This document shows positions 1 through 64,000 of a stretch of 64,000 bases of DNA, piece by piece. The position numbers and the translations under genes are program-made. The notes beneath the pieces were generated by a model, which searched no databases, had not been told where the DNA came from, and worked only from the letters and a program-made list of their open reading frames with translations. Origin of the DNA: Trueperella abortisuis. GTDB lineage: Bacteria > Actinomycetota > Actinomycetes > Actinomycetales > Actinomycetaceae. How positions within the stretch are numbered: position 1 is the first letter of the stretch; each line of letters opens with the position of its first letter. Location: NCBI RefSeq assembly GCF_030811095.1, contig NZ_JAUSQL010000001.1:1550001-1614000 (forward strand). Reading direction: 5' to 3'.

Positions 1-492
1 CAGGTGCACTTTGCGGGCCCGGAGCCCGGAGCGGGCAACGAGGTGTAGGCCAAGCTCCTGGGCGTCGCGGGTGGCGCCGAAGTCCTCGAGAACCTTGAGG
101 TGGAAGTCGACCGGGCGGTCACCGATGTGGCAACCGCCGAGGTCAGGAATGAACGCCTCGCCCAGGCGATGCAGGAGCGGGCCGCAGAAGAGGATCGGGA
201 TACGGGAAGAGCCGGCGAGCTGGTCAACCTCCGCCGGATCCGGTAGGTGAAGCTTGCCGGGGGTGATCTTGAGGATGCCCTCGTCTTGGTTGTAGTCGAT
301 CTCGGCGCCGTGCAGGCGCAACAGCTCGGAGACGACGTCGACGTCCCGGATCAGCGGCACGTTGCGCAACACGGACGTCTCCTCCGTCAGTAGCGCGGCC
401 ACCATCGCTTTCGATACGAGGTTCTTCGCCCCGCGCACATGGATCTCGCCACGCAGAGGGTGTCCGCCCCGGACGCTCAAAACTCCCACCAT
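1..492 (-). CDS. murA: UDP-N-acetylglucosamine 1-carboxyvinyltransferase, N-terminal part (3' end beyond window)
   Basis: MurA transfers enolpyruvate from PEP to UDP-GlcNAc, the first committed step of peptidoglycan synthesis in the cytoplasm. The 164 visible residues show the GAKN motif (catalytic Lys near residue 23) and the loop GGCHIGDRPVD, whose Cys near residue 121 matches the PEP-binding, fosfomycin-targeted Cys of the family. ATG at 492 is preceded by GGAAGGA; a GTG one codon earlier is an alternative. About 60% of the protein lies outside the window. Confidence 0.9.
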   Translation of the reverse strand, partial: MVGVLSVRGGHPLRGEIHVRGAKNLVSKAMVAALLTEETSVLRNVPLIRDVDVVSELLRLHGAEIDYNQDEGILKITPGKLHLPDPAEVDQLAGSSRIPILFCGPLLHRLGEAFIPDLGGCHIGDRPVDFHLKVLEDFGATRDAQELGLHLVARSGLRARKVHL

Positions 493-619
493 CACTGTCC
501 TTCCCTGTGTGGTGCCATCATAGCCACTACCGGGAACAATTCCTGTGATCTAGCGTCCACGGGGAGTTCGCCGGGTGATGAATGCCGTGGCGGGGCGGGG
601 ATGGTGTGATGATAGGTGT

Positions 620-1219
620 ATGGAAATCAATGGGCTTTCATTCGGCGAACTGCTCGGTATCACCGGCCTGCAGGCGCTCGCGGTGGTGGTGGGGACGGTG
701 GCGATGTACGCCTTCCTACTCCTCATCCTGCGTGTGATCGGCCAGCGGGTAAGCGCGCGTCTGTCCACGCACGACATGGCGGCGATCATCATCGTCGGCG
801 CGATTGCCGGCCGCTCCACGCTCGGCCACACCCCCACGCTCGCGGGCGGCGCGATCGCGCTGGTCACGCTCTTCCTCATGCGTTCGGTGCTCGGGCGGAT
901 GCGGCACAACCCGCACGGTGACTCGCTTATCAACAACCCGCCCATCGTCGTCATGGCCCGCACCGACATTTTTCCCGATAGCCTCCACCACGCGCGCGTG
1001 ACCGAGGCCGAGCTGTGGATGGCGCTACGTCAGGCCGGGGTGCGCAACGACGACGAGATCGCCGCCGTCGTCTTCGAACCTAACGGGCAGTTCTCCGTGC
1101 TGCGCACGGGTGTGCCAATCGACCCGCGAATCCTCGAGCACGTCGATGGCGCCGATCGCATCCCGCGCGAATACATCGGCGACAAGCACTTCGGCGATCT
1201 CGACGGGCAGGGCGGCTAG
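620..1219 (+). CDS. DUF421/YetF-type membrane protein
   Basis: The 199-residue protein has three hydrophobic segments in its first 95 residues (around 12-35, 53-70 and 75-93), then a soluble domain with the pattern of the YetF/DUF421 family (NNPPIVVMARTDIF, followed by TEAELWMALRQAG and FEPNGQFSVL). Function is unknown for most members; some Bacillus paralogues act in spores. The ATG at 620 is chosen because AGG precedes it and translation from the upstream ATG would add unrelated residues. It is convergent with leuD. Confidence 0.8.
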   Translation: MEINGLSFGELLGITGLQALAVVVGTVAMYAFLLLILRVIGQRVSARLSTHDMAAIIIVGAIAGRSTLGHTPTLAGGAIALVTLFLMRSVLGRMRHNPHGDSLINNPPIVVMARTDIFPDSLHHARVTEAELWMALRQAGVRNDDEIAAVVFEPNGQFSVLRTGVPIDPRILEHVDGADRIPREYIGDKHFGDLDGQGG

Positions 1220-1225
1220 CACGGG

Positions 1226-1248
1226 GGCGCCGCCCGAGGGGCGGCGCC
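1226..1248. terminator. Hairpin between convergent DUF421 gene and leuD
   Basis: A 10-bp GC-only stem (ggcgccgccc / gggcggcgcc) with a short loop lies between two convergent stop codons. No T run follows on either strand, so it is a likely but not classical bidirectional terminator. Confidence 0.5.
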
Positions 1249-1266
1249 AACCGGGCCTTAGCTCAA

Positions 1267-1923
1267 TTAGCTCAGTGGGGCATCCCCGCCGACGGGCCGA
1301 GCGGCCTTGACCTCGAACTTCGCCTCGGTCTTGGCGGGCAGGGTGCGCGGCTTCCAGCTGGGGCGCGTAGCCTCGAAGGCGGTGATGAGCTCCTCCTCGC
1401 GCAGGGTCAGGCCGATGTCGTCCAGGCCCTCCATGAGCATCCAACGGGTGTAGTCGTCGATGTCGAACCGGCAGGTAAATCCACCCGCAACCACCTGTCG
1501 GTTCTCCAGATCAACCGTGACCTCCGTGCCCGGCTCGGTTTCGAGGATCTTCCACAGCTGCTCGATGTCTTCCTGGGCGACGACGCCGGCAACCAACCCC
1601 TGCTTGCCCGCGTTCCCGCGGAAGATATCCGCAAAGCTCGGGGCAAGGACGGCCCGGAAGCCATAGTCCTTCAGCGCCCACACCGCATGCTCACGTGAGG
1701 AACCGGTGCCGAAGTCGGGACCGGCCACCAGCACCGAGCCGCGTCGATACGCCTCCTGGTTGAGGACAAACTCGGGGTCCTTGCGCCAGGCGTAAAACAG
1801 TGCGTCGTCGAAGCCCGTGCGTGCCACACGCTTGAGGAAGACGGCCGGGATGATCTGATCTGTGTCCACATTCGAGCGGCGCAGCGGCACCCCCACGCCC
1901 GTGTGCGTGATGAACTTGTCCAT
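1267..1923 (-). CDS. leuD: 3-isopropylmalate dehydratase small subunit
   Basis: LeuD is the swivel-domain subunit of isopropylmalate isomerase (leucine biosynthesis, 2- to 3-isopropylmalate). The 218-residue protein begins [20 protein letters not shown] and carries the family signatures TDQIIPA and [13 protein letters not shown]. Its ATG follows the leuC stop codon directly (TAA ATG), with the ribosome-binding site inside the end of leuC, so translation is probably coupled. The C-terminal 30 residues (after about 188) extend beyond the usual core, as in other actinobacterial LeuD proteins. Confidence 0.96.
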
Positions 1924-3339
1924 TTACTTCCCCGCTTCCATGAGGTCTGCCGGCGTGGCGAAGTGCCCCGCGATCGCCGTCGCCGCCGCGACCAGCGGCG
2001 AGACGAGGTGGGTTCGCCCACCCTTGCCTTGACGGCCTTCAAAGTTCCGGTTCGACGTCGACGCCGCCCTCTCCCCCGGCGCCAGCTGGTCCGGGTTCAT
2101 GCCCAGGCACATGGAGCAGCCGGCGTTGCGCCACTCGGCACCAAAGTCGAGGAAGACCTTGTCCAGGCCCTCGCGTTCGGCCTGAAGGCGAACGCGCGCA
2201 GATCCGGGGACCACGAGCACGCGGACGCCGTCGTGCTTCTTCTTGCCCTGGATGACTCCGGCAACCGCGCGCAGATCCTCTATACGGCCGTTCGTGCACG
2301 AGCCGATGAATACCGTGTCAACCGCGATGTCGCGGATCGGCTTGCCGGGCTCGAGGCCCATGTATTCGAGGGCGCGTTCGGCGGCGGTGCGCTGAGTTTC
2401 GTCGGCCATGTCGGCCGGGTCGGGTACGCCGGCTGAGATCGGCACGCCCTGGCCGGGGTTGGTTCCCCAGGTCACATACGGTTCGAGGTCGTCGGCGTCG
2501 AGGTCGACCTCGGCGTCAAAGACGGCGTCGTCGTCGGACTTGAGCGTGCGCCAGTAGGCCAGCGCGGCGTCCCAGTCCTCGCCCTCGGGGGCGTGGGGGC
2601 GGCCCTTGATGTAGGCGAACGTCGTCTCGTCGGGGGCGATCATGCCCGCGCGTGCGCCGGCCTCGATCGACATGTTGCAGATCGTCATGCGCGCCTCCAT
2701 GGACAGCGCGCGGATTGCCTCGCCGCGGTACTCCAGCACGTATCCGGCGCCGCCGTTGGTGCCGATCTTGGCGATGATGGCGAGGATGATGTCCTTGGCG
2801 GTGGTTCCCGGCTTGAGGGCGCCGTGGACGTTAATCGCCATGGTCTTGAACGGGGCGACGGGCAGGGTCTGGGTGGCGAGCACGTGCTCGACCTGCGAGG
2901 TGCCGATTCCGAATGCGAGCGCACCGAAGGCGCCGTGGGTGGAGGTGTGGGAGTCGCCACAGACGATCGTCATGCCGGGCTGGGTGATGCCCAGCTGTGG
3001 GCCGACGACGTGGACGATGCCCTGATCGGCGTCGCCTAGGGAGTGCAGACGGATGCCGAACTCTTCCGCATTCTTGCGCAACGTGTCAATCTGGGTGCGC
3101 GAGGTGGGGTCGGCGATCGGCAGGTCGATGTCGAGAGTGGGGGTGTTGTGGTCTTCCGTGGCGATCGTTAGATCGGGCCGGCGAACCTTCCTTCCCGCTA
3201 GGCGCAGGCCCTCGAATGCTTGCGGGCTCGTGACCTCGTGGCACAGCTGGAGGTCGATGTACAACAGGTCAGGGGCGCCATTCTCCCCGCGTTTGACGAT
3301 GTGGTCTTGCCACACCTTTTCAGCCAAAGTTCCGCTCAT
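1924..3339 (-). CDS. leuC: 3-isopropylmalate dehydratase large subunit
   Basis: LeuC is the aconitase-fold subunit that binds the [4Fe-4S] cluster of isopropylmalate isomerase. At 471 residues it has the usual length. Visible motifs are [38 protein letters not shown] sequence (first cluster Cys) and [11 protein letters not shown] (two cluster Cys). GAAGG precedes the ATG. It heads the leuCD operon and is divergent from ndgR across 69 bp, the standard actinobacterial arrangement in which the regulator controls leuCD. Confidence 0.97.
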
Positions 3340-3376
3340 GCCTTCACTTTAAGGGGCTGTCACCCACGATCACTTG

Positions 3377-3395
3377 CATCTCACCCTGTGAGATG
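3377..3395. promoter_or_regulatory. Candidate NdgR/LtbR operator between leuC and ndgR
   Basis: A perfect inverted repeat CATCTCAC-CCT-GTGAGATG (8-bp arms) lies in the 69-bp divergent leuC/ndgR intergenic region. LtbR and NdgR orthologues are known to bind between themselves and leuCD. Assigning this exact palindrome is inference. Confidence 0.55.
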
Positions 3396-3408
3396 GGAAG
3401 ATCATTGC

Positions 3409-4134
3409 ATGGACAAGCAAAACGGAAGCGGCGTCGGCGTTCTCGACAAGGCCACGCTTGTACTTAACGCGCTCGAATCTGGCCCACTGACCCTGGCTCA
3501 GCTGGTGCAAGCCACACACCTCGCACGCCCGACAGCCCACCGGCTCGCCGTGGCTCTAGAATATCACCGCTTTGTTGCCCGCGACATGCAAGGACGCTTT
3601 ACCCTCGGCCTGCGCCTGTCCGAGCTCGCCTCGGCAGCCGGTGAGGACCGGCTGCTCGCCGCGGCCAACCCCGTCCTGACCGCACTACGCGATCACACCG
3701 GCGAGTCCGCCCAGCTCTACCGCCGCCAAAACGACGTGCGCGTGTGCGTGGCCGCCGCCGACCGCTCGATGGGCCTGCGCGATTCGATCCCCGTAGGGGC
3801 CACCCTGTCCATGCTCGCCGGCTCGGGCGCGCAAGTGCTACTCGCCTGGGAGGAGCCGGACAAGCTCCACCGCGGCCTGCACGGCGCCGAGTTCACCGCC
3901 ACCGTTCTGTCCGCCGTGCGGCGCCGCGGCTGGGCCCAGTCCATCGGCGAGCGCGAGCCGGGAGTGGCCTCGATTTCGGCGCCAGTGCGCGGACCGTCCG
4001 GGCGCGTCATCGCGGCCGTGTCGATCTCCGGGCCCGTCGAGCGCATGGGCCGCCAGCCCGGGCGCCACCACGCCGCCGCCGTCGTCACCGCCGCAAATCG
4101 GCTCACCGAAGTACTCAAGCGCTCCGAGTTCTAG
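3409..4134 (+). CDS. ndgR: IclR-family transcriptional regulator of leucine/amino-acid metabolism
   Basis: The 241-residue protein matches the recalled NdgR (Streptomyces) / LtbR (Corynebacterium) pattern throughout: GVGVLDKATLVLNALESG, the helix-turn-helix LARPTAHRLAVALE near residues 40-55, and the effector domain ending GWAQSIGEREPGVASISAPVRGPSG. These regulators control leuCD and other amino-acid genes. The ATG at 3409 gives the usual N-terminus; an in-frame upstream extension into the intergenic region is rejected. It is divergent from leuC and followed after 6 bp by pimB. Confidence 0.93.
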   Translation: MDKQNGSGVGVLDKATLVLNALESGPLTLAQLVQATHLARPTAHRLAVALEYHRFVARDMQGRFTLGLRLSELASAAGEDRLLAAANPVLTALRDHTGESAQLYRRQNDVRVCVAAADRSMGLRDSIPVGATLSMLAGSGAQVLLAWEEPDKLHRGLHGAEFTATVLSAVRRRGWAQSIGEREPGVASISAPVRGPSGRVIAAVSISGPVERMGRQPGRHHAAAVVTAANRLTEVLKRSEF

Positions 4135-4140
4135 CCAGCC

Positions 4141-5286
4141 ATGCGTAAGACCCTCCTCGTCACCAACGACTTCCCACCGCGCGCCGGCGGCATTCAAACC
4201 TTCCTCGAAGGCTTCGTCGGCCAACTCGACCCGGACCAGCTCCTCGTCTACGCCTCCACTCCCCCGGACGCCGACGCAGTGGCGGGTCCGACGCTCGCCG
4301 CGCAATACGACGCCAAGCAGCCCTACGACGTCGTGCGCTACCCCGGCACCATGATGCTGCCCACGCCAACCGTGCGCCGTCAGATGCAGCAACTGATCCG
4401 CGAGCACGACGTGAAGAACGTGTGGTTCGGGGCCGCAGCACCGCTGGGCGTCATGGCGAGCGCCGCCCACGCCGCCGGCGCCGACCGCGTCATCTCCACC
4501 ACGCACGGCCACGAGATCGGCTGGTCAATGATCCCGGGCGCCCGGCAGATCCTGCGCAAGGTCTTCCGCGACGCCGACCTCGTCACCTACCTGACCGAGG
4601 CTACGCTCGCCCGACTCAAGCCCTTCATCGGTGACACGCCTATCATGCAACTACATGGCGCGATCGACCCCGAAATGTTCGCGTTCAATGCCCGCGCGCG
4701 CCGTGAGCTACGCGATCGCTACGGGCTGGGCGAGGCGCCGGTCGTCGTGTGCATCTCGCGGCTTGTGGAACGCAAGGGCCAGGACCGGCTCATCGACGCC
4801 TGGCCTGCGGTTGTGGCGCGCCACCCGCAGGCCAAGCTTGTGATCGTGGGCAAGGGGCCCTACGGGCAGCGGTTGCGGGAGATGGCGCAGTCCTCGCCCG
4901 TGTCAGCCTCCATCATTTTCACGGGCGAGGTGCACTACGCCGAGCTCGTGGCCCACTATTCGCTGGGAGACATCTTCGCCATGCCGTGCCGCACACGTGG
5001 TGCGGGCCTCGACATCGAGGGACTCGGCATCGTCTACCTGGAGGCCTACGCGGCGGGGCTACCCGTCGTCGCCGGGGATTCCGGCGGGGCGCCCGAGGCG
5101 GTGCAAAATGGGCGCACGGGTCTGGTGGTCAACGGCCGCTCCGTCAACGCGATCGTTGCCGCCCTGGACTACCTTCTCGAAGACCCCGAGCGTGCCGCTG
5201 CCATGGGCGAGGCCGGCAAACGCTGGGTGGACGACGAGTGGCGCTGGTCCGACGTGGCAAAGCCGCTCATCGAGGCTCTTTCCTGA
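4141..5286 (+). CDS. pimB: PimB-type GDP-mannose-dependent phosphatidylinositol mannosyltransferase
   Basis: This 381-residue GT-B glycosyltransferase resembles PimB', which adds the second mannose to phosphatidylinositol monomannoside on the cytoplasmic side of the membrane. Signatures are TNDFPPRAGGIQTFL at the N-terminus, WFGAAAPLGVMA, THGHEIGWSMIPGARQ, SRLVERKGQDRLI and the donor-site region MPCRTRGAGLDIEGLGIVYLEA. It lies 6 bp after ndgR and its stop overlaps the next start (TGATG). Paralogues with other acceptors exist, so acceptor specificity is inferred. Confidence 0.85.
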   Translation: MRKTLLVTNDFPPRAGGIQTFLEGFVGQLDPDQLLVYASTPPDADAVAGPTLAAQYDAKQPYDVVRYPGTMMLPTPTVRRQMQQLIREHDVKNVWFGAAAPLGVMASAAHAAGADRVISTTHGHEIGWSMIPGARQILRKVFRDADLVTYLTEATLARLKPFIGDTPIMQLHGAIDPEMFAFNARARRELRDRYGLGEAPVVVCISRLVERKGQDRLIDAWPAVVARHPQAKLVIVGKGPYGQRLREMAQSSPVSASIIFTGEVHYAELVAHYSLGDIFAMPCRTRGAGLDIEGLGIVYLEAYAAGLPVVAGDSGGAPEAVQNGRTGLVVNGRSVNAIVAALDYLLEDPERAAAMGEAGKRWVDDEWRWSDVAKPLIEALS

Positions 5287-6155
5287 TGGCGAGAATCGGC
5301 CTGAGCGCCTCCTCGAACCCCATCTCAGAAAGGCGGGCGCAGCGGCTGGCCGACCTCGTCGGCGTGTTCGAGCGCGCGGGGCATCGCGTGGATGCGAGGT
5401 ACGTGGAGCGTTTCTCTGGGCACGAGCAGCGAGTCGATGTAGCACCGGGTCAGCGCGGGCGCGTGTGGCGCGTGAACCCGCGCGTGCGCGCTGAGCTGCT
5501 CACCGAGCTCTTTGCCGACGCCGCCGTCGACGCCATTTTCGACATCACCGGAGGGGACCTCGCCAACGAGGTCCTCGGGTGGGTGGACTGGAACATCGTG
5601 GCGGATAATCCGAAGCCGTTCGCCGGCTACTCGGATCTGAGCGTCGTGGTAAACGCGCTGGTCGCATCCGGTTCTGGCGGCTCCCCGACCGTCAGGGCGG
5701 GAGCGGCCGGGACGGGGCGGACGGCGACGCTTTGGAATCCGTGGACCGCGCTCGAGCGCGGCCCTCAGGACGTGGCGCAGATCCTCGCCGGCGGGCGGAT
5801 CCGGCCGGCGTGCGACCATGAACTGCCCGACCTGCCGATCATCGGAGGCAACGTGCGCTGCCTCGCCAAACTCGGCGGGACACGCTGGTGGCCTGCCCCT
5901 GGCGGAGGACACCTGGTGTTATTGGAGGGCATGGCGACCAGTCTGGAGGCGGTGGCCACCTACGCCGAGCAGCTGCGCCAGCTCGGACTCTTCCGCGGCG
6001 CTGCGGGCCTCATCCTCGGCCAATTCACGCACATCGACGCGGCCGGGCAACGCGACGTCGTGACCGCAACGCTCCAGGAAATCACCGGGTTGGAGATCTG
6101 GCACGCGCCTGAGATCGGGCACTCGCGCTCCGCGGCGCCCGTCACCATCGGCTAG
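5286..6155 (+). CDS. S66 (LD-carboxypeptidase/MccF-like) family protein, nucleophile apparently missing
   Basis: The 289-residue protein has the S66 layout: IGLSASSNPISERRAQRL at the start, the nucleophile-elbow region near 86-97, PKPFAGYSD, GGNVRCLAKLGGTRWWPA with LLEGM (catalytic Glu), and GHSRSAAPVTIG near the end (catalytic His). MccF enzymes have GGxxSN at the elbow; here it reads GGDLANEVL, so the Ser position is Ala93. S66 enzymes cleave amide bonds in cell-wall tetrapeptides or microcin adducts. This copy may be catalytically altered or bind only. Its start overlaps the pimB stop. Confidence 0.75.
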   Translation: MARIGLSASSNPISERRAQRLADLVGVFERAGHRVDARYVERFSGHEQRVDVAPGQRGRVWRVNPRVRAELLTELFADAAVDAIFDITGGDLANEVLGWVDWNIVADNPKPFAGYSDLSVVVNALVASGSGGSPTVRAGAAGTGRTATLWNPWTALERGPQDVAQILAGGRIRPACDHELPDLPIIGGNVRCLAKLGGTRWWPAPGGGHLVLLEGMATSLEAVATYAEQLRQLGLFRGAAGLILGQFTHIDAAGQRDVVTATLQEITGLEIWHAPEIGHSRSAAPVTIG

Positions 6156-6161
6156 TGGTCA

Positions 6162-6569
6162 TTAGCGAATGAAAGCGGCCACGCGGTCAAAGTCCTCCTT
6201 AGTCGGACGTTTTTGGCCACGAATGGGCTTGCACATGGCTTCGGTGGCCTTGTAAACGACGGAAGGAATCGCGTACAGGCGGCCCGCGATGGTGGCCAGG
6301 GACGAGAGCTCGATGGCTCCACGGCTAGGGCGGTCAGTGAGCGCGACGAGGAAGACGGCGTCAGGGTCGATCACGAGCGCCTTGGTCTTGCCGTGCCCCT
6401 TAAGCCGCGCTTCGACGACCTGGCCGGTGATGAGCGAGCCCTCGCCGGCGTCGAAGGCAGCGATTTTCGTAGCACCCGTGGCGGGCTTGGCACGGCTGAA
6501 GGACTCAAACGTGTCTGGCAGCACGGCGTCGACGAAGAAGTCGATGATGATATCTAACAGCATGCCCAT
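6162..6569 (-). CDS. Conserved-looking protein of unknown function
   Basis: I do not recognise this protein of about 135 residues (ATG at 6569; GTG at 6596 and ATG at 6563 are alternatives, none with a strong ribosome-binding site). It starts with a hydrophobic segment (MLLDIIIDFFVDAVLP), then KIAAFDAGEGSLITGQVVEARLKGHGKTKALVIDPDAVFLVALTD-type sequence that reads like a small beta-rich domain. It is convergent with the S66 gene, 6 bp away. Coding is supported by codon bias and length. Confidence 0.6.
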   Translation of the reverse strand: MGMLLDIIIDFFVDAVLPDTFESFSRAKPATGATKIAAFDAGEGSLITGQVVEARLKGHGKTKALVIDPDAVFLVALTDRPSRGAIELSSLATIAGRLYAIPSVVYKATEAMCKPIRGQKRPTKEDFDRVAAFIR

Positions 6570-6710
6570 GGGAGTATTCTGACACACCGAAATCACCCGA
6601 TATCCGACTAATGGTCTACGAAAGCGATGTTGACCGCATCAACGTCGAGCGGCTACTCAGGCATCGGCCGGGTGGTCGGCGACGGTCACGGCATGATGCT
6701 CGACGTAACC

Positions 6711-6765
6711 GGGACGAATCGAGCCTCATCTACGAAATAGAGAAAGATGAGGCTCGATTCGTCCC
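6711..6765. repeat. Perfect 21-bp inverted repeat with 13-nt loop
   Basis: Arms at 6711-6731 and 6745-6765 are perfectly complementary over 21 bp, starting gggacgaatcgagcctcatc. The element lies 34 bp beyond the stop of the DeoR gene in the direction of its transcription. No T run follows on either strand. It could be a terminator-like structure or a small mobile palindromic repeat. Confidence 0.75.
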
Positions 6766-6799
6766 CTGAAGGGAAGGATTAGCCAACCCATAACACGGC

Positions 6800-7582
6800 C
6801 TAGACCGCCGGCTTGCCAGCCACGCGAACAGTCGCGCCACGCTCGCGAAGTCGGGCGACGACGTCGTCGGGCGTGTCGGAATCGACCACTACACTGTCGA
6901 AGTCGGCGGTGTCAGCCACCTGATAGAGCGCCTTGCGTTCGAACTTGGATGCGGTGACCGCCAGGTGCGAGTGAGCCGCGGAGGTCAGCATGAGGGCCTT
7001 GTACTCGGCGACCTCCGGGTAGGGGTGGTAAACGACGCCGTCGGAGATTGCCGCCGCGGAGATGAAGGCGTGGTCGGCGCGCATGTGTCGCAAGGCCTTC
7101 ATGCCCTCGGGCCCGTAGTTGGCGTCGAGGTGGCGGTGATAGCGGCCTCCCAGGGTGACGAGCTCCCAGTCCGGGACCGTACCCGCGAGTTGGATGATCG
7201 ACCAGTTGTTCGTGATTACGGTCAGCCCGCCGACATCGGTGAAGTGCTTGAGGATTGCATAAACGGTGGACGAATCGTCGCAGACGATGGAGGCGCCGCG
7301 AATGATGTAGTCCTTGAACTCGGGAGCCAGGGATTCCTTGGCCGCCTCCTCCTGGGTGAGGCGGTACTTCATGGAGGTCTCGCTCAACGACGTCGCAACC
7401 GCGCTCACCACGCCGCGCGAGCGCACGATGACGCGGTCGTTCTCCAGCTCAGACAGGTCACGGTAGATCGTCATGGATGAAGCGTCAACCAGCTTCAGAA
7501 GATCCTCCACCCGAACCGTACCGGCGTTGAGCACGTGTTCCGCGAGCAACTGTTGGCGATCGTTCTTGCTGAGTTGTGCCAC
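6800..7582 (-). CDS. DeoR-family transcriptional regulator
   Basis: The 260-residue protein has a DeoR winged helix (RQQLLAEHVLNAGTVRVEDL, recognition helix DASSMTIYRDLSELE, residues about 8-60) and a DeoR/GlpR-type sensor domain that normally binds a sugar phosphate (DDSSTVYAILKHFTD, ITNNWSIIQLAG, VTLGGRYH). The GTG at 7582 is chosen because GAAGGAA lies just upstream; the longer frame runs through the intergenic hairpin. It sits downstream of the polyol-type operon on the same strand and probably represses it in response to a phosphorylated intermediate. Confidence 0.85.
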   Translation of the reverse strand: MAQLSKNDRQQLLAEHVLNAGTVRVEDLLKLVDASSMTIYRDLSELENDRVIVRSRGVVSAVATSLSETSMKYRLTQEEAAKESLAPEFKDYIIRGASIVCDDSSTVYAILKHFTDVGGLTVITNNWSIIQLAGTVPDWELVTLGGRYHRHLDANYGPEGMKALRHMRADHAFISAAAISDGVVYHPYPEVAEYKALMLTSAAHSHLAVTASKFERKALYQVADTADFDSVVVDSDTPDDVVARLRERGATVRVAGKPAV

Positions 7583-7601
7583 TGAGGTTCCTTCGTGTCG
7601 T

Positions 7602-7627
7602 CTATTGAACGTTGCTATTGAACGTTG
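7602..7627. promoter_or_regulatory. Tandem 13-bp direct repeat upstream of the DeoR gene
   Basis: Two adjacent copies of CTATTGAACGTTG lie 20-45 bp before the GTG of the DeoR gene. DeoR proteins commonly bind such repeats, so this is a candidate autoregulatory operator. A related TTGAAC core occurs before the kinase gene near 11512-11526. Confidence 0.5.
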
Positions 7628-7653
7628 CCATCGTATCGCCGCCCGCCTCAAAG

Positions 7654-7699
7654 CGGCGAAAGGTGTGCCGGGGAGAGGAACCCGCCACACCTTTCGCCG
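7654..7699 (-). terminator. Hairpin after the zinc dehydrogenase gene
   Basis: A 14-bp stem (CGGCGAAAGGTGTG / CACACCTTTCGCCG) with an 18-nt loop lies 45 bp past the stop of the zinc dehydrogenase gene and before the DeoR promoter. It has no strong T run. It probably separates the catabolic operon from the regulator. Confidence 0.55.
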
Positions 7700-7743
7700 G
7701 CCGCCAGACACGCGTGGCCCGGCGGCGCTCAGAGAGCAGGACG

Positions 7744-8778
7744 TCAGGGCCGAAGAATGTACTTCGAGCCCTTGCCCTGCGCCATGTCCTCCAGTGATTC
7801 GACGAGGGCCTCGAGCGGGCGCACCTCGCTACACAGGGACATGCCGTCGAACTTGCCCGTGGACAGCAGCTCCACCGCGATCTTCACGTAGCGCGGCTGG
7901 TGGTGGTAGACGCCCTTGAGCGTGTACTCCTTGTAGTGCATGTCCGAGGAGTTCACTGAGAACGGAGCGCCCTTGGGCGTACCGCCGAAGAGGACGGCGG
8001 TGCCACCCGGACGCAGGCAGTGCACGGTCTGCTCCCACACTTGAGGCAGGCCGACCGCCTCGACGGCCACGTCAGCGCCGCGCCCGCCGGGGGTGAGTTC
8101 GGTGATCTTCGCGGCGCACTCCTCCGGGCTCTCCAGGCCAGTGAGGTTGACGGTGCGAGCACCGGCCGCCTCAGCCTGCGCGAGCCTGCCCTCGGAGCGG
8201 TCGGCGGAGATGACGCTCGCTCCACGCAGCTGGGCGAGCTTGATGAACATCTGTCCGATGGGGCCGGCGCCGTTGACCACAACCGTGTCGCCCAGCGTGA
8301 TGCCGGACTCGGAGATGCCGTGGACGACGGTCGACAGCGGCTCCAGTGGCGCTGCGGCTTCGAAGGAGAGCGAATCTGGAATCATGTAGGTGTTGCGTTC
8401 GACGATCGCTTTGGGGATGACGATCTGCTCGGCGAACGCGCCATTCAAGTATTCAAGGTTCTCACACAGGGACTCCCGCCCGATGGAGCAGGCCCAGCAG
8501 TGTCCGCAGGGCGCGGTGTTTGCCGCGACCACGCGGTCGCCCGGGGCGAAGTCGGTCACGCCTTGGCCCACCTCGGTGACGACGCCGGCGAACTCGTGAC
8601 CGAACCTGGCCGGAAGCGTGGGAAACAGGGTGGGGTGCCCACGGCGGTAGGACTTGAGGTCGGTGCCACAGGTGGCGGCCGCCTTCACCTCGACGGCGAC
8701 CTCGCCCGGCCCTGGCCTACCCGGCTCGATGTCCTCGAGGCGAAGGTCTCCGGGACCGTAAAACATGTATGCGCGCAT
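7744..8778 (-). CDS. Zinc-dependent alcohol/polyol dehydrogenase (MDR family)
   Basis: The 344-residue protein has the zinc MDR architecture: catalytic zinc ligands in ATCGTDLKSY and FGHEFAGVV (GHE), structural zinc Cys cluster APCGHCWACSIGRESLCE, and a Rossmann motif VVNGAGPIGQMFIKLAQ near residue 165. It resembles sorbitol, threitol and related polyol dehydrogenases that use NAD(P)+. AAGGAGGAG precedes the ATG. It is the last gene of the kinase-dehydrogenase-dehydrogenase run, 15 bp after the GpsA-like gene. I infer oxidation of a polyol to a ketose; the substrate is unknown. Confidence 0.85.
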   Translation of the reverse strand: MRAYMFYGPGDLRLEDIEPGRPGPGEVAVEVKAAATCGTDLKSYRRGHPTLFPTLPARFGHEFAGVVTEVGQGVTDFAPGDRVVAANTAPCGHCWACSIGRESLCENLEYLNGAFAEQIVIPKAIVERNTYMIPDSLSFEAAAPLEPLSTVVHGISESGITLGDTVVVNGAGPIGQMFIKLAQLRGASVISADRSEGRLAQAEAAGARTVNLTGLESPEECAAKITELTPGGRGADVAVEAVGLPQVWEQTVHCLRPGGTAVLFGGTPKGAPFSVNSSDMHYKEYTLKGVYHHQPRYVKIAVELLSTGKFDGMSLCSEVRPLEALVESLEDMAQGKGSKYILRP

Positions 8779-8793
8779 GGTTTCTCCTCCTTG

Positions 8794-9837
8794 TTACGGG
8801 CGTGCGGGGAGCACGGCTCGGGCCAACACGTTGGCGTAGTCCGGGTCGTCCTGGTAGACGATCCGTTCGGCTGCATACAGCAGCGGCAGGCGGTCTTTGA
8901 CGCCGCCCGTCTGCTCGACGAGTCTGATTGCGAGCGGAATGGCGGGCACGCCCTCCACGGTCTGCTCGAGCTCCTCCATCGTCTTCAGCGCCGCCTTTGC
9001 GCCCTCGCCGCGGCCAATGCGCACGCCGTAGACCTTGTTGCGCCCGGACAGGCCGGTCACCTCGAGGTCGCCCACGCCCGGCAGGCCGTAGGCGGTGGCA
9101 TCCTTCGCACCGAGCGCCACAGACAGGATCGACATCTCCCGCACACCCTGGGCGAAGGTGGCCGCCTTGAGATTGTGATGCGGATGGCCAGTCTTTTCCT
9201 CCAGCCCGTCCGCGATGCCGAGCATGATGGCGTAGACGTTCTTCATCGGCGCACACAGCTCGACGCCGACCTCGTCGTCGGAGGCTTCGATGGCATAGTG
9301 CTCCGAGCGCGCCTGACGGGCATAGGTGAGGGCGACGTCGTAGTCCCGGCAACCAAAGATTGTGGCCGTGGGCTCGTTGGCCGCGCACTCGTTGGCCTTG
9401 ACCGGGCCCGCGATCGCCACGATCGGCGGCAGCGTGACCCCGGCTTTCGCAGCCATGCGGCGCAAACCCACGGGCAGCAGCTCAATGGTGCCGTCCTCGG
9501 CAGGCAGGAAGCCCTTCGTGGTCAGCCACAGCGCCTTGGCCTTCGAGATGCCGTCGAAGGCCAGCTCGGCCACTTTCGGCACGCCCACGGACGCGACCGA
9601 CATCACGACGACGTCGACCCCGTCCATCGCCTTGGCCAGATCGTCGGAACGGAAGGTGGTGACCTTATCTGAGATGACGACGTCGATACGCGGGTGCGGC
9701 TTGCCCGCCTCGATCGCGTCAATGAGGTGGTCGTCGAGCCAGGTTCCCCACAGGTTGACCTGCCAGCCCGCTCGCACGAGCGCGTTGGCCAGACCGGAGC
9801 CCATGGCTCCAGCACCGAGGATTGCAATGGATGGCAT
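8794..9837 (-). CDS. GpsA-like NAD(P)-dependent glycerol-3-phosphate dehydrogenase family protein
   Basis: The 347-residue protein starts at the ATG at 9837 (GGAAGGGAA upstream). It has an N-terminal Rossmann motif ILGAGAMGSGLANAL, the active-site Lys in APMKNVYAIMLGIADGL, GLPGVGDLEVTGLSGRNKVYG and a C-terminal helical domain. GpsA enzymes interconvert DHAP and glycerol 3-phosphate. Its place between an FGGY kinase and a polyol dehydrogenase suggests a catabolic paralogue acting on glycerol 3-phosphate or another sugar-alcohol phosphate, distinct from the lipid-synthesis GpsA expected elsewhere in the genome. Confidence 0.8.
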   Translation of the reverse strand: MPSIAILGAGAMGSGLANALVRAGWQVNLWGTWLDDHLIDAIEAGKPHPRIDVVISDKVTTFRSDDLAKAMDGVDVVVMSVASVGVPKVAELAFDGISKAKALWLTTKGFLPAEDGTIELLPVGLRRMAAKAGVTLPPIVAIAGPVKANECAANEPTATIFGCRDYDVALTYARQARSEHYAIEASDDEVGVELCAPMKNVYAIMLGIADGLEEKTGHPHHNLKAATFAQGVREMSILSVALGAKDATAYGLPGVGDLEVTGLSGRNKVYGVRIGRGEGAKAALKTMEELEQTVEGVPAIPLAIRLVEQTGGVKDRLPLLYAAERIVYQDDPDYANVLARAVLPARP

Positions 9838-9850
9838 ATCTGTTCCCTTC

Positions 9851-11416
9851 CTATTCTTCTTCGTTGGACACTTCGGCATCCGGGTAGCGGCGTGCGAACT
9901 CATGGAGTTGATCGTTGGTCTCCTTCAGGTCCGCGTACAGGCGCCCCTGGATCTCGCCGAGCTCGGCATAGATCTTGTGGTTTTCCTCGTTGGGCTCGGT
10001 GGAGTCGGTGAATTGGGCCATGTGCTTGGCTGCCGTGGCGATGGAGTGATCGCCGAAGACGCCGGTGGCGGACATGGCGACGATGCCCGCGCCGAGCGCC
10101 GAGATCTCGTCTTCCTTGCACGCCGTCATGGGCAGGCCGATGGCGTCGGTCATGATCTGGCGCCATAGCTGGGAGCGCAGGCCGCCGCCCATCGCGCGCA
10201 CGGTGGTCAGCTTCGTGCCTGTGGCCTCCTGTAGCGCGTTCAGCGAGCGAGCCATCTCCATTGAGATCGCCTCGAGCAGGGAGCGGTACATCGAGCCGCG
10301 CCCGTGCGTGCCTCGCCAGCCGACGACGGCGCCGCGGGCGATCGGCTCCCAGTAGGGGCTTTGCACCGCGTTCCAGTAGGGCAGGGTCACGAGGCCGCCG
10401 GAGCCGACGGTGCGGGCCGCGGCAGCTTCCTCCAGCTCGGGATCGGGGCCTCCGTTGAGGGCGGGGTTGCCGAACTGCTTACGGAACCAGGTGGTGAGGA
10501 ACGCGCCGGAGGATTGCAGGACTTCGAGGACGTAGGTGTCCGGGATGCCGCCGGCGAGCGTGCGGAAGACCTCGCCGTACTGGTATTTGTTTGCGGTCAC
10601 GCCTGCGTTGACCGCCGTGCCCATGTTGAGGTAGGCGACCTCGGGGTCCACCGCCGCGGCGCCGACGCCTGCCGCCTGGCCGTCACCTAGCCCCGAGATG
10701 ACGGGTAGTTCTTGGGAGATGCCCCAGAACTCGCGCACGTCCTTCTTCACGTACCCGATCACCTCGCCGGGCTTGTAGAGCTTGGCCATCTGGCTGCGCG
10801 TGACGCCCGCGATGTCCATGAGCTTGTCGGAGAAGTCGAGCTTTTCGATGTCAAACAGACCCAGGGAGTCTGCGGAGGTGACCGAGGAATTCCACTTGCC
10901 GGTCAGGCAGAAGACGAGGTAGCCGTGGACGTCGACGATCTTGTCTGCGCTGGCCCACATCTCGGGCTCGTGTTCCTTGACCCACGCCATTTTGTAGATC
11001 GCGGGAGTAACGTCCGCCGGTTTGCCGGAGAGCTGGTGGATCTCGGGGCTGCCGTACCTTTGGATTTGGTCGGCCGCGCGGATGTCGAGCCACAGGATGC
11101 CGTTGCGCAGCGGCGTACCGTCCGCGGTGAAGGGTGCGAAAGACTCGCGCTGGTGGGTGATGCCGATGGCCGCGATCCGGCTGCGGTCGGCCATCGACAG
11201 GCGGGAGAGTGCCTCCGCGACGGCGGCGTTGGTCGAACTCCACCAGTTCTCGGGGTCGTGCTCGCCGAATCCCTGGTGAGGGGTGCGTAGTGGGATCTCG
11301 CGCTTACCGAGCGCGATCACGTTTCCTTCAACATCGACGACGATGGCCTTTGACGACGTCGTGGACGAGTCAACTGCGATGACGAGCGGGCCATCGGCCG
11401 CGTTTAACTTGGTCAT
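9851..11416 (-). CDS. FGGY-family carbohydrate kinase (xylulokinase-like)
   Basis: The 521-residue kinase has both FGGY domains: N-terminal VIAVDSSTTSSKAIVVD phosphate loop, GITHQRESFAPF, WLDIRAADQI, the catalytic Asp region ISGLGDGQAAGVGAAA, and C-terminal MGGGLRSQLWRQIMTDAIG with EISALGAGI. Family members phosphorylate ketoses, polyols or glycerol. AGGAGA precedes the ATG. It is the first gene of the downstream transcription unit and is followed after 13 bp by the GpsA-like gene. The substrate cannot be read from sequence. Confidence 0.88.
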   Translation of the reverse strand: MTKLNAADGPLVIAVDSSTTSSKAIVVDVEGNVIALGKREIPLRTPHQGFGEHDPENWWSSTNAAVAEALSRLSMADRSRIAAIGITHQRESFAPFTADGTPLRNGILWLDIRAADQIQRYGSPEIHQLSGKPADVTPAIYKMAWVKEHEPEMWASADKIVDVHGYLVFCLTGKWNSSVTSADSLGLFDIEKLDFSDKLMDIAGVTRSQMAKLYKPGEVIGYVKKDVREFWGISQELPVISGLGDGQAAGVGAAAVDPEVAYLNMGTAVNAGVTANKYQYGEVFRTLAGGIPDTYVLEVLQSSGAFLTTWFRKQFGNPALNGGPDPELEEAAAARTVGSGGLVTLPYWNAVQSPYWEPIARGAVVGWRGTHGRGSMYRSLLEAISMEMARSLNALQEATGTKLTTVRAMGGGLRSQLWRQIMTDAIGLPMTACKEDEISALGAGIVAMSATGVFGDHSIATAAKHMAQFTDSTEPNEENHKIYAELGEIQGRLYADLKETNDQLHEFARRYPDAEVSNEEE

Positions 11417-11526
11417 GGTGTTCTCCTGATTCTCCTTTGAATCCGACCGGCTGGGACAAACCGGCGCTAGTTATCAACACTAACACTCATGAATGATAAT
11501 TCCACCAAAAAAGAATGTTGAACAAA
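11417..11526 (-). promoter_or_regulatory. AT-rich promoter region of the kinase operon
   Basis: This stretch upstream of the FGGY kinase is clearly AT-richer than its surroundings and contains ttatcaacactaacactc and tgttgaacaaacg. The TTGAAC core also occurs twice in the DeoR promoter repeats, so it may hold a DeoR site. No confident -10/-35 pair was assigned. Confidence 0.35.
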
Positions 11527-11557
11527 CGTGCAGAACCCGTGTTCTATTGTTAAATTT

Positions 11558-11595
11558 TCAGCCCCGGCCGTTTGCATTGGCACGGCCGGGGCTGA
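11558..11595 (-). terminator. Terminator hairpin after the aldolase gene
   Basis: A 14-bp perfect stem (TCAGCCCCGGCCGT / ACGGCCGGGGCTGA) lies 40 bp past the aldolase stop. On the minus strand it is followed by AAAATTTAAC, a weak T tract. It would separate the aldolase gene from the kinase operon. Confidence 0.6.
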
Positions 11596-11635
11596 ACTCC
11601 CTCAATTCTGTACGCCGACTTGGCGCCCTGTGCGC

Positions 11636-12283
11636 TTATTCCCGCCCGGGCTGCTTGCCGTAGTTCGCCATGCCGGCCAGGGCCTCGGCGATCTGCGCGT
11701 CGTCGAGAAGGGCGATCGGGGCGCCGGTGGCCATCGCTCGCAACTGAATCTCGCAGAGGTATTCGAGGATGGGCAGCAGATCGACAGCCTTCTTCAGGTT
11801 CGGGCCGATCGTGATGGCCCCGTGGTTCTTCATGAGTGCCCCCGTGCGCCCCTCCAGAGCAGCGGCGACGTTCTTGGCAAGCTGATCCGTGCCGAACGCC
11901 GCGTAGGGCGCCACCCGCACCACACCGCCGAACATGGTCGAATAGTAGTGCGACGGCGGAATCTCATCGACCACCAGACCGAGCGCCGTAGAGGCGTAGG
12001 CATGATTGTGAGTGATCGCCTTCGCGTCCGTCGCCCGGTAGACCGCGATGTGGAGGGGAAGCTCCGAAGATGGGTTGAGAACGCCGTCGACGTGGTGGCC
12101 GTCCATGTCGTAGACGACGACGTCCTGCGCCGTCATCGTCGCGTAATCGACGCCCGAGGGCGAGATGACCACGTGATCTCCGATCCGGATCGAGACGTTG
12201 CCGGCGGTGCCGACCACAAGCTTTTCTTTCACCATGAACAGGCAGGTATCAACGACTTCTTGACGTTCTTTTTCGTACATCAT
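11636..12283 (-). CDS. Class II aldolase/adducin-family sugar-phosphate aldolase
   Basis: The 215-residue protein resembles L-fuculose/L-ribulose-phosphate aldolase family members: GTAGNVSIRIGDHVVISPSG, phosphate-binding SSELPLHIAVYR with catalytic Glu, zinc ligands THNHAYAS and later KNHGAITIG. Such enzymes split or epimerise phosphorylated ketoses using zinc, often giving DHAP. AAAGGAG precedes the first of two adjacent ATGs. A terminator hairpin separates it from the kinase gene, yet strand, order and chemistry suggest one pathway. Confidence 0.85.
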   Translation of the reverse strand: MMYEKERQEVVDTCLFMVKEKLVVGTAGNVSIRIGDHVVISPSGVDYATMTAQDVVVYDMDGHHVDGVLNPSSELPLHIAVYRATDAKAITHNHAYASTALGLVVDEIPPSHYYSTMFGGVVRVAPYAAFGTDQLAKNVAAALEGRTGALMKNHGAITIGPNLKKAVDLLPILEYLCEIQLRAMATGAPIALLDDAQIAEALAGMANYGKQPGRE

Positions 12284-12467
12284 GCTGAGCTCCTTTACCT
12301 GACGCCGCGGCGGTGCGGCATCTGTGTCCGTAAATCCGACGATAGTGGACGCAGCTCACGCCCGCGGCCAGCTCGGACGTGGGTGCGGCAGGAAAGCACG
12401 TATGAGCAGGGGCTCAGCTGAGTTCGGCAACTGGGCGTAGCGGCGTCGGCGCCCGTAGAATCGTGCC

Positions 12468-14492
12468 ATGACTAATCCATTGCTTTCCCGATCTGCACTC
12501 CCCTACAACGTCCCCGACTGGGGCGCCATCAAGCCCGGCCACATCGTGCCCGCTCTCAAGGAGCTCATGGCCGCCGAGCGTGAGGCCTGGGAGCAGATCG
12601 CGACGAATGCCGAGCCCGCCACCGTGGCCAACACGGTCGATGCACTCGAGGACGCCGGCCTGCCCCTCGCCCTCGCCCTGAACGCCGCCTACACGCTCAT
12701 GAGCTCGATCGGCGGCGACGAGCTCGACGCCGTACAGTCCGAGGTGCTGCCCTTGCTGTCGGAGCACGCGAACGCCTTCCGCCTCGACAGGCGCATCTAC
12801 GACCGCTTCGCCGCCATCGACCGCACCGGCCTCGATCCCGAGACCGTTCGCTACATCACCGAGGAGCTCGATTCCTTCACGCGCTCCGGCATCACACTCG
12901 ACGACGCCGACAAGGCGCGCCTTCGCGACCTCGACTCGCGCTTGTCTACCCTCGAGGTGGAATTCTCACAGCGCGTGATCAAGGCGATGGACGACAACGC
13001 GGCGGTGCTGGGCCCGGACGACGTGGCCGGGGTCGACGACGCACGGCTGGCCGCCGCCCGTCAGGACGACGGCACGTACCGCTTCGCGCTCGACAATTTC
13101 ACCAATCAGACCCTGCAGGTGGCGCTCGAGAAGCCGGAGGCCCGCGCGGCCGTCCTTCAGGCCTCGCTCAGCCGCGGCCTGGGCGCCCACGCCTCCTCAG
13201 ACACCCGCGAGCTCGTGCTTCAGATTGCCCGCCTGCGGGCGGAGCGTGCCGAACTGCTCGGCTACCCGCATCACGCGCAGGCCGTGGCCGACGCCGGGAT
13301 GGCGAAGGACTCACAGGCGATCGTGGACCTGCTGGGATCCGTGGCACCGAAGGCGCTGGCAGCTGTGGAGCGCGACAGGGTCAAGTTGGACGAGCTTGCC
13401 GCCGCCGACCGCGTCACTCTCACGGCCTCCGACTACAGCTACTACCAGGAGAAGCTACGCGGCGAGCTCGGGCTCGACGACGAGGCGCTCAAACCCTACC
13501 TTGAGCTGAACAACGTGGTGGAAAACGGTATCTTCTTCGCCGCCGGCAAGCTCTACGGCCTGACCTTTAAGCCCCGCCCGGACATCGCGGGCTGGGTGGA
13601 TTCGTGCAAGACGTGGGAGGTCTTCGACGAGTCCGGGGAGGGCATCGCCCTGTTCCAGGCCGACTATTTCCGGCGCAAGGGCAAGTCGGGTGGGGCGTGG
13701 ATGAACCCAGCTGTGGACGGCTCGGCACACGACGGTTTGAGGCCGGTCATCCTCAACAACTGTAACTTCCCCGAGCCCGCCGACGGCGAGCCGTGCCTAC
13801 TGAGCTGGGACAACGTCATCACCGTGTTCCATGAGTTCGGGCATGCCCTCCACGGCATCCTCACCCGCACGACGTACCGCTCGCTGGCCGGAACCGAAGT
13901 TCCGCGCGACTTCGTCGAGCTACCCTCCCAGCTGAACGAAATGTGGGCCTATAACCCGCAGGTTATGACCTCTTACGCCCGTCACTACAAGACGGGCGAG
14001 CCGCTGCCGGAACAGATGGCGCGCAAGCTCACTGAGGCCGCGACCTTCGGCCAGGCCCTCGACACCACCGAGTTCCTCGCCGCTGCCCTCCTCGATCAGG
14101 CGTGGCACCGGCTTCGCCCGGACGAGGTGCCGACCGACGTGGCCGAGTTTGAAGCCTTCGAGGAAGGAGCGTTGCGGCAGATGCACATTTTCCACGAGCT
14201 CGTGCCCCCGCGCTACCGCTCCGCCTACTTCGCCCACACCTTCGGCGGCGGCTACGACGCCGGCTACTATTCGTACATGTGGGCTGAGGTGCTGGTTGCT
14301 GACCTGGAGAATTGGTTCCGCAACGATGCCGCGATCGAGTCCGACGGCGGGCTGAACCGAGCTGCCGGGCGCAAGCTCGCTTCCGAGTTGCTTTCGCGCG
14401 GCAATTCCCGTGATCCCATGGAATCATTTGTGGCCGTGCGCGGACGCAAGCCTCGCGCCGAGGCGCTGCTTGAGCGCCGCGGGCTCGCCTAA
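12468..14492 (+). CDS. dcp: M3-family zinc oligopeptidase (peptidyl-dipeptidase Dcp/oligopeptidase A type)
   Basis: The 674-residue cytoplasmic metallopeptidase carries the zinc motif HEFGH at residues 455-459 with the third Glu ligand further on, WDNVITVFHEFGHALHG, and the C-terminal substrate-loop motif FGGGYDAGYYSYMWAE. Length and motifs fit Dcp/PrlC proteins, which degrade oligopeptides; which of the two activities it has is uncertain. A TAGAAT hexamer ends 6 nt before the ATG and no ribosome-binding site is visible, so the mRNA may be leaderless. Confidence 0.9.
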   Translation: MTNPLLSRSALPYNVPDWGAIKPGHIVPALKELMAAEREAWEQIATNAEPATVANTVDALEDAGLPLALALNAAYTLMSSIGGDELDAVQSEVLPLLSEHANAFRLDRRIYDRFAAIDRTGLDPETVRYITEELDSFTRSGITLDDADKARLRDLDSRLSTLEVEFSQRVIKAMDDNAAVLGPDDVAGVDDARLAAARQDDGTYRFALDNFTNQTLQVALEKPEARAAVLQASLSRGLGAHASSDTRELVLQIARLRAERAELLGYPHHAQAVADAGMAKDSQAIVDLLGSVAPKALAAVERDRVKLDELAAADRVTLTASDYSYYQEKLRGELGLDDEALKPYLELNNVVENGIFFAAGKLYGLTFKPRPDIAGWVDSCKTWEVFDESGEGIALFQADYFRRKGKSGGAWMNPAVDGSAHDGLRPVILNNCNFPEPADGEPCLLSWDNVITVFHEFGHALHGILTRTTYRSLAGTEVPRDFVELPSQLNEMWAYNPQVMTSYARHYKTGEPLPEQMARKLTEAATFGQALDTTEFLAAALLDQAWHRLRPDEVPTDVAEFEAFEEGALRQMHIFHELVPPRYRSAYFAHTFGGGYDAGYYSYMWAEVLVADLENWFRNDAAIESDGGLNRAAGRKLASELLSRGNSRDPMESFVAVRGRKPRAEALLERRGLA

Positions 14493-14519
14493 CCGCAGCT
14501 GTTCGCAGGACAGGAGCGT

Positions 14520-14560
14520 CGCGGGGGCTCGGCGTCGTAAATCGACGGCGGGCCCCCGAC
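14520..14560 (+). terminator. Imperfect hairpin after dcp, abutted by an insertion sequence
   Basis: GGGGGCtCGgCGTCG pairs with CGACGgCGgGCCCCC around a TAAAT loop. The IS1249-type element begins at the base of this hairpin, and its right part is repeated on the far side of the element. Confidence 0.45.
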
Positions 14561-14563
14561 GTG
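14548..14563 (+). repeat. 16-bp direct repeat, left copy, flanking IS1249-type copy 1
   Basis: gcgggcccccgacgtg occurs immediately left of the element and again immediately right of it at 15901-15916. Family target duplications are normally 8-9 bp, and the sister copy has exactly 8 bp, so 16 bp is unexpected. Confidence 0.85.
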
Positions 14564-15900
14564 GGGTCAATAGACAAAAAATGTGTTTTATGATCGAGTT
14601 TTTCGTTGGTGTAATAAGGGAAAGTCAGGGTTCTTAAGGTTGAGACGCTGAAAGTGGTTGCTTCGTTGACATCTGCCCGGTTACGTGCATGGGGTGAGAA
14701 GACCAAACCCGCACGCCCGCCGCTGCCCGATTTGTCAGACCGCCACGAAGAAGAACGGCTCAACGAGTGCTGGCCGGCAGCGCTGGAGATGCCCGGCTTG
14801 TGGCCACAGCTTCACCAGCACTCATCGGCGCCAGCAACGCGAAAAACAGTTCCGCGAATTCGTTGAATTCATTACCGACACTGAACCCAAACGTCGCCTA
14901 ACCGGCTCTACTCGGACGTGGGATCGCGATCACGCTTGGTGTTGGGATACCCGCCCGATCTGGGACATCACCGGAGAGGTTCATGACCAGATCTTCATCG
15001 ACGGGACCTACATCGCTCACGGCTGGTGCGTCTTGGTGGCGGCTACCACTGACGGTGTTATCGCCTACCAGCTATGCGCCAAAGAATCCAAAGCCGCCTA
15101 CACGGCCTTACTGTCGCGTATCCCTGCTCCGGCCGTGGTCACCACCGACGGGGACCGCGGGGCCCTGGCCGCGATCAAGGCCTGCTGGCCTACCAGCCGC
15201 CTGCAACGGTGCCTAGTCCACATCCAGCGCAACATCCGCACCCTGACCACCACCCGCCCCAAGACCGACCAGCACAAGGCCCTATACAAACTGGCCTTGG
15301 ACCTGACCAAGATCACCACCGCCGACCAAGCCATCGCCTGGCAAAAAGGCCTCGCAGCCTTCCACACCCTCTACGACACCTGGCTGGCCGAACGCACCTA
15401 CAAGGCCACTGTCGCCCCCTCACAGATCCCGCGCTTTGCCCAGAACAACAAGTCCTGGTGGTATACCCACCACGCCACCAGGCGCCTGGTCAGAGCCTTA
15501 GACGGCTACGTCAAGGCCGGGGTGCTCTTTACCTACCTCGACCCCACCACAGGCGCGACAAGCCCCCTGGCCTCAACCACGAACTCCTTAGAAGGCGGGA
15601 CGAACGCCGTGCTGAAGACCTACCTACGAGCCCACCGCGGCCTATCCGAAGAGCACATGAAGACCGCCCTGGACTACTTCCTCTACACCCGCTCCATCGA
15701 CCCCCAACCCCTGGCCACGTTCATCAACAACACCCCCGCCACCACCAAGCCCAAACCCGAACCTGAGCCCGACGGGCCAGCCTACATCGACAACGCCATC
15801 AACACCCAAGCCCCTTGGGACGACGGCCTGACCATCCACCAAGGCTGGGCAGGACACTAACGACACGCCCGGATAAGACACATTTTTTGTCTATTAACCC
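14564..15900 (+). mobile_element. IS1249-type insertion sequence (IS256 family), copy 1, intact
   Basis: The 1,337-bp element has terminal inverted repeats beginning GGGTCAATAGACAAAAAA (left) and, reading inward, GGGTTAATAGACAAAAAA (right). It carries one transposase gene with an unbroken frame. A second copy of identical length lies at 17823-19159 and differs at only about four positions, so both moved recently. Confidence 0.9.
14685..15860 (+). CDS. IS1249-family transposase, intact
   Basis: The 391-residue protein begins at a GTG with an N-terminal zinc-ribbon pattern (CPICQTATKKNG and WRCPACGHSF), then an IS256/MULE-like catalytic domain: FIDGTYIAHGWCVLVAAT (first Asp), VVTTDGDRGALAAIKACWP (second Asp), RCLVHIQRNI, and TTNSLEGGTNAVLK (Glu). 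It matches the recalled IS1249 transposase layout, including RPKT and HRGLS motifs. The upstream start is uncertain because no clear ribosome-binding site is seen. Confidence 0.88.
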   Translation: MHGVRRPNPHARRCPICQTATKKNGSTSAGRQRWRCPACGHSFTSTHRRQQREKQFREFVEFITDTEPKRRLTGSTRTWDRDHAWCWDTRPIWDITGEVHDQIFIDGTYIAHGWCVLVAATTDGVIAYQLCAKESKAAYTALLSRIPAPAVVTTDGDRGALAAIKACWPTSRLQRCLVHIQRNIRTLTTTRPKTDQHKALYKLALDLTKITTADQAIAWQKGLAAFHTLYDTWLAERTYKATVAPSQIPRFAQNNKSWWYTHHATRRLVRALDGYVKAGVLFTYLDPTTGATSPLASTTNSLEGGTNAVLKTYLRAHRGLSEEHMKTALDYFLYTRSIDPQPLATFINNTPATTKPKPEPEPDGPAYIDNAINTQAPWDDGLTIHQGWAGH

Positions 15901-15916
15901 GCGGGCCCCCGACGTG
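15901..15916 (+). repeat. 16-bp direct repeat, right copy, flanking IS1249-type copy 1
   Basis: Identical to 14548-14563. Joining the outer flanks through one copy restores a continuous post-dcp sequence. Confidence 0.85.
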
Positions 15917-15965
15917 CCGGACGCTACGGGTTTCCTTCCGGACCGGGGCTATAGGACAGACAAAA

Positions 15966-15989
15966 GGCTCCGAGCCAACGCTCGGAGCC
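15966..15989 (-). terminator. Rho-independent terminator of the distal tRNA-Glu
   Basis: A 9-bp stem GGCTCCGAG / CTCGGAGCC with a 6-nt loop is followed on the minus strand by TTTTGTCTG, just 6 nt after the tRNA 3' end. Confidence 0.85.
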
Positions 15990-15995
15990 AATCTG

Positions 15996-16068
15996 TACCC
16001 CGTACCGGATTTGAACCGGTGTTACCGCCGTGAGAGGGCGACGTCCTAGGCCGCTAGACGAACGGGGC
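15996..16068 (-). tRNA. tRNA-Glu (anticodon CTC), copy 1
   Basis: The 73-nt minus-strand sequence begins GCCCCGTTCGTCTAGCGG, has the anticodon loop CTCTCAC (anticodon CTC), a T-arm GGTTCAAATCC and the actinobacterial-type acceptor end GGGGT-A. The first pair is G.U, as I recall for actinobacterial tRNA-Glu. It is identical to the copy at 19429-19501. Confidence 0.95.
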
Positions 16069-16248
16069 CTTGACGAAAGATCGTCGGGTTTCACTTTACA
16101 CAACGAGTAGTCAAGAGAAAAACTAGCTCGGCGCGACCTCTATCACATGCATCGTGCGACTGAACTTCACAGTTTAACGGACCGGCTCGTCAGGGCGAGC
16201 CCGGCAGATCCGCGCCGGGGAACGCGTCGGCCGACTCAACACGCAAAA
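16069..16248. other. Non-coding spacer between tRNA-Glu copy 1 and the IS1182-type element
   Basis: No gene is seen. On the minus strand, close to the tRNA, TTGACTACTCG and TGTAAAGT may be promoter parts for tRNA-Glu copy 1, but their spacing is not canonical. The left part is AT-richer than the rest. Confidence 0.4.
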
Positions 16249-16272
16249 GGGGCTGTATCAAAAGCCCTATTG

Positions 16273-16316
16273 AAAGTGGGAGTCGATTTCAGTTTTTTGG
16301 GGTCGACTCCCACTTT
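16273..16316 (+). terminator. Left-end hairpin of the IS1182-type element
   Basis: A perfect 14-bp stem AAAGTGGGAGTCGA / TCGACTCCCACTTT with a T-rich loop, followed by TT on the plus strand. It probably blocks outside transcription from entering the transposase gene. Confidence 0.65.
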
Positions 16317-16394
16317 TTCACACCCCTCCTGATGGGTGTTTTTCCGCGGAATAGCAACGCTTCCGGGTAAAATGAGGGGTGTAAGGAGGGCGTG

Positions 16395-17822
16395 ATGGAC
16401 AAGCGTTTCCGACCAGTTTTTCAGCATCAACCCATGCTGCTTCCCCCTGATATTGAACAGCTCATCGACCAAGACGCACTCGTACGAGTCGTTGACGCGA
16501 TCGTGGACCATATCGATCGTGAACTCATCGATGGTCTCTACCCCGGAGGCGGAGCACCGGCCTACGATCCGGTGATGCTGCTCAAAGTGGTGATGTATTG
16601 CTATGCCAGTGGCATCTACTCCTCTCGCCAGATCGCCCAGGCCACAAGGAAGGACCTGCATGCGATGTGGCTTACCGGGTTGCAGCCCATCTCGCATAAC
16701 ACGATCAACCGCTTCCGGTCTTCACGTATTGAACCAGTCTTCGAACAGATCTTTACCCAGGTCGTCCAGCTACTGGCTGATCGAGGCTATATCGACTTAT
16801 CAACCTATTTCCTTGACGGGACCAAGATCGAGGCCAATGCTAATAAGTTTTCCTTCGTGTGGTCGAAATCCACTGCGCGTTATAAGACGAATTTGCAAAC
16901 CAAGATCCACGCTCACTTGGCCGCAATTAACCAGCTGGAGGCTGATGAAGAAAGCGGTGGACAGCTTCAGCCTGAGCATATCGATTCAACGGTGTTAAAG
17001 GAGGTAGGTCAGCGTATTAGCCAGCGCCTTGCTGATAACCCAAAAGATAAGACCTTAAAGCAAACCAATCGGCTCATCGAAAAGGAATGGGCTCCCAGGC
17101 TGGCAAAGTACGAGACCCAGGAAAAGATCGCTGGATCGCGCGGGTCGTATTCGAAGACTGACCCCGATGCTACTTTCATGCGCATGAAAGATGATCACAT
17201 GGGAAATGGGCAACTCAAAGCTGCTTATAACATCCAAGTGGGTACCAGTGGTCAGTTCATCATTGATGCCACCGTCCATCAACGTCCCGGCGATACCGCG
17301 TGCATGATTGACCACTGTGAGCACCTTCAGCAAGCAATGGGTAAGTTACCCCCAATCGTGGTTGCTGACGCCGGCTATGGCTCAGAACAAAACTATGCCT
17401 ACCTCGAAGAACACAACGTCCTTGCCCTGGTCAAACACAATGAGTTCTACCGCCTGACAAGGAATAAGAAATGGCGTGAAGACCCCTTCAGGATTGCTAA
17501 TTGGCCCTACGACCAAGCCAGTGATACCTACACCTGTCCCAATAACCAAACCCTGGCCTTCAACCGTGAAAGCACCACCACAACCACCCTTGGCTACCCC
17601 TCCACCGCACGCTTTTACCGATGTCGCTCATGTGAAGGCTGCCCGCTTAGAGCCAAATGCATCAGATCAGATAACCCAAAGACCTGCCGTCAAATCAGTA
17701 TCAACCCATCAGCCCAGGCCTACAAAGACAAAGCCACCAAAGCACTAAGAACCGAAGAAGGAAAAAGGCTAAGAAAGCAACGCTCAACCGACGTAGAAAC
17801 AGTCTTCGGAGACATCAAACGC
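16395..17822 (+). pseudogene. IS1182-family transposase, 5' part (interrupted by IS1249-type copy 2)
   Basis: AAGGAGG lies 5 nt before the ATG. Residues 1-476 have the IS1182 layout: MLLPPDIEQLI, PAYDPVMLLKVVMYCYASGIYSSRQIA, INRFR, FLDGTKIEANAN (first acidic residue), ATFMRMKDDHMGNGQLKAAYNIQ, VVADAGYGSEQN and the Cys-rich CRSCEGCPLRAKC. The frame breaks at codon 476 in VETVFGDIKR, where the nested element enters, and continues at 19168. Joined, the frame gives 520 residues. Confidence 0.88.
17815..17822 (+). repeat. 8-bp target duplication, left copy, of IS1249-type copy 2
   Basis: tcaaacgc directly precedes the element and recurs at 19160-19167. Confidence 0.95.
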
Positions 17823-19159
17823 GGGTCAATAGACAAAAAATGTGTTTTATGATCGAGTTTTTCGTTGGTGTAATAAGAGAAAGTCAGGGTTCTTAAGGTT
17901 GAGACGCTGAAAGTGGTTGCTTCGTTGACATCTGCCCGGTTACGTGCATGGGGTGAGAAGACCAAACCCGCACGCCCGCCGCTGCCCGATTTGTCAGACC
18001 GCCACGAAGAAGAACGGCTCAACGAGTGCTGGCCGGCAGCGCTGGAGATGCCCGGCTTGTGGCCACAGCTTCACCAGCACTCATCGGCGTCAGCAACGCG
18101 AAAAACAGTTCCGCGAATTCGTTGAATTCATTACCGACACTGAACCCAAACGTCGCCTAACCGGCTCTACTCGGACGTGGGATCGCGATCACGCTTGGTG
18201 TTGGGATACCCGCCCGATCTGGGACATCACCGGAGAGGTTCATGACCAGATCTTCATCGACGGGACCTACATCGCTCACGGCTGGTGCGTCTTGGTGGCG
18301 GCTACCACTGACGGTGTTATCGCCTACCAGCTATGCGCCAAAGAATCCAAAGCCGCCTACACGGCCTTACTGTCGCGTATCCCTGCTCCGGCCGTGGTCA
18401 CCACCGACGGGGACCGCGGGGCCCTGGCCGCGATCAAGGCCTGCTGGCCTACCAGCCGCCTGCAACGGTGCCTAGTCCACATCCAGCGCAACATCCGCAC
18501 CCTGACCACCACCCGCCCCAAGACCGACCAGCACAAGGCCCTATACAAACTGGCCTTGGACCTGACCAAGATCACCACCGCCGACCAAGCCATCGCCTGG
18601 CAAAAAGGCCTCGCAGCCTTCCACACCCTCTACGACACCTAGCTGGCCGAACGCACCTACAAGGCCACTGTCGCCCCCTCACAGATCCCGCGCTTTGCCC
18701 AGAACAACAAGTCCTGGTGGTATACCCACCACGCCACCAGGCGCCTGGTCAGAGCCTTAGACGGCTACGTCAAGGCCGGGGTGCTCTTTACCTACCTCGA
18801 CCCCACCACAGGCGCGACAAGCCCCCTGGCCTCAACCACGAACTCCTTAGAAGGCGGGACGAACGCCGTGCTGAAGACCTACCTACGAGCCCACCGCGGC
18901 CTATCCGAAGAGCACATGAAGACCGCCCTGGACTACTTCCTCTACACCCGCTCCATCGACCCCCAACCCCTGGCCACGTTCATCAACAACACCCCCGCCA
19001 CCACCAAGCCCAAACCCGAACCTGAGCCCGACGGGCCAGCCTACATCGACAACGCCATCAACACCCAAGCCCCCTGGGACGACGGCCTGACCATCCACCA
19101 AGGCTGGGCAGGACACTAACGACACGCCCGGATAAGACACATTTTTTGTCTATTAACCC
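17823..19159 (+). mobile_element. IS1249-type insertion sequence, copy 2, nested in the IS1182 transposase
   Basis: This 1,337-bp copy has the same termini as copy 1 and an 8-bp target duplication. Differences seen from copy 1 include the TGG-to-TAG change in the transposase and about three silent or non-coding changes. It is probably immobile unless copy 1 supplies transposase. Confidence 0.92.
17944..19119 (+). pseudogene. IS1249-family transposase with internal amber codon
   Basis: The gene equals copy 1 except that Trp233 (TGG) became TAG at 18640-18642, in YDTxLAERTYK. The product would stop after 232 residues, before the catalytic Glu in NSLEGGTN. The remainder stays in frame, so the mutation is recent. 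Confidence 0.93.
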
Positions 19160-19167
19160 TCAAACGC
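19160..19167 (+). repeat. 8-bp target duplication, right copy, of IS1249-type copy 2
   Basis: Identical to 17815-17822. Confidence 0.95.
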
Positions 19168-19302
19168 AACCACCACTTCACACGCTTCACCTTGCGCTCG
19201 TTGAAGAAAGTCGCCCTCGAATTTCGCCTCATTGCTATCGGACACAACATAAGAAAGGCACACATCGCCAACCAACACCACGAACAAGCCAACAAGAACT
19301 AA
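19168..19302 (+). pseudogene. IS1182-family transposase, 3' part
   Basis: In frame with the 5' part once the nested element and one 8-bp repeat are removed. It encodes NHHFTRFTLRSLKKVALEF then RLIAIGHNIRKAHIANQHH and a TAA stop, the typical IS1182 C-terminus after VFGxIK. Confidence 0.88.
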
Positions 19303-19360
19303 GGCCAGGGGCCCAGGCTCACCCCACAAGCCCAAGCCAGCACCCCCGCAACAAAAACAA

Positions 19361-19398
19361 GGGATGGCTGGAAGCCTCAACACGCTTCCAGCCATCCC
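19361..19398 (-). terminator. Right-end hairpin of the IS1182-type element
   Basis: A perfect 15-bp stem (gggatggctggaagc / gcttccagccatccc) is followed on the minus strand by TTGTTTTTGTTG. It lies directly downstream of tRNA-Glu copy 2 and could now terminate the tRNA transcript. Confidence 0.7.
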
Positions 19399-19428
19399 AA
19401 ACAGGACTAGTGATACAGCCCCAATCTG

Positions 19429-19501
19429 TACCCCGTACCGGATTTGAACCGGTGTTACCGCCGTGAGAGGGCGACGTCCTAGGCCGCTAGACGAACGGGG
19501 C
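19429..19501 (-). tRNA. tRNA-Glu (anticodon CTC), copy 2
   Basis: Same 73-nt sequence as copy 1, including the 6-nt 3' trailer. It lies 43 nt downstream of tRNA-Gln on the same strand, so the two were probably co-transcribed. Confidence 0.95.
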
Positions 19502-19544
19502 CTGATCCCTTGCGGGTGAACCAGCGAGCGAACTCGCGGTTTCG

Positions 19545-19616
19545 CTGGGGTACCAGGACTCGAACCTAGACTAAATGAACCAGAATCACTCGTGCTGCCA
19601 ATTACACCATACCCCA
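19545..19616 (-). tRNA. tRNA-Gln (anticodon CTG)
   Basis: The 72-nt minus-strand sequence begins TGGGGTATGGTGTAATTGG, has anticodon loop TTCTGGT (anticodon CTG) and T-arm GGTTCGAGTCC, and the acceptor stem TGGGGTA/TACCCCA closes with discriminator G. Confidence 0.95.
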
Positions 19617-19753
19617 TGGCGCTACTCCTCAGGAGTGCAACGAATAGATATATTACGCAGGCGCATGCCTCCACGCAAATTTCCGGACGTGAAGGGAATC
19701 ACGCCGGCTGTCGACTATACTGACCCCAATGTTTCTGCCATGGAAGGAGACGT

Positions 19754-20830
19754 ATGAGAATCCGCCGCGAGCCACGCACGCTCCCCTGGGGTCCCTCGCG
19801 AGTCAAGGTCTTCCCCGGTCACCTTGGCCGCGCAGTCGCCCGCCGACTCATCTACAACGCGCGCTTCTTGCTCGATGATCCCGGCGCGCGTCCCGCCTGG
19901 GCGCGGTGGCTACCCGAGGTGCCCTTCGTCGAGGCGATACCCACCGCCAACTCCTCACTGCTCACTCGATTCGTTGGCGATGTGGCCGACGACGACCTCC
20001 CACAGATCCCGACCGCGGCCTCGTCACTGCCGGAGGTCACCGCTTTCATCCGCGCCTACCACGCCGCCGCGATCGCCTGGTTGACGGCCGCCGACGCGGC
20101 CGGCGCGATCACGCCCGCCGATGTTCAATGCGCGATCAGCGACGCCACGGTCGGTTACGCCTTCGGCGATTTCGAACTGATCTGCGTCGATTCGCTTGCC
20201 ACACCCGTACAGCGCGCGACCACTGACGCGCTCTTGGCCCGCTTTCTCAAGACCGTTCCGTGGGGCGCCCACCCCGTCGCCTACGTGGCCGCCGAGCCCG
20301 GCAGGGCTCGGCGCAACATTCGCGCCGGCGAACCCAGCCTCAGCGACTACCAGTGGGAGATTGCCTCCCAATCTCCACGCGAGATGTGGATCGCCTACGA
20401 CCCCGTCAACCCCGAGATCTTCGTCCCCAACCCCGAGGTCGCTATCGTCTCCACGTGTGAGGTCTACGGCGACGACGCCGGGGATTTCGAGGTCAACCAC
20501 CGCGCCGCCCTCATCCGCGAGGACCTGCGCGTCTACGAGATCACTAGCACCGACGACGCCGCCGCGCTCATCTCGCGTTACCCCATCCGGCTCGCGGGAG
20601 ACCCGCAGCTCTACGACGAATGGGCGGGTCTCGAGGCTCCAATTGACTACGTCATCGATTGGGAGGCCCTCGCCCGCGACTGGGACGGGGTGCGCCTGGG
20701 AGTACCAGCCGCGCTCGAGGTCGGCTACGTGCCGTTGCGCATCCGCGCCGCAGCCGGCGAGGGCACGGGCATGATCACGGGCTGGACGCCGGGATCGACA
20801 CTGTATGTGCGCGACCCCGTAGCCAGGTAG
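19754..20830 (+). CDS. Hypothetical protein, 358 residues
   Basis: I do not recognise a family. The ATG follows GGAAGGAG, and a TATACT hexamer lies about 30 bp upstream, so expression is likely. The protein is soluble, with an alanine-rich helical stretch (AFIRAYHAAAIAWLTAADAAG, about 95-117), then a mixed alpha/beta part with QWEIASQSPREMWIAYDPVNPE. No signal peptide or membrane segment is seen. It is divergent from the tRNA cluster and convergent with gltX. Confidence 0.7.
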   Translation: MRIRREPRTLPWGPSRVKVFPGHLGRAVARRLIYNARFLLDDPGARPAWARWLPEVPFVEAIPTANSSLLTRFVGDVADDDLPQIPTAASSLPEVTAFIRAYHAAAIAWLTAADAAGAITPADVQCAISDATVGYAFGDFELICVDSLATPVQRATTDALLARFLKTVPWGAHPVAYVAAEPGRARRNIRAGEPSLSDYQWEIASQSPREMWIAYDPVNPEIFVPNPEVAIVSTCEVYGDDAGDFEVNHRAALIREDLRVYEITSTDDAAALISRYPIRLAGDPQLYDEWAGLEAPIDYVIDWEALARDWDGVRLGVPAALEVGYVPLRIRAAAGEGTGMITGWTPGSTLYVRDPVAR

Positions 20831-20848
20831 AAGGTAGCCAGGTAGAAG
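20819..20848 (+). repeat. Two tandem 15-bp repeats over the stop codon of the hypothetical gene
   Basis: gtagccaggtagaag occurs twice head to tail. The first copy contains the TAG stop, so the repeat does not change the protein. Confidence 0.8.
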
Positions 20849-20887
20849 GCAGGGCGACCCGGGCGAGCCGCCCCTGCCTCGGAGAGC

Positions 20888-22387
20888 CTAAAGCGTGGCG
20901 CGGAAGCGGCGCAGGCGCGCGAGCGTCTCGTCCTTTCCGAGGATCGCCATCGAGTCGACCACGGGCAATGACACGTTCGTGCCCGTCACGGCCACGAAGA
21001 GCGGCTGGAAGGCCAGGCGCGGCTTGAGCTCGAGGGCGGCGACCACGTGCTCGTCGACGCCGGCCTTGATGGCGTCGACGTCCCAAGACTCGGGCGAGAT
21101 CTGTTCGAAGGCTGCGATAGCGGCGTCGAGCGCGGCGGGTGCCGAGTCGCGAAGCTTGGCTACGGCCTTCTCGTTGTACTCGATCTCGCCCGCGCTGATA
21201 AAGAGGAAGCCCATGAGCGCGGGCGCCTCGCCGAGGAGCTGGATACGGGTCTGGACGAGCGGGGTGGCGGCGTCGAGGAGACGACGTTCTTCGACGTCGG
21301 CGGCCGCGTAGGATTCGGCGTCGATGATGCCTTCGCGCTTCAAGAACGGCACAAGACGGTCGCGCAAATCGCTCACCTCGAGCATGCGGATGTGCTCGGC
21401 GTTGATGGCCACGCACTTCTTGTCGTCGAAGCGGGCGGGGTTGGGGTTGACGTCGGCCACGTCGAAGGCCTGTGCCATCTCCTCACGGCTGAAGAGGTCA
21501 CGGTCCGCGGCGATCGACCATCCGAGCAGGCCCAGGTAGTTGAGCAGGCCCTCGGGGAGCATGCCGCGGTCGCGGTGCAGGAGGAGGTTGGCTTCGGGGT
21601 CGCGCTTGGAAAGCTTCTTGTTGCCCTCCCCCATGACGTAGGGAAGGTGGCCAAACAACGGGGTCTCCTTCGCCACGCCGATGGCCTTGAGTGCATCGTA
21701 CAGCACGATCTGGCGCGGGGTGGACGAGAGCAGATCCTCACCGCGAAGCACGTGGGTGATCTCCATGAGTGCATCGTCTACCGGGTTGGTCAGCGTGTAG
21801 AGCGGCTGACCGTTGCCGCGCATGATGACGTAGTCGGGCACCGAGCCGGCCTTAAAGGTGATCTCGCCGCGCACGAGGTCCGTGAAGGTCACGTCCTCGT
21901 CCGGCATGCGGATGCGCAGCACCGGTGCGCGGCCTTCGGCGCGGAAGGCCTCCTTCTGTGCCTCGGTCAGGTCGCGGTCGAAGCCGTCGTAGCCGAGCTT
22001 CGGGTCGCGGCCAGCCGCGCGGTGACGGGCCTCAACCTCCTCCGGGGTGGAGAAGGACTCGTAGGCGTATCCCGCCTCCAGCAGCTTCGCCGCCACGTCC
22101 TTGTAAATGTCCATGCGCTCGCTTTGCCGGTAGGGGGCGTGCGGGCCGCCGACCCCGATGCCCTCGTCCCAGTCCAAGCCGAGCCAGGTCAGGGAGTCGA
22201 TGATCTGGTTAAAGGATTCCTGGGAATCACGCTGGGCGTCCGTGTCCTCGATACGGAACACGAAGGTGCCGCCGGTGTGGCGGGCGTAGGCCCAGTTGAA
22301 CAGGCAGGTGCGCACCATGCCGACGTGCGGCATGCCGGTGGGAGACGGACAGAAGCGGACGCGGACGGATGAATGTGAAGTGCTCAT
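20888..22387 (-). CDS. gltX: Glutamyl-tRNA synthetase
   Basis: GltX charges tRNA-Glu with glutamate. The 499-residue class I synthetase has the HIGH-region variant [20 protein letters not shown], the [14 protein letters not shown] segment, [13 protein letters not shown], and the KMSKS-loop variant [12 protein letters not shown] helical anticodon-binding domain forms the last third. It lies close to two tRNA-Glu genes and one tRNA-Gln; actinobacteria usually form Gln-tRNA through Glu-tRNA(Gln) with GatCAB, so it may be non-discriminating. Confidence 0.97.
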
Positions 22388-22421
22388 AGTGTCTTAAGGC
22401 TACTCTGGATAGAGTAGAAAC

Positions 22422-23582
22422 ATGAATTTCGATCAGATCACCATCGACCAGCTACGCGCCGCCGGCTCCCTCAAGTGGAGCGCCCACCCGGATCAGATCG
22501 GCATGTTCGTCGCTGAGATGGACCTTGGAATCGCGCCCGCTGTCCGCGACGTCCTCACCCGCTTCGCGGGCCTGCCCGGCATCGGCTACCGCTCGGCCGC
22601 CGATTCGCGAGCGCTGGCGGAGGCCACCGCCGCGTGGATCTCCTCCATCTGTGACTTCTCGCCCTCTCCCGACGCCGTCCACGCCGTTCCGGACGTGGTC
22701 TCCTCGGCCCGCTTCGTCATCGACGCGCTCACGACGCCGGGCTCGCCCGTCATCTTGCCCACCCCGGCCTACATGAGCTTCGTCGAGCTGGTTCCGACGA
22801 TGGGTCGGCCGCTCATCGAGGTTCCGTCGGTGCCGGTGGGCGGCCAGCTCCAGCTGGACCTTGACGGGATCCGTGCCGGTTTTGAGGCCGGCGCTCGAAT
22901 GCTTATCCTCGTCAATCCTTCCAACCCCACCGGGCGGGTGTATTCGCGCGCCGAGTTGCAGGCACTTGCCGCGGTGGTGGGCGACTTCCCGGAGGCCGTC
23001 GTCTTTTCCGACGACATCCACTCTCCCTTCGTCCTCGACGGCGAGTACGTCCCCTACGCCTCCATCTCGGATCAGACCGCGGCCCACACCGTCATGGCGA
23101 TCGCCGCCTCCAAGGGGTGGAATATCCCTGGACTCAAGTGCGCCCAGCTGGTGGTGCCGAGCCCCGCGCTGGCCAAACGTCTGGAGCCGTCGCTGGGGTG
23201 GGCGAAGAGCATGACCTCCACCATCGGTTCGGCCGCCGCAGTGGCCGCCTACAGCGACGGTCGGGAGTGGATGGCCGACGTCGTCGACTATGTGCGTGGC
23301 AACCGTGACCTTTTCGCCGCCGCCGTTGAGCGCTGGCCCGGCGTGACCATGGAGCACATGGAGGGTACCTACATCGCCTGGCTCGACTTCGCCGGCGCCA
23401 TCGAGGCCGGCGCCGTCGGCGAGCCGGTAGCCGAGTGGTTGGGCGCGAACGCCGGAGTCGCCATGACGCCCGGCGCGTCCTGCGGGGCCGGATACGCCGC
23501 GCATGCCCGCGCCATCCTCGCCACGCCGCGCCCGGTCCTGCGTCAGGCGATCGAACAGATCGACCGGGCGCTCGGGCTGTAG
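22422..23582 (+). CDS. MalY/PatB-family aminotransferase-like C-S lyase
   Basis: The 386-residue PLP enzyme of fold type I has WSAHPDQIGMFVAEMDLGIAPAV near the start, the NPSNPTGRVYSRAEL motif, and the PLP Lys in ASKGWNIPGLKCAQ. MalY/PatB enzymes are cystathionine beta-lyases. It probably splits cystathionine or cysteine conjugates; an aminotransferase role is less likely but not excluded. It is divergent from gltX over 34 bp, with promoter-like TAGAGT close to the ATG. A strong terminator follows. Confidence 0.85.
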   Translation: MNFDQITIDQLRAAGSLKWSAHPDQIGMFVAEMDLGIAPAVRDVLTRFAGLPGIGYRSAADSRALAEATAAWISSICDFSPSPDAVHAVPDVVSSARFVIDALTTPGSPVILPTPAYMSFVELVPTMGRPLIEVPSVPVGGQLQLDLDGIRAGFEAGARMLILVNPSNPTGRVYSRAELQALAAVVGDFPEAVVFSDDIHSPFVLDGEYVPYASISDQTAAHTVMAIAASKGWNIPGLKCAQLVVPSPALAKRLEPSLGWAKSMTSTIGSAAAVAAYSDGREWMADVVDYVRGNRDLFAAAVERWPGVTMEHMEGTYIAWLDFAGAIEAGAVGEPVAEWLGANAGVAMTPGASCGAGYAAHARAILATPRPVLRQAIEQIDRALGL

Positions 23583-23638
23583 CCGTGGCTGGCCGCCCAC
23601 CAGCTAGGGCGCACCGGCCCGAGTAGATGCGACGGTGG

Positions 23639-23688
23639 GCCGCAGGAGGCGACGCTAGAGTTGACGAGCGTTGCCTCCTGCGGCTTTT
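23639..23688 (+). terminator. Rho-independent terminator after the MalY/PatB gene
   Basis: An almost perfect 18-bp stem, outer part GCCGCAGGAGGC / GCCTCCTGCGGC, is followed by TTTT on the plus strand. Confidence 0.85.
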
Positions 23689-23700
23689 ACAGTGCGATCG

Positions 23701-25467
23701 TTATCCTTCGCTGCGACAACGCCTCACAAGAAGCGCTCCGAGCGCCGTCACCGCCGCGCCGAGGGCTCCGAGGCCGACGACGCCGGCGCCCGCGTGGGCC
23801 AGGCTCTTCTCGCTCTTGCCCGCCTTAGCCGGGGCCGATGCGACAACCGGGTTTTTCTGCGTCGTGCCATCGACCATCGGAGCTTGGGCGCCGGCCTTAT
23901 GCTCCTTGGAGCCAACCTTTTGATCAGGGCTAGGGGTCACGGCCGTATCCGTTTCAGGTGCCGGCGCCTGCTCCTTGTCTCCTTCAAGCTTGTCTTTACC
24001 TTCGGGGTTGCCGGCATTGCCGCCCTCAGGCGCCTCCGGCTGACCGGGCTGCGCGCCTGGCGCGGGCGTGTCGACGTCGTCGGCCGGGATTGCCCAGCCC
24101 CGATAGACGACGTTGTTCTTCACAACAAAGTAGTCGGCGTGGTAGCCGCGGATGCCAAGAGGCGAGAGCACGCGCAGGGTGTAGCGGCCGTTCGGGAGGT
24201 CTCCATCGGGTAGCGTGACGGACCCGCCGATCGCGCCCTTTGCGTCGACGGTCAGCTCGCCCTTGGCGATCTCATTCCCGTCTGGCCCAAGCACCGAGGC
24301 GGGCAGCGCGCCGGGCTCGGTGAAGCCGGAGGCGTTCGGCTCCATCGCCGTCGGCCCGACCTTAACCGTCCGCCCTTCCACACCCACGATCTCAAACGCG
24401 GAACGCGGGCTGTCGATCAGCGTGCCGGTGTAGGTGGTGGCTCGCTTGGAGCTCTCGCCCTGGGCCACAAGCGTAAAGCTCTTGGCGCCGGCCGGGCGCT
24501 GCGGTAGCCACTGGTCGAGCGTCAGATGGCCGGAGTCGTCGGCGTTGGCGCGGGTGATCTCGGTGGCCTCTGCCTCGCCGAAGGACATCCTTACGACGAC
24601 GGTCTCGCCCGGCTCGTACGGCCCGGCCTTAATGGGCAAAGCGTTGGCCGGGGCGTGGGTGGTGAGCGTCACGCGTTCGCCGGGGTTAGGCACGAGGCCG
24701 TAGAGCGGGTCGCCGGAGTAGCTCACCCACATGTTCGACCTCGTCAGCTCGACGTCCTTGGTGACCTTGCCCAGTTCCTTCCCGTCGCGCATGTTGACGC
24801 ACCTCGCGGTGAGCGTATAGGTGCCGGCGGGCCATGTGGAGGCGTTCGTGCTCTCCTTGCGCGACTGTCCCCGGACAGTGAGCGCCTCGGTGCCGCGCGA
24901 AAGAGAGACCTTGACCGTCTTCTTATTCAGGACGGAGCAGCCATCGACCTTCCAGCTGAGGGTCCGGCCGTGCTGAGTCTCGCCGAAGGCGAGCTCGGCG
25001 ATGACCGGAGTGTCGGATGCCTTCTCCCCCGCCTTGGGCTCACCCTGTTTCGGGTCTTGCGGCTTGGGGGTGCTCGGAGCCAGCCAGCTACCCAAGTCGT
25101 CTCCGGAGGGGGCCTTGATCTCTGGGTCGGCCGGTTTCGAAGAGCCGGGAGCGAGCCACTCGCTTAGATCCGAATGACCCGCTTCGGGAGCGGCCGGCTC
25201 CGTCGACTCAGCCTTCTTTGACTCTGGGGCTTTATCCTCCGGAGTCTTAGGCGTCGCGGGCTTCGGGGTCGGAGCGAGCCAACTACTCAAATCGTCCCCA
25301 CTCGGGGACGCGGTCTCCTTCTCGGCGGGTGGCTGACTACCCGGAGCCAGCCAACTGCTCAGATCCGAATCAAACGGGGATGTCTCGGCCGCTGTGGCGG
25401 TGGCCGGCATGGCGATTCCCCCGATGAGGAGGGCTGCGGAGGCTGCCGAGGCGATCTTTCGTCGCAT
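23701..25467 (-). CDS. Secreted surface protein with four WLAP repeats and sorting-signal-like C-terminus
   Basis: The 588-residue protein has a signal peptide (MRRKIASAASAALLIGGIAM, cleavage near AxA at 24-27). A Pro/Lys/Glu-rich region follows with four copies of DLSSWLAP-like repeats near residues 35-42, 58-66, 99-107 and 122-131. The middle, about 150-480, looks like beta-sandwich modules. A Pro/Gly/Glu-rich stalk precedes LAHAGAG, a hydrophobic helix and RRCRSEG, a degenerate LAxTG-type signal. A DtxR-like iron box lies 26 bp before the ATG. I do not recognise a ligand-binding family; HtaA and NEAT signatures are not evident. Confidence 0.82.
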   Translation of the reverse strand: MRRKIASAASAALLIGGIAMPATATAAETSPFDSDLSSWLAPGSQPPAEKETASPSGDDLSSWLAPTPKPATPKTPEDKAPESKKAESTEPAAPEAGHSDLSEWLAPGSSKPADPEIKAPSGDDLGSWLAPSTPKPQDPKQGEPKAGEKASDTPVIAELAFGETQHGRTLSWKVDGCSVLNKKTVKVSLSRGTEALTVRGQSRKESTNASTWPAGTYTLTARCVNMRDGKELGKVTKDVELTRSNMWVSYSGDPLYGLVPNPGERVTLTTHAPANALPIKAGPYEPGETVVVRMSFGEAEATEITRANADDSGHLTLDQWLPQRPAGAKSFTLVAQGESSKRATTYTGTLIDSPRSAFEIVGVEGRTVKVGPTAMEPNASGFTEPGALPASVLGPDGNEIAKGELTVDAKGAIGGSVTLPDGDLPNGRYTLRVLSPLGIRGYHADYFVVKNNVVYRGWAIPADDVDTPAPGAQPGQPEAPEGGNAGNPEGKDKLEGDKEQAPAPETDTAVTPSPDQKVGSKEHKAGAQAPMVDGTTQKNPVVASAPAKAGKSEKSLAHAGAGVVGLGALGAAVTALGALLVRRCRSEG

Positions 25468-25492
25468 GCTATTCCTTTCGTCGTGAAATTGC

Positions 25493-25511
25493 GTAGGTAA
25501 GGCTACCCTAA
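25493..25511. promoter_or_regulatory. DtxR/IdeR-type iron box upstream of the surface-protein gene
   Basis: GTAGGTAAGGCTACCCTAA agrees at 16 of 19 positions with the DtxR-family consensus TTAGGTTAGGCTAACCTAA as I recall it. The palindromic character and its place in the promoter region suggest iron-dependent repression. Confidence 0.75.
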
Positions 25512-25644
25512 CTTCATCGAGGTTGGTGCTGACGACGTCATACCCAGGTATCGAATTCGCCCTTGCGACCCGCAAACCACCCCGCTCCGCTCTGAGCCTT
25601 CCGGCTAGCTCAGATCGGTGCGGCCCGCGAGCTTCGCCGCCAAT

Positions 25645-26406
25645 TCACTGCGTGACAGGGTTGCGCAGATCTCCGATCCCCTCCACCGAGCACACGACCT
25701 CCATGCCCGGGCCCGCCGGAATCGACGGGAAGGCGGCACCCGTAAGGATGATGTCGCCAGGCAGGAGCGTGAACATTGACGAGGCGAGCGCAACAAGCTC
25801 CGGGACGGAACGGGCTAGGTCGGCCGTCGTGCCCCTCCCCTTGACCTCGCCGTCCACCGACAGCGTGATCTCCAAATCCGAGACATCCAGGGCTGTGACG
25901 ATCACCGGACCGATCGGGCAGGAGGTGTCAAAGCCCTTGGCCCGCGCCCACTGCAAGTCGGACTTCTGGGTGAGCCCGTCCGCGACGTCGTTGCCCACCG
26001 TGTAACCGAAGATAACCTCGTTTGCACGCTCGAGCGGAACATCCTTGCATAGTCGGGAAATGACGACGGCGAGCTCGGCCTCGTGGATGATGTTCCCCGA
26101 CCACGCCGGCGCCACGATCGGCACGTTCGGCCCCACCACGGCGGTGTTCGGCTTCAAGAAGGTGGTCGGAACCGCGGCCGGATCCGGGCGGTAGTCGGGG
26201 CGATTGTAATTATCGCCGAAGCCGATCACCTTCGAGCGCGGGAGCATGGGCGCCACAAGGTTGGCGTCGCTCGCGGAGACGACCTGTCCCGTCGGGTTGA
26301 TCCCGGCATACAGAGGGTCGTCCGCAAGCACGTGATAGTTGCCGGTGGCCTCGTCGACGACGGCGAAGCGAGGGCCCTGATCCAGAGAAAGTCGCGCGAT
26401 CTTCAT
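25645..26406 (-). CDS. Fumarylacetoacetate hydrolase (FAH) family protein
   Basis: The 253-residue protein has the FAH-fold features KVIGFGDNYNRP, FLKPNTAVVGPN, metal ligand Glu in IHEAELAVVISR, GYTVGNDVADG, KGFDTSCPIGPVIV and LLPGDIILTGAAFPSIPAGPGMEV. The family includes acylpyruvases, oxaloacetate decarboxylases and degradation-pathway isomerases. In actinobacteria such a gene often neighbours gltX. No aromatic-degradation genes are nearby, so an acylpyruvase or oxaloacetate tautomerase role is plausible but unproven. Confidence 0.88.
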   Translation of the reverse strand: MKIARLSLDQGPRFAVVDEATGNYHVLADDPLYAGINPTGQVVSASDANLVAPMLPRSKVIGFGDNYNRPDYRPDPAAVPTTFLKPNTAVVGPNVPIVAPAWSGNIIHEAELAVVISRLCKDVPLERANEVIFGYTVGNDVADGLTQKSDLQWARAKGFDTSCPIGPVIVTALDVSDLEITLSVDGEVKGRGTTADLARSVPELVALASSMFTLLPGDIILTGAAFPSIPAGPGMEVVCSVEGIGDLRNPVTQ

Positions 26407-26516
26407 ACGCCCATCCTAGCGCCGCAGCATCCCCCAACACCGGCCCTTTGGCGTCGTCTCCACCCGCCGCCTGTGTCGCGTGCCCCACGCCGGCAAATCA
26501 CCCCGCACCCCACGTC

Positions 26517-26555
26517 TAGTTACGGTAACGTAGCCTTTAGTTACGCTGGCGTAGC
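26517..26555 (+). promoter_or_regulatory. Two 18-bp direct repeats 21 bp apart upstream of the acyl-CoA synthetase
   Basis: tagttacggtaacgtagc (26517-26534) and tagttacgctggcgtagc (26538-26555) match at 15 of 18 positions and repeat at two helical turns, just before the ribosome-binding site. A regulator binding site is likely; the regulator is unknown. Confidence 0.55.
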
Positions 26556-26577
26556 ATTCGTCGACTGAGGGGGAAAC

Positions 26578-28377
26578 ATGGTCAAGAAGCGTCGAGGCGG
26601 TATCGTCTCCGGGAAGCGGTACGTCACGCCCGAACCCTGGATGAACATCCCCTGGCTCCTCACCCGCCGCCAGGAAGCCCATCCGGACCAGATCTGCATC
26701 GAGCGGCAAAGCACCCTCGGCGTCTGGACGCCGATGACCACCACCGAATACCTCGCCGACGTTAACGCCGTCGCCCGCGGCCTGGTCGCCGAAGGACTCA
26801 ACGAAGGTGACGCCATTGCGATTTTCGCCGCCACCTCCTACGAATGGAGCCTCGTGGACATGGCGGCACTCAGCGCGGGCCTCGTCGTCGTGCCGATCTA
26901 CGAATCCGACTCCGCCGAGCAGGTGCGCTGGATCCTGGAAAACTCAGCCATCCGCTTCGTCGTCACCGACACGCACGCCCAGCAGGCACTCGTCGAATCG
27001 CAGCGCACACCCGCCCTCGGCCGGGTCCTCGCCTTCGACCAAGACGCCCTCGTCAAGCTCTACGCCCAGGGTGAGACGATCGACCAGTCCGAGATCGACG
27101 GGCGCCGCAGCCGCCTCACCCTCGACACCCTGGCCACCGTCATCTACACCTCCGGCACCACGGGGCGCCCCAAGGGGGTCGAGCTCACGCACGGCAACTT
27201 CGTGGATATCACGTTGAACACCATTCCCCACATGCGCCAGGTCATCGACAGCCCCGAGACCCGCGTCCTCCTCTTCCTCCCCCTCGCCCACGTCATGGCC
27301 CGCTCCGTGTTCTTCTTCACGATCGCCGGGCGCGGCGTCGTCGGGCACACCCCCTCCATCAAGAACCTGATCTCCGACCTCAAGACCTTCAAGCCCTCCG
27401 GCCTACTCGTGGTGCCGCGCGTGCTGGAGAAGATCTACAACGCCGCCGAAGCCAAGGCCGGCTCCGGCCTCAAACGCAAGATCTTTAGGTGGGCGGCCAA
27501 CGTCGCCGTCGCCTACTCCGAGCGCGGGCGCGGCCCCATCCGCTCACTCAAGCACGCGATCGCCCGCAAGCTGGTGTTTTCCAAGATCACAAACATCATC
27601 GGCGAGGACTGCCACTACGCCGTCGCCGCCGGCGCCCCGCTGGGCAAACGCACCGGGCACTTCTTCCGCGGGATCGGGCTGACGGTCCTCGAGGCCTGGG
27701 GCCTGACAGAATCTACCGGCGCCGCCACCGTCAACCTCGTGGACTCGATCAAGATGGGTACCGTCGGCGTGCCGATGCCGACCACCGAGATCAAGATCGA
27801 CGACGACGGCGAAATCCTGGTTCGCGGCCCGCAGATCTTTCGCGGATACCAAAACAACCCCGAGGCCACGGCGGAGGCCTTCGATTCCGAGGGCTGGTTC
27901 CACACCGGCGATCTCGGCACACTCGATCGGCAGGGTTACCTCACCATCACCGGTCGCAAGAAGGAAATCATCGTCACGGCCGGCGGCAAGAACGTCTCCC
28001 CCGCCGCGCTCGAGGATCCGCTCAGCTCCCACCCGCTCATCTCCCAGGTCATTGTGGTGGGGGACAAGAAACCGTTCGTCGGCGCCCTCATCACGCTCGA
28101 CGCCGAGATGCTGCCCGGCTGGCTTGGCGCCCACGACCTGCCAGCGATGGACGTCACCCAGGCAGCCCGCCACCCCGAGGTGCTCGCCTCACTCGAGCGC
28201 GCCATCAAGAAGACCAACAAGCGAGTCTCGCGCGCGGAGTCCATCCGCAAGTTCGCGGTCATCTACCCCGACCTGACCGTAGACAACGGGATGCTTACCC
28301 CCTCCCTCAAGGTCAAGCGCGAGGCGGTGGCGCGGCGCTACGCGCGTGAACTCAAGGCGCTTTACGGGGAAGGGTAG
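26578..28377 (+). CDS. Long-chain fatty-acid--CoA ligase (AMP-forming)
   Basis: The 599-residue ANL-superfamily enzyme activates fatty acids to acyl-CoA. It shows the P-loop YTSGTTGRPKGVELTH near residue 190, FLPLAHVMARSV, EAWGLTESTGA, GWFHTGDLG and the hinge/Lys region TGRKKEIIVTAGGKNVSP. It resembles actinobacterial FadD15-type ligases in length. TGAGGGGGAAAC supplies a strong ribosome-binding site. It stands alone between the FAH gene and tRNA-Leu and has a repeated operator-like element upstream. Confidence 0.9.
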   Translation: MVKKRRGGIVSGKRYVTPEPWMNIPWLLTRRQEAHPDQICIERQSTLGVWTPMTTTEYLADVNAVARGLVAEGLNEGDAIAIFAATSYEWSLVDMAALSAGLVVVPIYESDSAEQVRWILENSAIRFVVTDTHAQQALVESQRTPALGRVLAFDQDALVKLYAQGETIDQSEIDGRRSRLTLDTLATVIYTSGTTGRPKGVELTHGNFVDITLNTIPHMRQVIDSPETRVLLFLPLAHVMARSVFFFTIAGRGVVGHTPSIKNLISDLKTFKPSGLLVVPRVLEKIYNAAEAKAGSGLKRKIFRWAANVAVAYSERGRGPIRSLKHAIARKLVFSKITNIIGEDCHYAVAAGAPLGKRTGHFFRGIGLTVLEAWGLTESTGAATVNLVDSIKMGTVGVPMPTTEIKIDDDGEILVRGPQIFRGYQNNPEATAEAFDSEGWFHTGDLGTLDRQGYLTITGRKKEIIVTAGGKNVSPAALEDPLSSHPLISQVIVVGDKKPFVGALITLDAEMLPGWLGAHDLPAMDVTQAARHPEVLASLERAIKKTNKRVSRAESIRKFAVIYPDLTVDNGMLTPSLKVKREAVARRYARELKALYGEG

Positions 28378-28397
28378 GGCGGCAAACGAAAGAAGAG

Positions 28398-28479
<82 letters not shown>

Positions 28480-28495
28480 TCAGCAGAAGTGTATC

Positions 28496-28534
28496 CTCGC
28501 CGCCACCCCATTCCAAAAACGAGGTGGCGGCGAG
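28496..28534 (-). terminator. Terminator hairpin after bcp
   Basis: A 12-bp stem CTCGCCGCCACC / GGTGGCGGCGAG with a 15-nt loop lies 14 bp past the bcp stop codon. Confidence 0.65.
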
Positions 28535-28548
28535 GGGCCGATGAATGT

Positions 28549-29034
28549 CTAGGCGGGGTCGATGCCCAGCTCGCGGCGCAGGCGCGCCACGTGCCCGGTG
28601 GCCTTCACGTTGTACAGCGGCAGGACAACCTTGCGGTCCTTACCCACCACCACGGTGGAGCGGATCACGCCCTCCACCTCCTTGCCGTAGTTCATCTTCT
28701 TGCCAAACGCGCCGTAGGCCCTCATGACGGCCTTGTCCGGGTCGGAGGCGAGCGGGAAGTTGAGCGACTCCTTGTCCACGAACTTGCGGATCGAATCCAC
28801 CGAGTCGGGCGAGATGCCGATCACCGTGTAGCCGGCGGACTTCAGCGAGTTCTCGGAGTCGCGGAAGTCGCAGGCCTCAGTGGTGCAGCCGGGGGTCATG
28901 GCTCGTGGGTAGAAGTAGACGATCACGCCCTGCTCGGCGCGTTCGATCTCTTGGGACAGGGTGACGGGGCCGTCGACCGTATCCAGGGTAAAATCGGGGG
29001 CCTCCTGGCCCACCGTGAGCCGTACGTCAGACAT
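28549..29034 (-). CDS. bcp: Thioredoxin-dependent peroxiredoxin, Bcp/PrxQ type
   Basis: The 161-residue cytoplasmic protein reduces hydroperoxides. It has the thioredoxin fold, with GQEAPDFTLDTVDG at the start and YFYPRAMTPGCTTEACDFRD near residue 42-61, where the first Cys is peroxidatic and the second, five residues on, is the resolving Cys of Bcp proteins. AGAAGGAAAC precedes the ATG. The small membrane-protein gene lies 15 bp upstream, so the two may be co-transcribed. Confidence 0.93.
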   Translation of the reverse strand: MSDVRLTVGQEAPDFTLDTVDGPVTLSQEIERAEQGVIVYFYPRAMTPGCTTEACDFRDSENSLKSAGYTVIGISPDSVDSIRKFVDKESLNFPLASDPDKAVMRAYGAFGKKMNYGKEVEGVIRSTVVVGKDRKVVLPLYNVKATGHVARLRRELGIDPA

Positions 29035-29049
29035 GTTTCCTTCTTTCTG

Positions 29050-29355
29050 TTAGCTGTTCAGGAATAGCCTCAAGGTGATGAGCAAGATAAAGATGATGAA
29101 GCCGACGATCATCGGCACGATGCCCGCGACGGTGGGCAGCAGGAGGCCCGCTCCGAGCGCACCTGCGCCCACCCAATAGGCCGAGTCTTGGCGCCACCCC
29201 CACACGCCGGCGCCGACCGCGAGCGTCCCGAGCACGGCAGTGGCGATGAGCCCGGCCGCGAAACCGGCCATGGCGACGCTCACCCAGCCGATCACCAGCA
29301 TGACGACGCAGAACACGAGCGCCACGCCCATCACAGGCCTTTCGTATTTCTCCAC
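29050..29355 (-). CDS. Small membrane protein of unknown function
   Basis: About 101 residues and almost entirely hydrophobic, with three or four predicted helices (GVALVFCVVMLVIGWVSVAM, FAAGLIATAVLGTLAVGAG, and a pair from WVGAGALGAGLL to LITLRLFLNS). The GTG at 29355 is preferred because GGAAC precedes it; a GTG at 29373 is possible. It lies directly upstream of bcp. No family recognised. Confidence 0.65.
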   Translation of the reverse strand: MEKYERPVMGVALVFCVVMLVIGWVSVAMAGFAAGLIATAVLGTLAVGAGVWGWRQDSAYWVGAGALGAGLLLPTVAGIVPMIVGFIIFILLITLRLFLNS

Positions 29356-29465
29356 GGTTCCACTTTGCCACACCCCCGGCCCACGCGCGCGGGTGAGGCG
29401 TTCACCAGTGGCAAATTGTCCGAATCAACGCGGATTCTTCGCCTCGATGCTGGCACAATCGAAGT

Positions 29466-29996
29466 ATGAGTGACGTTGCATCTTCCGACATGGGACCCTG
29501 GTTATCGCCCGAAGACCTCGCTTTTGTGCGCCGTAAGGTGCCGATTCTCTACGTCGACGCCGTGCCCGTTCGCCTTCACGACGACGGCTCGCTGGCCTCC
29601 GTGGGCCTGCTATTGACTGTCACCGACGAGGGCCTGACCCGCTCGCTCGTCTCCGGCCGCGTGCTCTACCACGAGAAGATCCGCGAGGCACTACGCCGCC
29701 ACCTCGAAAAGGACCTGGGCGAAATGATTCTGCCCCAGCTTCCAACCTCGCTGGTTCCCTTCACGGTGGCCGAGTACTTCCCGACGCCGGGCGAGGGCTG
29801 GCACGATCCGCGCCAGCACGCCGTCTCCCTGTGTTACATCATCCCCGTGCTCGGCGATTGCAACGTCTCCTCCGATTCCCTCGAGGTCAACTGGTTCACC
29901 CCCGGCGAGCTACACACACCCGAGCTTCAGGCGGAGATCCTCCCCAAGCACCTGCCCGTCGTGCGCCAGGCGCTCGCGCTGCTCGGGCACGTCTAA
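29466..29996 (+). CDS. DUF4916 protein (Nudix-like, degenerate box)
   Basis: The 176-residue protein matches the actinobacterial DUF4916 pattern: WLSPEDLAFVRRKVPILYVDAVPVR, GRVLYHEKIREALRRHLEKDLG, and a C-terminal VNWFTPGEL. The second segment sits where the Nudix box GX5EX7REUXEEXGU belongs, but the metal-binding EE is KD, so pyrophosphohydrolase activity is doubtful. It is divergent from the small membrane-protein gene. Confidence 0.8.
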   Translation: MSDVASSDMGPWLSPEDLAFVRRKVPILYVDAVPVRLHDDGSLASVGLLLTVTDEGLTRSLVSGRVLYHEKIREALRRHLEKDLGEMILPQLPTSLVPFTVAEYFPTPGEGWHDPRQHAVSLCYIIPVLGDCNVSSDSLEVNWFTPGELHTPELQAEILPKHLPVVRQALALLGHV

Positions 29997-30055
29997 GATT
30001 CCCACGGCGCAGGGGAAAAACGCGCCCGAGCGGGTTGGCTAGCGCCCGGTCCGCG

Positions 30056-30643
30056 TTAGAGGATCTTCGCGATGTGCGGGGCCAACGCGGCGAGCGCTCG
30101 CGCCCGGTGCGAGATCGCGTTCTTCTCCTGCGGGGGTAGTTCGGCGTTTGTCACGCCGTAGCCCTCGGCTTCGAAGATCGGATCGTAGCCGAAGCCGCCC
30201 TTCCCGGCGCGCTCGTAGCGCAGGCTGCCACGCATCTGCCCTTCTTCCACGACGACGCTGCCGTCGGGCATCGCCAACGCCGCCGCGCAGACGAATCTGG
30301 CACCGCGCTGTTCAGGCTTGACGTCTGCTAGCTGGGCGAGCAGAAGATCGAGATTGGCGGCGTCGTCACCGTGGTGGCCGCTCCAGCGCGCGGAGAAGAT
30401 TCCAGGTGCGCCGCCCATGATGTCCACGCACAGGCCGGAGTCGTCTGCGATGGCCGGCACACCGAGTTCGCGCGCCACCTGAGTGGCCTTGATAATCGCG
30501 TTCTCTGCAAAGCTGGCGCCGTCCTCCACCGGTTCGGGCAGGCTTTCCGGCACGGCTTCGAGTACGAATCCTTCGGGCAGGAGCGGCGCGAGGATCGCCC
30601 GCACCTCGGTGACCTTGTGGGCGTTTCGGGTGGCCAGGATCAT
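30056..30643 (-). CDS. rdgB: RdgB/HAM1-type XTP/dITP diphosphatase
   Basis: The 195-residue enzyme removes non-canonical purine nucleotides (XTP, dITP) from the pool. Motifs are [17 protein letters not shown] at the start, the catalytic [24 protein letters not shown], and [15 protein letters not shown]. Its ATG overlaps the rph stop by 4 bp (ATGA), so it is translated with rph. Confidence 0.96.
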
Positions 30644-31410
30644 GCGAACTCCCTCAGCGTGACCGGGCCGTCGGATTCGAGCGCGGCCTTCTGCAGCTGC
30701 GCCAGCTCGGTGTTGCCCTTCGCGGCCAGGTCGAGAAGCGCTCCGAGTTCGGAGCGCGAGAACGGGGTTTCCTCCGCCGTGCCCTGCACCTCCACGAACT
30801 CGCCCGAGCCCGTCATGACCACGTTCATATCCGTCTGCGCGCGCACGTCCTCCTCGTATGGGAGGTCGAGGCAGGGCACCGAGTCAATGATGCCCACCGA
30901 GATCGCCGAGATTGAGTCGCGTAGCACGGGGGTGCCGCATCGCGGCTTGATCCAGCCCTGCTCGGCGCCGAAGGTGACCGCGTCGGCAAGCGCCACGTAG
31001 GCGCCGGTGATGGACGCGGTACGGGTTCCGCCGTCGGCCTGCAGCACGTCGCAGTCAAGCACAATCGTGTTCTCCCCCAGCGCCGCGAAGTCGACCACCG
31101 CTCGCAGCGAACGTCCGATGAGGCGCGAGATCTCCTGCGTGCGGCCGCCCACCTTGCCCTTGACCGATTCGCGTTGGGAACGCGTGTCGGTGGCGCGCGG
31201 GAGCATGGAGTACTCGCCCGTCACCCAGCCGAGCCCGCCATCCTTACGCCAGCGCGGAACGCCCTCCGTCAGCGATGCCACGCACAGCACCTTCGTGCGC
31301 CCAAATTCGACGAAAACCGAGCCTTCGCCCTGGTCGAGATACTTGCGGGTAATACGGATCGGGCGTAGCTGATCGGTGGCGCGCCCGTCTTTTCGACTAA
31401 ATTCACTCAT
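30640..31410 (-). CDS. rph: Ribonuclease PH
   Basis: RNase PH trims tRNA 3' ends by phosphorolysis. The 256-residue protein has [22 protein letters not shown], the basic [29 protein letters not shown] region and [23 protein letters not shown]. Length is normal. It is the partner gene of rdgB in the common actinobacterial murI-hydrolase-rph-rdgB order. Confidence 0.97.
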
Positions 31411-31528
31411 GCCTCAAGCCTACTCCCCGCCTCCGACAAATCCGCCCCGACCGGTCCGGCACCGCGCCAGCCGACGCCGCCCTGGTAGCCAACGCTCGCC
31501 GCGCGCAGCCCCCGGCGTACCGGCCGAG

Positions 31529-32326
31529 CTAGATCTTGTAAACGGCCCCCGCGCGCACGGCCTCCACGTCGCCGTCGTAGACGGACCGGGCGTCCTTGAC
31601 GGTGCGCACAGGACTCGTCCACGGCTGTAGGTGGGTCAGCAACAGCCGCCCGACCCCGGCCTCGCTCGCCAGGACGCCGGCGCGCCGGCCCGTCATGTGG
31701 ATCCCCTCCACGAGGTCGCGCCCCTCCTCGAAGGCGGCCTCGGACAGGAGGAGGTCGACCCCCCGGGCCGCGTCCACCACGCTCGAAATATAGTCGGTAT
31801 CCCCCGTGTAGGTCAGGCTCACGCGGCGCTCCGGATCGGCCTCGGATGGGCCGGTGATCCGCATCGCCACCGCAGGAACGGAGTGGTAGCCCGCGAAGAA
31901 CTCCACCTCCATCGGTCCAACCTTGACCGAGTCCCCCGGCTTGATCTGCTGGAACTCGAACTCGCTGGCGTAGGTCTCCTCGAGCGGGTCATCGGCGATC
32001 CCGCGGGTGCGGGCGGCGCCGTCGCCGGGAGAAAACACCGGGATCGGACCCAGCGCACCCTCGGGATACCAGCGGCGGTAGACCTGCATGCCCACGATGT
32101 CCGCGCAGTGATCGGCGTGCAGGTGGGAAAGGAACATGCCATCTAGGCGCGCCGGATCTACGTAGCGCAACAGGTGCCCCATCGCGCCTGGCCCGAAGTC
32201 CAAGACGATCGACCACACGCGCTCCTGACCCGCGTGATCCACGCCGGTGGCCTGCAACAGGTAGGCGGAGGCCGGCGAATCCTTGCCCGACATCGACCCC
32301 GAGCACCCGATAATGGTCAGTTTCAC
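31529..32326 (-). CDS. Metallo-beta-lactamase-fold hydrolase, RNase Z-like
   Basis: The 265-residue protein has the two-metal motif [13 protein letters not shown], later [20 protein letters not shown] and a C-terminal LTHLQPW. It resembles the RNase Z/ElaC branch but lacks the exosite region needed for tRNA processing, as do other actinobacterial members that sit between murI and rph; cyclic phosphodiesterase activity is one suggestion. Its ATG overlaps the murI stop by 4 bp. Confidence 0.85.
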
Positions 32327-33141
32327 GATGCTTTCCCCCCGAGCTGTTGAACGCTCGTCACCTCTGGGCCGAGGAATCGGCGAGCAAGTGTTTGGAATTC
32401 GTGGGCGTCGCCCGTGGATTGGAAGGTGTGGGTGGGCGCGGGCGCGCCGGGGTCGCGCAGCAGGGCGCGCGCGGTCAGCTCTCGGTAGACGTCGCGCGCG
32501 GTTTCTTGAGCGGATGAGACGAGCGCGACGTCCTCACCCATCACGTAGGAAATCACGCCGGCGAGGATCGGATAGTGCGTGCACCCCAGGATGAGGGTAT
32601 CCACGCCTGCCTCCTTGATCGGGGCCAGATACTCCTCGGCCACCGCGTGCAGCTCGGGGCCGGTGGTGATCCCGTTTTCCACGAACTCCACGAAGCGCGG
32701 TGCCGCCCCCGCCGTCAGCGTGATGCTGGGGACCACCGAGAAGGCATCCTCGTAGGCGCCGGATTCGATCGTGGCCCGCGTACCGATGATGCCGATGCGG
32801 TTGTTGATCGTCACGCGCACCGCCGCTCGCACCGCCGGATGGATCACCTCCACCACCGGGATGCCCTTGGATGCGGTGTAGCGTTCCCGCGCGTCGTGAA
32901 GCACCGCCGCCGACGCCGAATTGCACGCAATGACCAACATCTTCACGCCGGAGTCAACCAGCTTGTCCATGATTTCCAGCGCGAGCTCGCGCACCTGCGC
33001 GATTGGCCTCGGGCCGTAGGGATTGTTGGCGGTGTCACCAATATAGGTAATGGATTCGCCGGGCAACTGATCCATGATCGCACGCGCGACCGTCAGCCCG
33101 CCCACGCCAGAGTCGAACACACCTATGGGTGAATCGTCCAT
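32323..33141 (-). CDS. murI: Glutamate racemase
   Basis: MurI makes D-glutamate for peptidoglycan. The 272-residue protein shows [17 protein letters not shown], the two catalytic Cys in [12 protein letters not shown] (about residue 70) and LGCTHYPIL (about 183), and [12 protein letters not shown]. It lies 10 bp after the DUF2017 gene and overlaps the hydrolase gene, indicating a single operon from clpS through rdgB. Confidence 0.96.
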
Positions 33142-33151
33142 ACGGTGAATA

Positions 33152-33808
33152 CTACCGGCGCAGAGCCTTGTTCCTCACGGCGGTCACCAGTGAATCTTGC
33201 CACCAGGTGCTCATCGAGTACACGATCGCGAGGACGTCGTCCGTGCTTGGCTCGGCAGAACTCTCGCCATGCTGGAACGGGCGCACGCGCTCAGCGACAG
33301 CCTCGGAGGACTCCTCGTCGTTGATCCCGAGCCGCGCCGCGAGCACGATCCGCACGTCATTAAGCGCGCTCATCCACGCGGGCGCGTCCTCGTTGGCCAC
33401 GAGCACATCCCCGCCTCCACGCGCCGACTCCAAACCCTGGTAAACCGTCACCAGATTCTCGATCTTCTGCGAGGCCACCGACGTCTCCGTCAGCTCGCGT
33501 AGCGTGGCCGCCTCGTCCGGGTCCTCGCTCATGTCGGGCAACAGTTGCTCGACGACGACGTCGTACGGGGCTCTCGCCCGCGGCTCGCCCTCCGTTGCGA
33601 TCGCGTCGGCGATGTCCACGACGTCGGCCTCCAACTGCGCGAGTGGATCATCCGGGTCGACCGTCTGGGAGCGGCGCTCTGCCTCGTGGTCGACGTCCGA
33701 GCCGAGCAACCACACCGTATCCTTGACCAGCCCGGCGAGAACCCGCCGCTCGTCGTCGTCGATGTGGGCGAGGTAGCCGCCGCGCGCGATGCGGAACGCT
33801 GTCAGCAT
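33152..33808 (-). CDS. DUF2017 protein
   Basis: The 218-residue protein fits DUF2017, which nearly always follows clpS in actinobacteria: [30 protein letters not shown] at the start and [12 protein letters not shown] near residue 160. Its function is unknown; the constant linkage suggests a role with ClpS or the N-degron pathway. Its start overlaps the clpS stop by 7 bp. Confidence 0.88.
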
Positions 33809-34113
33809 TCGCCCTCCTCGATCGTGGCCCGCAGGCCGTAGGTGTGCATCGCCTGCGCGTCGCGTTCCATCTGCTCTCGCTGGCCAGTGGAGACAACGGC
33901 GCGGCCCGCGTTGTGAACCTCCATCATCTTCGCGTACGCCAGGCGCGTGGGCATGGAGAAGTAGCTTTCAAAAACCCATTGAACATATGTCATGAGGTTA
34001 ACGGGGTCATTATGCACCACGGTGCGCCAACCCGAAGCGGACTGTTGCGTGCTCGGGCGGGGGCTCACCATCGGCCTTTGTATTCTCTGACTCCCTATTT
34101 GCACGCTTTCCAT
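33802..34113 (-). CDS. clpS: ATP-dependent Clp protease adaptor ClpS
   Basis: ClpS delivers N-degron substrates to ClpC/ClpA-ClpP. The protein of about 103 residues shows WRTVVHNDPVNLMTYVQWVF, the substrate-pocket Asn-Asp-Pro, then FSMPTRLAYAKMMEVHNAGRAVVSTGQREQME. The start is uncertain: ATG at 34113 gives a 20-residue extra N-terminal tail, and ATG at 34071 is preceded by AAAGG and is a good alternative. Confidence 0.92.
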   Translation of the reverse strand: MESVQIGSQRIQRPMVSPRPSTQQSASGWRTVVHNDPVNLMTYVQWVFESYFSMPTRLAYAKMMEVHNAGRAVVSTGQREQMERDAQAMHTYGLRATIEEGEC

Positions 34114-34201
34114 AGTAGACCACCGCGCCTTTTTGGGTGAGTAAAACAGCAAGCCGAGCAAAGGTGCAGAAGATTTTTGCCAAGAGAGTTACCGTTAAGA
34201 C

Positions 34202-35554
34202 ATGACACCTAAGACTAGCACTGCCTTGCTCACAGACATGTACGAGTTGACCATGATCGAATCGGCGATGCAGTCCGGCACCGCCAACCGCCGCTCCGTC
34301 TTCGAAGTCTTCGGCCGTCGCCTTCCCGGCCACCGCCGATACGGCGTGGTCGCGGGCGTGGGGCGCGCGCTTGAGGCCGTGAAGAACTTCCGCTTCGGGC
34401 CCGAGGAGATCGACTACCTGCGCCAGGCCAACGTCGTCTCCGAGGACACCCTGGCCTATCTGGCCGACTTCACCTTCACCGGCGACATCTACGGGTACCG
34501 GGAAGGCGAGCTGTACTTCCCCGGCTCGCCCATCATGACAGTGGTGGGCACGTTCGCTGAGACGGTCCTGCTTGAAACCGTGTTACTGTCCATCCTCAAC
34601 TACGACTCGGCCGTGGCCACCGCCGCCTCCCGCATGACGATCGCGGCACACGACCGCCCCTGCCTCGACATGGGGGCGCGCCGCACCCACGAATGGTCCG
34701 CGGTCGCCGCCGCGCGCGCCGCCGTCATCGGAGGCTTCACCGGCACGTCGGACCTGGAGGCCGGGCGCCTGTACGGTATCCGGCCGATCGGCACCGCCGC
34801 CCACTCCTTCACCCTTCTGCACAACTCGGAGGAAGAGGCCTTCCGCGCACAGATCGCCACGATGGGCACCGACACCACGCTCCTGGTAGACACCTACAAC
34901 GTGGAAAAGGGCGTAGAGCTGGCCGTCCGCGTGGCCCGCGAGGCCGGCGGTGAGCTCGGCGCGGTCCGTATCGATTCGGGCGACCTCGTGGCTCAGGCTT
35001 TCAAGGTGCGCAAGCAGCTCGACGATCTGGGTGCGACGACGACGAAGATCACCGTCACCTCCGACCTCGACGAGTATGCGATCGCGGCCCTCAATGCGGC
35101 CCCGGTCGACTCCTACGGTGTGGGCACCCGCCTCGTCACCGGATCCGGCCAGCCCACCGCCCAGCTCGTCTACAAGCTCGTGGCGCGCGAGGGCGAGGAC
35201 GGCACCATGGAGGGCGTGGCGAAGAAGTCCGACTCGAAGACCTCGGTGGGCGGGCTGAAAGTGGCCGGGCGCACCCACGACGAGACGGGCCGCGCGCTCG
35301 AGGAGATCGTGGTCGCCGCAGACACCTGGGAGGCGGGCCTGGCCTACCTTGCCGAGCACGAGGCACGCCCGTTGCAGGTCAAGCTGGTCGAGGACGGGAC
35401 CGTTGACGAACGGTACATCGCCCGCAACTCCCTCGCCCACGCCGCCGAGCAGCACCGCAACTCCCGTGCGGCTCTGCCTTACCCGGCCTGGCGCCTGTCC
35501 GAGGGCGACCCGGCCCTCCCCACCGTCATGGTGGACATCACCGAGCGTGGATAG
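34202..35554 (+). CDS. pncB: Nicotinate phosphoribosyltransferase
   Basis: PncB converts nicotinate and PRPP to nicotinate mononucleotide in NAD salvage. The 450-residue enzyme begins TALLTDMYELTMIESAMQSG and has FEVFGRRLPGHRRYGVVAG, the catalytic His region DMGARRTHEWSAVAAARAA, and VRIDSGDLVAQAF. It is divergent from clpS, its usual actinobacterial neighbour. The helper enzyme NadE appears 6 kb away in this window. Confidence 0.96.
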   Translation: MTPKTSTALLTDMYELTMIESAMQSGTANRRSVFEVFGRRLPGHRRYGVVAGVGRALEAVKNFRFGPEEIDYLRQANVVSEDTLAYLADFTFTGDIYGYREGELYFPGSPIMTVVGTFAETVLLETVLLSILNYDSAVATAASRMTIAAHDRPCLDMGARRTHEWSAVAAARAAVIGGFTGTSDLEAGRLYGIRPIGTAAHSFTLLHNSEEEAFRAQIATMGTDTTLLVDTYNVEKGVELAVRVAREAGGELGAVRIDSGDLVAQAFKVRKQLDDLGATTTKITVTSDLDEYAIAALNAAPVDSYGVGTRLVTGSGQPTAQLVYKLVAREGEDGTMEGVAKKSDSKTSVGGLKVAGRTHDETGRALEEIVVAADTWEAGLAYLAEHEARPLQVKLVEDGTVDERYIARNSLAHAAEQHRNSRAALPYPAWRLSEGDPALPTVMVDITERG

Positions 35555-35610
35555 CACAGGGCTACGGCACGCAGTTCGCTGAGCCCATCAGGACGCGTCC
35601 AAGCACGCGA

Positions 35611-35635
35611 GGGCGCCGGATCGGATCCGGCGCCC
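35611..35635. terminator. Bidirectional terminator between pncB and the helicase gene
   Basis: gggcgccgg pairs with ccggcgccc around a 7-nt loop that is itself part of a near-perfect 25-nt palindrome, between convergent genes. Confidence 0.65.
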
Positions 35636-35639
35636 TGCG

Positions 35640-37403
35640 CTAGTTTCGGCCCACAAACCACCGCTGGATCTTCGCGATCCTAGCCTCGACCTCTTCGAGC
35701 GAGGCGCGAGCCACCTCCGGCCCGCCACAGACTCGGCGCAGGTCGGTGTGGATGAGCGCGTGCGGGCGGTGCGTCTTTGCGGCGTAGGCGGCCACGAGGC
35801 TAGAAAGTTGCTTGCGGGCCTCGCGCCGGCGTCGTGAATCCATGACGGTGCTGCGCGCCTCGCTGGCCTTGCCCGTGCTCTTCTTTTGCTCCGCCTGACG
35901 CTCACGCAACAAAGTGGCCACCTGGTCCGGCTCGAGCAGGCCGGGGATCCCGAGGAAGTCCGCCTCCTCGTCCGAGCCGACGGCGGCCCAGGATCCGAAA
36001 TCGTCCCCGTCGAAGACCACCCGGTCAAACGTGGCGTCTGCCGACAGCGCCGCGTATCCCACGCCCGCCAGCTCGTCGGAGGCCCTCTCGGCGCGGTTGG
36101 CCGCCTCCAGCAAGTCCTCCGGGTCGTCCGAGGGAACGTAGAGGGCGTGGTCGCGCTCCTTTTCCAGCTCGCCCGCGAGGGCCAGCAGGTGCGGCACCGA
36201 GGGGAGGAACACCGACGCCGTCTCCCCGCGCGATCGCGAGCGCACAAAACGGCCGATCACCTGGGCGAAGAAGAGCGGTGTGGAGGTTGACGTGGCGTAC
36301 ACTCCCACCGCCAGGCGCGGCACGTCCACGCCCTCCGACACCATGCGCACGGCCACCATCCAGCGCTGCGTGCCACCGGAGAATTCGGCGATGCGATCCG
36401 AGGCGCGGTCGTCGTCGGAGAGGACCACCGTGGGATCCTCGCCCGTGATCTGCGCGAGGATGTCGGCGTAGGCGCGGGCCGTCTGGTGGTCCGTCGCGAT
36501 GACGAGGCCGCCCGCATCGGGCATACCTTGGCGGACGACCGTCAGCCGATCATCCGCGGCGCCGAGCACCGCTTTGATCCAGTCTCCGGACGGGTTGAGC
36601 GCCGTCTGCCAGGCCTGGGCTTCCATGTCCTTCGTCATGGCCTCGCCTAGCTGGGCGTTCATCACTTCGCCGTGTTTGGTCTGCCAGCGCATGCTTCCCG
36701 TGTATGACAGGAACATGACCGGGCGCACCACATGATCGGCCAGCGCCTCGGCGTAGCCGTATGTGTAGTCCGCCTTCGAGCGGGGCACGCCGTCGGCGTC
36801 GGGTTCGTAGGTGACGAACGGGATCGCCGCCGAATCGGAGCGGAAGGGCGTACCGGTGAGCGACAGGCGCTGCTTCGCCGGCTCGAAGGCCACACGGATG
36901 CCGTCTCCCCAGCTCAACGCGTCGCCGCCGTGGTGGATCTCGTCAAAGATGACGAGGGTGGAACGTGCCGAGGTGCGGTGGCGGTGGAAAAGCGGGGAAC
37001 GGGCCACCTGCGCGTAGGTGACGCAGGCACCGTTGAAGGAGGCTCCTAGGTTGCCTTGCGAGTTCGAGAAGTCCGGGTCCAGCTTGAGGCCGACGCGCCC
37101 GGCGGCATCCGCCCACTGATACTTCAGGTGCTCCGTGGGGCATACCACCGTCACCTCGGTGACGATCCTGCGGGCCATGAGCTCGGTGGCCACCCGCAGA
37201 GCGAAGGTGGTCTTACCCGCGCCCGGGGTCGCTACCGCGAGGAAATCCCGCGGGGTATCCGCGAGGTACTGTTCGAGGGCCGCCGCCTGCCAGGCGCGCA
37301 GAGACCCGGCCGTTCCCCACGCAGCACGTTGCGGGTAGACGGGAGGGAGGTTCTGGGCTGCCGATACTGAAACAGAGCGGGGATGGGGTGAGCGGGCGCT
37401 CAC
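35640..37403 (-). CDS. DEAD/DEAH-box (SF2) helicase
   Basis: The 587-residue protein begins at a GTG that overlaps the DUF3039 stop (GTGA). It has LRAWQAAALEQYL, Walker A ATPGAGKTTFAL, Walker B VIFDEIHHGGD, SLTGTPFRSD (motif III), and motif VI QVIGRFVRSRSRGE. It resembles XPB/type III-restriction-like helicases found with DUF3039 in actinobacteria. The last 110 residues are helical and charged. A role in DNA repair is inferred from family, not shown. Confidence 0.9.
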   Translation of the reverse strand: MSARSPHPRSVSVSAAQNLPPVYPQRAAWGTAGSLRAWQAAALEQYLADTPRDFLAVATPGAGKTTFALRVATELMARRIVTEVTVVCPTEHLKYQWADAAGRVGLKLDPDFSNSQGNLGASFNGACVTYAQVARSPLFHRHRTSARSTLVIFDEIHHGGDALSWGDGIRVAFEPAKQRLSLTGTPFRSDSAAIPFVTYEPDADGVPRSKADYTYGYAEALADHVVRPVMFLSYTGSMRWQTKHGEVMNAQLGEAMTKDMEAQAWQTALNPSGDWIKAVLGAADDRLTVVRQGMPDAGGLVIATDHQTARAYADILAQITGEDPTVVLSDDDRASDRIAEFSGGTQRWMVAVRMVSEGVDVPRLAVGVYATSTSTPLFFAQVIGRFVRSRSRGETASVFLPSVPHLLALAGELEKERDHALYVPSDDPEDLLEAANRAERASDELAGVGYAALSADATFDRVVFDGDDFGSWAAVGSDEEADFLGIPGLLEPDQVATLLRERQAEQKKSTGKASEARSTVMDSRRRREARKQLSSLVAAYAAKTHRPHALIHTDLRRVCGGPEVARASLEEVEARIAKIQRWFVGRN

Positions 37404-37747
37404 TTGCCGTCTCCACCCGGCGGGTTCGGGCCGAACGGCCACGCTCCCCCGCCGTTGCCAAGGTTTTGGTAGATCGCCTTACACGTGGGGCAGATCGGGT
37501 ACCGATCCGGGTTACGCACCGGGGTCCACACCTTCCCGCATAACGCCACCACAGGCCCGCCTTCGATCGCGGACTGCGTGTAGCGATCCTTGCGCACGTA
37601 GTGAGCGTAGCGATCCTCATCGCCTGGCTCACGCTCTTCGCGCGTGCGCTCCAGGGTTGCGGTAGTTGATTCCGGCGCAAGCGAGGGCGCGTCCGGCTGG
37701 GCCGGCCCGTCCGGTGCCTGGGGATCAGAATGAGGATCGATAGACAT
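37400..37747 (-). CDS. DUF3039 protein (zinc-ribbon-like)
   Basis: The 115-residue protein starts at the ATG at 37747, preceded by GGAGGC. After a Pro-rich N-terminus it has HYVRKDRYTQSAIEGGPVVALCGKVW and YPICPTCKAIYQNL, giving three Cys that could form a metal site. DUF3039 members are typically encoded just before this helicase. Function unknown; partnership with the helicase is inferred. Confidence 0.9.
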   Translation of the reverse strand: MSIDPHSDPQAPDGPAQPDAPSLAPESTTATLERTREEREPGDEDRYAHYVRKDRYTQSAIEGGPVVALCGKVWTPVRNPDRYPICPTCKAIYQNLGNGGGAWPFGPNPPGGDGK

Positions 37748-37826
37748 GCCTCCAGTGTATTGCTCCCCTCCGACATTTTCGTGCCAAGGTCGGGTGGGAG
37801 ATACCACGTCGGCTCGGCGCACCGTG

Positions 37827-37832
37827 TAGAAT
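37827..37832 (+). promoter_or_regulatory. Putative -10 element for the ABC-F transcript
   Basis: TAGAAT with a preceding TG lies about 16 bp before the first leader ATG. No good -35 was seen. It would start the mRNA near 37839 and leave a leader of about 125 nt. Confidence 0.4.
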
Positions 37833-37848
37833 CGAGTCGGATTTGCCG

Positions 37849-37872
37849 ATGGCGTTCTTGGTGTGTTCTTGA
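37849..37872 (+). CDS. Possible leader peptide upstream of the ABC-F gene
   Basis: A 7-codon open frame, ATG to TGA, encodes MAFLVCS. It lies between the putative -10 and the hairpin that covers the ABC-F ribosome-binding site, as antibiotic-sensing leader peptides do. A weak GGA sits 8 nt upstream. A 4-codon frame (MRSA) follows at 37874-37888. Translation is not shown. Confidence 0.35.
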   Translation: MAFLVCS

Positions 37873-37901
37873 TATGAGGAGTGCGTAGTTCCGGTGTCGA
37901 T

Positions 37902-37962
37902 GTGATCTCCACTCAGCGCTGCTGAGACGTGACCATAGTTTCTGCTACGTCCCGGAGATCAC
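37902..37962 (+). promoter_or_regulatory. RBS-sequestering hairpin in the ABC-F leader
   Basis: gtgatctcc (37902-37910) pairs perfectly with ggagatcac (37954-37962), which contains the GGAG ribosome-binding site of the ABC-F gene. Inside it, ctcagc/gctgag (37912-37926) forms a tight hairpin and gacgt/acgtc (37926-37951) a second one. The structure would hide the start site until something opens it. Confidence 0.65.
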
Positions 37963-37963
37963 C

Positions 37964-39658
37964 ATGCCCGCAATTATCCTCGATGCTGTTTCCTTTTCTT
38001 ACGGGTCCCGACCCGTCCTTGACCACGTCAGCCTGTGTGTCTCTAGCGGTGAGCGCGCCTTCTTGGTCGGCCCGAATGGGGTCGGCAAGTCCACGCTCGT
38101 GAGAATCCTCGCCGGAGAATTGACTCCGGATTCAGGGCGAGTTGTATCTGGCGTCGTTCCTCAGCGACTTCCCGATCCAGAATCCTTCACCGGCAGCGTC
38201 GCCCAATTCCTCGACTCGGTTCTGATGCCGCTGAAAAAGCTGCTCGCACGTTTCGAGCAGCTTGCGCAGGCTATCGCTTCTGGTCGGGACGATTGTTCTT
38301 CGGATTATGACCATGTTCTTGCCCAGTTGAATTCTTTGGACGTGTGGTCATTGGATGGGCGGGTGAACCACGCATTAGACGGGCTGGGCCTGGCGGAGTT
38401 CACAGAGTCTGGAAGCGACCGGCTGTTGATGACACTCTCGCCGGGCCAGCGCGCGCGGTTGAAGCTCGCCGCACTTCTAATAGTCCGACCCGAGGTGCTA
38501 GTCCTCGATGAACCGACCAACCATCTGGATAGGGAGGCGATCAGTTTCCTGACGGACGCTGTGAAGAATTGGGAAGGGCCAGTGCTAGCGACCAGTCATG
38601 ACAGAGCCTTTATCGAAGATACCGCGACCGTGATTTACGACTTGGACATCTCCGTGTGGCAGGAGCTCGCGAAAAATGACGGCGAGGAAATGGTGGGCGT
38701 ATACCGCAACGCGGGTAACTACACGGACTACCTCGTTGCAAAGGCGACCGCCCGCGAGAAACACCAGCAGATACATGCGGCACAGCAGGCTGAAAAGCGG
38801 GGGCTGCGCGAACATCGGCATGAGAGCATGAAGATTGCTCGTGGCGGGGTTCGATTGGAAATGGCTGTTGGCAAAGAAAAGAAATTCTTCATGGATCGGG
38901 CGGCAGCGACGTCAGTGACAAGGACGCGTCACGATGGTGTTCGATTAGCACGCCTCGCTCAGCGAGAACTTCGAAAACCCCGCCACTATGATCTTCAGTT
39001 CCCTGTTCTTGAGTCTGGCCCCGAATCTGGTCTGGCGGTGTCAGCGCGCGCCGCGGCCGTGGCGGATCGGCTTGCGCCGGTCACATTCGATCTGTGTCGA
39101 GGCGAGCATCTCCTCGTGACGGGGGCGAATGGTGCAGGAAAATCAACGCTTCTGAACTGGATTACGGCGGGCAGTCCTCCAGCGGAGACGGTATGCAGTG
39201 GCACCATCACACGCGACGGCCCCATCGGTGCGGTGCCACAACGACTACCCGCCGAGTCAGACCCGGGATTCGGGGAGAGAACATGGACCGCCGGGATTGG
39301 CGAGGCCGGGAAAGGAATCCTTCATCCTTCCATGTGGAGCGTGAGTATCCCTCACCTGTCTGCGGGTAATCAACGCCGCGCCCAACTATCGATCGCGCTG
39401 GCCGCCCGCCCAGCCGTTCTGGTTATCGACGAACCGACCAATTACCTCGACCTCGAGACAATGAACGCGCTCGAAGAGGCCCTTCGAACCTGGCGAGGAA
39501 CTTTGATCATCGCCAGTCACGACCGTTGGCTGATCGATCACTGGCACGGTCATCGTCTTCACCTCGAACCCGCCGCCCGTCACATAGATGCCCCGATTGG
39601 CGTAACACCGCCGGGCATGAAAAAGCGCCCCTCACAAGGGGCGCCCTTTCGGAGCTGA
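37964..39658 (+). CDS. ABC-F family protein of antibiotic-resistance type
   Basis: The 564-residue protein has two ABC domains and no membrane segments. Domain 1: Walker A GPNGVGKST (36-44), LSPGQRARL, VLVLDEPTNHLD. Domain 2: GANGAGKST, LSAGNQRRAQL (signature altered from LSGGQ), VLVIDEPTNYLD. The charged linker between them (about 255-345) would reach into the ribosome. ABC-F resistance proteins dislodge macrolides, lincosamides, streptogramins or pleuromutilins. Composition is less GC-rich than the neighbours and the 3' end runs over the hup terminator, suggesting acquisition. Housekeeping ABC-F proteins are the alternative. Confidence 0.85.
   Translation: MPAIILDAVSFSYGSRPVLDHVSLCVSSGERAFLVGPNGVGKSTLVRILAGELTPDSGRVVSGVVPQRLPDPESFTGSVAQFLDSVLMPLKKLLARFEQLAQAIASGRDDCSSDYDHVLAQLNSLDVWSLDGRVNHALDGLGLAEFTESGSDRLLMTLSPGQRARLKLAALLIVRPEVLVLDEPTNHLDREAISFLTDAVKNWEGPVLATSHDRAFIEDTATVIYDLDISVWQELAKNDGEEMVGVYRNAGNYTDYLVAKATAREKHQQIHAAQQAEKRGLREHRHESMKIARGGVRLEMAVGKEKKFFMDRAAATSVTRTRHDGVRLARLAQRELRKPRHYDLQFPVLESGPESGLAVSARAAAVADRLAPVTFDLCRGEHLLVTGANGAGKSTLLNWITAGSPPAETVCSGTITRDGPIGAVPQRLPAESDPGFGERTWTAGIGEAGKGILHPSMWSVSIPHLSAGNQRRAQLSIALAARPAVLVIDEPTNYLDLETMNALEEALRTWRGTLIIASHDRWLIDHWHGHRLHLEPAARHIDAPIGVTPPGMKKRPSQGAPFRS
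39625..39644 (-). terminator. hup terminator lying inside the end of the ABC-F gene
   Basis: GCGCCCCT / AGGGGCGC with a 4-nt loop is followed on the minus strand by TTTTTC. It terminates hup while encoding part of the last 12 residues of the ABC-F protein. Confidence 0.8.
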
Positions 39659-39660
39659 GA

Positions 39661-39942
39661 CTACTTGGCAACAGCCTTCTTCAGGGTGGAGCCGGCCGAG
39701 ATCTTCACGCCGAAGCCGGCGGGGATCTCGATCTCCTCGCCCGTGCGCGGGTTGCGGCCCTTGCGGGCGGCGCGCTCGGTGCGCTCAACGGACATGAGGC
39801 CCGTGATCTTGACGGCTTCGCCAGCGGCGAGGGAGTCAACGAGGACGGTCTGGAGAGCGGAAATGGCCTTGTCAGCATCGGTCTTGGTCAGACCGGACTC
39901 TTCGGCAATCTTGGCAATAAGCTCGGTGCGGTTGAGGGACAT
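39661..39942 (-). CDS. hup: DNA-binding protein HU
   Basis: The 93-residue HU protein has MSLNRTELIAKIAEESGLTK, VKITGLMSVERTERAARKGRNPRTGEEIEIPA (the DNA-binding arm with the Pro tip) and a short basic end. It lacks the long Lys/Ala-rich tail of many actinobacterial HU homologues. It is convergent with the ABC-F gene and divided from the exchanger gene by about 190 bp, which contain its promoter. Confidence 0.96.
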   Translation of the reverse strand: MSLNRTELIAKIAEESGLTKTDADKAISALQTVLVDSLAAGEAVKITGLMSVERTERAARKGRNPRTGEEIEIPAGFGVKISAGSTLKKAVAK

Positions 39943-40136
39943 ATATCTACCTCTCAGTTTGTTCCTTCGATTCGGCTCGGATTGAACCGCTAGCAGTCAA
40001 TTTAGCTGAAATACCGCCGCAAACACCAACTCTGCCGGGCTTTTGTACGAAAATGGACGCGCTTTTCACTCTCAGATGATCTCAACATTCACATGTACCC
40101 CATTTGCCACAGCACGCGGCGCTCACCGCGGCGCCG

Positions 40137-41705
40137 CTAGAAGGCGAGGATGACATGGACAAGGAGGATCTTCGCGATCATGGACAGCGCGAACACGGAG
40201 GCGTAACCAGCCTCGATTCGCTCGTCGGCCTCCTTCGAGGACGCGAAGGCGAGGATCGCAGGCTGGCCGAGCACGCCCGCCATTACGCCGGCGGTGCGCT
40301 GCGCGCTCACGCCCAGGACACGCCCCATCGCGAGCGTGACAAGCAACACGACGACGGCGATCACGCTACCCATCGCGAGCGCCTTCAGACCGACCGGGGA
40401 GAAAGCCGTCCGCGCAAAGGCCGGGCCCGAGGCGATGCCGACCGCGGCCAGGAACAGGAGCAAGCCGAGCTGGCGGATGGTTTGGTTCGCCGCGCCAGGC
40501 AGCTGCCACACGAGGGGCCCCGTGCGGCGCAGGTAGCCCAGGATCATGCCCACGATGAGCGGGCCGGCAGCGGCTCCGAGGCTGAAGGATCCCCCGTTAG
40601 ACAGGCTGATCTTCACCATCCCCAGAAGAAGGCCGAGCACCATGCCGAGGCCGAGCCCGACGGCGTCGACGGTGGAGACCGTACGCTCGGAGTTGCCAAA
40701 GAACTCCTCGATCGCGTCGTACTCGCGGCGCGGGAAGGCCACCATCACGCGGTCGCCGATCTCGAGGCGCTCTTGGCTGCCGGCGAGTAGCTCGGCGTCG
40801 CCGCGAAGGATGCGGGTGGCGACGGCGCCGAAGCGACCGGGCAGGTTGAGCTCGGCCACGGTGGAGCCGGCAAGTTCCTTGTGCGAGACGGTAAAGGAGC
40901 GGAAGTCGACGCGCGATCGGTCGTCGGCGAGGTGCTCGGGCAGCACGTGGCCGATGGCGTCGATCGCCGTGGTAACGTCGTTTTCCCTGCCTACGACGAC
41001 GATCTGATCCTCTGGCTCGAGCTCCTCACCCGGGCTGATGACCCGCGTCTTACCGTTACGCATGAAGTAGGAGACGAGGATATTCTGCTCGAGGTAGCCG
41101 GGGACGGCCCGGAGCGAAACGTCGCGTTCGACGACGGCGGTGTTCGCCACGATCGACTGGCCCGCAACGGAGGGCGTGTCGTTGCCTCCAGGCCACCTGC
41201 GCGAGACGACCATGGAGACGATGATGATGCCGAAGAAGACGCCCATCGGGTAACCCAGTGAGTAGCCGACCCCCGGCTCGGCCGATCCCAGCGCCGTGTT
41301 CGCAGCTGCGAGCGCGGGGGTACTGGTCAGGGCGCCGGCGAAGAGGCCGACGGAGAGCTCGGAGCTCAACCCGAACAGCGGGGCCAGCCCGATCGTGGCG
41401 ATCGCCCCTACGATGACGGCCACGACCGTGCCCAGCATGAGCTTGTAGTGGCGCGCCAGGTCGGCGAAGAAGGTCTGGCCGGCTGACAGGCCCACCATGT
41501 AGACGAAGAGGGCCAAGCCGAGGTTTTGCAGCAGGCCGAGCTCGGCGCCAAGTTCGGGGACGATATTCCCGATGAAGAGGCCCACGAAGAGGGCGGCCGC
41601 CGCGCCGAAGCGAAGCTTGCCGAAGGGAATGATGCCGAGCACTCCTCCGAGCGCGACGACGAGGAAGACTGTCATGAGCGGCGAGGCGCTCAGCAGATTT
41701 GCCAC
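40137..41705 (-). CDS. AspT/YidE-type aspartate:alanine exchanger family transporter
   Basis: The 522-residue membrane protein has about ten helices in two blocks (residues 10-170 and 350-520) around two cytoplasmic TrkA-C (RCK_C) domains, seen as GEELEPEDQIVVVGRENDV and RLEIGDRVMVAFPRREYD. The AspT signature GLFAGALTSTPALAAA and VMAGVLGQPAILAFASS appear once in each block. Family members exchange dicarboxylic amino acids or other anions; the substrate is unknown. It lies upstream of hup on the same strand. Confidence 0.88.
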   Translation of the reverse strand: MANLLSASPLMTVFLVVALGGVLGIIPFGKLRFGAAAALFVGLFIGNIVPELGAELGLLQNLGLALFVYMVGLSAGQTFFADLARHYKLMLGTVVAVIVGAIATIGLAPLFGLSSELSVGLFAGALTSTPALAAANTALGSAEPGVGYSLGYPMGVFFGIIIVSMVVSRRWPGGNDTPSVAGQSIVANTAVVERDVSLRAVPGYLEQNILVSYFMRNGKTRVISPGEELEPEDQIVVVGRENDVTTAIDAIGHVLPEHLADDRSRVDFRSFTVSHKELAGSTVAELNLPGRFGAVATRILRGDAELLAGSQERLEIGDRVMVAFPRREYDAIEEFFGNSERTVSTVDAVGLGLGMVLGLLLGMVKISLSNGGSFSLGAAAGPLIVGMILGYLRRTGPLVWQLPGAANQTIRQLGLLLFLAAVGIASGPAFARTAFSPVGLKALAMGSVIAVVVLLVTLAMGRVLGVSAQRTAGVMAGVLGQPAILAFASSKEADERIEAGYASVFALSMIAKILLVHVILAF

Positions 41706-41793
41706 AACAAACCTTTCATTGACGAGTGTTGACCGCTACAATTCTAGCCGTTTGGAACCATTCAAGCTTGGCCGGGCTACGCCGACCGGGAAG

Positions 41794-42618
41794 CTAGCGC
41801 CACCAGGTGTCGTCGGGCTCGACGGGGGTGGTGCGCTTGTGGCGCGCCCGCACCCACTTTCCTTCGAGGTTGGCCGCCGCCTCGGAGGAGATCTGCTTGC
41901 CCTCCAGATAGTCGTCGATCTCGTCGTAGGTGATCCCGAGCTCGTCCTCGTCGGTGCGCAACGGGCGCCCGTCGAGCAGGTCGGCTGTCGCCACCTTCGT
42001 CCACAGCTGCTCCGGCGAACCCAGGTGTTCCAGCAGTGAGCGGACCTGGCGCTTGTTCAGGCCGGCCAGCGGCAGGATGTCCGCGCCACCGTCGCCGAAC
42101 TTGGTAAAGAAGCCGGTGGTGTTCTCGGCCGCGTGGTCGGTACCGATCACGAGCAGGCCCAGGTCGCCGGCGATCGCGTATTGGGCGATCATGCGCTGGC
42201 GGGCCTTGACGTTGCCCTTGTTAAAGTCCGAGATGTCAACGCCCATCGCTTCGCGGTAGGCGCGCTCGACGCCGTCGGTGGCCTCCTTAATGTTGATCGT
42301 GACCTGGTGGTCGGCGCCCACCCAGGCCATCGCGGCTGCGGCGTCGGCCTCGTCGGCCTGAACGCCGTAGGGCAGGCGCACCGCGTAGAAGGTTGCCTCG
42401 TGGCCCTCGGCCCGTAGCTTGTCGACGGCGAGCTGGGCCAGCCGCCCGGCGAGCGTGGAATCCACCCCGCCCGAGATCCCGAGCACGAAGCCCTTCGTAT
42501 GCGTGGCTAGCATGTAGTCGCACAGGAACTGGACGCGTCGCCTCACCTCCTGGGCAGGGTCAATGACGGGCCGCACGCCCGTAGTCTCGATAATGTGCTG
42601 CTGCAAAGGATGGAACAT
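41794..42618 (-). CDS. nadE: Ammonia-dependent NAD+ synthetase
   Basis: NadE amidates nicotinate adenine dinucleotide to NAD+. The 274-residue protein has the N-type ATP pyrophosphatase P-loop [59 protein letters not shown] and LNKRQVR. It lacks the amidase domain of the glutamine-dependent form. With pncB it completes part of NAD salvage. Confidence 0.97.
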
Positions 42619-42699
42619 AGGCCTAGTCTAGCCACCTCCCCACCTCGCCTTCCATGGCCCTCCGCCTTCGAGAATGCCCCCGCAGGCGCGGCGAAGGCC

Positions 42700-42730
42700 C
42701 GGAGCCCACGCGCTCGATGCGTGGGCTCCG
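42700..42730 (-). terminator. Terminator after the 5'-nucleotidase gene
   Basis: A perfect 12-bp stem CGGAGCCCACGC / GCGTGGGCTCCG with a 7-nt loop lies 29 bp past the stop codon. Confidence 0.65.
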
Positions 42731-42758
42731 GTCCTGGCGCACCCTTAGGCGGCGCGCC

Positions 42759-44828
42759 TTAGGCGCAACGACGCCGTAGTGCCACTCCGCCGACGAGGAG
42801 CGCTCCGGCCACCATCGCGATGACCTGCACCGAGGCGCCGGTCATTGGTAGCTTCTGGCGCGTGTTCTGCTGCTGGTCCGGCGCGGGCTGGGAGGCATCG
42901 GGCCGCTCGCCCCCGGAAGGGGCTTTGTCCGAGCCACCCGGCTCCTGGCCGGGAGTGGGTCCGGGCTCGCCGCCCTCGCCGTCCTCGCCGCCCGGGTTGA
43001 TCCCCGGCGCAGAGGCGGAGGAGGTGCCAACCGTCCAGTTCAGCGTGAAGATCTTCGCCGGATCGATCACGCCGTGCTCCTCACCCCAGGCGATCATGAG
43101 TTCGCGGATGGCCTGCTGCTCGTCGTAGACCACCTTGGCCGTAGACACGTGCGGGTAGAACGAGCCGCCGGACTGGCGGTAGTTGTTGACGGCGAGGATG
43201 AAGCGGTCCTCGTCGCCAACGGCCCGCCCGTCGGGGTAGGACAGCCCCTCGATGCGCTCGCCCACGGGCTTGGAGATGTTGATGTGGTAGTTCACCCCGG
43301 CAAGCATGTCGTAGCTGTAGTCCGGGATGCCGCGCGTTTGCCCCTCGTAGAGAGCGTTAATGACCGTGGACCAGTCCTCGATCGTGGCGCCCTCGGGCTG
43401 TTGTGCGTAGTAGCGGGCCGACCACTCGAGGTAGTCCTTGATCTGCGCACCCGTCATTTCCACGCCAAGGAGCGTGTTATCGAAGGTGTAGAGTCCGGCC
43501 ATGTCGGCGATCGTCACGTCGCCCTTGGTGAAGCGGGCGCTGGCGGAGAACGGCGAGGCCTGGGAGAGCACGGGGATGCCGGCATACTGCGTACCCTCGA
43601 GCGCCTTGGCCACCGTTTCTCTTTGAACAAGGTTGATGAAATCCACGATCGGGGTGTCCTCGTAGCGGGCGCGCTCGGCCGTCATGTCGTCGGTGGCCTG
43701 AGCGACCACGGTGGAAACCCAGGCAACCGTCTTTGAATGCCAGGGTTCGACCGCTTCGCGCACGCCGGCGTCCTCGCGGCCGAGGTAGTTCGAGGCGTAG
43801 AGCGGGCTCGCCGACGCCTTGCAGGTTTCGGTGTTGACCACGGTGGGTTCCTCACCGTCAAACGCGATCGGCACCTCGACCTTCGACACGGAGCGGGCGT
43901 GGTAGCCAGGCTGGGTGACGAGCACGCTCTTGCCCGCCGCGTTCGTCAGGAATGTCTCAGCGTTGTCGGTCACGTGCGAGTGGCCCGCGACCACCACATC
44001 CACGCCCTCCGTCTGGGTGGCGATCGAAGCGGCCACGTTCTCCGTCAGGTCGGCCGGGTTCCACGCGTACCCTTTCGCGTCCATACCCGTGTGCGCGAGA
44101 ACGACGACGACGTCCGCGCCCGCCTCACGCACCGTCGGCACCCACGCCTTGACCGCCTCGACGGCGTCCTGGAACTGAAGGTCCTGCGTGGAATTGCGGT
44201 CCCAGATGCGCACGCCCGGCGTCACCACGCCGATCACGCCCACCTTGACATCTTTGCCGGCCACCTTCTTGTCGATCATGGTGTAGGGCGTGAGGTAGGG
44301 CTTGCCGCTGGCCTTGTCGATGACGTTCGCGCCGAGCAGCGGCATATTGAGGGAGTCGCGGTACTGGTTGAGGTCGCCCTTGACCCCGTCCTTGTCCAGG
44401 TGACCGTAATTAAACTCGTGGTTGCCGACCACCCCGGCGTCGTAGCCGAGGTAGTTGAACACGGAGGCGATCGGGTCAACCGAATCGGCGGTGCGATCGG
44501 CGTGGTAGACGATGTTCAGCGGGCTACCCTGGTTGGCGTCTCCGTTGTCGAGTAGCACCACGGAGTCCTTGCCCTTCTCGGCGCGCACGTCGGCGATCGC
44601 GGGCGCGAGCAGCTCAAGTCCGCGCGTGCGGTTGCGCTGATCAGCCTTGGCATCCGTGAACGGTTTGCCTGTGAAGTAGTCGTAGTTGAGCGCCGTGCCG
44701 TGTAGGTCGGTGGTGGCGAGGATGGTCAGCGTCTGCTCCTCACAGCCCGTGGTCTCCGTCGCGCTGGCGGCGGCGGGGCTGAGGAAGAGCAGACTCGCTG
44801 CAAGGATAGATATTGCGGTTTTCTTCAT
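42759..44828 (-). CDS. Cell-wall-anchored 5'-nucleotidase/metallophosphatase
   Basis: The 689-residue secreted protein starts at the ATG at 44828 (AAGGA upstream), with a signal peptide to about residue 23. The metallophosphatase domain has TDLHGTALNYDY (41 on), DNGDANQGSP, VVGNHEFNYGH, VLAHTGMD and VVAGHSHVTD; the C-terminal nucleotidase domain has PIVDFINLVQRE and NNYRQSGGSFYP. A Pro/Gly linker leads to LPMTG, a hydrophobic helix and RRRCA. Related streptococcal wall nucleotidases make adenosine; 2',3'-cyclic phosphodiesterase activity is the alternative. Confidence 0.92.
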   Translation of the reverse strand: MKKTAISILAASLLFLSPAAASATETTGCEEQTLTILATTDLHGTALNYDYFTGKPFTDAKADQRNRTRGLELLAPAIADVRAEKGKDSVVLLDNGDANQGSPLNIVYHADRTADSVDPIASVFNYLGYDAGVVGNHEFNYGHLDKDGVKGDLNQYRDSLNMPLLGANVIDKASGKPYLTPYTMIDKKVAGKDVKVGVIGVVTPGVRIWDRNSTQDLQFQDAVEAVKAWVPTVREAGADVVVVLAHTGMDAKGYAWNPADLTENVAASIATQTEGVDVVVAGHSHVTDNAETFLTNAAGKSVLVTQPGYHARSVSKVEVPIAFDGEEPTVVNTETCKASASPLYASNYLGREDAGVREAVEPWHSKTVAWVSTVVAQATDDMTAERARYEDTPIVDFINLVQRETVAKALEGTQYAGIPVLSQASPFSASARFTKGDVTIADMAGLYTFDNTLLGVEMTGAQIKDYLEWSARYYAQQPEGATIEDWSTVINALYEGQTRGIPDYSYDMLAGVNYHINISKPVGERIEGLSYPDGRAVGDEDRFILAVNNYRQSGGSFYPHVSTAKVVYDEQQAIRELMIAWGEEHGVIDPAKIFTLNWTVGTSSASAPGINPGGEDGEGGEPGPTPGQEPGGSDKAPSGGERPDASQPAPDQQQNTRQKLPMTGASVQVIAMVAGALLVGGVALRRRCA

Positions 44829-44959
44829 TCGGTATTCCTTTTTCTGTGGTGACACGATGAGTACACGCGTGTGGGCCCACATTACAAAAGAAATGCCGAG
44901 GTGCGGAGCGTTTTTCTATAACTCCTGTTGGCTGACCTGGAAATACGGGGAAAAGTTCC

Positions 44960-45712
44960 CTATTGCTCCCCCAACCCCATATCGAATCCCTGGCCCTCAA
45001 CGTAGCGGAAGAAGTTGACGGACGGTTCGGGCATGGCGATCCGCGCGACCTGGGTGGTGAAGGCGTCCACGCGGCGGTTGGCGTCGCGCAAGTCGTAGTA
45101 GGTGTGCATCTCGGCGTCGTAGTCGTGCAGGGCATCCATCCAAGAATCAGGTTCGCGGTAGGCGTCCGTCATCACGCGCAGGCGGGCGGGAATTCGCGGC
45201 TTGAGTTGCGGGGACTGTGCCGGGTAGCCGAGCATCATGCCGAGCGCGGGGAAGGTGTAACGTGGCAGGGCGAGCTCCTCGATGAGGCGCCCGTAGTCGT
45301 TGAGGATCGAGCCCAGGTGCGTCACCCCCAGCCCGAGGCTCTCGGCCGCCACGGACATCGACTGGATCATGAGCACCGCGTCCGTAAATCCCTCGCGGAA
45401 GGCCGCCGCAGATGCCGCCGGCGCCGGGTCTAGGCCCTGTTCCTCGCGGATGCGCACCGAGCGGCGCGCGTCCACGATCCCGACGATCAGCTCCGGAGCC
45501 CGCGCGATGTAGGGCTGCTTGCCGATGCTCGCCAGCTCCTCGCGCTTGGCCTGGTCCTTGACTCGGATGAGCGCCGCGTGTTGCAGCCCACGGGAGGTGG
45601 AGGTGCGCATGGCGACCTCAAAGAGGGTATCCATGGTCTGTTCGGGGATCTGCTCTGCGGTGAATTCGCGGATGGAGCGATGGGCAAGCTGAGTCTCAAT
45701 CGTCGTGTTCAT
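44960..45712 (-). CDS. Nitroreductase-family NADPH-dependent FMN oxidoreductase
   Basis: The 250-residue protein begins at the ATG at 45712 (AGGGG upstream) with TTIETQLAHRSIREFTAEQI, the classic FMN phosphate-binding HRSIRxF, then TSTSRGLQHAALIRVKD, AFREGFTDAVLMIQSMSVAAESLGLG and ARLRVMTDAYREP. It fits the NfsA/FRP subgroup. Such flavoenzymes reduce nitro compounds, flavins or quinones. It is divergent from the first acetyltransferase gene. Confidence 0.88.
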   Translation of the reverse strand: MNTTIETQLAHRSIREFTAEQIPEQTMDTLFEVAMRTSTSRGLQHAALIRVKDQAKREELASIGKQPYIARAPELIVGIVDARRSVRIREEQGLDPAPAASAAAFREGFTDAVLMIQSMSVAAESLGLGVTHLGSILNDYGRLIEELALPRYTFPALGMMLGYPAQSPQLKPRIPARLRVMTDAYREPDSWMDALHDYDAEMHTYYDLRDANRRVDAFTTQVARIAMPEPSVNFFRYVEGQGFDMGLGEQ

Positions 45713-45770
45713 GCCCCTAAGGATAGACACAAACATCATCGACGATTGTGAGCGGTGCTACGTTACGGGT

Positions 45771-46247
45771 ATGAGTATTCGCATCAGGGCGGCGACCGCG
45801 CTCGACGCCGCCGCCGTCGCCGACGTACACCGCGCCTCCTGGAAGGACACCTACCGCGGCATCCTTCCCGACGACGTCATCTCCCGCCACACCCTCTCAA
45901 TGGACGGGGTGTGGATGGCGCGCCTTGCTGACCCCGGTGCCACCACCACGTGGGTCGCCACCGAGAACGACGCCGTCGTCGGATTCATCCTCGTGGAGGC
46001 GATGGGCCCTGGCCACCCCGCGCCGCTACGGGTGGGGGCGCTCTACCTGCGCCCCGAGGTCAAGCGCCGCGGGTATGGCACGGCCCTGCTTGAGTACGCC
46101 ATCGGGGACGTGCCCGCGTATACCGAGGTCGCGGTCTCGAACCGCGGGGCCATGGACTTCTGGAATCGCCTTGGCTTTACACAAACGGGCGCCGAGTTCG
46201 ACGAGGCCTTCGGCGCCGACATCGCCACCCTCGTCCGGGAAGGATAG
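45771..46247 (+). CDS. GNAT-family N-acetyltransferase (1)
   Basis: The 158-residue protein has the GNAT pattern: IRAATALDAAAVADVHRASWKDTYRG, then LYLRPEVKRRGYGTALLEYA, the acetyl-CoA loop with RRGYGTA, and AMDFWNRLGFTQTGAEF. The substrate is unknown. A longer in-frame start into the nitroreductase promoter is rejected. Two bases separate it from the second GNAT gene, so they form an operon. Confidence 0.88.
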   Translation: MSIRIRAATALDAAAVADVHRASWKDTYRGILPDDVISRHTLSMDGVWMARLADPGATTTWVATENDAVVGFILVEAMGPGHPAPLRVGALYLRPEVKRRGYGTALLEYAIGDVPAYTEVAVSNRGAMDFWNRLGFTQTGAEFDEAFGADIATLVREG

Positions 46248-46249
46248 AT

Positions 46250-46744
46250 ATGCGCCCGACACGCACTGACCTGCGTCTTATCCCCACCAGTGAGTCTGAC
46301 CGCACCTACATCGCGCGGCTGAACTTCCTCACCGACACTTTCGGGGACGAGCTCGGGGACCTGCCCGAGGACTTCGACCAGTGGCACGACTACTACGTCG
46401 GTGCGTGGAAGCCGGAGGGCGGCGGGCTCATCGCGTGGAAGGGCAACGTTCCCGCCGGGGGCTCCTGGCTCATGTGGGGCACGGAGACCTACCATGGCTT
46501 TGGGCACGTGGCAGAGGGGGTGCCCGAGCTGGCCATCGCCGTCGAGCGCCGATACGCGGGCCACGGCATCGGCCCCCGCCTCATCGACGGGGTTAGCGAG
46601 ATCGCCCGAGATGCCGGTGCGCCGGGCATCTCGCTGTCGGTGGCCCGCCTCAACGAGCGGGCCCACCGTCTTTACCTGAAGATGGGCTTTGAGCACACGG
46701 GCAAGGTGGTCGAGGACTACTCGGTCATGCTCAAGCAGTTTTAG
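46250..46744 (+). CDS. GNAT-family N-acetyltransferase (2)
   Basis: The 164-residue protein has a GNAT core with ELAIAVERRYAGHGIGPRLIDG (acetyl-CoA loop) and NERAHRLYLKMGFEHTGKVVEDYSVML. GGAAGG lies within the end of the preceding gene, supporting coupled translation. It is not a close relative of its neighbour. Substrate unknown. Confidence 0.88.
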   Translation: MRPTRTDLRLIPTSESDRTYIARLNFLTDTFGDELGDLPEDFDQWHDYYVGAWKPEGGGLIAWKGNVPAGGSWLMWGTETYHGFGHVAEGVPELAIAVERRYAGHGIGPRLIDGVSEIARDAGAPGISLSVARLNERAHRLYLKMGFEHTGKVVEDYSVMLKQF

Positions 46745-46873
46745 CCCGCCTCGACAGCCTCGACAAGGCGTGCCGCGCGCCGCGCGCCGCCGGGTTTTCC
46801 TCACCGCGCATCTGAGGGACGCATATGCCGCCGAGCCTGAAGACCGCGACTGCTTTTGCCGTGGAGAGACGTC

Positions 46874-46903
46874 AGGGGCGGGCGGCTTTCGCCGCCCGCC
46901 CCT
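46874..46903 (-). terminator. Terminator after the subtilase gene
   Basis: A 13-bp stem AGGGGCGGGCGGC / GCCGCCCGCCCCT with a 4-nt loop lies 16 bp past the stop of the subtilase gene. Confidence 0.7.
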
Positions 46904-46918
46904 CTAGCTAGGCGCTAG

Positions 46919-49900
46919 CTAGGCCCGGCTCTTTCGCCGGATGAGCGCGCCTGCGACGAGCAGCGCCCCCGCAAGCGTGGCCAAACCGGTGACCGCCGCG
47001 CCCGTGTAGGACAGCGCCCCCTTGTTCGGCGACTTTTGGCCGCCGGTGGCGCCGTTGTGGGCGCCCGGTATCGGGCCATCGGTCGTGCCGACCTTGCCAG
47101 GAATCCTGGTGTCTGGGCCGTTGGTATCAGGATCGATGAGGTCGTCCTGATCGATGCCCGGGACGAAGTTGTCGTCCGGGGCCTCGCCTGGAGCGGGAGC
47201 CTCGCCCGGCTTCTCGTTGGCCTTCACCTCGAAGGGAACCTCGGCCGAGGAGGCGTTGCCCGCCTTGTCGGTGGCGTCCACGACGATCGTGTGCTCGCCG
47301 ACCTCGAAGTCGGGTCCGACCTCGAAGCTGAGCAGCGTCACGCCCTCCTTGGGCCCGGTCTCACCGGCCGTGCCAGTTTCGCCAGCCGCGCCGACCTCAC
47401 CAGCCTCACCGTCCGCGCGGGCCGCGCCGACCTCACCGGCCGTGTCAGCCGCACCCGTATCGCTGGCCTGATCGATCCCTGCCGCACGCATCGCGGTCGG
47501 GCTCGGGCGGCCTCCGACTAGGTCAGATCCCTGCTCGCGGACAATCCCGGCACCCGGCGCCTGCGTAAGCACGGCCTGGCGCGCCTCAACGACCTTGCCA
47601 TCGACGTACACGGCGGCATCGGCCAGGTTCTTGTCGGTCACTCGAATATTGACCACCCTGGTCTGGTCGGCCTTCATGACCGTCCCGGGCTCAAGGTCGA
47701 CGTCGATCGCCGGCTTCTCGCCGTCTACCACCACGGGGATGAGCTGCATGAAGGCGTTGCCCAGGTGATCCTCGAGGAGCACGAGGATCGTGTCGCCGTC
47801 GGCGGCCTTGACCGTCTTAGAAAAGTCGCGGGCGTTGACCGCGGCGCCCGGGTCATCGATCGTGAAGAACTGCTCCACGTGGTCGCCGTTGATGGCGAGC
47901 GAGTAGCCAAAGGCGTTGTCGGAGACGGTTCCGGCAAACTCGACGTCGCCGGCCTCGCGCAGGTAGAGCGCGCCGTCGGGGTTAACGTCAGGCTTGTCCA
48001 TCTTGATCGTCGGGGCGGTGAGGTCAAGGAGGACCTTGACCTTGTTATTGACCAGCACCTTGCCGTCCACGTCCGTGATCGTCACGTTGAAGCCGGTCAG
48101 GCCCTCGCGTAGGGTGACTGGCATCTCAAATGTGCCGTCCTCGGCGACCTCGACCTCCTGGCCATCCACCGTGAACGAGCCCGGCACGCGGTTGAACTTG
48201 CCAGAGTAGATGTAGGTGTAGCTGCCATCCTCGCCGGGGCTCAGCGCCTCGTCTTCCGCGCCGACCACGTTGAAGCTCTTGTTGAAGCCAAGGTTGGCTT
48301 CAAGCTTGAGCGGCGTGGCGGCGTCGGCAGCGGCGAGCACGATCGTGCCCACGCCCTGGTTGCCAGCGGTGTCGCTGGCGTAGACGGAGAGGTTGAGCTG
48401 TCCGGGGCTGACGGGGACGGTAACGGAGAAATGTCCGTCGACGACGGGAACCTGCTCGCCGTCGACCGTCACTTTAACATCGCCGAGGTTGTCGCTCACC
48501 GTACCCTCAACCGTGACCTTGCCGGCGGCAACCTGAGCCGCGATCTGCTCCCGATCCGTCGGGGAGGTGATGGTGACGACGGGCGGAACCGTGTCGCACA
48601 CGAAGGTGTAGGTCTTGGTGGCCACCACCTTGCCGTCGGCGTCCAGCGCCTCGACCTTGACAGTGTTCTGACCCTGCTCGACCGACGGTCGGATCTCGAA
48701 GCGGCCCGAGGCCGGGACCTCAACCTCGGCGTCGCCGGCGCGAACCTTGGCCACCCCGCTGCCGGCGCGGCCGGTGAGGACGAGCTTGCCGTCCTGGATG
48801 AGGAGCTCACCAGTCTGATCCGATTCGGTCTTCGCGTTGATGGAGTCCAAGTTGGCCAGTGTCGGATCCGACTCGATGACGAGCTTCTCGCCAAGCGTCA
48901 CCGTCTGACGCACCACGTTGATGGCACGGTCAGAGGTGTAGAGCTCGAAGTAGCCCACCGCCTCAGCAAGCTTGCCCGGGATCGTGAGCGTGTAGACGTC
49001 GTCGGTGGGCTTGCCGGCGCTGATCACCACGGACGAGGGCCACGTGAAGCGACCCTGCACCGCGTTGATGCCGGAGAAGTCGTCGGTGACCTTGACGCGA
49101 ACCACGTAGTCGCCGTCGTCGTTCTTGTCCGTGGACAGGATGGTCATCTCGGGCGCCACGCGGTCGATGCCGAAGGGCATGTCGATCGTCTGCGGCTTCC
49201 ATTCCTTCCCCATCGTGGCCGACAGGCGGTAGGCGTACTTCCCGTCGGGGAGATCCTCGAAGGAGGTCGCCTGCGGATTGTAGACCTTCCCGTTAAAGCG
49301 GATAGAGGAGAAATCGGTCTGATTCTCGGTCAGCTGCCCGGCGAGCTGGTCCTTTATGGTCAAGCGGACGGGCTCGTCCTCCGAGCCAATCTCGCGCACC
49401 ACGTTGCCCTTCTCGTCAAGGATCGACATCTCCACCCGCTTGGGGTTGCGCAGCAGCGCGGCCCGTGCGAAGACGACGTCGGAGAGCCCGTCCCCGTTGG
49501 GGGAAATGAACTGCTCGCCGTCTCCGAGGGTGTAGAGCCCGCCGTTGATGAGGGTGTAAAGCGATGTAGCGTTAGCCACGCCGATCTTGGACAGGATCGG
49601 CTCGTCGAAGCCCTGGTAGCTCGGGTTGTCGATGATCCGTTCGGCGTTCCAGTTCCCGGCGAAGCCGAGGTAGGGAACCGACAGGCTCGGCTGACCCTCC
49701 TTCGCCGATTTGAAGGTGACCCAGCCCTGGGTCCAGTGGTCGTCTCCGGAGACCTTGAGCGTGTAGGTCACCTCGGCGCTACCGCCCGCCGGGACGGTGA
49801 CCGCCTCGTTGGAGGCGGCGATCGAGTCGGTGGTGGAGCAGAACGTGGTTGCCTTCTCCTTGACCGAGTTGTTCTCGTTGACCACGCACGTGGCGTCCGC

Positions 49901-51799
49901 GGTAAACGAGCGATCCTCATCGGCGTCATTCTTGAGCGTGACCGTGAACGACGTCGACCCGTCCACTTCCTTCAGCGCCACGACGGGCGAGCCGTCCACC
50001 GTGGCATACACGTCCGTGTCGAGCGCGTCCTTGACCTGGACCAGGCCAGCACCCACCTGCCGCGGGGCGTAGGGAACGCCGTCGTGCTCGAGGATGCGTG
50101 CGGTGTTGGACAGCGCGACGCGATTACGCAGCACGACCTCCGCGCGGGAGAGGCCAGAGGAGGCCTTCTCCGCGTTCTGAATCATGAGCGCGGCGACACC
50201 CGCCACGTGCGGGGCCGCCATCGAGGTGCCGGACTCGGTCTGATAGTGGTTGTCGTTGATGGTCGAGTACACGTTGCCGCCGATGCCGGCGATCTCCGGC
50301 TTGAACCCGAGCTCGGGGCCCGGCCCCCACGAGGTGAACGTGGAAGGCGTCATGACGGAGGGGTTAGCCTTGACGAGCGCGTCACTGGTGAGGGAGACCG
50401 TCGTGGTGCCCCGATGGATCATCTCCAGTAGCTTCACGCCGTCGGAGTGGCCGATGAAGGCGCCGGGGACCTTGACGTTCTCGATGCCAGCCATGCTGAG
50501 GAAGTCGTCCCCGCCCTCAGCGTGGTTGTAGATGATGACGCCGGCCGCGTGAGAGACCTGGGCGTTCATGAACTTGTCAGCGAAGGTGACGTCGCCGCCG
50601 CGCTGGATGAGCACGTACTTGCCGGAGAAGTCTTTGTTCAGCGTGTCGTCAATCTTGCCGTACCCGGCGTCGACGATCTCCACCGGCTTGCCGTCCGCGG
50701 AGCCAGCCTGCAGCTGGTAGGCGAACTCGTGCTCACCGGCGTCGTTCTTGGCCAGCCCCCGGCTGTTAACCGTGGTGGCATTCTCGATCGAGGCGACGGC
50801 CCACGCGCCGGTACCCGTGGAGGGCGAGCCGACGGTTGCGTCGTCGAGGAGACCGAGCATGTCGTCGTTCACGCCGGTGGCCGAGCCGTTCTGGCCCTCG
50901 TTTCCCGCGGCAACGATGACCTCGACGCCGGCGGCGCGGGCCTGCGCGATGACGCGCTGCTCGCCCACCGACTGGCCCTCGTGGCCGTTCGGCGCGCCGA
51001 GAGAAAGGTTGATGACGTCGGCTCCGTGCTTGACGGACTCCTCGACGGCGGCCATGATGTCGTCGGCCGCGGCGCCCTTGCGAGCCGGGTCGTTGGAGAA
51101 GACCTTCATCGCCAGCAGCTGGGCGTTGGGCGCGACGCCGTTAACCCGTCCGTTCGTCGCGACATTGGCGTCCTTCCCGCCGTTTGCCGCCACGATGCCG
51201 GCCACGTGCATGCCGTGCTGGGAGGTCGTGGTGTCCTTGACCTCGCCGTTGTCGTCGGCAAAGTTGTAGCCGTAGGGAACCTTCGCGGTGAATCCCGCCT
51301 CAGGGGTAAGCTTCGTTTTCACGCCCTCGTCCAGGCGCATGTCCTGGTGCTTGATGTCGATGCCCGTGTCGACGATCGCGACGACGAGGCCCTCGCCGTC
51401 CACGCCGTACGATTCAGCAGCCTTGTCCGCCTGCGTCAACGTGACGGCTGACTCCATCGACGGATAGTAGACTCGCATCCGGTCGACGGAGGCCACGCCC
51501 TTTTCGAGGGCGAGGTCACCGATCGCGCCGGCGGGGATATAGGCCGAGAAGCCGTTGACCAGGTAGGAAAACTGGCGGCGTAGCGTCATGTTGTACTTGG
51601 CCGCGAGGTCCTGAGCGATCTGGTCCACCTGAGCGGCGCTTCCGTCCGACTCAAGCGTGACGATGACGGGAACGGTCTTCTCCGAGCGTTCTGCCGCCGT
51701 GGACACTGGTGCGGGTGGCGGTTCTGGCGTGGCCATGGCCGGCACGGAGGCCAGGCTCAGCGCAAGAACCGCAAGTCCTGCGAGTAATTTCTTTTTCAT
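46919..51799 (-). CDS. Wall-anchored subtilisin-like (S8) serine protease, C5a-peptidase-like architecture
   Basis: The 1,626-residue protein starts at the ATG at 51799 with a signal peptide (to about residue 23). An inhibitor I9-type propeptide spans about 42-115. The catalytic triad is Asp144 (AIVDTGID), His195 (HGMHVAG) and Ser526 (GTSMAAPHVAG), with a PA insert around 380-470 (YVLIQRGGDVTFADKF). Fn3-like and several Ig-like modules follow, then a Gly/Ala/Glu/Thr-rich segment near 1480-1515, a Pro-rich linker, LSYTG, a hydrophobic helix and RRKSRA. It probably cleaves host or matrix proteins outside the cell; the substrate is unknown. Confidence 0.92.
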   Translation of the reverse strand: MKKKLLAGLAVLALSLASVPAMATPEPPPAPVSTAAERSEKTVPVIVTLESDGSAAQVDQIAQDLAAKYNMTLRRQFSYLVNGFSAYIPAGAIGDLALEKGVASVDRMRVYYPSMESAVTLTQADKAAESYGVDGEGLVVAIVDTGIDIKHQDMRLDEGVKTKLTPEAGFTAKVPYGYNFADDNGEVKDTTTSQHGMHVAGIVAANGGKDANVATNGRVNGVAPNAQLLAMKVFSNDPARKGAAADDIMAAVEESVKHGADVINLSLGAPNGHEGQSVGEQRVIAQARAAGVEVIVAAGNEGQNGSATGVNDDMLGLLDDATVGSPSTGTGAWAVASIENATTVNSRGLAKNDAGEHEFAYQLQAGSADGKPVEIVDAGYGKIDDTLNKDFSGKYVLIQRGGDVTFADKFMNAQVSHAAGVIIYNHAEGGDDFLSMAGIENVKVPGAFIGHSDGVKLLEMIHRGTTTVSLTSDALVKANPSVMTPSTFTSWGPGPELGFKPEIAGIGGNVYSTINDNHYQTESGTSMAAPHVAGVAALMIQNAEKASSGLSRAEVVLRNRVALSNTARILEHDGVPYAPRQVGAGLVQVKDALDTDVYATVDGSPVVALKEVDGSTSFTVTLKNDADEDRSFTADATCVVNENNSVKEKATTFCSTTDSIAASNEAVTVPAGGSAEVTYTLKVSGDDHWTQGWVTFKSAKEGQPSLSVPYLGFAGNWNAERIIDNPSYQGFDEPILSKIGVANATSLYTLINGGLYTLGDGEQFISPNGDGLSDVVFARAALLRNPKRVEMSILDEKGNVVREIGSEDEPVRLTIKDQLAGQLTENQTDFSSIRFNGKVYNPQATSFEDLPDGKYAYRLSATMGKEWKPQTIDMPFGIDRVAPEMTILSTDKNDDGDYVVRVKVTDDFSGINAVQGRFTWPSSVVISAGKPTDDVYTLTIPGKLAEAVGYFELYTSDRAINVVRQTVTLGEKLVIESDPTLANLDSINAKTESDQTGELLIQDGKLVLTGRAGSGVAKVRAGDAEVEVPASGRFEIRPSVEQGQNTVKVEALDADGKVVATKTYTFVCDTVPPVVTITSPTDREQIAAQVAAGKVTVEGTVSDNLGDVKVTVDGEQVPVVDGHFSVTVPVSPGQLNLSVYASDTAGNQGVGTIVLAAADAATPLKLEANLGFNKSFNVVGAEDEALSPGEDGSYTYIYSGKFNRVPGSFTVDGQEVEVAEDGTFEMPVTLREGLTGFNVTITDVDGKVLVNNKVKVLLDLTAPTIKMDKPDVNPDGALYLREAGDVEFAGTVSDNAFGYSLAINGDHVEQFFTIDDPGAAVNARDFSKTVKAADGDTILVLLEDHLGNAFMQLIPVVVDGEKPAIDVDLEPGTVMKADQTRVVNIRVTDKNLADAAVYVDGKVVEARQAVLTQAPGAGIVREQGSDLVGGRPSPTAMRAAGIDQASDTGAADTAGEVGAARADGEAGEVGAAGETGTAGETGPKEGVTLLSFEVGPDFEVGEHTIVVDATDKAGNASSAEVPFEVKANEKPGEAPAPGEAPDDNFVPGIDQDDLIDPDTNGPDTRIPGKVGTTDGPIPGAHNGATGGQKSPNKGALSYTGAAVTGLATLAGALLVAGALIRRKSRA

Positions 51800-52075
51800 T
51801 CGATATCTTTCGTGCGGTGTTGTGTGAACAGATATATTTGGCCACGAGTTGGGCACCGTTCGCATGCGCGCCCGCATGGTGAGCATGCAGGTGGGAGGCC
51901 GTGTCGAGACGCTACCGGCACGCCGGCCACGGGCCTGAATCATGGTAACGGGCCGGTAGGTTCGAGCGAACTGGCGCCAGGTAGCCCACACACCCCCACA
52001 CCACGTTCACAACATCCCGAGGAACTACCCCTGCCCCTCCCCTGGCCCGTCCGCTGGAGACTGGCATCGCAGGAG
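51800..52075. other. Intergenic region between the subtilase and TetR genes
   Basis: I see no gene here. AAAGA before the subtilase ATG is a plausible ribosome-binding site, and the AT-rich gaacagatatatttgg near 51828 could be part of its promoter. An in-frame upstream extension of the subtilase frame lacks a signal peptide and is not credible. Confidence 0.45.
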
Positions 52076-52690
52076 CTACTTCCTGAAGCTGCCGAGCGTG
52101 AGGTCGAGGTAGGCGCCGTAGATTCGGGCCAGCTGTTGGCGCGGCATCGCGGCAAGGCCTTCCATCTCATAGACATAACGGGTAGCAAAAAGCCCGAGCG
52201 CCTGAGAAAAGGCCATTTCGATGCGGAGCCGGGCGTCGGGCACACCCAGCCGCTCCACGAGCGGGGTGAGCATCTGCTCATTCATCCATGCCCGGAAGAC
52301 CTGCAAGGACAGGTCCGAAGAGAGCACCGAGGTGACCATCACTCGGAAGTTCGCGCCCGCCTCCGATTCCTCCCACAGTTCCATGATCGCCAGCAGCACC
52401 CGCTCACCGGTGCCCCGTCCGCCATCGCCGAAGGCGTCGGAGATGAGCTGAACCGGGTCGGCGGGCAGCGACATCGCCTCGCGGAAGATCCCGGCCTTCG
52501 AGCCGAAGTAGTAGGAGACGAGGCCCGGGTCGCATTCGGCCCGATCCGCGATGGCGCGAATCGTCACGCTCGGGAAGTCCTGCTCCGTGAAGAGCTCCTT
52601 GGCCGCCGACGCCAGTCGCTCGCGTATCTCGCCTCGCGAGGCTGCCGGGCCTCGTCGTCCTGCCACGCTTGCCTCCTCGTCCTTGCACAT
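52076..52690 (-). CDS. TetR-family transcriptional regulator
   Basis: The protein of about 204 residues has the TetR DNA-binding domain near residues 19-65: EIRERLASAAKELFTEQDFPSVTIRAIADRAECDPGLVSYYFGSKAGIF, with the turn-helix VSYYFGSK. The remaining helical domain would bind a ligand. The start is uncertain (ATG at 52690, 52711 or 52765; no clear ribosome-binding site). It is divergent from the activase-type gene over about 260 bp and may control it. Confidence 0.85.
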   Translation of the reverse strand: MCKDEEASVAGRRGPAASRGEIRERLASAAKELFTEQDFPSVTIRAIADRAECDPGLVSYYFGSKAGIFREAMSLPADPVQLISDAFGDGGRGTGERVLLAIMELWEESEAGANFRVMVTSVLSSDLSLQVFRAWMNEQMLTPLVERLGVPDARLRIEMAFSQALGLFATRYVYEMEGLAAMPRQQLARIYGAYLDLTLGSFRK

Positions 52691-52949
52691 GCGCGCGCCG
52701 TCGCCGCGCATAGGCGCGGATCTGAAACCCGCGTTGCGTGCCACTCTACCCCCAAATTTCAACATGGCCGAAATTAAGGCGAAGATCATCGGCGCCCGTC
52801 GGCGCCCGCAAAAAGGCGAGTTCTCGCGCGGGCAATCGCCTCCGCCCTCCCCCGCAGTTCCCTAATTTCATTGCTGTAGAAAATTCTCTTGAGGGGCCCT
52901 ACGCTCACTAGTGGTGGGCACAGTTGCCCCTTCATCAGGAAGAGAGACC

Positions 52950-55900
52950 ATGGTGCAGGCAGACTACGGGACAGCGACACACGACGCGACGCTCGGGATT
53001 GACGTCGGCTCGACCACCGTTAAGGCCGTCCTCCGGCGTGACGACGAAACCCTCTTCGCGGACTACCGCCGCCACCACGCGGATGTGCGTACCGAACTCG
53101 CCCGCCTGCTCGACGACATCGCCGAGCAGTTCCCCGCCCTGCGGGTGAAGGCCGCGATTACCGGCTCCGGCGGGCTCGCCGTCTCCCAGATTCTTGAGGT
53201 CCCCTTCGTCCAGGAGGTCATCGCCGGCACCCAGGCCACCCGAACGTTCTACCCGCAGGCCGACGTCGTTATCGAGCTGGGCGGCGAGGACGCCAAGCTC
53301 ACCTACCTCCACCCCACCCCCGAGCAACGAATGAACGGCACGTGTGCCGGCGGGACGGGCGCGTTCATCGATCAGATGGCCACCCTCCTGCACACCGACG
53401 CCCCCGGCCTGAACAAGCTGGCGTCCCGCTACGAGCGCCTTTACCCCGTCGCCTCTCGCTGCGGCGTATTCGCCAAGTCCGACCTCCAGCCCCTCATCAA
53501 CCAGGGCGCGGCCCACGAGGACCTGGCCGCCTCCATCTTCCAATCGGTGGCCACCCAGACCGTGGCGGGTTTGGCCAACGGGCGCCCGATCCGCGGAACC
53601 GTGCTCTTCCTCGGCGGCCCACTCCACTTCCTGCCCGAGCTTCGCGCCGCTTACGAGCGGATCCTCTCCGGCGCCGACGAGTTCATCACCCCGCCCGACG
53701 CCCAACTCTACGTAGCCCTCGGCGCCTCACTACTGGCCGGCAAGGAGGACACCCCGGCCGCCCCGATCGGACGGATGGGCGACAGGCTCCGCGAGGCCGA
53801 CTCGCTTGGCGAAACAACCATGCGGATGCGCCCGCTCTTCATCGACGACGCCGAACGGGCAGCCTTCGACGAGCGTCACGCCAAGGACGCCATCGAGGTC
53901 ATCCCCACCGAGCAGGCGAGCGGGGATCTCTTCCTCGGCATCGACGCCGGCTCGACCACGATCAAGGCCGCCGTCATCGATTCTGAGGATCGGATCGTCT
54001 TCACCCACTACGCATCCAATGAAGGGGACCCGGTGGCAGCCGCCATCGAGATCGTGGCGCGCATCCACGACGAGCTTCCCCAGGGCGCACGCATCGTGCG
54101 CTCGTGCTCCACCGGCTACGGCGAGGGGATCGTGCAAAGCGCCCTCGGCGTGGATGAGGGCGAGGTGGAGACGATGGCACACTACCGGGCTGCGAACCAC
54201 ATCGCCCCCGGGGTTTCTTCCGTCATCGACATCGGCGGCCAGGACATGAAGTACCTCAAGATCCGCGACGGGCTGGTGGATTCCATCTCCGTCAACGAGG
54301 CCTGCTCCTCCGGTTGCGGCTCCTTCCTGCAAACCTTCGCGGCCACGATGAACACCGACATCGCCTCCTTTGCCAAGCTCGCCACGCAGGCGAGCGCGCC
54401 CGTGGATCTGGGCACGCGCTGCACGGTGTTCATGAACTCCTCCGTCAAACAGGCGCAGAAGGACGGCGCGAACGTGGGCGACATCTCCGCCGGCCTGTCC
54501 TACTCTGTGGTGCGCAACGCCCTGTACAAGGTCATCAAGCTCAAGGATCCCTCGGATCTGGGTGACAAGGTGGTGGTCCAGGGTGGCACCTTCCTCAACG
54601 ACGCCGTTTTGCGCGCCTTCGAGCTACTCACGCACCGCGAGGTCATCCGACCTAGGATCGCGGGCCTGATGGGGGCTTTCGGCGCGGCCCTGACCGCGAA
54701 GAGCCACTTCGACCCCGACCTAGCGGCGCGCAACGCCGAGGCAGAGGGCCGTAGCCCCGAGCGGCTGACCAGCCTGCTGACGGTGGAAGAGCTCGAGAGC
54801 CTGACGGTGGAGACGTCAATGAAGACATGCCGCCTGTGCCAAAACCACTGCCAGATGACAATCTCCACGTTCTCCACCGGGGAGCGCCACGTAAGCGGCA
54901 ACCGCTGTGAGCGCGGGGCGAGCCTGGAGCGGGTGCCGAAAAAGTCGCCGATCCCGAACATGTATGACTGGAAGTACAAGCGCGTCTTCGGTTACCGCCG
55001 CCTGACCGAGGCGGCCGCCACCCGCGGCGACATCGGCATCCCGCGGGTGCTCAACATGTACGAGGACTACCCTTTCTGGTTCACTGTGCTTTCTAAGCTC
55101 CACTTCCGCGTCATCCTCTCGGGTCGCTCGAACCACGACCTGTTCGAGAAGGGCATGGAGTCGATCCCGTCGGAGAACGTGTGCTATCCGGCCAAACTCG
55201 CCCACGGCCACATCGAGTCCCTGCTGGATAAGGGAGTCAAACGAATCTTCTACCCGTGCGTGTCCTATAACGAGAAGGCCTTCGAGGGCGCGGACGATTC
55301 GTACAACTGCCCGATCGTGGCCACCTACCCCGAGGCGCTGCGCAACAACATGGGGCGCATCGCGCAGGAGAAGGCCGAATTTATCTCGCCCTTCCTCTCG
55401 CTTGCAGACCGCCAACTACTGCCCAAGCGCCTGGCCGAGGTCTTCGCCGCCGACGGCGTGAGTCAAGCCGAGGCTCAAGCCGCGTGCGAGGAGGGCTGGA
55501 AGGAGATGGAGGCCTTCCATGAGGACGTGCGAGCCAAAGGCGAGGAGGCGCTTGCCTACGTGCGCCAGCACAGGATTCGCGCGATCGTGCTGGCCGGACG
55601 CCCCTACCACCTCGACCCGGAGATCAACCACGGCATCCCCGAGGTCATTATCGGGCTGGGCGCCGCGGTCCTCACCGAGGATGCCCTGGCGTTGGGCAAC
55701 CTCGAGCGACCGTTGCGCGTGCGCGACCAGTGGGCCTTCCACTCCCGCCTCTACGAAGCAGCCGAGACGACTGCCGAGGATCCGGCGATCTCGCTAGTCC
55801 AGCTCGTCTCCTTCGGCTGCGGCCTTGACGCCATCACGGCCGACCAGGTTCAGGAGATCCTCGAAGCCAAGGACGACATTTACACCTCGCTCAAGATTGA

Positions 55901-56815
55901 CGAGGTCTCCAACCTCGGTGCGGCCAAGATCCGACTGCGGTCGCTCACGGCCGCCATCGGCGAGCGCGAGAGTCGCCCGCTTGAGCACGAGGAGGTCCCC
56001 ACCCACCTCGCCCCCGGCCACCTGAACACCGACGACGCCAAGCGGCCCACGCACGTCACCCCCGCGGTGGCCTTCACCCGGGAGATGAAGGACGCCGGCT
56101 ACACGATCCTCGCCCCGCAGATGGCGCCGATCCACTTCCGGCTCTTCACGCCGGTGCTGCGCCGCGCGGGATACAACGTCAAGCTGCTTGAGCGCACCAG
56201 CAAGGAGGATATCGAGGTTGGCCTCAAGTACGTCAACAACGACGCCTGCTACCCGGCGCTCGTCGTCATCGGCCAGCTGCTCGCGCGCTTCATCGAGGGT
56301 TCGGAGGATCCGGACCGCACGGCCGTCATGATCACCCAGACGGGTGGCATGTGCCGGGCCACCAACTACGCGGGCCTGCTACGCAAGGGTTTGCGCGACG
56401 CCGGCTACCCGCAGGTGCCCGTCATCGCCGCGTCCCTGCAGGGCTTGGAGGACAACCCGGGTTTCAGCCTCACCGCCCCGATGCTGCACCGCTTCATCCA
56501 GGCGATGACGGTGGGCGACCTGCTGCAAAAGGTGGTGCTCCGCACGCGCCCCTACCAGATCGACGGCAACGTGGCCGCCCTGTACGACAAATGGGACCGG
56601 GTATCGCGGGAGTTTTTCGAGAACGGGGGCTACTGCCCCACGTTGGGGAGGAAGATCGGCTTCCACGCCCTACTGCGTGCCATCGTGGCCGAGTTCGACT
56701 CAGTCCCCCTCCAGGACATCCCGCGCAAGCCGCGGGTGGGGATGGTCGGCGAGATCCTCGTCCAATACCACCCGGACGCCAACAACGACGCCGTCGGCAC
56801 GATCGAGGCTGAGGG
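52950..56815 (+). pseudogene. 2-hydroxyacyl-CoA dehydratase activase-type giant protein, 5' part (cut by IS21-type element)
   Basis: Residues 1-1289 remain. Two BcrAD/BadFG-type ATPase domains come first: GIDVGSTTVKAV (16 on) with NGTCAGGTGAF and SRCGVFAKSD, and GIDAGSTTIKAAV (about 330 on) with ACSSGCGSFLQTF and TRCTVFMNSS; both keep the two Cys that hold a [4Fe-4S] cluster in activases. Then DUF2229-like sequence (RVLNMYEDYPFWFTVLSKL, ENVCYPAKLAHGHIESLL) and dehydratase-like sequence (TQTGGMCRATNYAGLLRK). Activases energise radical dehydratases by ATP-driven electron transfer, but such 1,400-1,500-residue fusions have no settled function. The present frame ends at 56849 with 10 foreign residues. 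Confidence 0.88.
56809..56815 (+). repeat. 7-bp target duplication, left copy, of the IS21-type element
   Basis: ctgaggg directly before the element's TGTT end; repeated at 59486-59492. Confidence 0.93.
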
Positions 56816-56939
56816 TGTTGCGAGCGTGGAAAATGAAGCGGTGTGGTGACGATCGTGAAGCGCGATGGTGAGCATCGTGAAGCGCGTGGGTGACGATTGT
56901 GAAGCGGTTGTCACCCACGCGCTTAGTTATTGCTGAGGA

Positions 56940-57707
56940 CTAGGACACTGTTGGTGCCAGCCTCATGTTCGGTCCGTCGACGTTGACGATTTCTGCCCCG
57001 CCGACAAGGCGGTTGAGTAGGGATTCAGCCACGACTCGATCAGGCATTGATTCGTACCAGTCTTCTGGGGCGAATTGGGAAGTGACCATGGTCGATCCTC
57101 TGCCTTCTCGTGCTGCTAGAAGATTGAACAGCTCGTTGGCGGTTTCACCACTAATTGGAGTGGTGAGAAAGTCATCGAGGACGAGCAGGTCACAGCCAAC
57201 TATCTGGTTGATGAATTTCAACCGTGCGGGATCGCTGCGGTCGAGTACGGCCAGTTGGTCGGCTAGGTCTGCGGTTCGGAAGAACTTGGCTGAATAGTCC
57301 CGCTTACATGCTTCGTGTAAGAGAGCGCAGGCTAGATAGGTCTTTCCGACTGATGATTTGCCCAGGATAACGACGTTGCTGGCGTGTTCTATCCATTGAC
57401 AATGCGCTAGCCGGCTAGTTAACTCACGGGTGAGGTTGCGCTTTGGTGTGTGACGGATATCAGCAGCACAAGCATCGGGCAGGGGTGTCATTGATGCCTT
57501 GAGCAGTTTTGCAAATCGTCGCTCTGCTCGAGCTGCAACCTCTTTTTCTACAGCGAAGATGATCTTGTCTGAAAACGTCCACTCATCAAAGGCACTGTCA
57601 TTGGCCATACTGATAACGGTCTGGCCAAAGGCAGTCATGCGTAGCTTGGTGAAGGTTTCCATCCACGTGTCGTCTAGATGCTGACGTGGTGCGGTAGAAA
57701 AAGTCAT
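56940..57707 (-). CDS. istB: IS21-family ATP-binding helper protein
   Basis: The 255-residue AAA+ protein has Walker A GKSSVGKTYLACALLHEACK (near residue 117), Walker B CDLLVLDDFLT, and TMVTSQFAPEDWYESM. IstB assembles with IstA for target selection. Its ATG overlaps the istA stop by one base (TAATG), with AAGGAGA upstream, giving coupled translation. Confidence 0.94.
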   Translation of the reverse strand: MTFSTAPRQHLDDTWMETFTKLRMTAFGQTVISMANDSAFDEWTFSDKIIFAVEKEVAARAERRFAKLLKASMTPLPDACAADIRHTPKRNLTRELTSRLAHCQWIEHASNVVILGKSSVGKTYLACALLHEACKRDYSAKFFRTADLADQLAVLDRSDPARLKFINQIVGCDLLVLDDFLTTPISGETANELFNLLAAREGRGSTMVTSQFAPEDWYESMPDRVVAESLLNRLVGGAEIVNVDGPNMRLAPTVS

Positions 57708-59341
57708 TAGTTGTCTCCTTCTTTCATCAAAGCACTCAGTGAGAATTGCTCACGCCCGCCGAGCATGCCGCGTGATTGGGAACGCGATGACGGTGCTGGC
57801 TGTGATGGAGTTGCTGGTGCAGATTCCCGCGTGGGCGGGGCGGTTGGCCGTGTGGATTGTTCATGGCGGATGACTGCCATCATGTTCTTGACCGCGGTGT
57901 AGCTAATAGCTCGTTGGCGGTGGCCTTCATCTCCTAGAAGGCGCTGGCATGCTTGCTCGAGAATTAGTTTATTCTCTGTAGCTTTACCTAGCTTGATGAT
58001 GTTGCGGGCTGGTTGAAAGCCTTGGGCTGTAATCTTTTTCGATGCCAACAACGCTTCAACAGCTTGCCGGGTATACGGCCCAATCCGGGATGCTTGGGTC
58101 ACAAAGTACGACGGTGTCCATAGGTTCCTAGCCTGGGCCATCCCCGGCGGAGCGTGTTCAACATCGGTGACATAGGCACCGCGTTGGACACTGACCTGGT
58201 GACGAGCCTGAGCTTGGCCATCGGCAAAGACATCAAGGATCTGCCCACGGATACGCACATCAACACTTCGTCCCACCAGCTGGTAAGGCACCGAGTATTT
58301 CACGGTATTGATCGTGATATGCCAGTCAGGAGTGACTTTCGACTTCTTCCACACGGTATCTACCCACCCTGTTGCAGGAAGATTACCTAGTTCGTCAGAT
58401 TCGAGTTCTTCGAAGATATCCTGGCGGCTACGTTGCTGATTGCGAAACGGGCGGCGATGATTAATCGCCTCAACCTGTCCGGCAACCGCGTCATTAAGGT
58501 CGTCAAGGCTGGCAAAGACCACATCGGCAAGTTTGCGAATCACCCAGTTGGTTACAATCTTGACTCCAGATTCCACATTGCCTTTTTCACGTGGGCGAAC
58601 AGGATTAGTTGGAAGAGCAGCAGTGTTGTAGTGCTCGAGAAATTCCTCATACTTCGCGTTGACTCGTCGTGCGCGTTCACCTTTGGCAATCTGATTCGAT
58701 GCCGTAGACGCATTATCAGGAACAACCACCTCAGTAACGCCACCGAAATACTCGAAGGCCAAGCGGTGCCCTTCCAGCCACGAGGGTTGTTTTTCATCAA
58801 TGAAGCCATGGGCAAAGACCATTCCTGAATACGGCAGTGAAGCAACAAAGATATGGATCTTGCTGCGTTTAGCCGTAATCGGATCAACAACTGCCATGGT
58901 CGACCCCGCCCAATCCACCTGCATGGTATGGCCCGGCTGGTGCACAATCAGTGCGGTCACGCCTTGGGTGGCAACATGGGCAGCCACCAGCTGGCGGAAG
59001 CGCTCATAGCTATAGAACTTCAGACCACGTGGTGCTGGTTGGTCAAGATAGGTCGACCACAGCACTCGCAGTGGAGTCTTGTTCCTGCCGGTACGAGCTT
59101 TGATCACAACATCGAAATCGATACCAACGAAGTCATCAGCGACTACGAGTCGACCATCACCAATGAGATCAGTAATCGCCGAATCGTCTAACGACTCTAA
59201 AAGTTCACTGGTGATGCCATGGGAATCAATGGCTTTGCGCGCTTTGGCAATCGTGGCCTGAGCAGCACCACAGCGTTGTTGTATCTGCCGATACGAGAGC
59301 CCCTGAAGCAGGAGCTTGATAATCAACCGGTAATCAGTCAC
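57707..59341 (-). CDS. istA: IS21-family transposase
   Basis: The 544-residue transposase starts at a GTG preceded by AAAGGA; an upstream TTG gives a 551-residue form. It has an N-terminal helix-turn-helix (LLQGLSYRQIQQRCGAAQATIAKAR) and a DDE domain: Asp in MQVDWAGSTMAVV, Asp in VVVPDNASTAS, Glu in REKGNVESGV. The C-terminal region is basic. Apparently intact and so probably active. Confidence 0.94.
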   Translation of the reverse strand: MTDYRLIIKLLLQGLSYRQIQQRCGAAQATIAKARKAIDSHGITSELLESLDDSAITDLIGDGRLVVADDFVGIDFDVVIKARTGRNKTPLRVLWSTYLDQPAPRGLKFYSYERFRQLVAAHVATQGVTALIVHQPGHTMQVDWAGSTMAVVDPITAKRSKIHIFVASLPYSGMVFAHGFIDEKQPSWLEGHRLAFEYFGGVTEVVVPDNASTASNQIAKGERARRVNAKYEEFLEHYNTAALPTNPVRPREKGNVESGVKIVTNWVIRKLADVVFASLDDLNDAVAGQVEAINHRRPFRNQQRSRQDIFEELESDELGNLPATGWVDTVWKKSKVTPDWHITINTVKYSVPYQLVGRSVDVRIRGQILDVFADGQAQARHQVSVQRGAYVTDVEHAPPGMAQARNLWTPSYFVTQASRIGPYTRQAVEALLASKKITAQGFQPARNIIKLGKATENKLILEQACQRLLGDEGHRQRAISYTAVKNMMAVIRHEQSTRPTAPPTRESAPATPSQPAPSSRSQSRGMLGGREQFSLSALMKEGDN

Positions 59342-59485
59342 GGCTGACGTCCTTTCTAACAAGCACGCAACCGGATTGTCACGTGCTAGTAGAAATAGTT
59401 ATCAGCCCACCGAAAGTGCTTCACGATCGTCACCACACCGCTTCACGATCGTCACCACCCTGCTTCAAAAAGCACGTTCCTAACA

Positions 59486-59492
59486 CTGAGGG
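59486..59492 (+). repeat. 7-bp target duplication, right copy, of the IS21-type element
   Basis: ctgaggg, identical to 56809-56815. Joining 56815 to 59493 restores ATC GAG GCT GAG GGG TGC GAG in frame. Confidence 0.93.
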
Positions 59493-60126
59493 GTGCGAGG
59501 CCGTCCTCCCCGCGCTGTCGCAGTTCTTCCAGCAGGGTTTCATCACGGCCGACTGGAACCGCGCCACCATCGGCAAGGGCACGAACGTCACCCGCTGGGC
59601 CTCGAAGTTCGGGTTGTGGGCGCTGGAGCAATACGAGAAGCCGATGCGGAAACTGCTCGCGGCCTCGGAGCGCTTCGAGGCCGGCGCCACGGTGCGTGAG
59701 CTCATGGAGAAGGTTCAGGAGATCGCCTCATTGGGTAACCAGGCAGGCGAGGGCTGGTACTTGACCGCCGACATGATGGACATGATCGAGAACGGCTGCC
59801 CCAACATCATCTGTGCCCAGCCCTTCGCCTGCCTGCCCAACCACGTGATCGGCAAGGGCATGTTCCACCCGCTTCGCGAGAAGTACCCGCAAGCCAACAT
59901 CGTGGGAATCGATTACGACCCGGGCGCCTCGGAGGTTAACCAGCTCAACCGAATCAAGCTCATGATCTCCACCGCGCTCGAGAACCACAACCAGGGCGAC
60001 CCGATCCTGCACATGGATCCGTTAGCTGGCTTTACAGATCCGGTGGCCGACGTCGCGAGCGAGGTCAGTCGTCGGCTGGTGCCCGTCACCATCGGGCGCC
60101 GTCCGCCACTTGGTGCGATGCGCTAA
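59493..60126 (+). pseudogene. Activase-type giant protein, 3' part (last 210 residues)
   Basis: The fragment continues the interrupted frame: CEAVLPALSQFFQQGFI, NRATIGKGTNVTRWASKFGLW, MIENGCPNIICAQPFACLPNHVIGKG (the Cys-containing C-terminal motif) and VGIDYDPGASEVNQLNRIKLM. Joined to the 5' part it gives 1,499 residues. An in-frame GTG at 59383 inside the element's end could start a 247-residue fusion, but no ribosome-binding site supports it. The last 41 bp overlap the end of the MMPL gene on the other strand. Confidence 0.88.
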
Positions 60127-62236
60127 TGGCCTCTGCTTTCTTCCTGAATGGCCACCAGACGTTTGGTCCGATATCCAGCACCAGTCCAGGGATCAGGAGC
60201 GTCCTCACTATCAGGGTGTCAACCAGCACACCGAATGCCACGATAAACGCTGTTTGCGCCATCATGACCAGAGGAACCACTGCAAGCGCCGCGAAGGTTG
60301 CAGCCAGCACGATTCCAGCCGAGGTGATCACCCCACCGGTCACAGCCAAAGAATGCAGAACTGCCTTGCGAGTCCCCATGCTCGGAGTGTTCTGCCTGGC
60401 TCTGGCCATCAGGAATATCGTGTAGTCGATTCCCAACGCGACCAAGAATACGAATCCGTAAAGCGGGACGCTAGGGTCGGCTCCGTCGAACTTGAATACG
60501 TGGTTAAACACCAGAGCAGATACCCCCATGGCAGTCCCAAAGCTGACAACTGTTGCAACAATGAGCAGGATGGGAAGCAGAACTGCGCGTAGCAAAACCA
60601 TCAGGATGACCAGCACCACGACAAGGACCAGGGGGATGATGACTTGGAGGTCGCGCCTGGCAGAATCGTTGGTATCGATTGCCGTGGCTGTCGTGCCGCC
60701 GACTAAAGCTGAGTCATCGATACTCCTGACCTGATCTCGGATCTGGGTAACGATGTCCTCGGCCTCGGTGGAATCGGCTTCTACCTCTAGCGTTGCTTGC
60801 ATCAAAACATCACCGTTGACGACCTTTGCCGGTTCATCCATCGGCGCAACGCCGGCAGGGGCGCCGCTCGAAGAGGTCAGAGTAGCAGTCGCGACGCCGT
60901 CGATCCCCTTGACCACACGAAGAACCTCATCAGCCTTGCCCTGCGAGACAACAATCGTTGTCGGAGAACCAGAACCGGCGTCGAAATGCTCGTTGAGCAG
61001 TCGCTGGCCCATCTTGGAATCCGTATTGCCAATCACCCACTCGGAATTGGCAAGGCCGTCAGCCTTGAGGGTGGGCAGCCAAGCAGCACCCACAGCTAGC
61101 AGGACAAGGGTGCAGAGCCATACCGCCCGAGGCCTGTGGCCTACCCAGTTTGAGATCTTCGACCAAACACCGTGCTCATCTTCTCCACTGGTTGCTACCT
61201 CGCCCTGGTAACGGACTTCGGAAGGCCAGTATGCCGCCCTGCCGAACAGATACAGTAGCGCTGGCAACATGGTGAGAGCCGCTGCCCACGCAAACGTGAT
61301 GCCGATGGCCGCGATTGGCCCAAGAGAGCTGTTGGACTCCAAGTCGGAGGCGAGAAGGCACAGCAAGGCGAGCACAACTGTCAAGGCAGAAGCGGTAATC
61401 GCAGAGAACGATCCACGTACCGCCTTTTTCATGGCGTCGAAGACGGACTTGTTGGTGTGTAGCTCTTCTTTGTGACGCGCGACCAGCAAAAGGGAGTAAT
61501 CTGTGGTTGCTCCAATCACAAGAATCGACGCGATTCCTTGGGACATCCCATTGAGCGCGATCACGTCCCATTTCGCGAGATAGTAGATGGCGATGATCGC
61601 TCCACACAATCCAGCCATTGCGGTGAGGAGAACGAGTATAGGGAGCAGGATTGAGCGGTAGACAAGGATCAGAATAACGAAAACTACAGACAGCGTAACC
61701 AGAAGAAGCATGCTGTCAATGCCGGAGAAGGCTTCAGAAAGATCCGCCGCAAAACCGGCTGGACCCGTGAGATGAAATTCTAGACTCTTGAGATTCTCAG
61801 CCCCGAAAACAGAATCGGAGTCGTCTGCTATCACGCTGCGAATCTGATTCGCCACATCAACCGTATTGACGCTTTCGGCATTGATGAGCGTGATGTACTC
61901 AACCGCCTTGCTGTCATGAGATGGAATTGGGCCGACGACCTCGTCAACCCCTTCAATTTCCTTTAGCCTCTCGGCAACTATCGCGAGGTCAGCTACATCC
62001 TTGTCCGCGAACTGTTGATCGGCCGAGGCCACAACGATTGCTGGCACCTGGGAAGAATCCGTAAACTCTTCAGCTTTCTTAGCGGCCTTAGTCGATTCGG
62101 AGCTAGCCGGGAGAAAAGTGGATCTGTCGTTAGAGCTCACTTCGGATATCGTGCCGAAGGTGGGCCCACCCAATCCACTGGCCACGAGCCATATGCCGAT
62201 GCAAGCCAGGGCGATCAGGATTCTGATTGTCTTCAT
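60086..62236 (-). CDS. MMPL/RND-family membrane transporter
   Basis: The 716-residue protein has the MMPL layout: a first helix (KTIRILIALACIGIWLVASGL), an external domain (about 25-165), five helices (GIDSMLLLVTLSVVFVILILVYRS on), a second external domain (about 375-515) and five more helices. GATTDYSLLLVARHKEE and LGIDYTIFLMARARQ are the conserved Asp-Tyr motifs that carry protons. It probably exports a lipid or drug. Its GC content is lower than the flanks, and it is divergent from a marR gene, so it is probably an acquired, self-regulated cassette. Confidence 0.92.
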   Translation of the reverse strand: MKTIRILIALACIGIWLVASGLGGPTFGTISEVSSNDRSTFLPASSESTKAAKKAEEFTDSSQVPAIVVASADQQFADKDVADLAIVAERLKEIEGVDEVVGPIPSHDSKAVEYITLINAESVNTVDVANQIRSVIADDSDSVFGAENLKSLEFHLTGPAGFAADLSEAFSGIDSMLLLVTLSVVFVILILVYRSILLPILVLLTAMAGLCGAIIAIYYLAKWDVIALNGMSQGIASILVIGATTDYSLLLVARHKEELHTNKSVFDAMKKAVRGSFSAITASALTVVLALLCLLASDLESNSSLGPIAAIGITFAWAAALTMLPALLYLFGRAAYWPSEVRYQGEVATSGEDEHGVWSKISNWVGHRPRAVWLCTLVLLAVGAAWLPTLKADGLANSEWVIGNTDSKMGQRLLNEHFDAGSGSPTTIVVSQGKADEVLRVVKGIDGVATATLTSSSGAPAGVAPMDEPAKVVNGDVLMQATLEVEADSTEAEDIVTQIRDQVRSIDDSALVGGTTATAIDTNDSARRDLQVIIPLVLVVVLVILMVLLRAVLLPILLIVATVVSFGTAMGVSALVFNHVFKFDGADPSVPLYGFVFLVALGIDYTIFLMARARQNTPSMGTRKAVLHSLAVTGGVITSAGIVLAATFAALAVVPLVMMAQTAFIVAFGVLVDTLIVRTLLIPGLVLDIGPNVWWPFRKKAEAISASHQVADGARW

Positions 62237-62260
62237 GGAACCAACATAACAGATACTTAG

Positions 62261-62295
62261 ATAGTCAAACTATTTTACAATCTAACTACTGTTAG
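62261..62295. promoter_or_regulatory. Two inverted repeats between the MMPL and marR genes
   Basis: ATAGT-caa-ACTAT (62261-62273) and CTAAC-tact-GTTAG (62282-62295) lie in the 69-bp AT-rich divergent promoter region. They are good candidates for MarR operators controlling both genes. TAGTAT at 62293 may be the -10 of marR. Confidence 0.55.
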
Positions 62296-62305
62296 TATCT
62301 TTGAT

Positions 62306-62782
62306 ATGCAGAAGATCTCGCCCCATCAGGAAACGAAATATGTGGTGGTCGATGCCCTACGAAGATTCAGCGAAATTGCCGAGCAGGCGATTGACATAGG
62401 AGCGGCGGGGAAGCATATCCATAGAACCGACATGCGAACACTGTCAATACTTCAACGAAACTTCGCCAACGGTAAGGATGTGACCACGTCGTCGATAGCC
62501 AGGGCGCTGGGAATATCGGCGCCTTCAGCCACGTCACTCGTAGACAGGTTGGAGTCCAGGGGCCACGCTCAAAGAATGCGCTCCACGATAGATAGGCGAA
62601 TTGTCAACGTCTTACCGACCGCCACCGCCCTTCAAGAAGCCAGAGACATTTTCTTGCCAATATCACAGGCCATTCTCGAATCTCTCGATGGTTTTTCAGA
62701 ACAAGAACTGACAGTTGCGAGTGAAGTCCTTTCAAGCGCGGCTAAGGCTCTAGAAAAACACATCGACGCACAGCGAGAATGA
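62306..62782 (+). CDS. MarR-family transcriptional regulator
   Basis: The 158-residue protein has the MarR winged helix near residues 45-115: TLSILQRNFANGKDVTTSSIARALGISAPSATSLVDRLESRGHAQR, then the wing STIDRRIVNVLP. MarR proteins repress nearby exporters and release DNA on ligand binding. It is divergent from the MMPL gene and has the same AT-richer composition. No ribosome-binding site is seen; the mRNA may be leaderless. Confidence 0.9.
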   Translation: MQKISPHQETKYVVVDALRRFSEIAEQAIDIGAAGKHIHRTDMRTLSILQRNFANGKDVTTSSIARALGISAPSATSLVDRLESRGHAQRMRSTIDRRIVNVLPTATALQEARDIFLPISQAILESLDGFSEQELTVASEVLSSAAKALEKHIDAQRE

Positions 62783-63051
62783 TCCAACGCCGCCCACTGT
62801 CGCAAGACGCCAGCATGAGCGTTATCAGGCAAAGTGACGCCCGCGGTAAGGCATTGGTGAGGAGGCACTTAATCGATAAGTCACCACAATCGAGTGGCAA
62901 CCGCTGTTGCCGTACTCCCCTGGAGATGGGATTCTGCGGCCGGATAGACTCATGCTGGCGGAAGCTCGCTATGCGCAAGTTCACGACCATCAAGACCGAA
63001 GAATGACCGACGGGCTGGGTTCTGAGAGCGCGCAGTTTCTAGGATACTTCC
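62783..63051. other. Intergenic region with no supported gene
   Basis: A 75-codon frame from 62779 reads Cys/Arg-rich without motif or ribosome-binding site, and I do not support it as a gene. The composition shifts back to GC-rich at its right end, which may mark the boundary of the MMPL/marR cassette. Confidence 0.4.
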
Positions 63052-64000
63052 ATGAGCGCAGATAAGAACACGGCAGAAGACCAAGGGGCGCAGTTCAACG
63101 AGGCGGCCAACGAAAGATTGGCGGCCGCACGCCAATCGGGTGTGGCCGTCACCCTTCGAATTGTGGCTTCCGCGGGCGTATCCTTCGTCCTGCTCAGCGG
63201 AGTGTATGCGGCCCTGGCGCGCAGTTTCGGGCGCAGCCAGGAATGGGCGGATAACTTCCTCAAGCTGTTCGATCCTCTTGGCCAGCCTTTTGACCCCCGC
63301 TGGTTGCCTCTCGCAGAGATGGACGGCACCACGCCGGTGCTGCACCGCGCTCTCGCCGTCATGATCAGCCTGGGTATCGCCGTCGCCGTCGCCATGCGCT
63401 CCCTGAACGACGCCCTCAGCAAATCTGTTGACGCGGCCGATCCGGCTGGCAACAAAACCGCCATCTCGTGGGTGGCCATCCGCCAGATGCACCTCTTCGC
63501 CTATTACATTGCCGGCATGTTTCTGTATTGCGCAATTATCGGCGCCGTCGCCGGCGATCCGATCAGCGCCATCCTCGCCGCCCTCGCCTGCTGGTTCTTT
63601 CGGATCGAAATCCAGCGAACGGACCTGACCGTTCAGCTCTCGAAGGTACCCCGCATCCAGATCACGCGCGCCGAATACGAACACCTGCGTCGTTCCATTG
63701 AATACGAACTCCACCCGCCCGCCCGCGCCGAGTATTTCTACACGGCGGGAGCCGCACTCCTTGTCCTGGGGGCGGCCATGATCGCCAGCCATTTCGGGGC
63801 CAATATTGGTGGCGCAGTTGGATCGGAGGGCGCCGTCGATGCCCTCAGCAGCTGGGGCTATAGCTTCGGGATTCTCCTGGCGATCATGGCCGTCTTTGTT
63901 CTCGTGTGTATGGTATGCGCGAGCCTGATCGCGGAGGTCATCCGCACCGTCAGGCGCGGCGACAAGCTGGGCGAACAAACCAGCAGCATCGCCATCAGCC
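63052..64000 (+). CDS. Membrane protein of unknown function (3' end beyond window)
   Basis: From the ATG at 63052 the frame stays open to the window edge (316 codons so far). Hydrophobic segments lie near residues 34-54 (TLRIVASAGVSFVLLSGVYA), 99-115 (HRALAVMISLGIAVAVAM), 150-185 (YYIAGMFLYCAIIGAVAG and following), 230-250 and 270-300. Soluble loops contain WFFRIEIQRTDLTVQLSK. No family recognised and no confident ribosome-binding site. Confidence 0.7.
   Translation, partial: MSADKNTAEDQGAQFNEAANERLAAARQSGVAVTLRIVASAGVSFVLLSGVYAALARSFGRSQEWADNFLKLFDPLGQPFDPRWLPLAEMDGTTPVLHRALAVMISLGIAVAVAMRSLNDALSKSVDAADPAGNKTAISWVAIRQMHLFAYYIAGMFLYCAIIGAVAGDPISAILAALACWFFRIEIQRTDLTVQLSKVPRIQITRAEYEHLRRSIEYELHPPARAEYFYTAGAALLVLGAAMIASHFGANIGGAVGSEGAVDALSSWGYSFGILLAIMAVFVLVCMVCASLIAEVIRTVRRGDKLGEQTSSIAIS

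What the first reader, a model, noticed from the sequence alone, without database searches (positions are those of the whole stretch)
37827..37966. Possible translational attenuator controlling an ABC-F resistance-type gene
The leader has a candidate -10, a 7-codon ORF (MAFLVCS) and a hairpin whose 3' arm is the ABC-F ribosome-binding site (9 perfect pairs), plus internal alternative hairpins. This is the layout of antibiotic-inducible erm and ABC-F leaders, where a drug-stalled ribosome on the leader peptide frees the downstream start site. The leader peptide is not one I recognise.
Basis: partly seen in the sequence, partly recalled or inferred. Interest (0 to 1): 0.75.

Follow-up and report, generated by a model that had tools for sequence, protein, structure and literature searches.

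The report
Three-codon antibiotic sensor before ABC-F gene
A short RNA switch in front of a probable antibiotic-resistance gene appears to sense stuck ribosomes on a tiny three-codon reading frame (not the seven-codon one first suspected) and then to uncover the gene's start site; the same switch is conserved in front of the same gene in several families of actinobacteria.

Summary
The 9-bp stem hiding the ABC-F ribosome-binding site is real (37902-37910 with 37954-37962) and conserved, so the leader is very likely a ribosome-mediated translational attenuator. The proposed leader peptide MAFLVCS is not the sensor: it is not conserved, and a ribosome on it does not reach the stem. In 51 aligned leaders (48 distinct) the conserved feature is a three-codon ORF, start-X-Y-stop, at 37894-37905 (GTG TCG ATG TGA), behind its own GAGGAG, with its stop codon inside the stem. 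Of 48, 48 keep an ATG/GTG start and 47 a stop; 11 use TAA, 9 of them with a compensating change in the opposite arm. All 51 stand directly before this ABC-F, and the carriers tested form one clade. More distant ABC-Fs (36 of 46 from the window's family) often have an exactly three-codon ORF right after a -10 box: 30 of 46, 0.22 expected, against 1 of 253 control genes; class-wide only 3 of 26. Peptides vary, length does not, as expected for sensing start-codon arrest. Three-codon uORFs are known for VmlR, CplR and Are5sc, so this is a new variant of a known kind. Drug induction is inferred, not shown.

The parts
37827..37832 (+). Probable -10 hexamer TAGAAT of the leader promoter (start of transcription inferred near 37839-37841)
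   Evidence: Sequence; -10-like hexamer (>=5/6) in the 25-85 nt before the uORF in 25 of 48 leaders vs 7 expected. No two-box promoter match in the window.
37849..37872 (+).
   Evidence: Present but not conserved; a footprint on it does not reach the stem.
37876..37881 (+). Shine-Dalgarno (GAGGAG) of the three-codon uORF
   Evidence: a purine-rich SD-like stretch lies at the same place in most relatives, judged by eye.
37894..37905 (+). Three-codon uORF GTG TCG ATG TGA (Met-Ser-Met-stop), the probable sensor
   Evidence: Start ATG/GTG in 48 of 48 and stop TGA/TAA in 47 of 48 distinct leaders; no gaps between them in A2.
37902..37910 (+). P1 5' arm, anti-Shine-Dalgarno GTGATCTCC, containing the uORF stop codon
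   Evidence: 96.1% of cells paired over 48 leaders, changes on both sides at 4 of 9 pairs.
37912..37926 (+). P2 hairpin CTCAGC-GCT-GCTGAG
   Evidence: 99.3% of cells paired, changes on both sides at 3 of 6 pairs; absent in one weak match, L119.
37927..37950 (+). P3 hairpin, arms 37927-37930 and 37947-37950; less conserved
   Evidence: 69.4% of cells paired; not in the RNAalifold consensus.
37954..37962 (+). P1 3' arm GGAGATCAC = Shine-Dalgarno region of the ABC-F gene
   Evidence: Exact reverse complement of 37902-37910; SD opening cost 11.5 kcal/mol free, 3.8 with a footprint on the uORF start.
37964..39658 (+). ABC-F ATPase gene (564 aa), antibiotic-resistance-like, regulated gene
   Evidence: ABC_tran domain in 2 stretches; best NCBIfam models NF000355 and NF000171 (TlrC/CarA/OleB/SrmB), both below cut-off; each of 51 leaders precedes a homologue.

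Best explanation
The leader is a translational attenuator. Without drug, ribosomes load at GAGGAG, translate the three-codon uORF GTG-TCG-ATG and leave at TGA; the mRNA then folds into P1 and hides the ABC-F Shine-Dalgarno. A drug that blocks the peptidyl transferase centre (most likely lincosamide, pleuromutilin or streptogramin A; perhaps some macrolides) holds the ribosome on the start codon or the next two. Its footprint covers most or all of the 5' arm of P1, P1 cannot form, P2 stays as a spacer, and the ABC-F start site is exposed. The ABC-F protein would then clear drug from ribosomes and close the loop. Shown here: the anatomy, conservation, covariation, gene linkage and predicted opening. 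Inferred: translation of the uORF, drug-dependent stalling, the drug classes, and the resistance activity of the protein.
For: P1 and P2 are conserved with covariation: 35 cells changed on both sides vs 10.7 in shuffles, 0 of 500 as high; versions slid by 1-3 columns pair 31-41% of cells vs 91.6%. At the pair under the second base of the stop codon, 36 of 48 leaders have G-C and 9 have A-U, the latter turning TGA into TAA, so stem and stop are both kept. uORF start 48 of 48, stop 47 of 48, fixed distance. The leader model hits 31 of 213 genomes of the window's family, 13 of 242 of the Corynebacterium genus and 5 of 147 of the Cutibacterium family. All 51 aligned leaders are followed, in frame from residue 1, by this ABC-F. 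A footprint on the uORF start lowers the SD opening cost from 8.7 to 3.6 kcal/mol on average, by >=2 in 45 of 48; a footprint 30 nt upstream does not. No terminator found at 37700-38100. The three-codon uORFs of VmlR (PMC9226507), CplR (PMC10201436) and Are5sc (PMC12421871) are needed for induction or stall at the start codon (passages seen).
Against: No expression, ribosome-profiling or drug data were available. The uORF SD spacing (12 nt from GAGGAG to GTG) is long. The mean unpaired probability of the SD rises only from 0.04 to 0.21-0.28 under a footprint, and in the window from 0.001 to 0.10, 0.38 and 0.08 at codons 1-3, so release may be partial. Some covariation measures do not exceed shuffles: further pair types in both alignments, and in A1 the number of pairs with a double change (72 of 500 shuffles as high). 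Of 11 TAA leaders, 2 lack the compensating base. One relative (L080 = L032) has lost the stop codon and one P1 pair but keeps the gene. In 8 of 51 loci the ABC-F frame is short. A2 was fitted to the model, which leans pair counts towards it.
Confidence: 0.78

Rival explanations
1. One reading: the 7-codon ORF MAFLVCS is the leader peptide and stalls with macrolides, as in erm leaders.
For: The ORF lies about 10 nt after the inferred transcription start, near where many related genes have leaderless-type uORFs.
Against: Not conserved beyond the window's species; a footprint on any of its 7 codons leaves SD accessibility at 0.001; its -10-to-ATG gap of 16 nt is not the leaderless type.
Confidence: 0.06
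2. Same three-codon uORF, but arrest is peptide- or codon-specific (macrolide-type stall at codon 3 or at the stop codon) and not start-codon arrest.
For: The third codon encodes Leu or Met in 36 of 48 leaders; the nearest named models include the TlrC/OleB group, listed as macrolide ABC-Fs in PMC6723617; PMC10201436 states that the identity of uORF(MIN) matters for efficient vmlR induction.
Against: The G of codon 3 pairs in P1, so the stem can explain part of the bias; 12 of 48 have Ile, Lys, Arg, Phe or Ser there; related ABC-Fs have quite different tripeptides.
Confidence: 0.22
3. Control is mainly transcriptional (terminator/antiterminator), with P1-P3 part of it.
For: lmrC and other ABC-F leaders use terminators (PMC8546547, PMC12421871, passages seen).
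Against: No terminator-like site found at 37700-38100; the conserved stem pairs with the SD itself.
Confidence: 0.08
4. P1 only sets a constant low translation level; the uORF is not a sensor.
For: No induction data exist here.
Against: Does not explain why start, stop and length of the uORF are kept while codon 2 drifts, nor the three-codon excess in related genes.
Confidence: 0.06

Closest known systems
vmlR leader of Bacillus subtilis, uORF(MIN) (PMC9226507, passages seen)
   Same: Three-codon uORF with its own SD before an ABC-F gene; its SD and start codon are needed for expression; variants MDN and MDK work at least as well, MRK less efficiently.
   Different: vmlR also uses an intrinsic terminator and RNA polymerase pausing; no terminator seen here. 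Here the uORF stop lies inside the anti-SD stem. No sequence relation was tested.
cplR leader of Clostridioides difficile, uORF MR[I/M] (PMC10201436, passages seen)
   Same: Three-codon uORF; the SD is hidden in a stem, and translational attenuation suffices for repression when termination is disabled.
   Different: The cplR stem is also a terminator with a polyU stretch; here no terminator-like site was found.
are5sc leader of Streptomyces coelicolor, uORF MLV (PMC12421871, passages seen)
   Same: Actinobacterial ABC-F with a three-codon uORF; toeprints (template with the TTG start changed to ATG by the authors) show stalling at the start codon with lincosamides, tiamulin and pristinamycin IIA, not erythromycin.
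   Different: Proposed terminator/antiterminator switch; ARE5 protein, whereas this protein scores nearest general ABC-F and TlrC/OleB models, below cut-off.
ermC/ermB/msrD leaders (search listings only, e.g. PMC10314930; otherwise recalled)
   Same: Drug-stalled ribosome on a leader ORF opens a downstream resistance gene.
   Different: Longer leader peptides with a specific stalling sequence (recalled); here three codons with variable residues.

Membership tests
Ribosome-mediated translational attenuator | uORF upstream of the regulated gene, conserved start and stop | tested here: met
   Start 48 of 48, stop 47 of 48 distinct leaders.
Ribosome-mediated translational attenuator | Main SD hidden in a conserved stem that a ribosome on the uORF would disrupt | tested here: met
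   P1 96.1% of cells paired; opening cost falls by >=2 kcal/mol in 45 of 48, though unpaired probability rises only modestly.
Ribosome-mediated translational attenuator | Drug-dependent ribosome stalling on the uORF and induction | not testable with these tools
   Needs toeprinting or reporters.
Transcription attenuator (terminator type) | Intrinsic terminator in the leader | tested here: not met
   0 terminator-like sites at 37700-38100 by a simple pattern scan.
Described RNA family (Rfam 15) | Match to a covariance model | tested here: not met
   Only tRNAs in the window at gathering score; no match up to E 5 at 37780-38020.
ARE ABC-F of the TlrC/CarA/OleB/SrmB group (NF000171) | Score above the curated cut-off | tested here: not met
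   258.7 bits vs cut-off 800, though aligned over 5-535.
ABC-F ATPases | Two ABC domains in one chain | tested here: met
   PF00005 with 2 stretches; Uup, EttA, YheS and YbiT among solved relatives.
ABC-F ATPases conferring resistance (ARE) | Protects ribosomes from a drug | not testable with these tools
   No activity data; ARE status inferred from the leader and relatives.

The most novel reading that the evidence does not exclude
Actinobacterial ABC-F genes use a length-coded, largely sequence-indifferent antibiotic sensor: a uORF of exactly three codons, in Actinomycetaceae mostly leaderless (the mRNA begins at or just before the start codon), in the window's clade given its own SD, whose stop overlaps the anti-SD stem. 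It reports any drug that freezes the ribosome at its first peptide bonds, and its presence marks unclassified ABC-Fs as drug-responsive.
Probability: 0.45. Interest if true: 0.66.

Novelty: new variant of a known kind. Interest (0 to 1): 0.52.

Why it matters
It turns a single-sequence guess into a defined, conserved RNA switch with a testable sensor of only three codons. If confirmed it gives a natural system for asking which antibiotics arrest ribosomes at the start codon, and why three codons recur in ABC-F leaders of Bacilli, Clostridia and actinobacteria. It also offers a way to recognise which unclassified actinobacterial ABC-Fs (several groups are predicted AREs in PMC6723617, passages seen) answer to drugs. 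Genera met in medicine and veterinary practice (Corynebacterium, Cutibacterium, Actinotignum, Trueperella) carry it.

Tried and rejected
MAFLVCS as sensor: rejected. Two other tiny ORFs of the window leader, VFLI* and MRSA*: no counterpart in the relatives' lists. Transcription terminator: none found. Known RNA family: none. Whole-leader folding energy as evidence: not significant (z -0.90). Spread on plasmids: no DNA match in 72,556 records; at E <= 1e-60 the protein finds 26 records, all Streptomyces, the 20 listed at about 36% identity; three upstream regions read there (L184-L186) have no leaderless three-codon ORF. Leader outside the ABC-F context: none among the 51 aligned; a class-wide sample of 394 genomes gave only the window's own. 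Generalisation to all actinobacteria: class-wide distant ABC-Fs have the leaderless three-codon ORF in 3 of 26 (0.02 expected), far rarer than in the family/order set. Pairing of the short ORF's region with the gene's start region is suggestive, not general: of 36 loci (30 three-codon, 6 of other lengths) 13 are below z -1.64, median -1.28. The near-invariant TTCCG before the uORF start was not explained. The protein's structure was not predicted, so the length of its drug-reaching loop was not compared.

Rows dropped before counts: 36 of 73 loci held matched the hairpin pattern; 8 identical leaders were dropped before A1 and L069, which the pattern missed, was added by hand. Of 54 loci given, four (L008, L009, L010, L055) were chosen as non-members and none matched; L056 and L058-L072 were not given to it again, several being the same genomes. 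G163's weak hit (E 8e-4) was not fetched. In one search, 59 upstream regions outside the leader clade were reduced to 46 representatives by shared 8-mers; 12 loci whose match starts inside the gene (L152-L163) and 5 masked, truncated or unrelated loci (L005, L006, L018, L046, L073) were left out. In one search a subset of 23 + 15 + 12 proteins was used, with group labels that I assigned. In one search, 26 new loci of the 40 listed places were used. In one search several loci were printed on the wrong strand; one search put that right.

Full report
WHAT WAS CHECKED. The stretch 37827-37966 was read directly. The -10-like TAGAAT, the MAFLVCS ORF and the 9-bp stem between 37902-37910 and 37954-37962 are all there. 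A stem arm of at least 9 Watson-Crick pairs against the ABC-F Shine-Dalgarno appears in 9 of 2000 dinucleotide shuffles of the leader. The folding energy of the whole leader is not unusual (z -0.90; 35 of 200 shuffles as good). No terminator-like and no two-box sigma-70-like site was found at 37700-38100. No Rfam family matches.

THE GENE. 37964-39658 encodes a 564-aa ABC-F ATPase. Its best NCBIfam models are ribosomal-protection-like ABC-F (264.6 bits, cut-off 380) and the TlrC/CarA/OleB/SrmB producer group (258.7, cut-off 800), so it is resistance-like but below both curated cut-offs. Among the 120 best of 824 relatives, source names where given are ABC-F or ABC-type ATP-binding proteins, e.g. 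in Auritidibacter ignavus (75%), Corynebacterium (69-72%), Arcanobacterium (61-67%) and Trueperella pyogenes (58-59%). A 98%-identical copy lies in a MAG labelled Trueperella sp.. G+C of the 1-kb windows over the gene is 57.5-60% (62% at its 3' end), against 62-70% elsewhere in 33000-43999; with the patchy distribution this suggests horizontal acquisition (inference).

THE LEADER IS CONSERVED. Upstream sequences of homologues align over the whole leader: 29 distinct sequences in A1. A covariance model R1 found the leader in 31 of 213 genomes of the window's family (one of them weak, E 8e-4), 13 of 242 of the Corynebacterium genus (one weak, E 1e-4) and 5 of 147 of the Cutibacterium family. In the Brevibacterium and Auritidibacter families it found only the genomes already known, 1 of 60 and 1 of 149. 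A class-wide sample of 394 gave only the window's own genome. Fifty-one matches (48 distinct) were aligned (A2). All 51 are followed in frame, from residue 1, by a homologue of this ABC-F; in 8 of 51 that frame is short (22-237 aa); for nearly all others 501 codons were held and all were open. A protein tree of 50 ABC-Fs (midpoint-rooted) puts the 23 proteins with this leader in one clade (local support 0.991); its nearest neighbours, 8 proteins, carry leaderless three-codon ORFs.

THE SENSOR IS A THREE-CODON ORF. In 48 distinct leaders the ORF start-X-Y-stop at window 37894-37905 has ATG or GTG as start in 48 and TGA or TAA as stop in 47. The exception, G129 (L032/L080), reads CGA. The tripeptide varies: MTL 15, MVL 5, MNM 3, MLI 3 and 18 other readings. 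A -10-like hexamer with at least 5 of 6 matches lies in the 25-85 nt before the uORF in 25 of 48 (7 expected), so the transcript should contain the uORF.

STRUCTURE. In A2, P1 (9 pairs) is paired in 96.1% of cells, P2 (6 pairs) in 99.3%, P3 (4 pairs) in 69.4%. Thirty-five cells are changed on both sides, against 10.7 in shuffles (0 of 500 as high); slid versions pair 31-41%. The number of pairs with a double change (8; 22 of 500 shuffles as high) and of further pair types (252 of 500) are weaker or not raised, so the covariation rests on a few pairs. The telling one lies under the second base of the stop codon: G-C in 36, A-U in 9, G-U in 1, unpaired in 2 of 48. Each of the 9 compensated changes turns TGA into TAA; 11 leaders have TAA in all, so 2 lack the partner. 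A1, aligned without the model, gives a similar picture (23 double-changed cells vs 8.7, 0 of 500; but 6 pairs with a double change, 72 of 500 as high).

MECHANICS. Masking a ribosome footprint (15 nt before to 14 nt after the first P-site base; an assumption) on the uORF start lowers the cost of opening the SD from 8.7 to 3.6 kcal/mol on average over 48 leaders, by at least 2 in 45; a footprint 30 nt upstream leaves it at 9.1. For the window the values are 11.5, 3.8 and 13.3. By unpaired probability the rise is modest: 0.04 free, 0.21 to 0.28 at codons 1 to 3, and in the window 0.001 to 0.10, 0.38 and 0.08. A footprint on any of the 7 MAFLVCS codons leaves the window's SD at 0.001. The likely cycle is that free ribosomes finish three codons and P1 re-forms, whereas a ribosome held by a PTC drug on codons 1-3 keeps P1 open. 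[quoted passage not shown] passages of each were seen. Against pure sequence indifference, the VmlR variant MRK induces less well than MIN, MDN and MDK, and PMC10201436 calls the identity of uORF(MIN) crucial for efficient induction.

A WIDER PATTERN. Outside this leader clade, ABC-F homologues (36 representatives from the window's family, 10 from other families of the order) often have an ORF of exactly three codons whose start lies 4-10 nt after a TANNNT box, i.e. a leaderless arrangement. This holds for 30 of 46 (0.22 expected from shuffles); each other length from 1 to 12 codons gives 0-4. The rule was noticed in these data, so it was tested on controls: 1 of 253 mechanically chosen genes of two genomes, and 3 of 26 class-wide distant ABC-Fs with 0.02 expected. 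The 46 are not phylogenetically independent. The peptides are diverse (MIA, MLA, MLV, MAA, MRM, MRL, MFL, MWN, MTK, MSI and more), so length more than sequence is kept. Pairing between the short ORF's region and the gene's start region is better than shuffles at z < -1.64 in 13 of 36, so a P1-like stem is likely in some and unproven in others.

NOVELTY. Three-codon uORFs before ABC-F genes are known. I did not find this leader, or leaderless three-codon uORFs before ABC-Fs, in the listings of the searches (open-licence PMC texts only; most listed papers were not opened; supplementary files were not readable, and Data S4 of PMC12421871 may list related uORFs). It is therefore filed as a new variant of a known kind.

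Noticed in passing
window 37889-37893 and columns 19-23 of A1: The pentamer TTCCG directly before the uORF start is nearly invariant (24, 28, 28, 27 and 28 of 29) and lengthens the SD-start spacing; no role found.
   Followed up: partly
L032/L080 (G129) leader: The only one of 48 distinct leaders without the uORF stop (CGA) also has a broken P1 pair; the ABC-F frame downstream is open over the stretch held.
   Followed up: no
L082:410-503 (G005): A second copy of the leader about 1.1 kb upstream of the one before the full ABC-F stands before a 22-codon remnant of the same ABC-F start.
   Followed up: partly
L081, L100, L102, L103, L113, L118, L123: Leader recognisable but the following ABC-F frame is short (27-237 aa): decayed copies, or sequencing errors.
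   Followed up: partly
L008-L014, L048-L055, L124-L150: Leaderless-type exactly three-codon ORFs before more distant ABC-F genes, 30 of 46 representatives.
   Followed up: yes
window 37500-39500: G+C of the ABC-F region 57.5-60% against 62-70% around it, suggesting horizontal acquisition.
   Followed up: no
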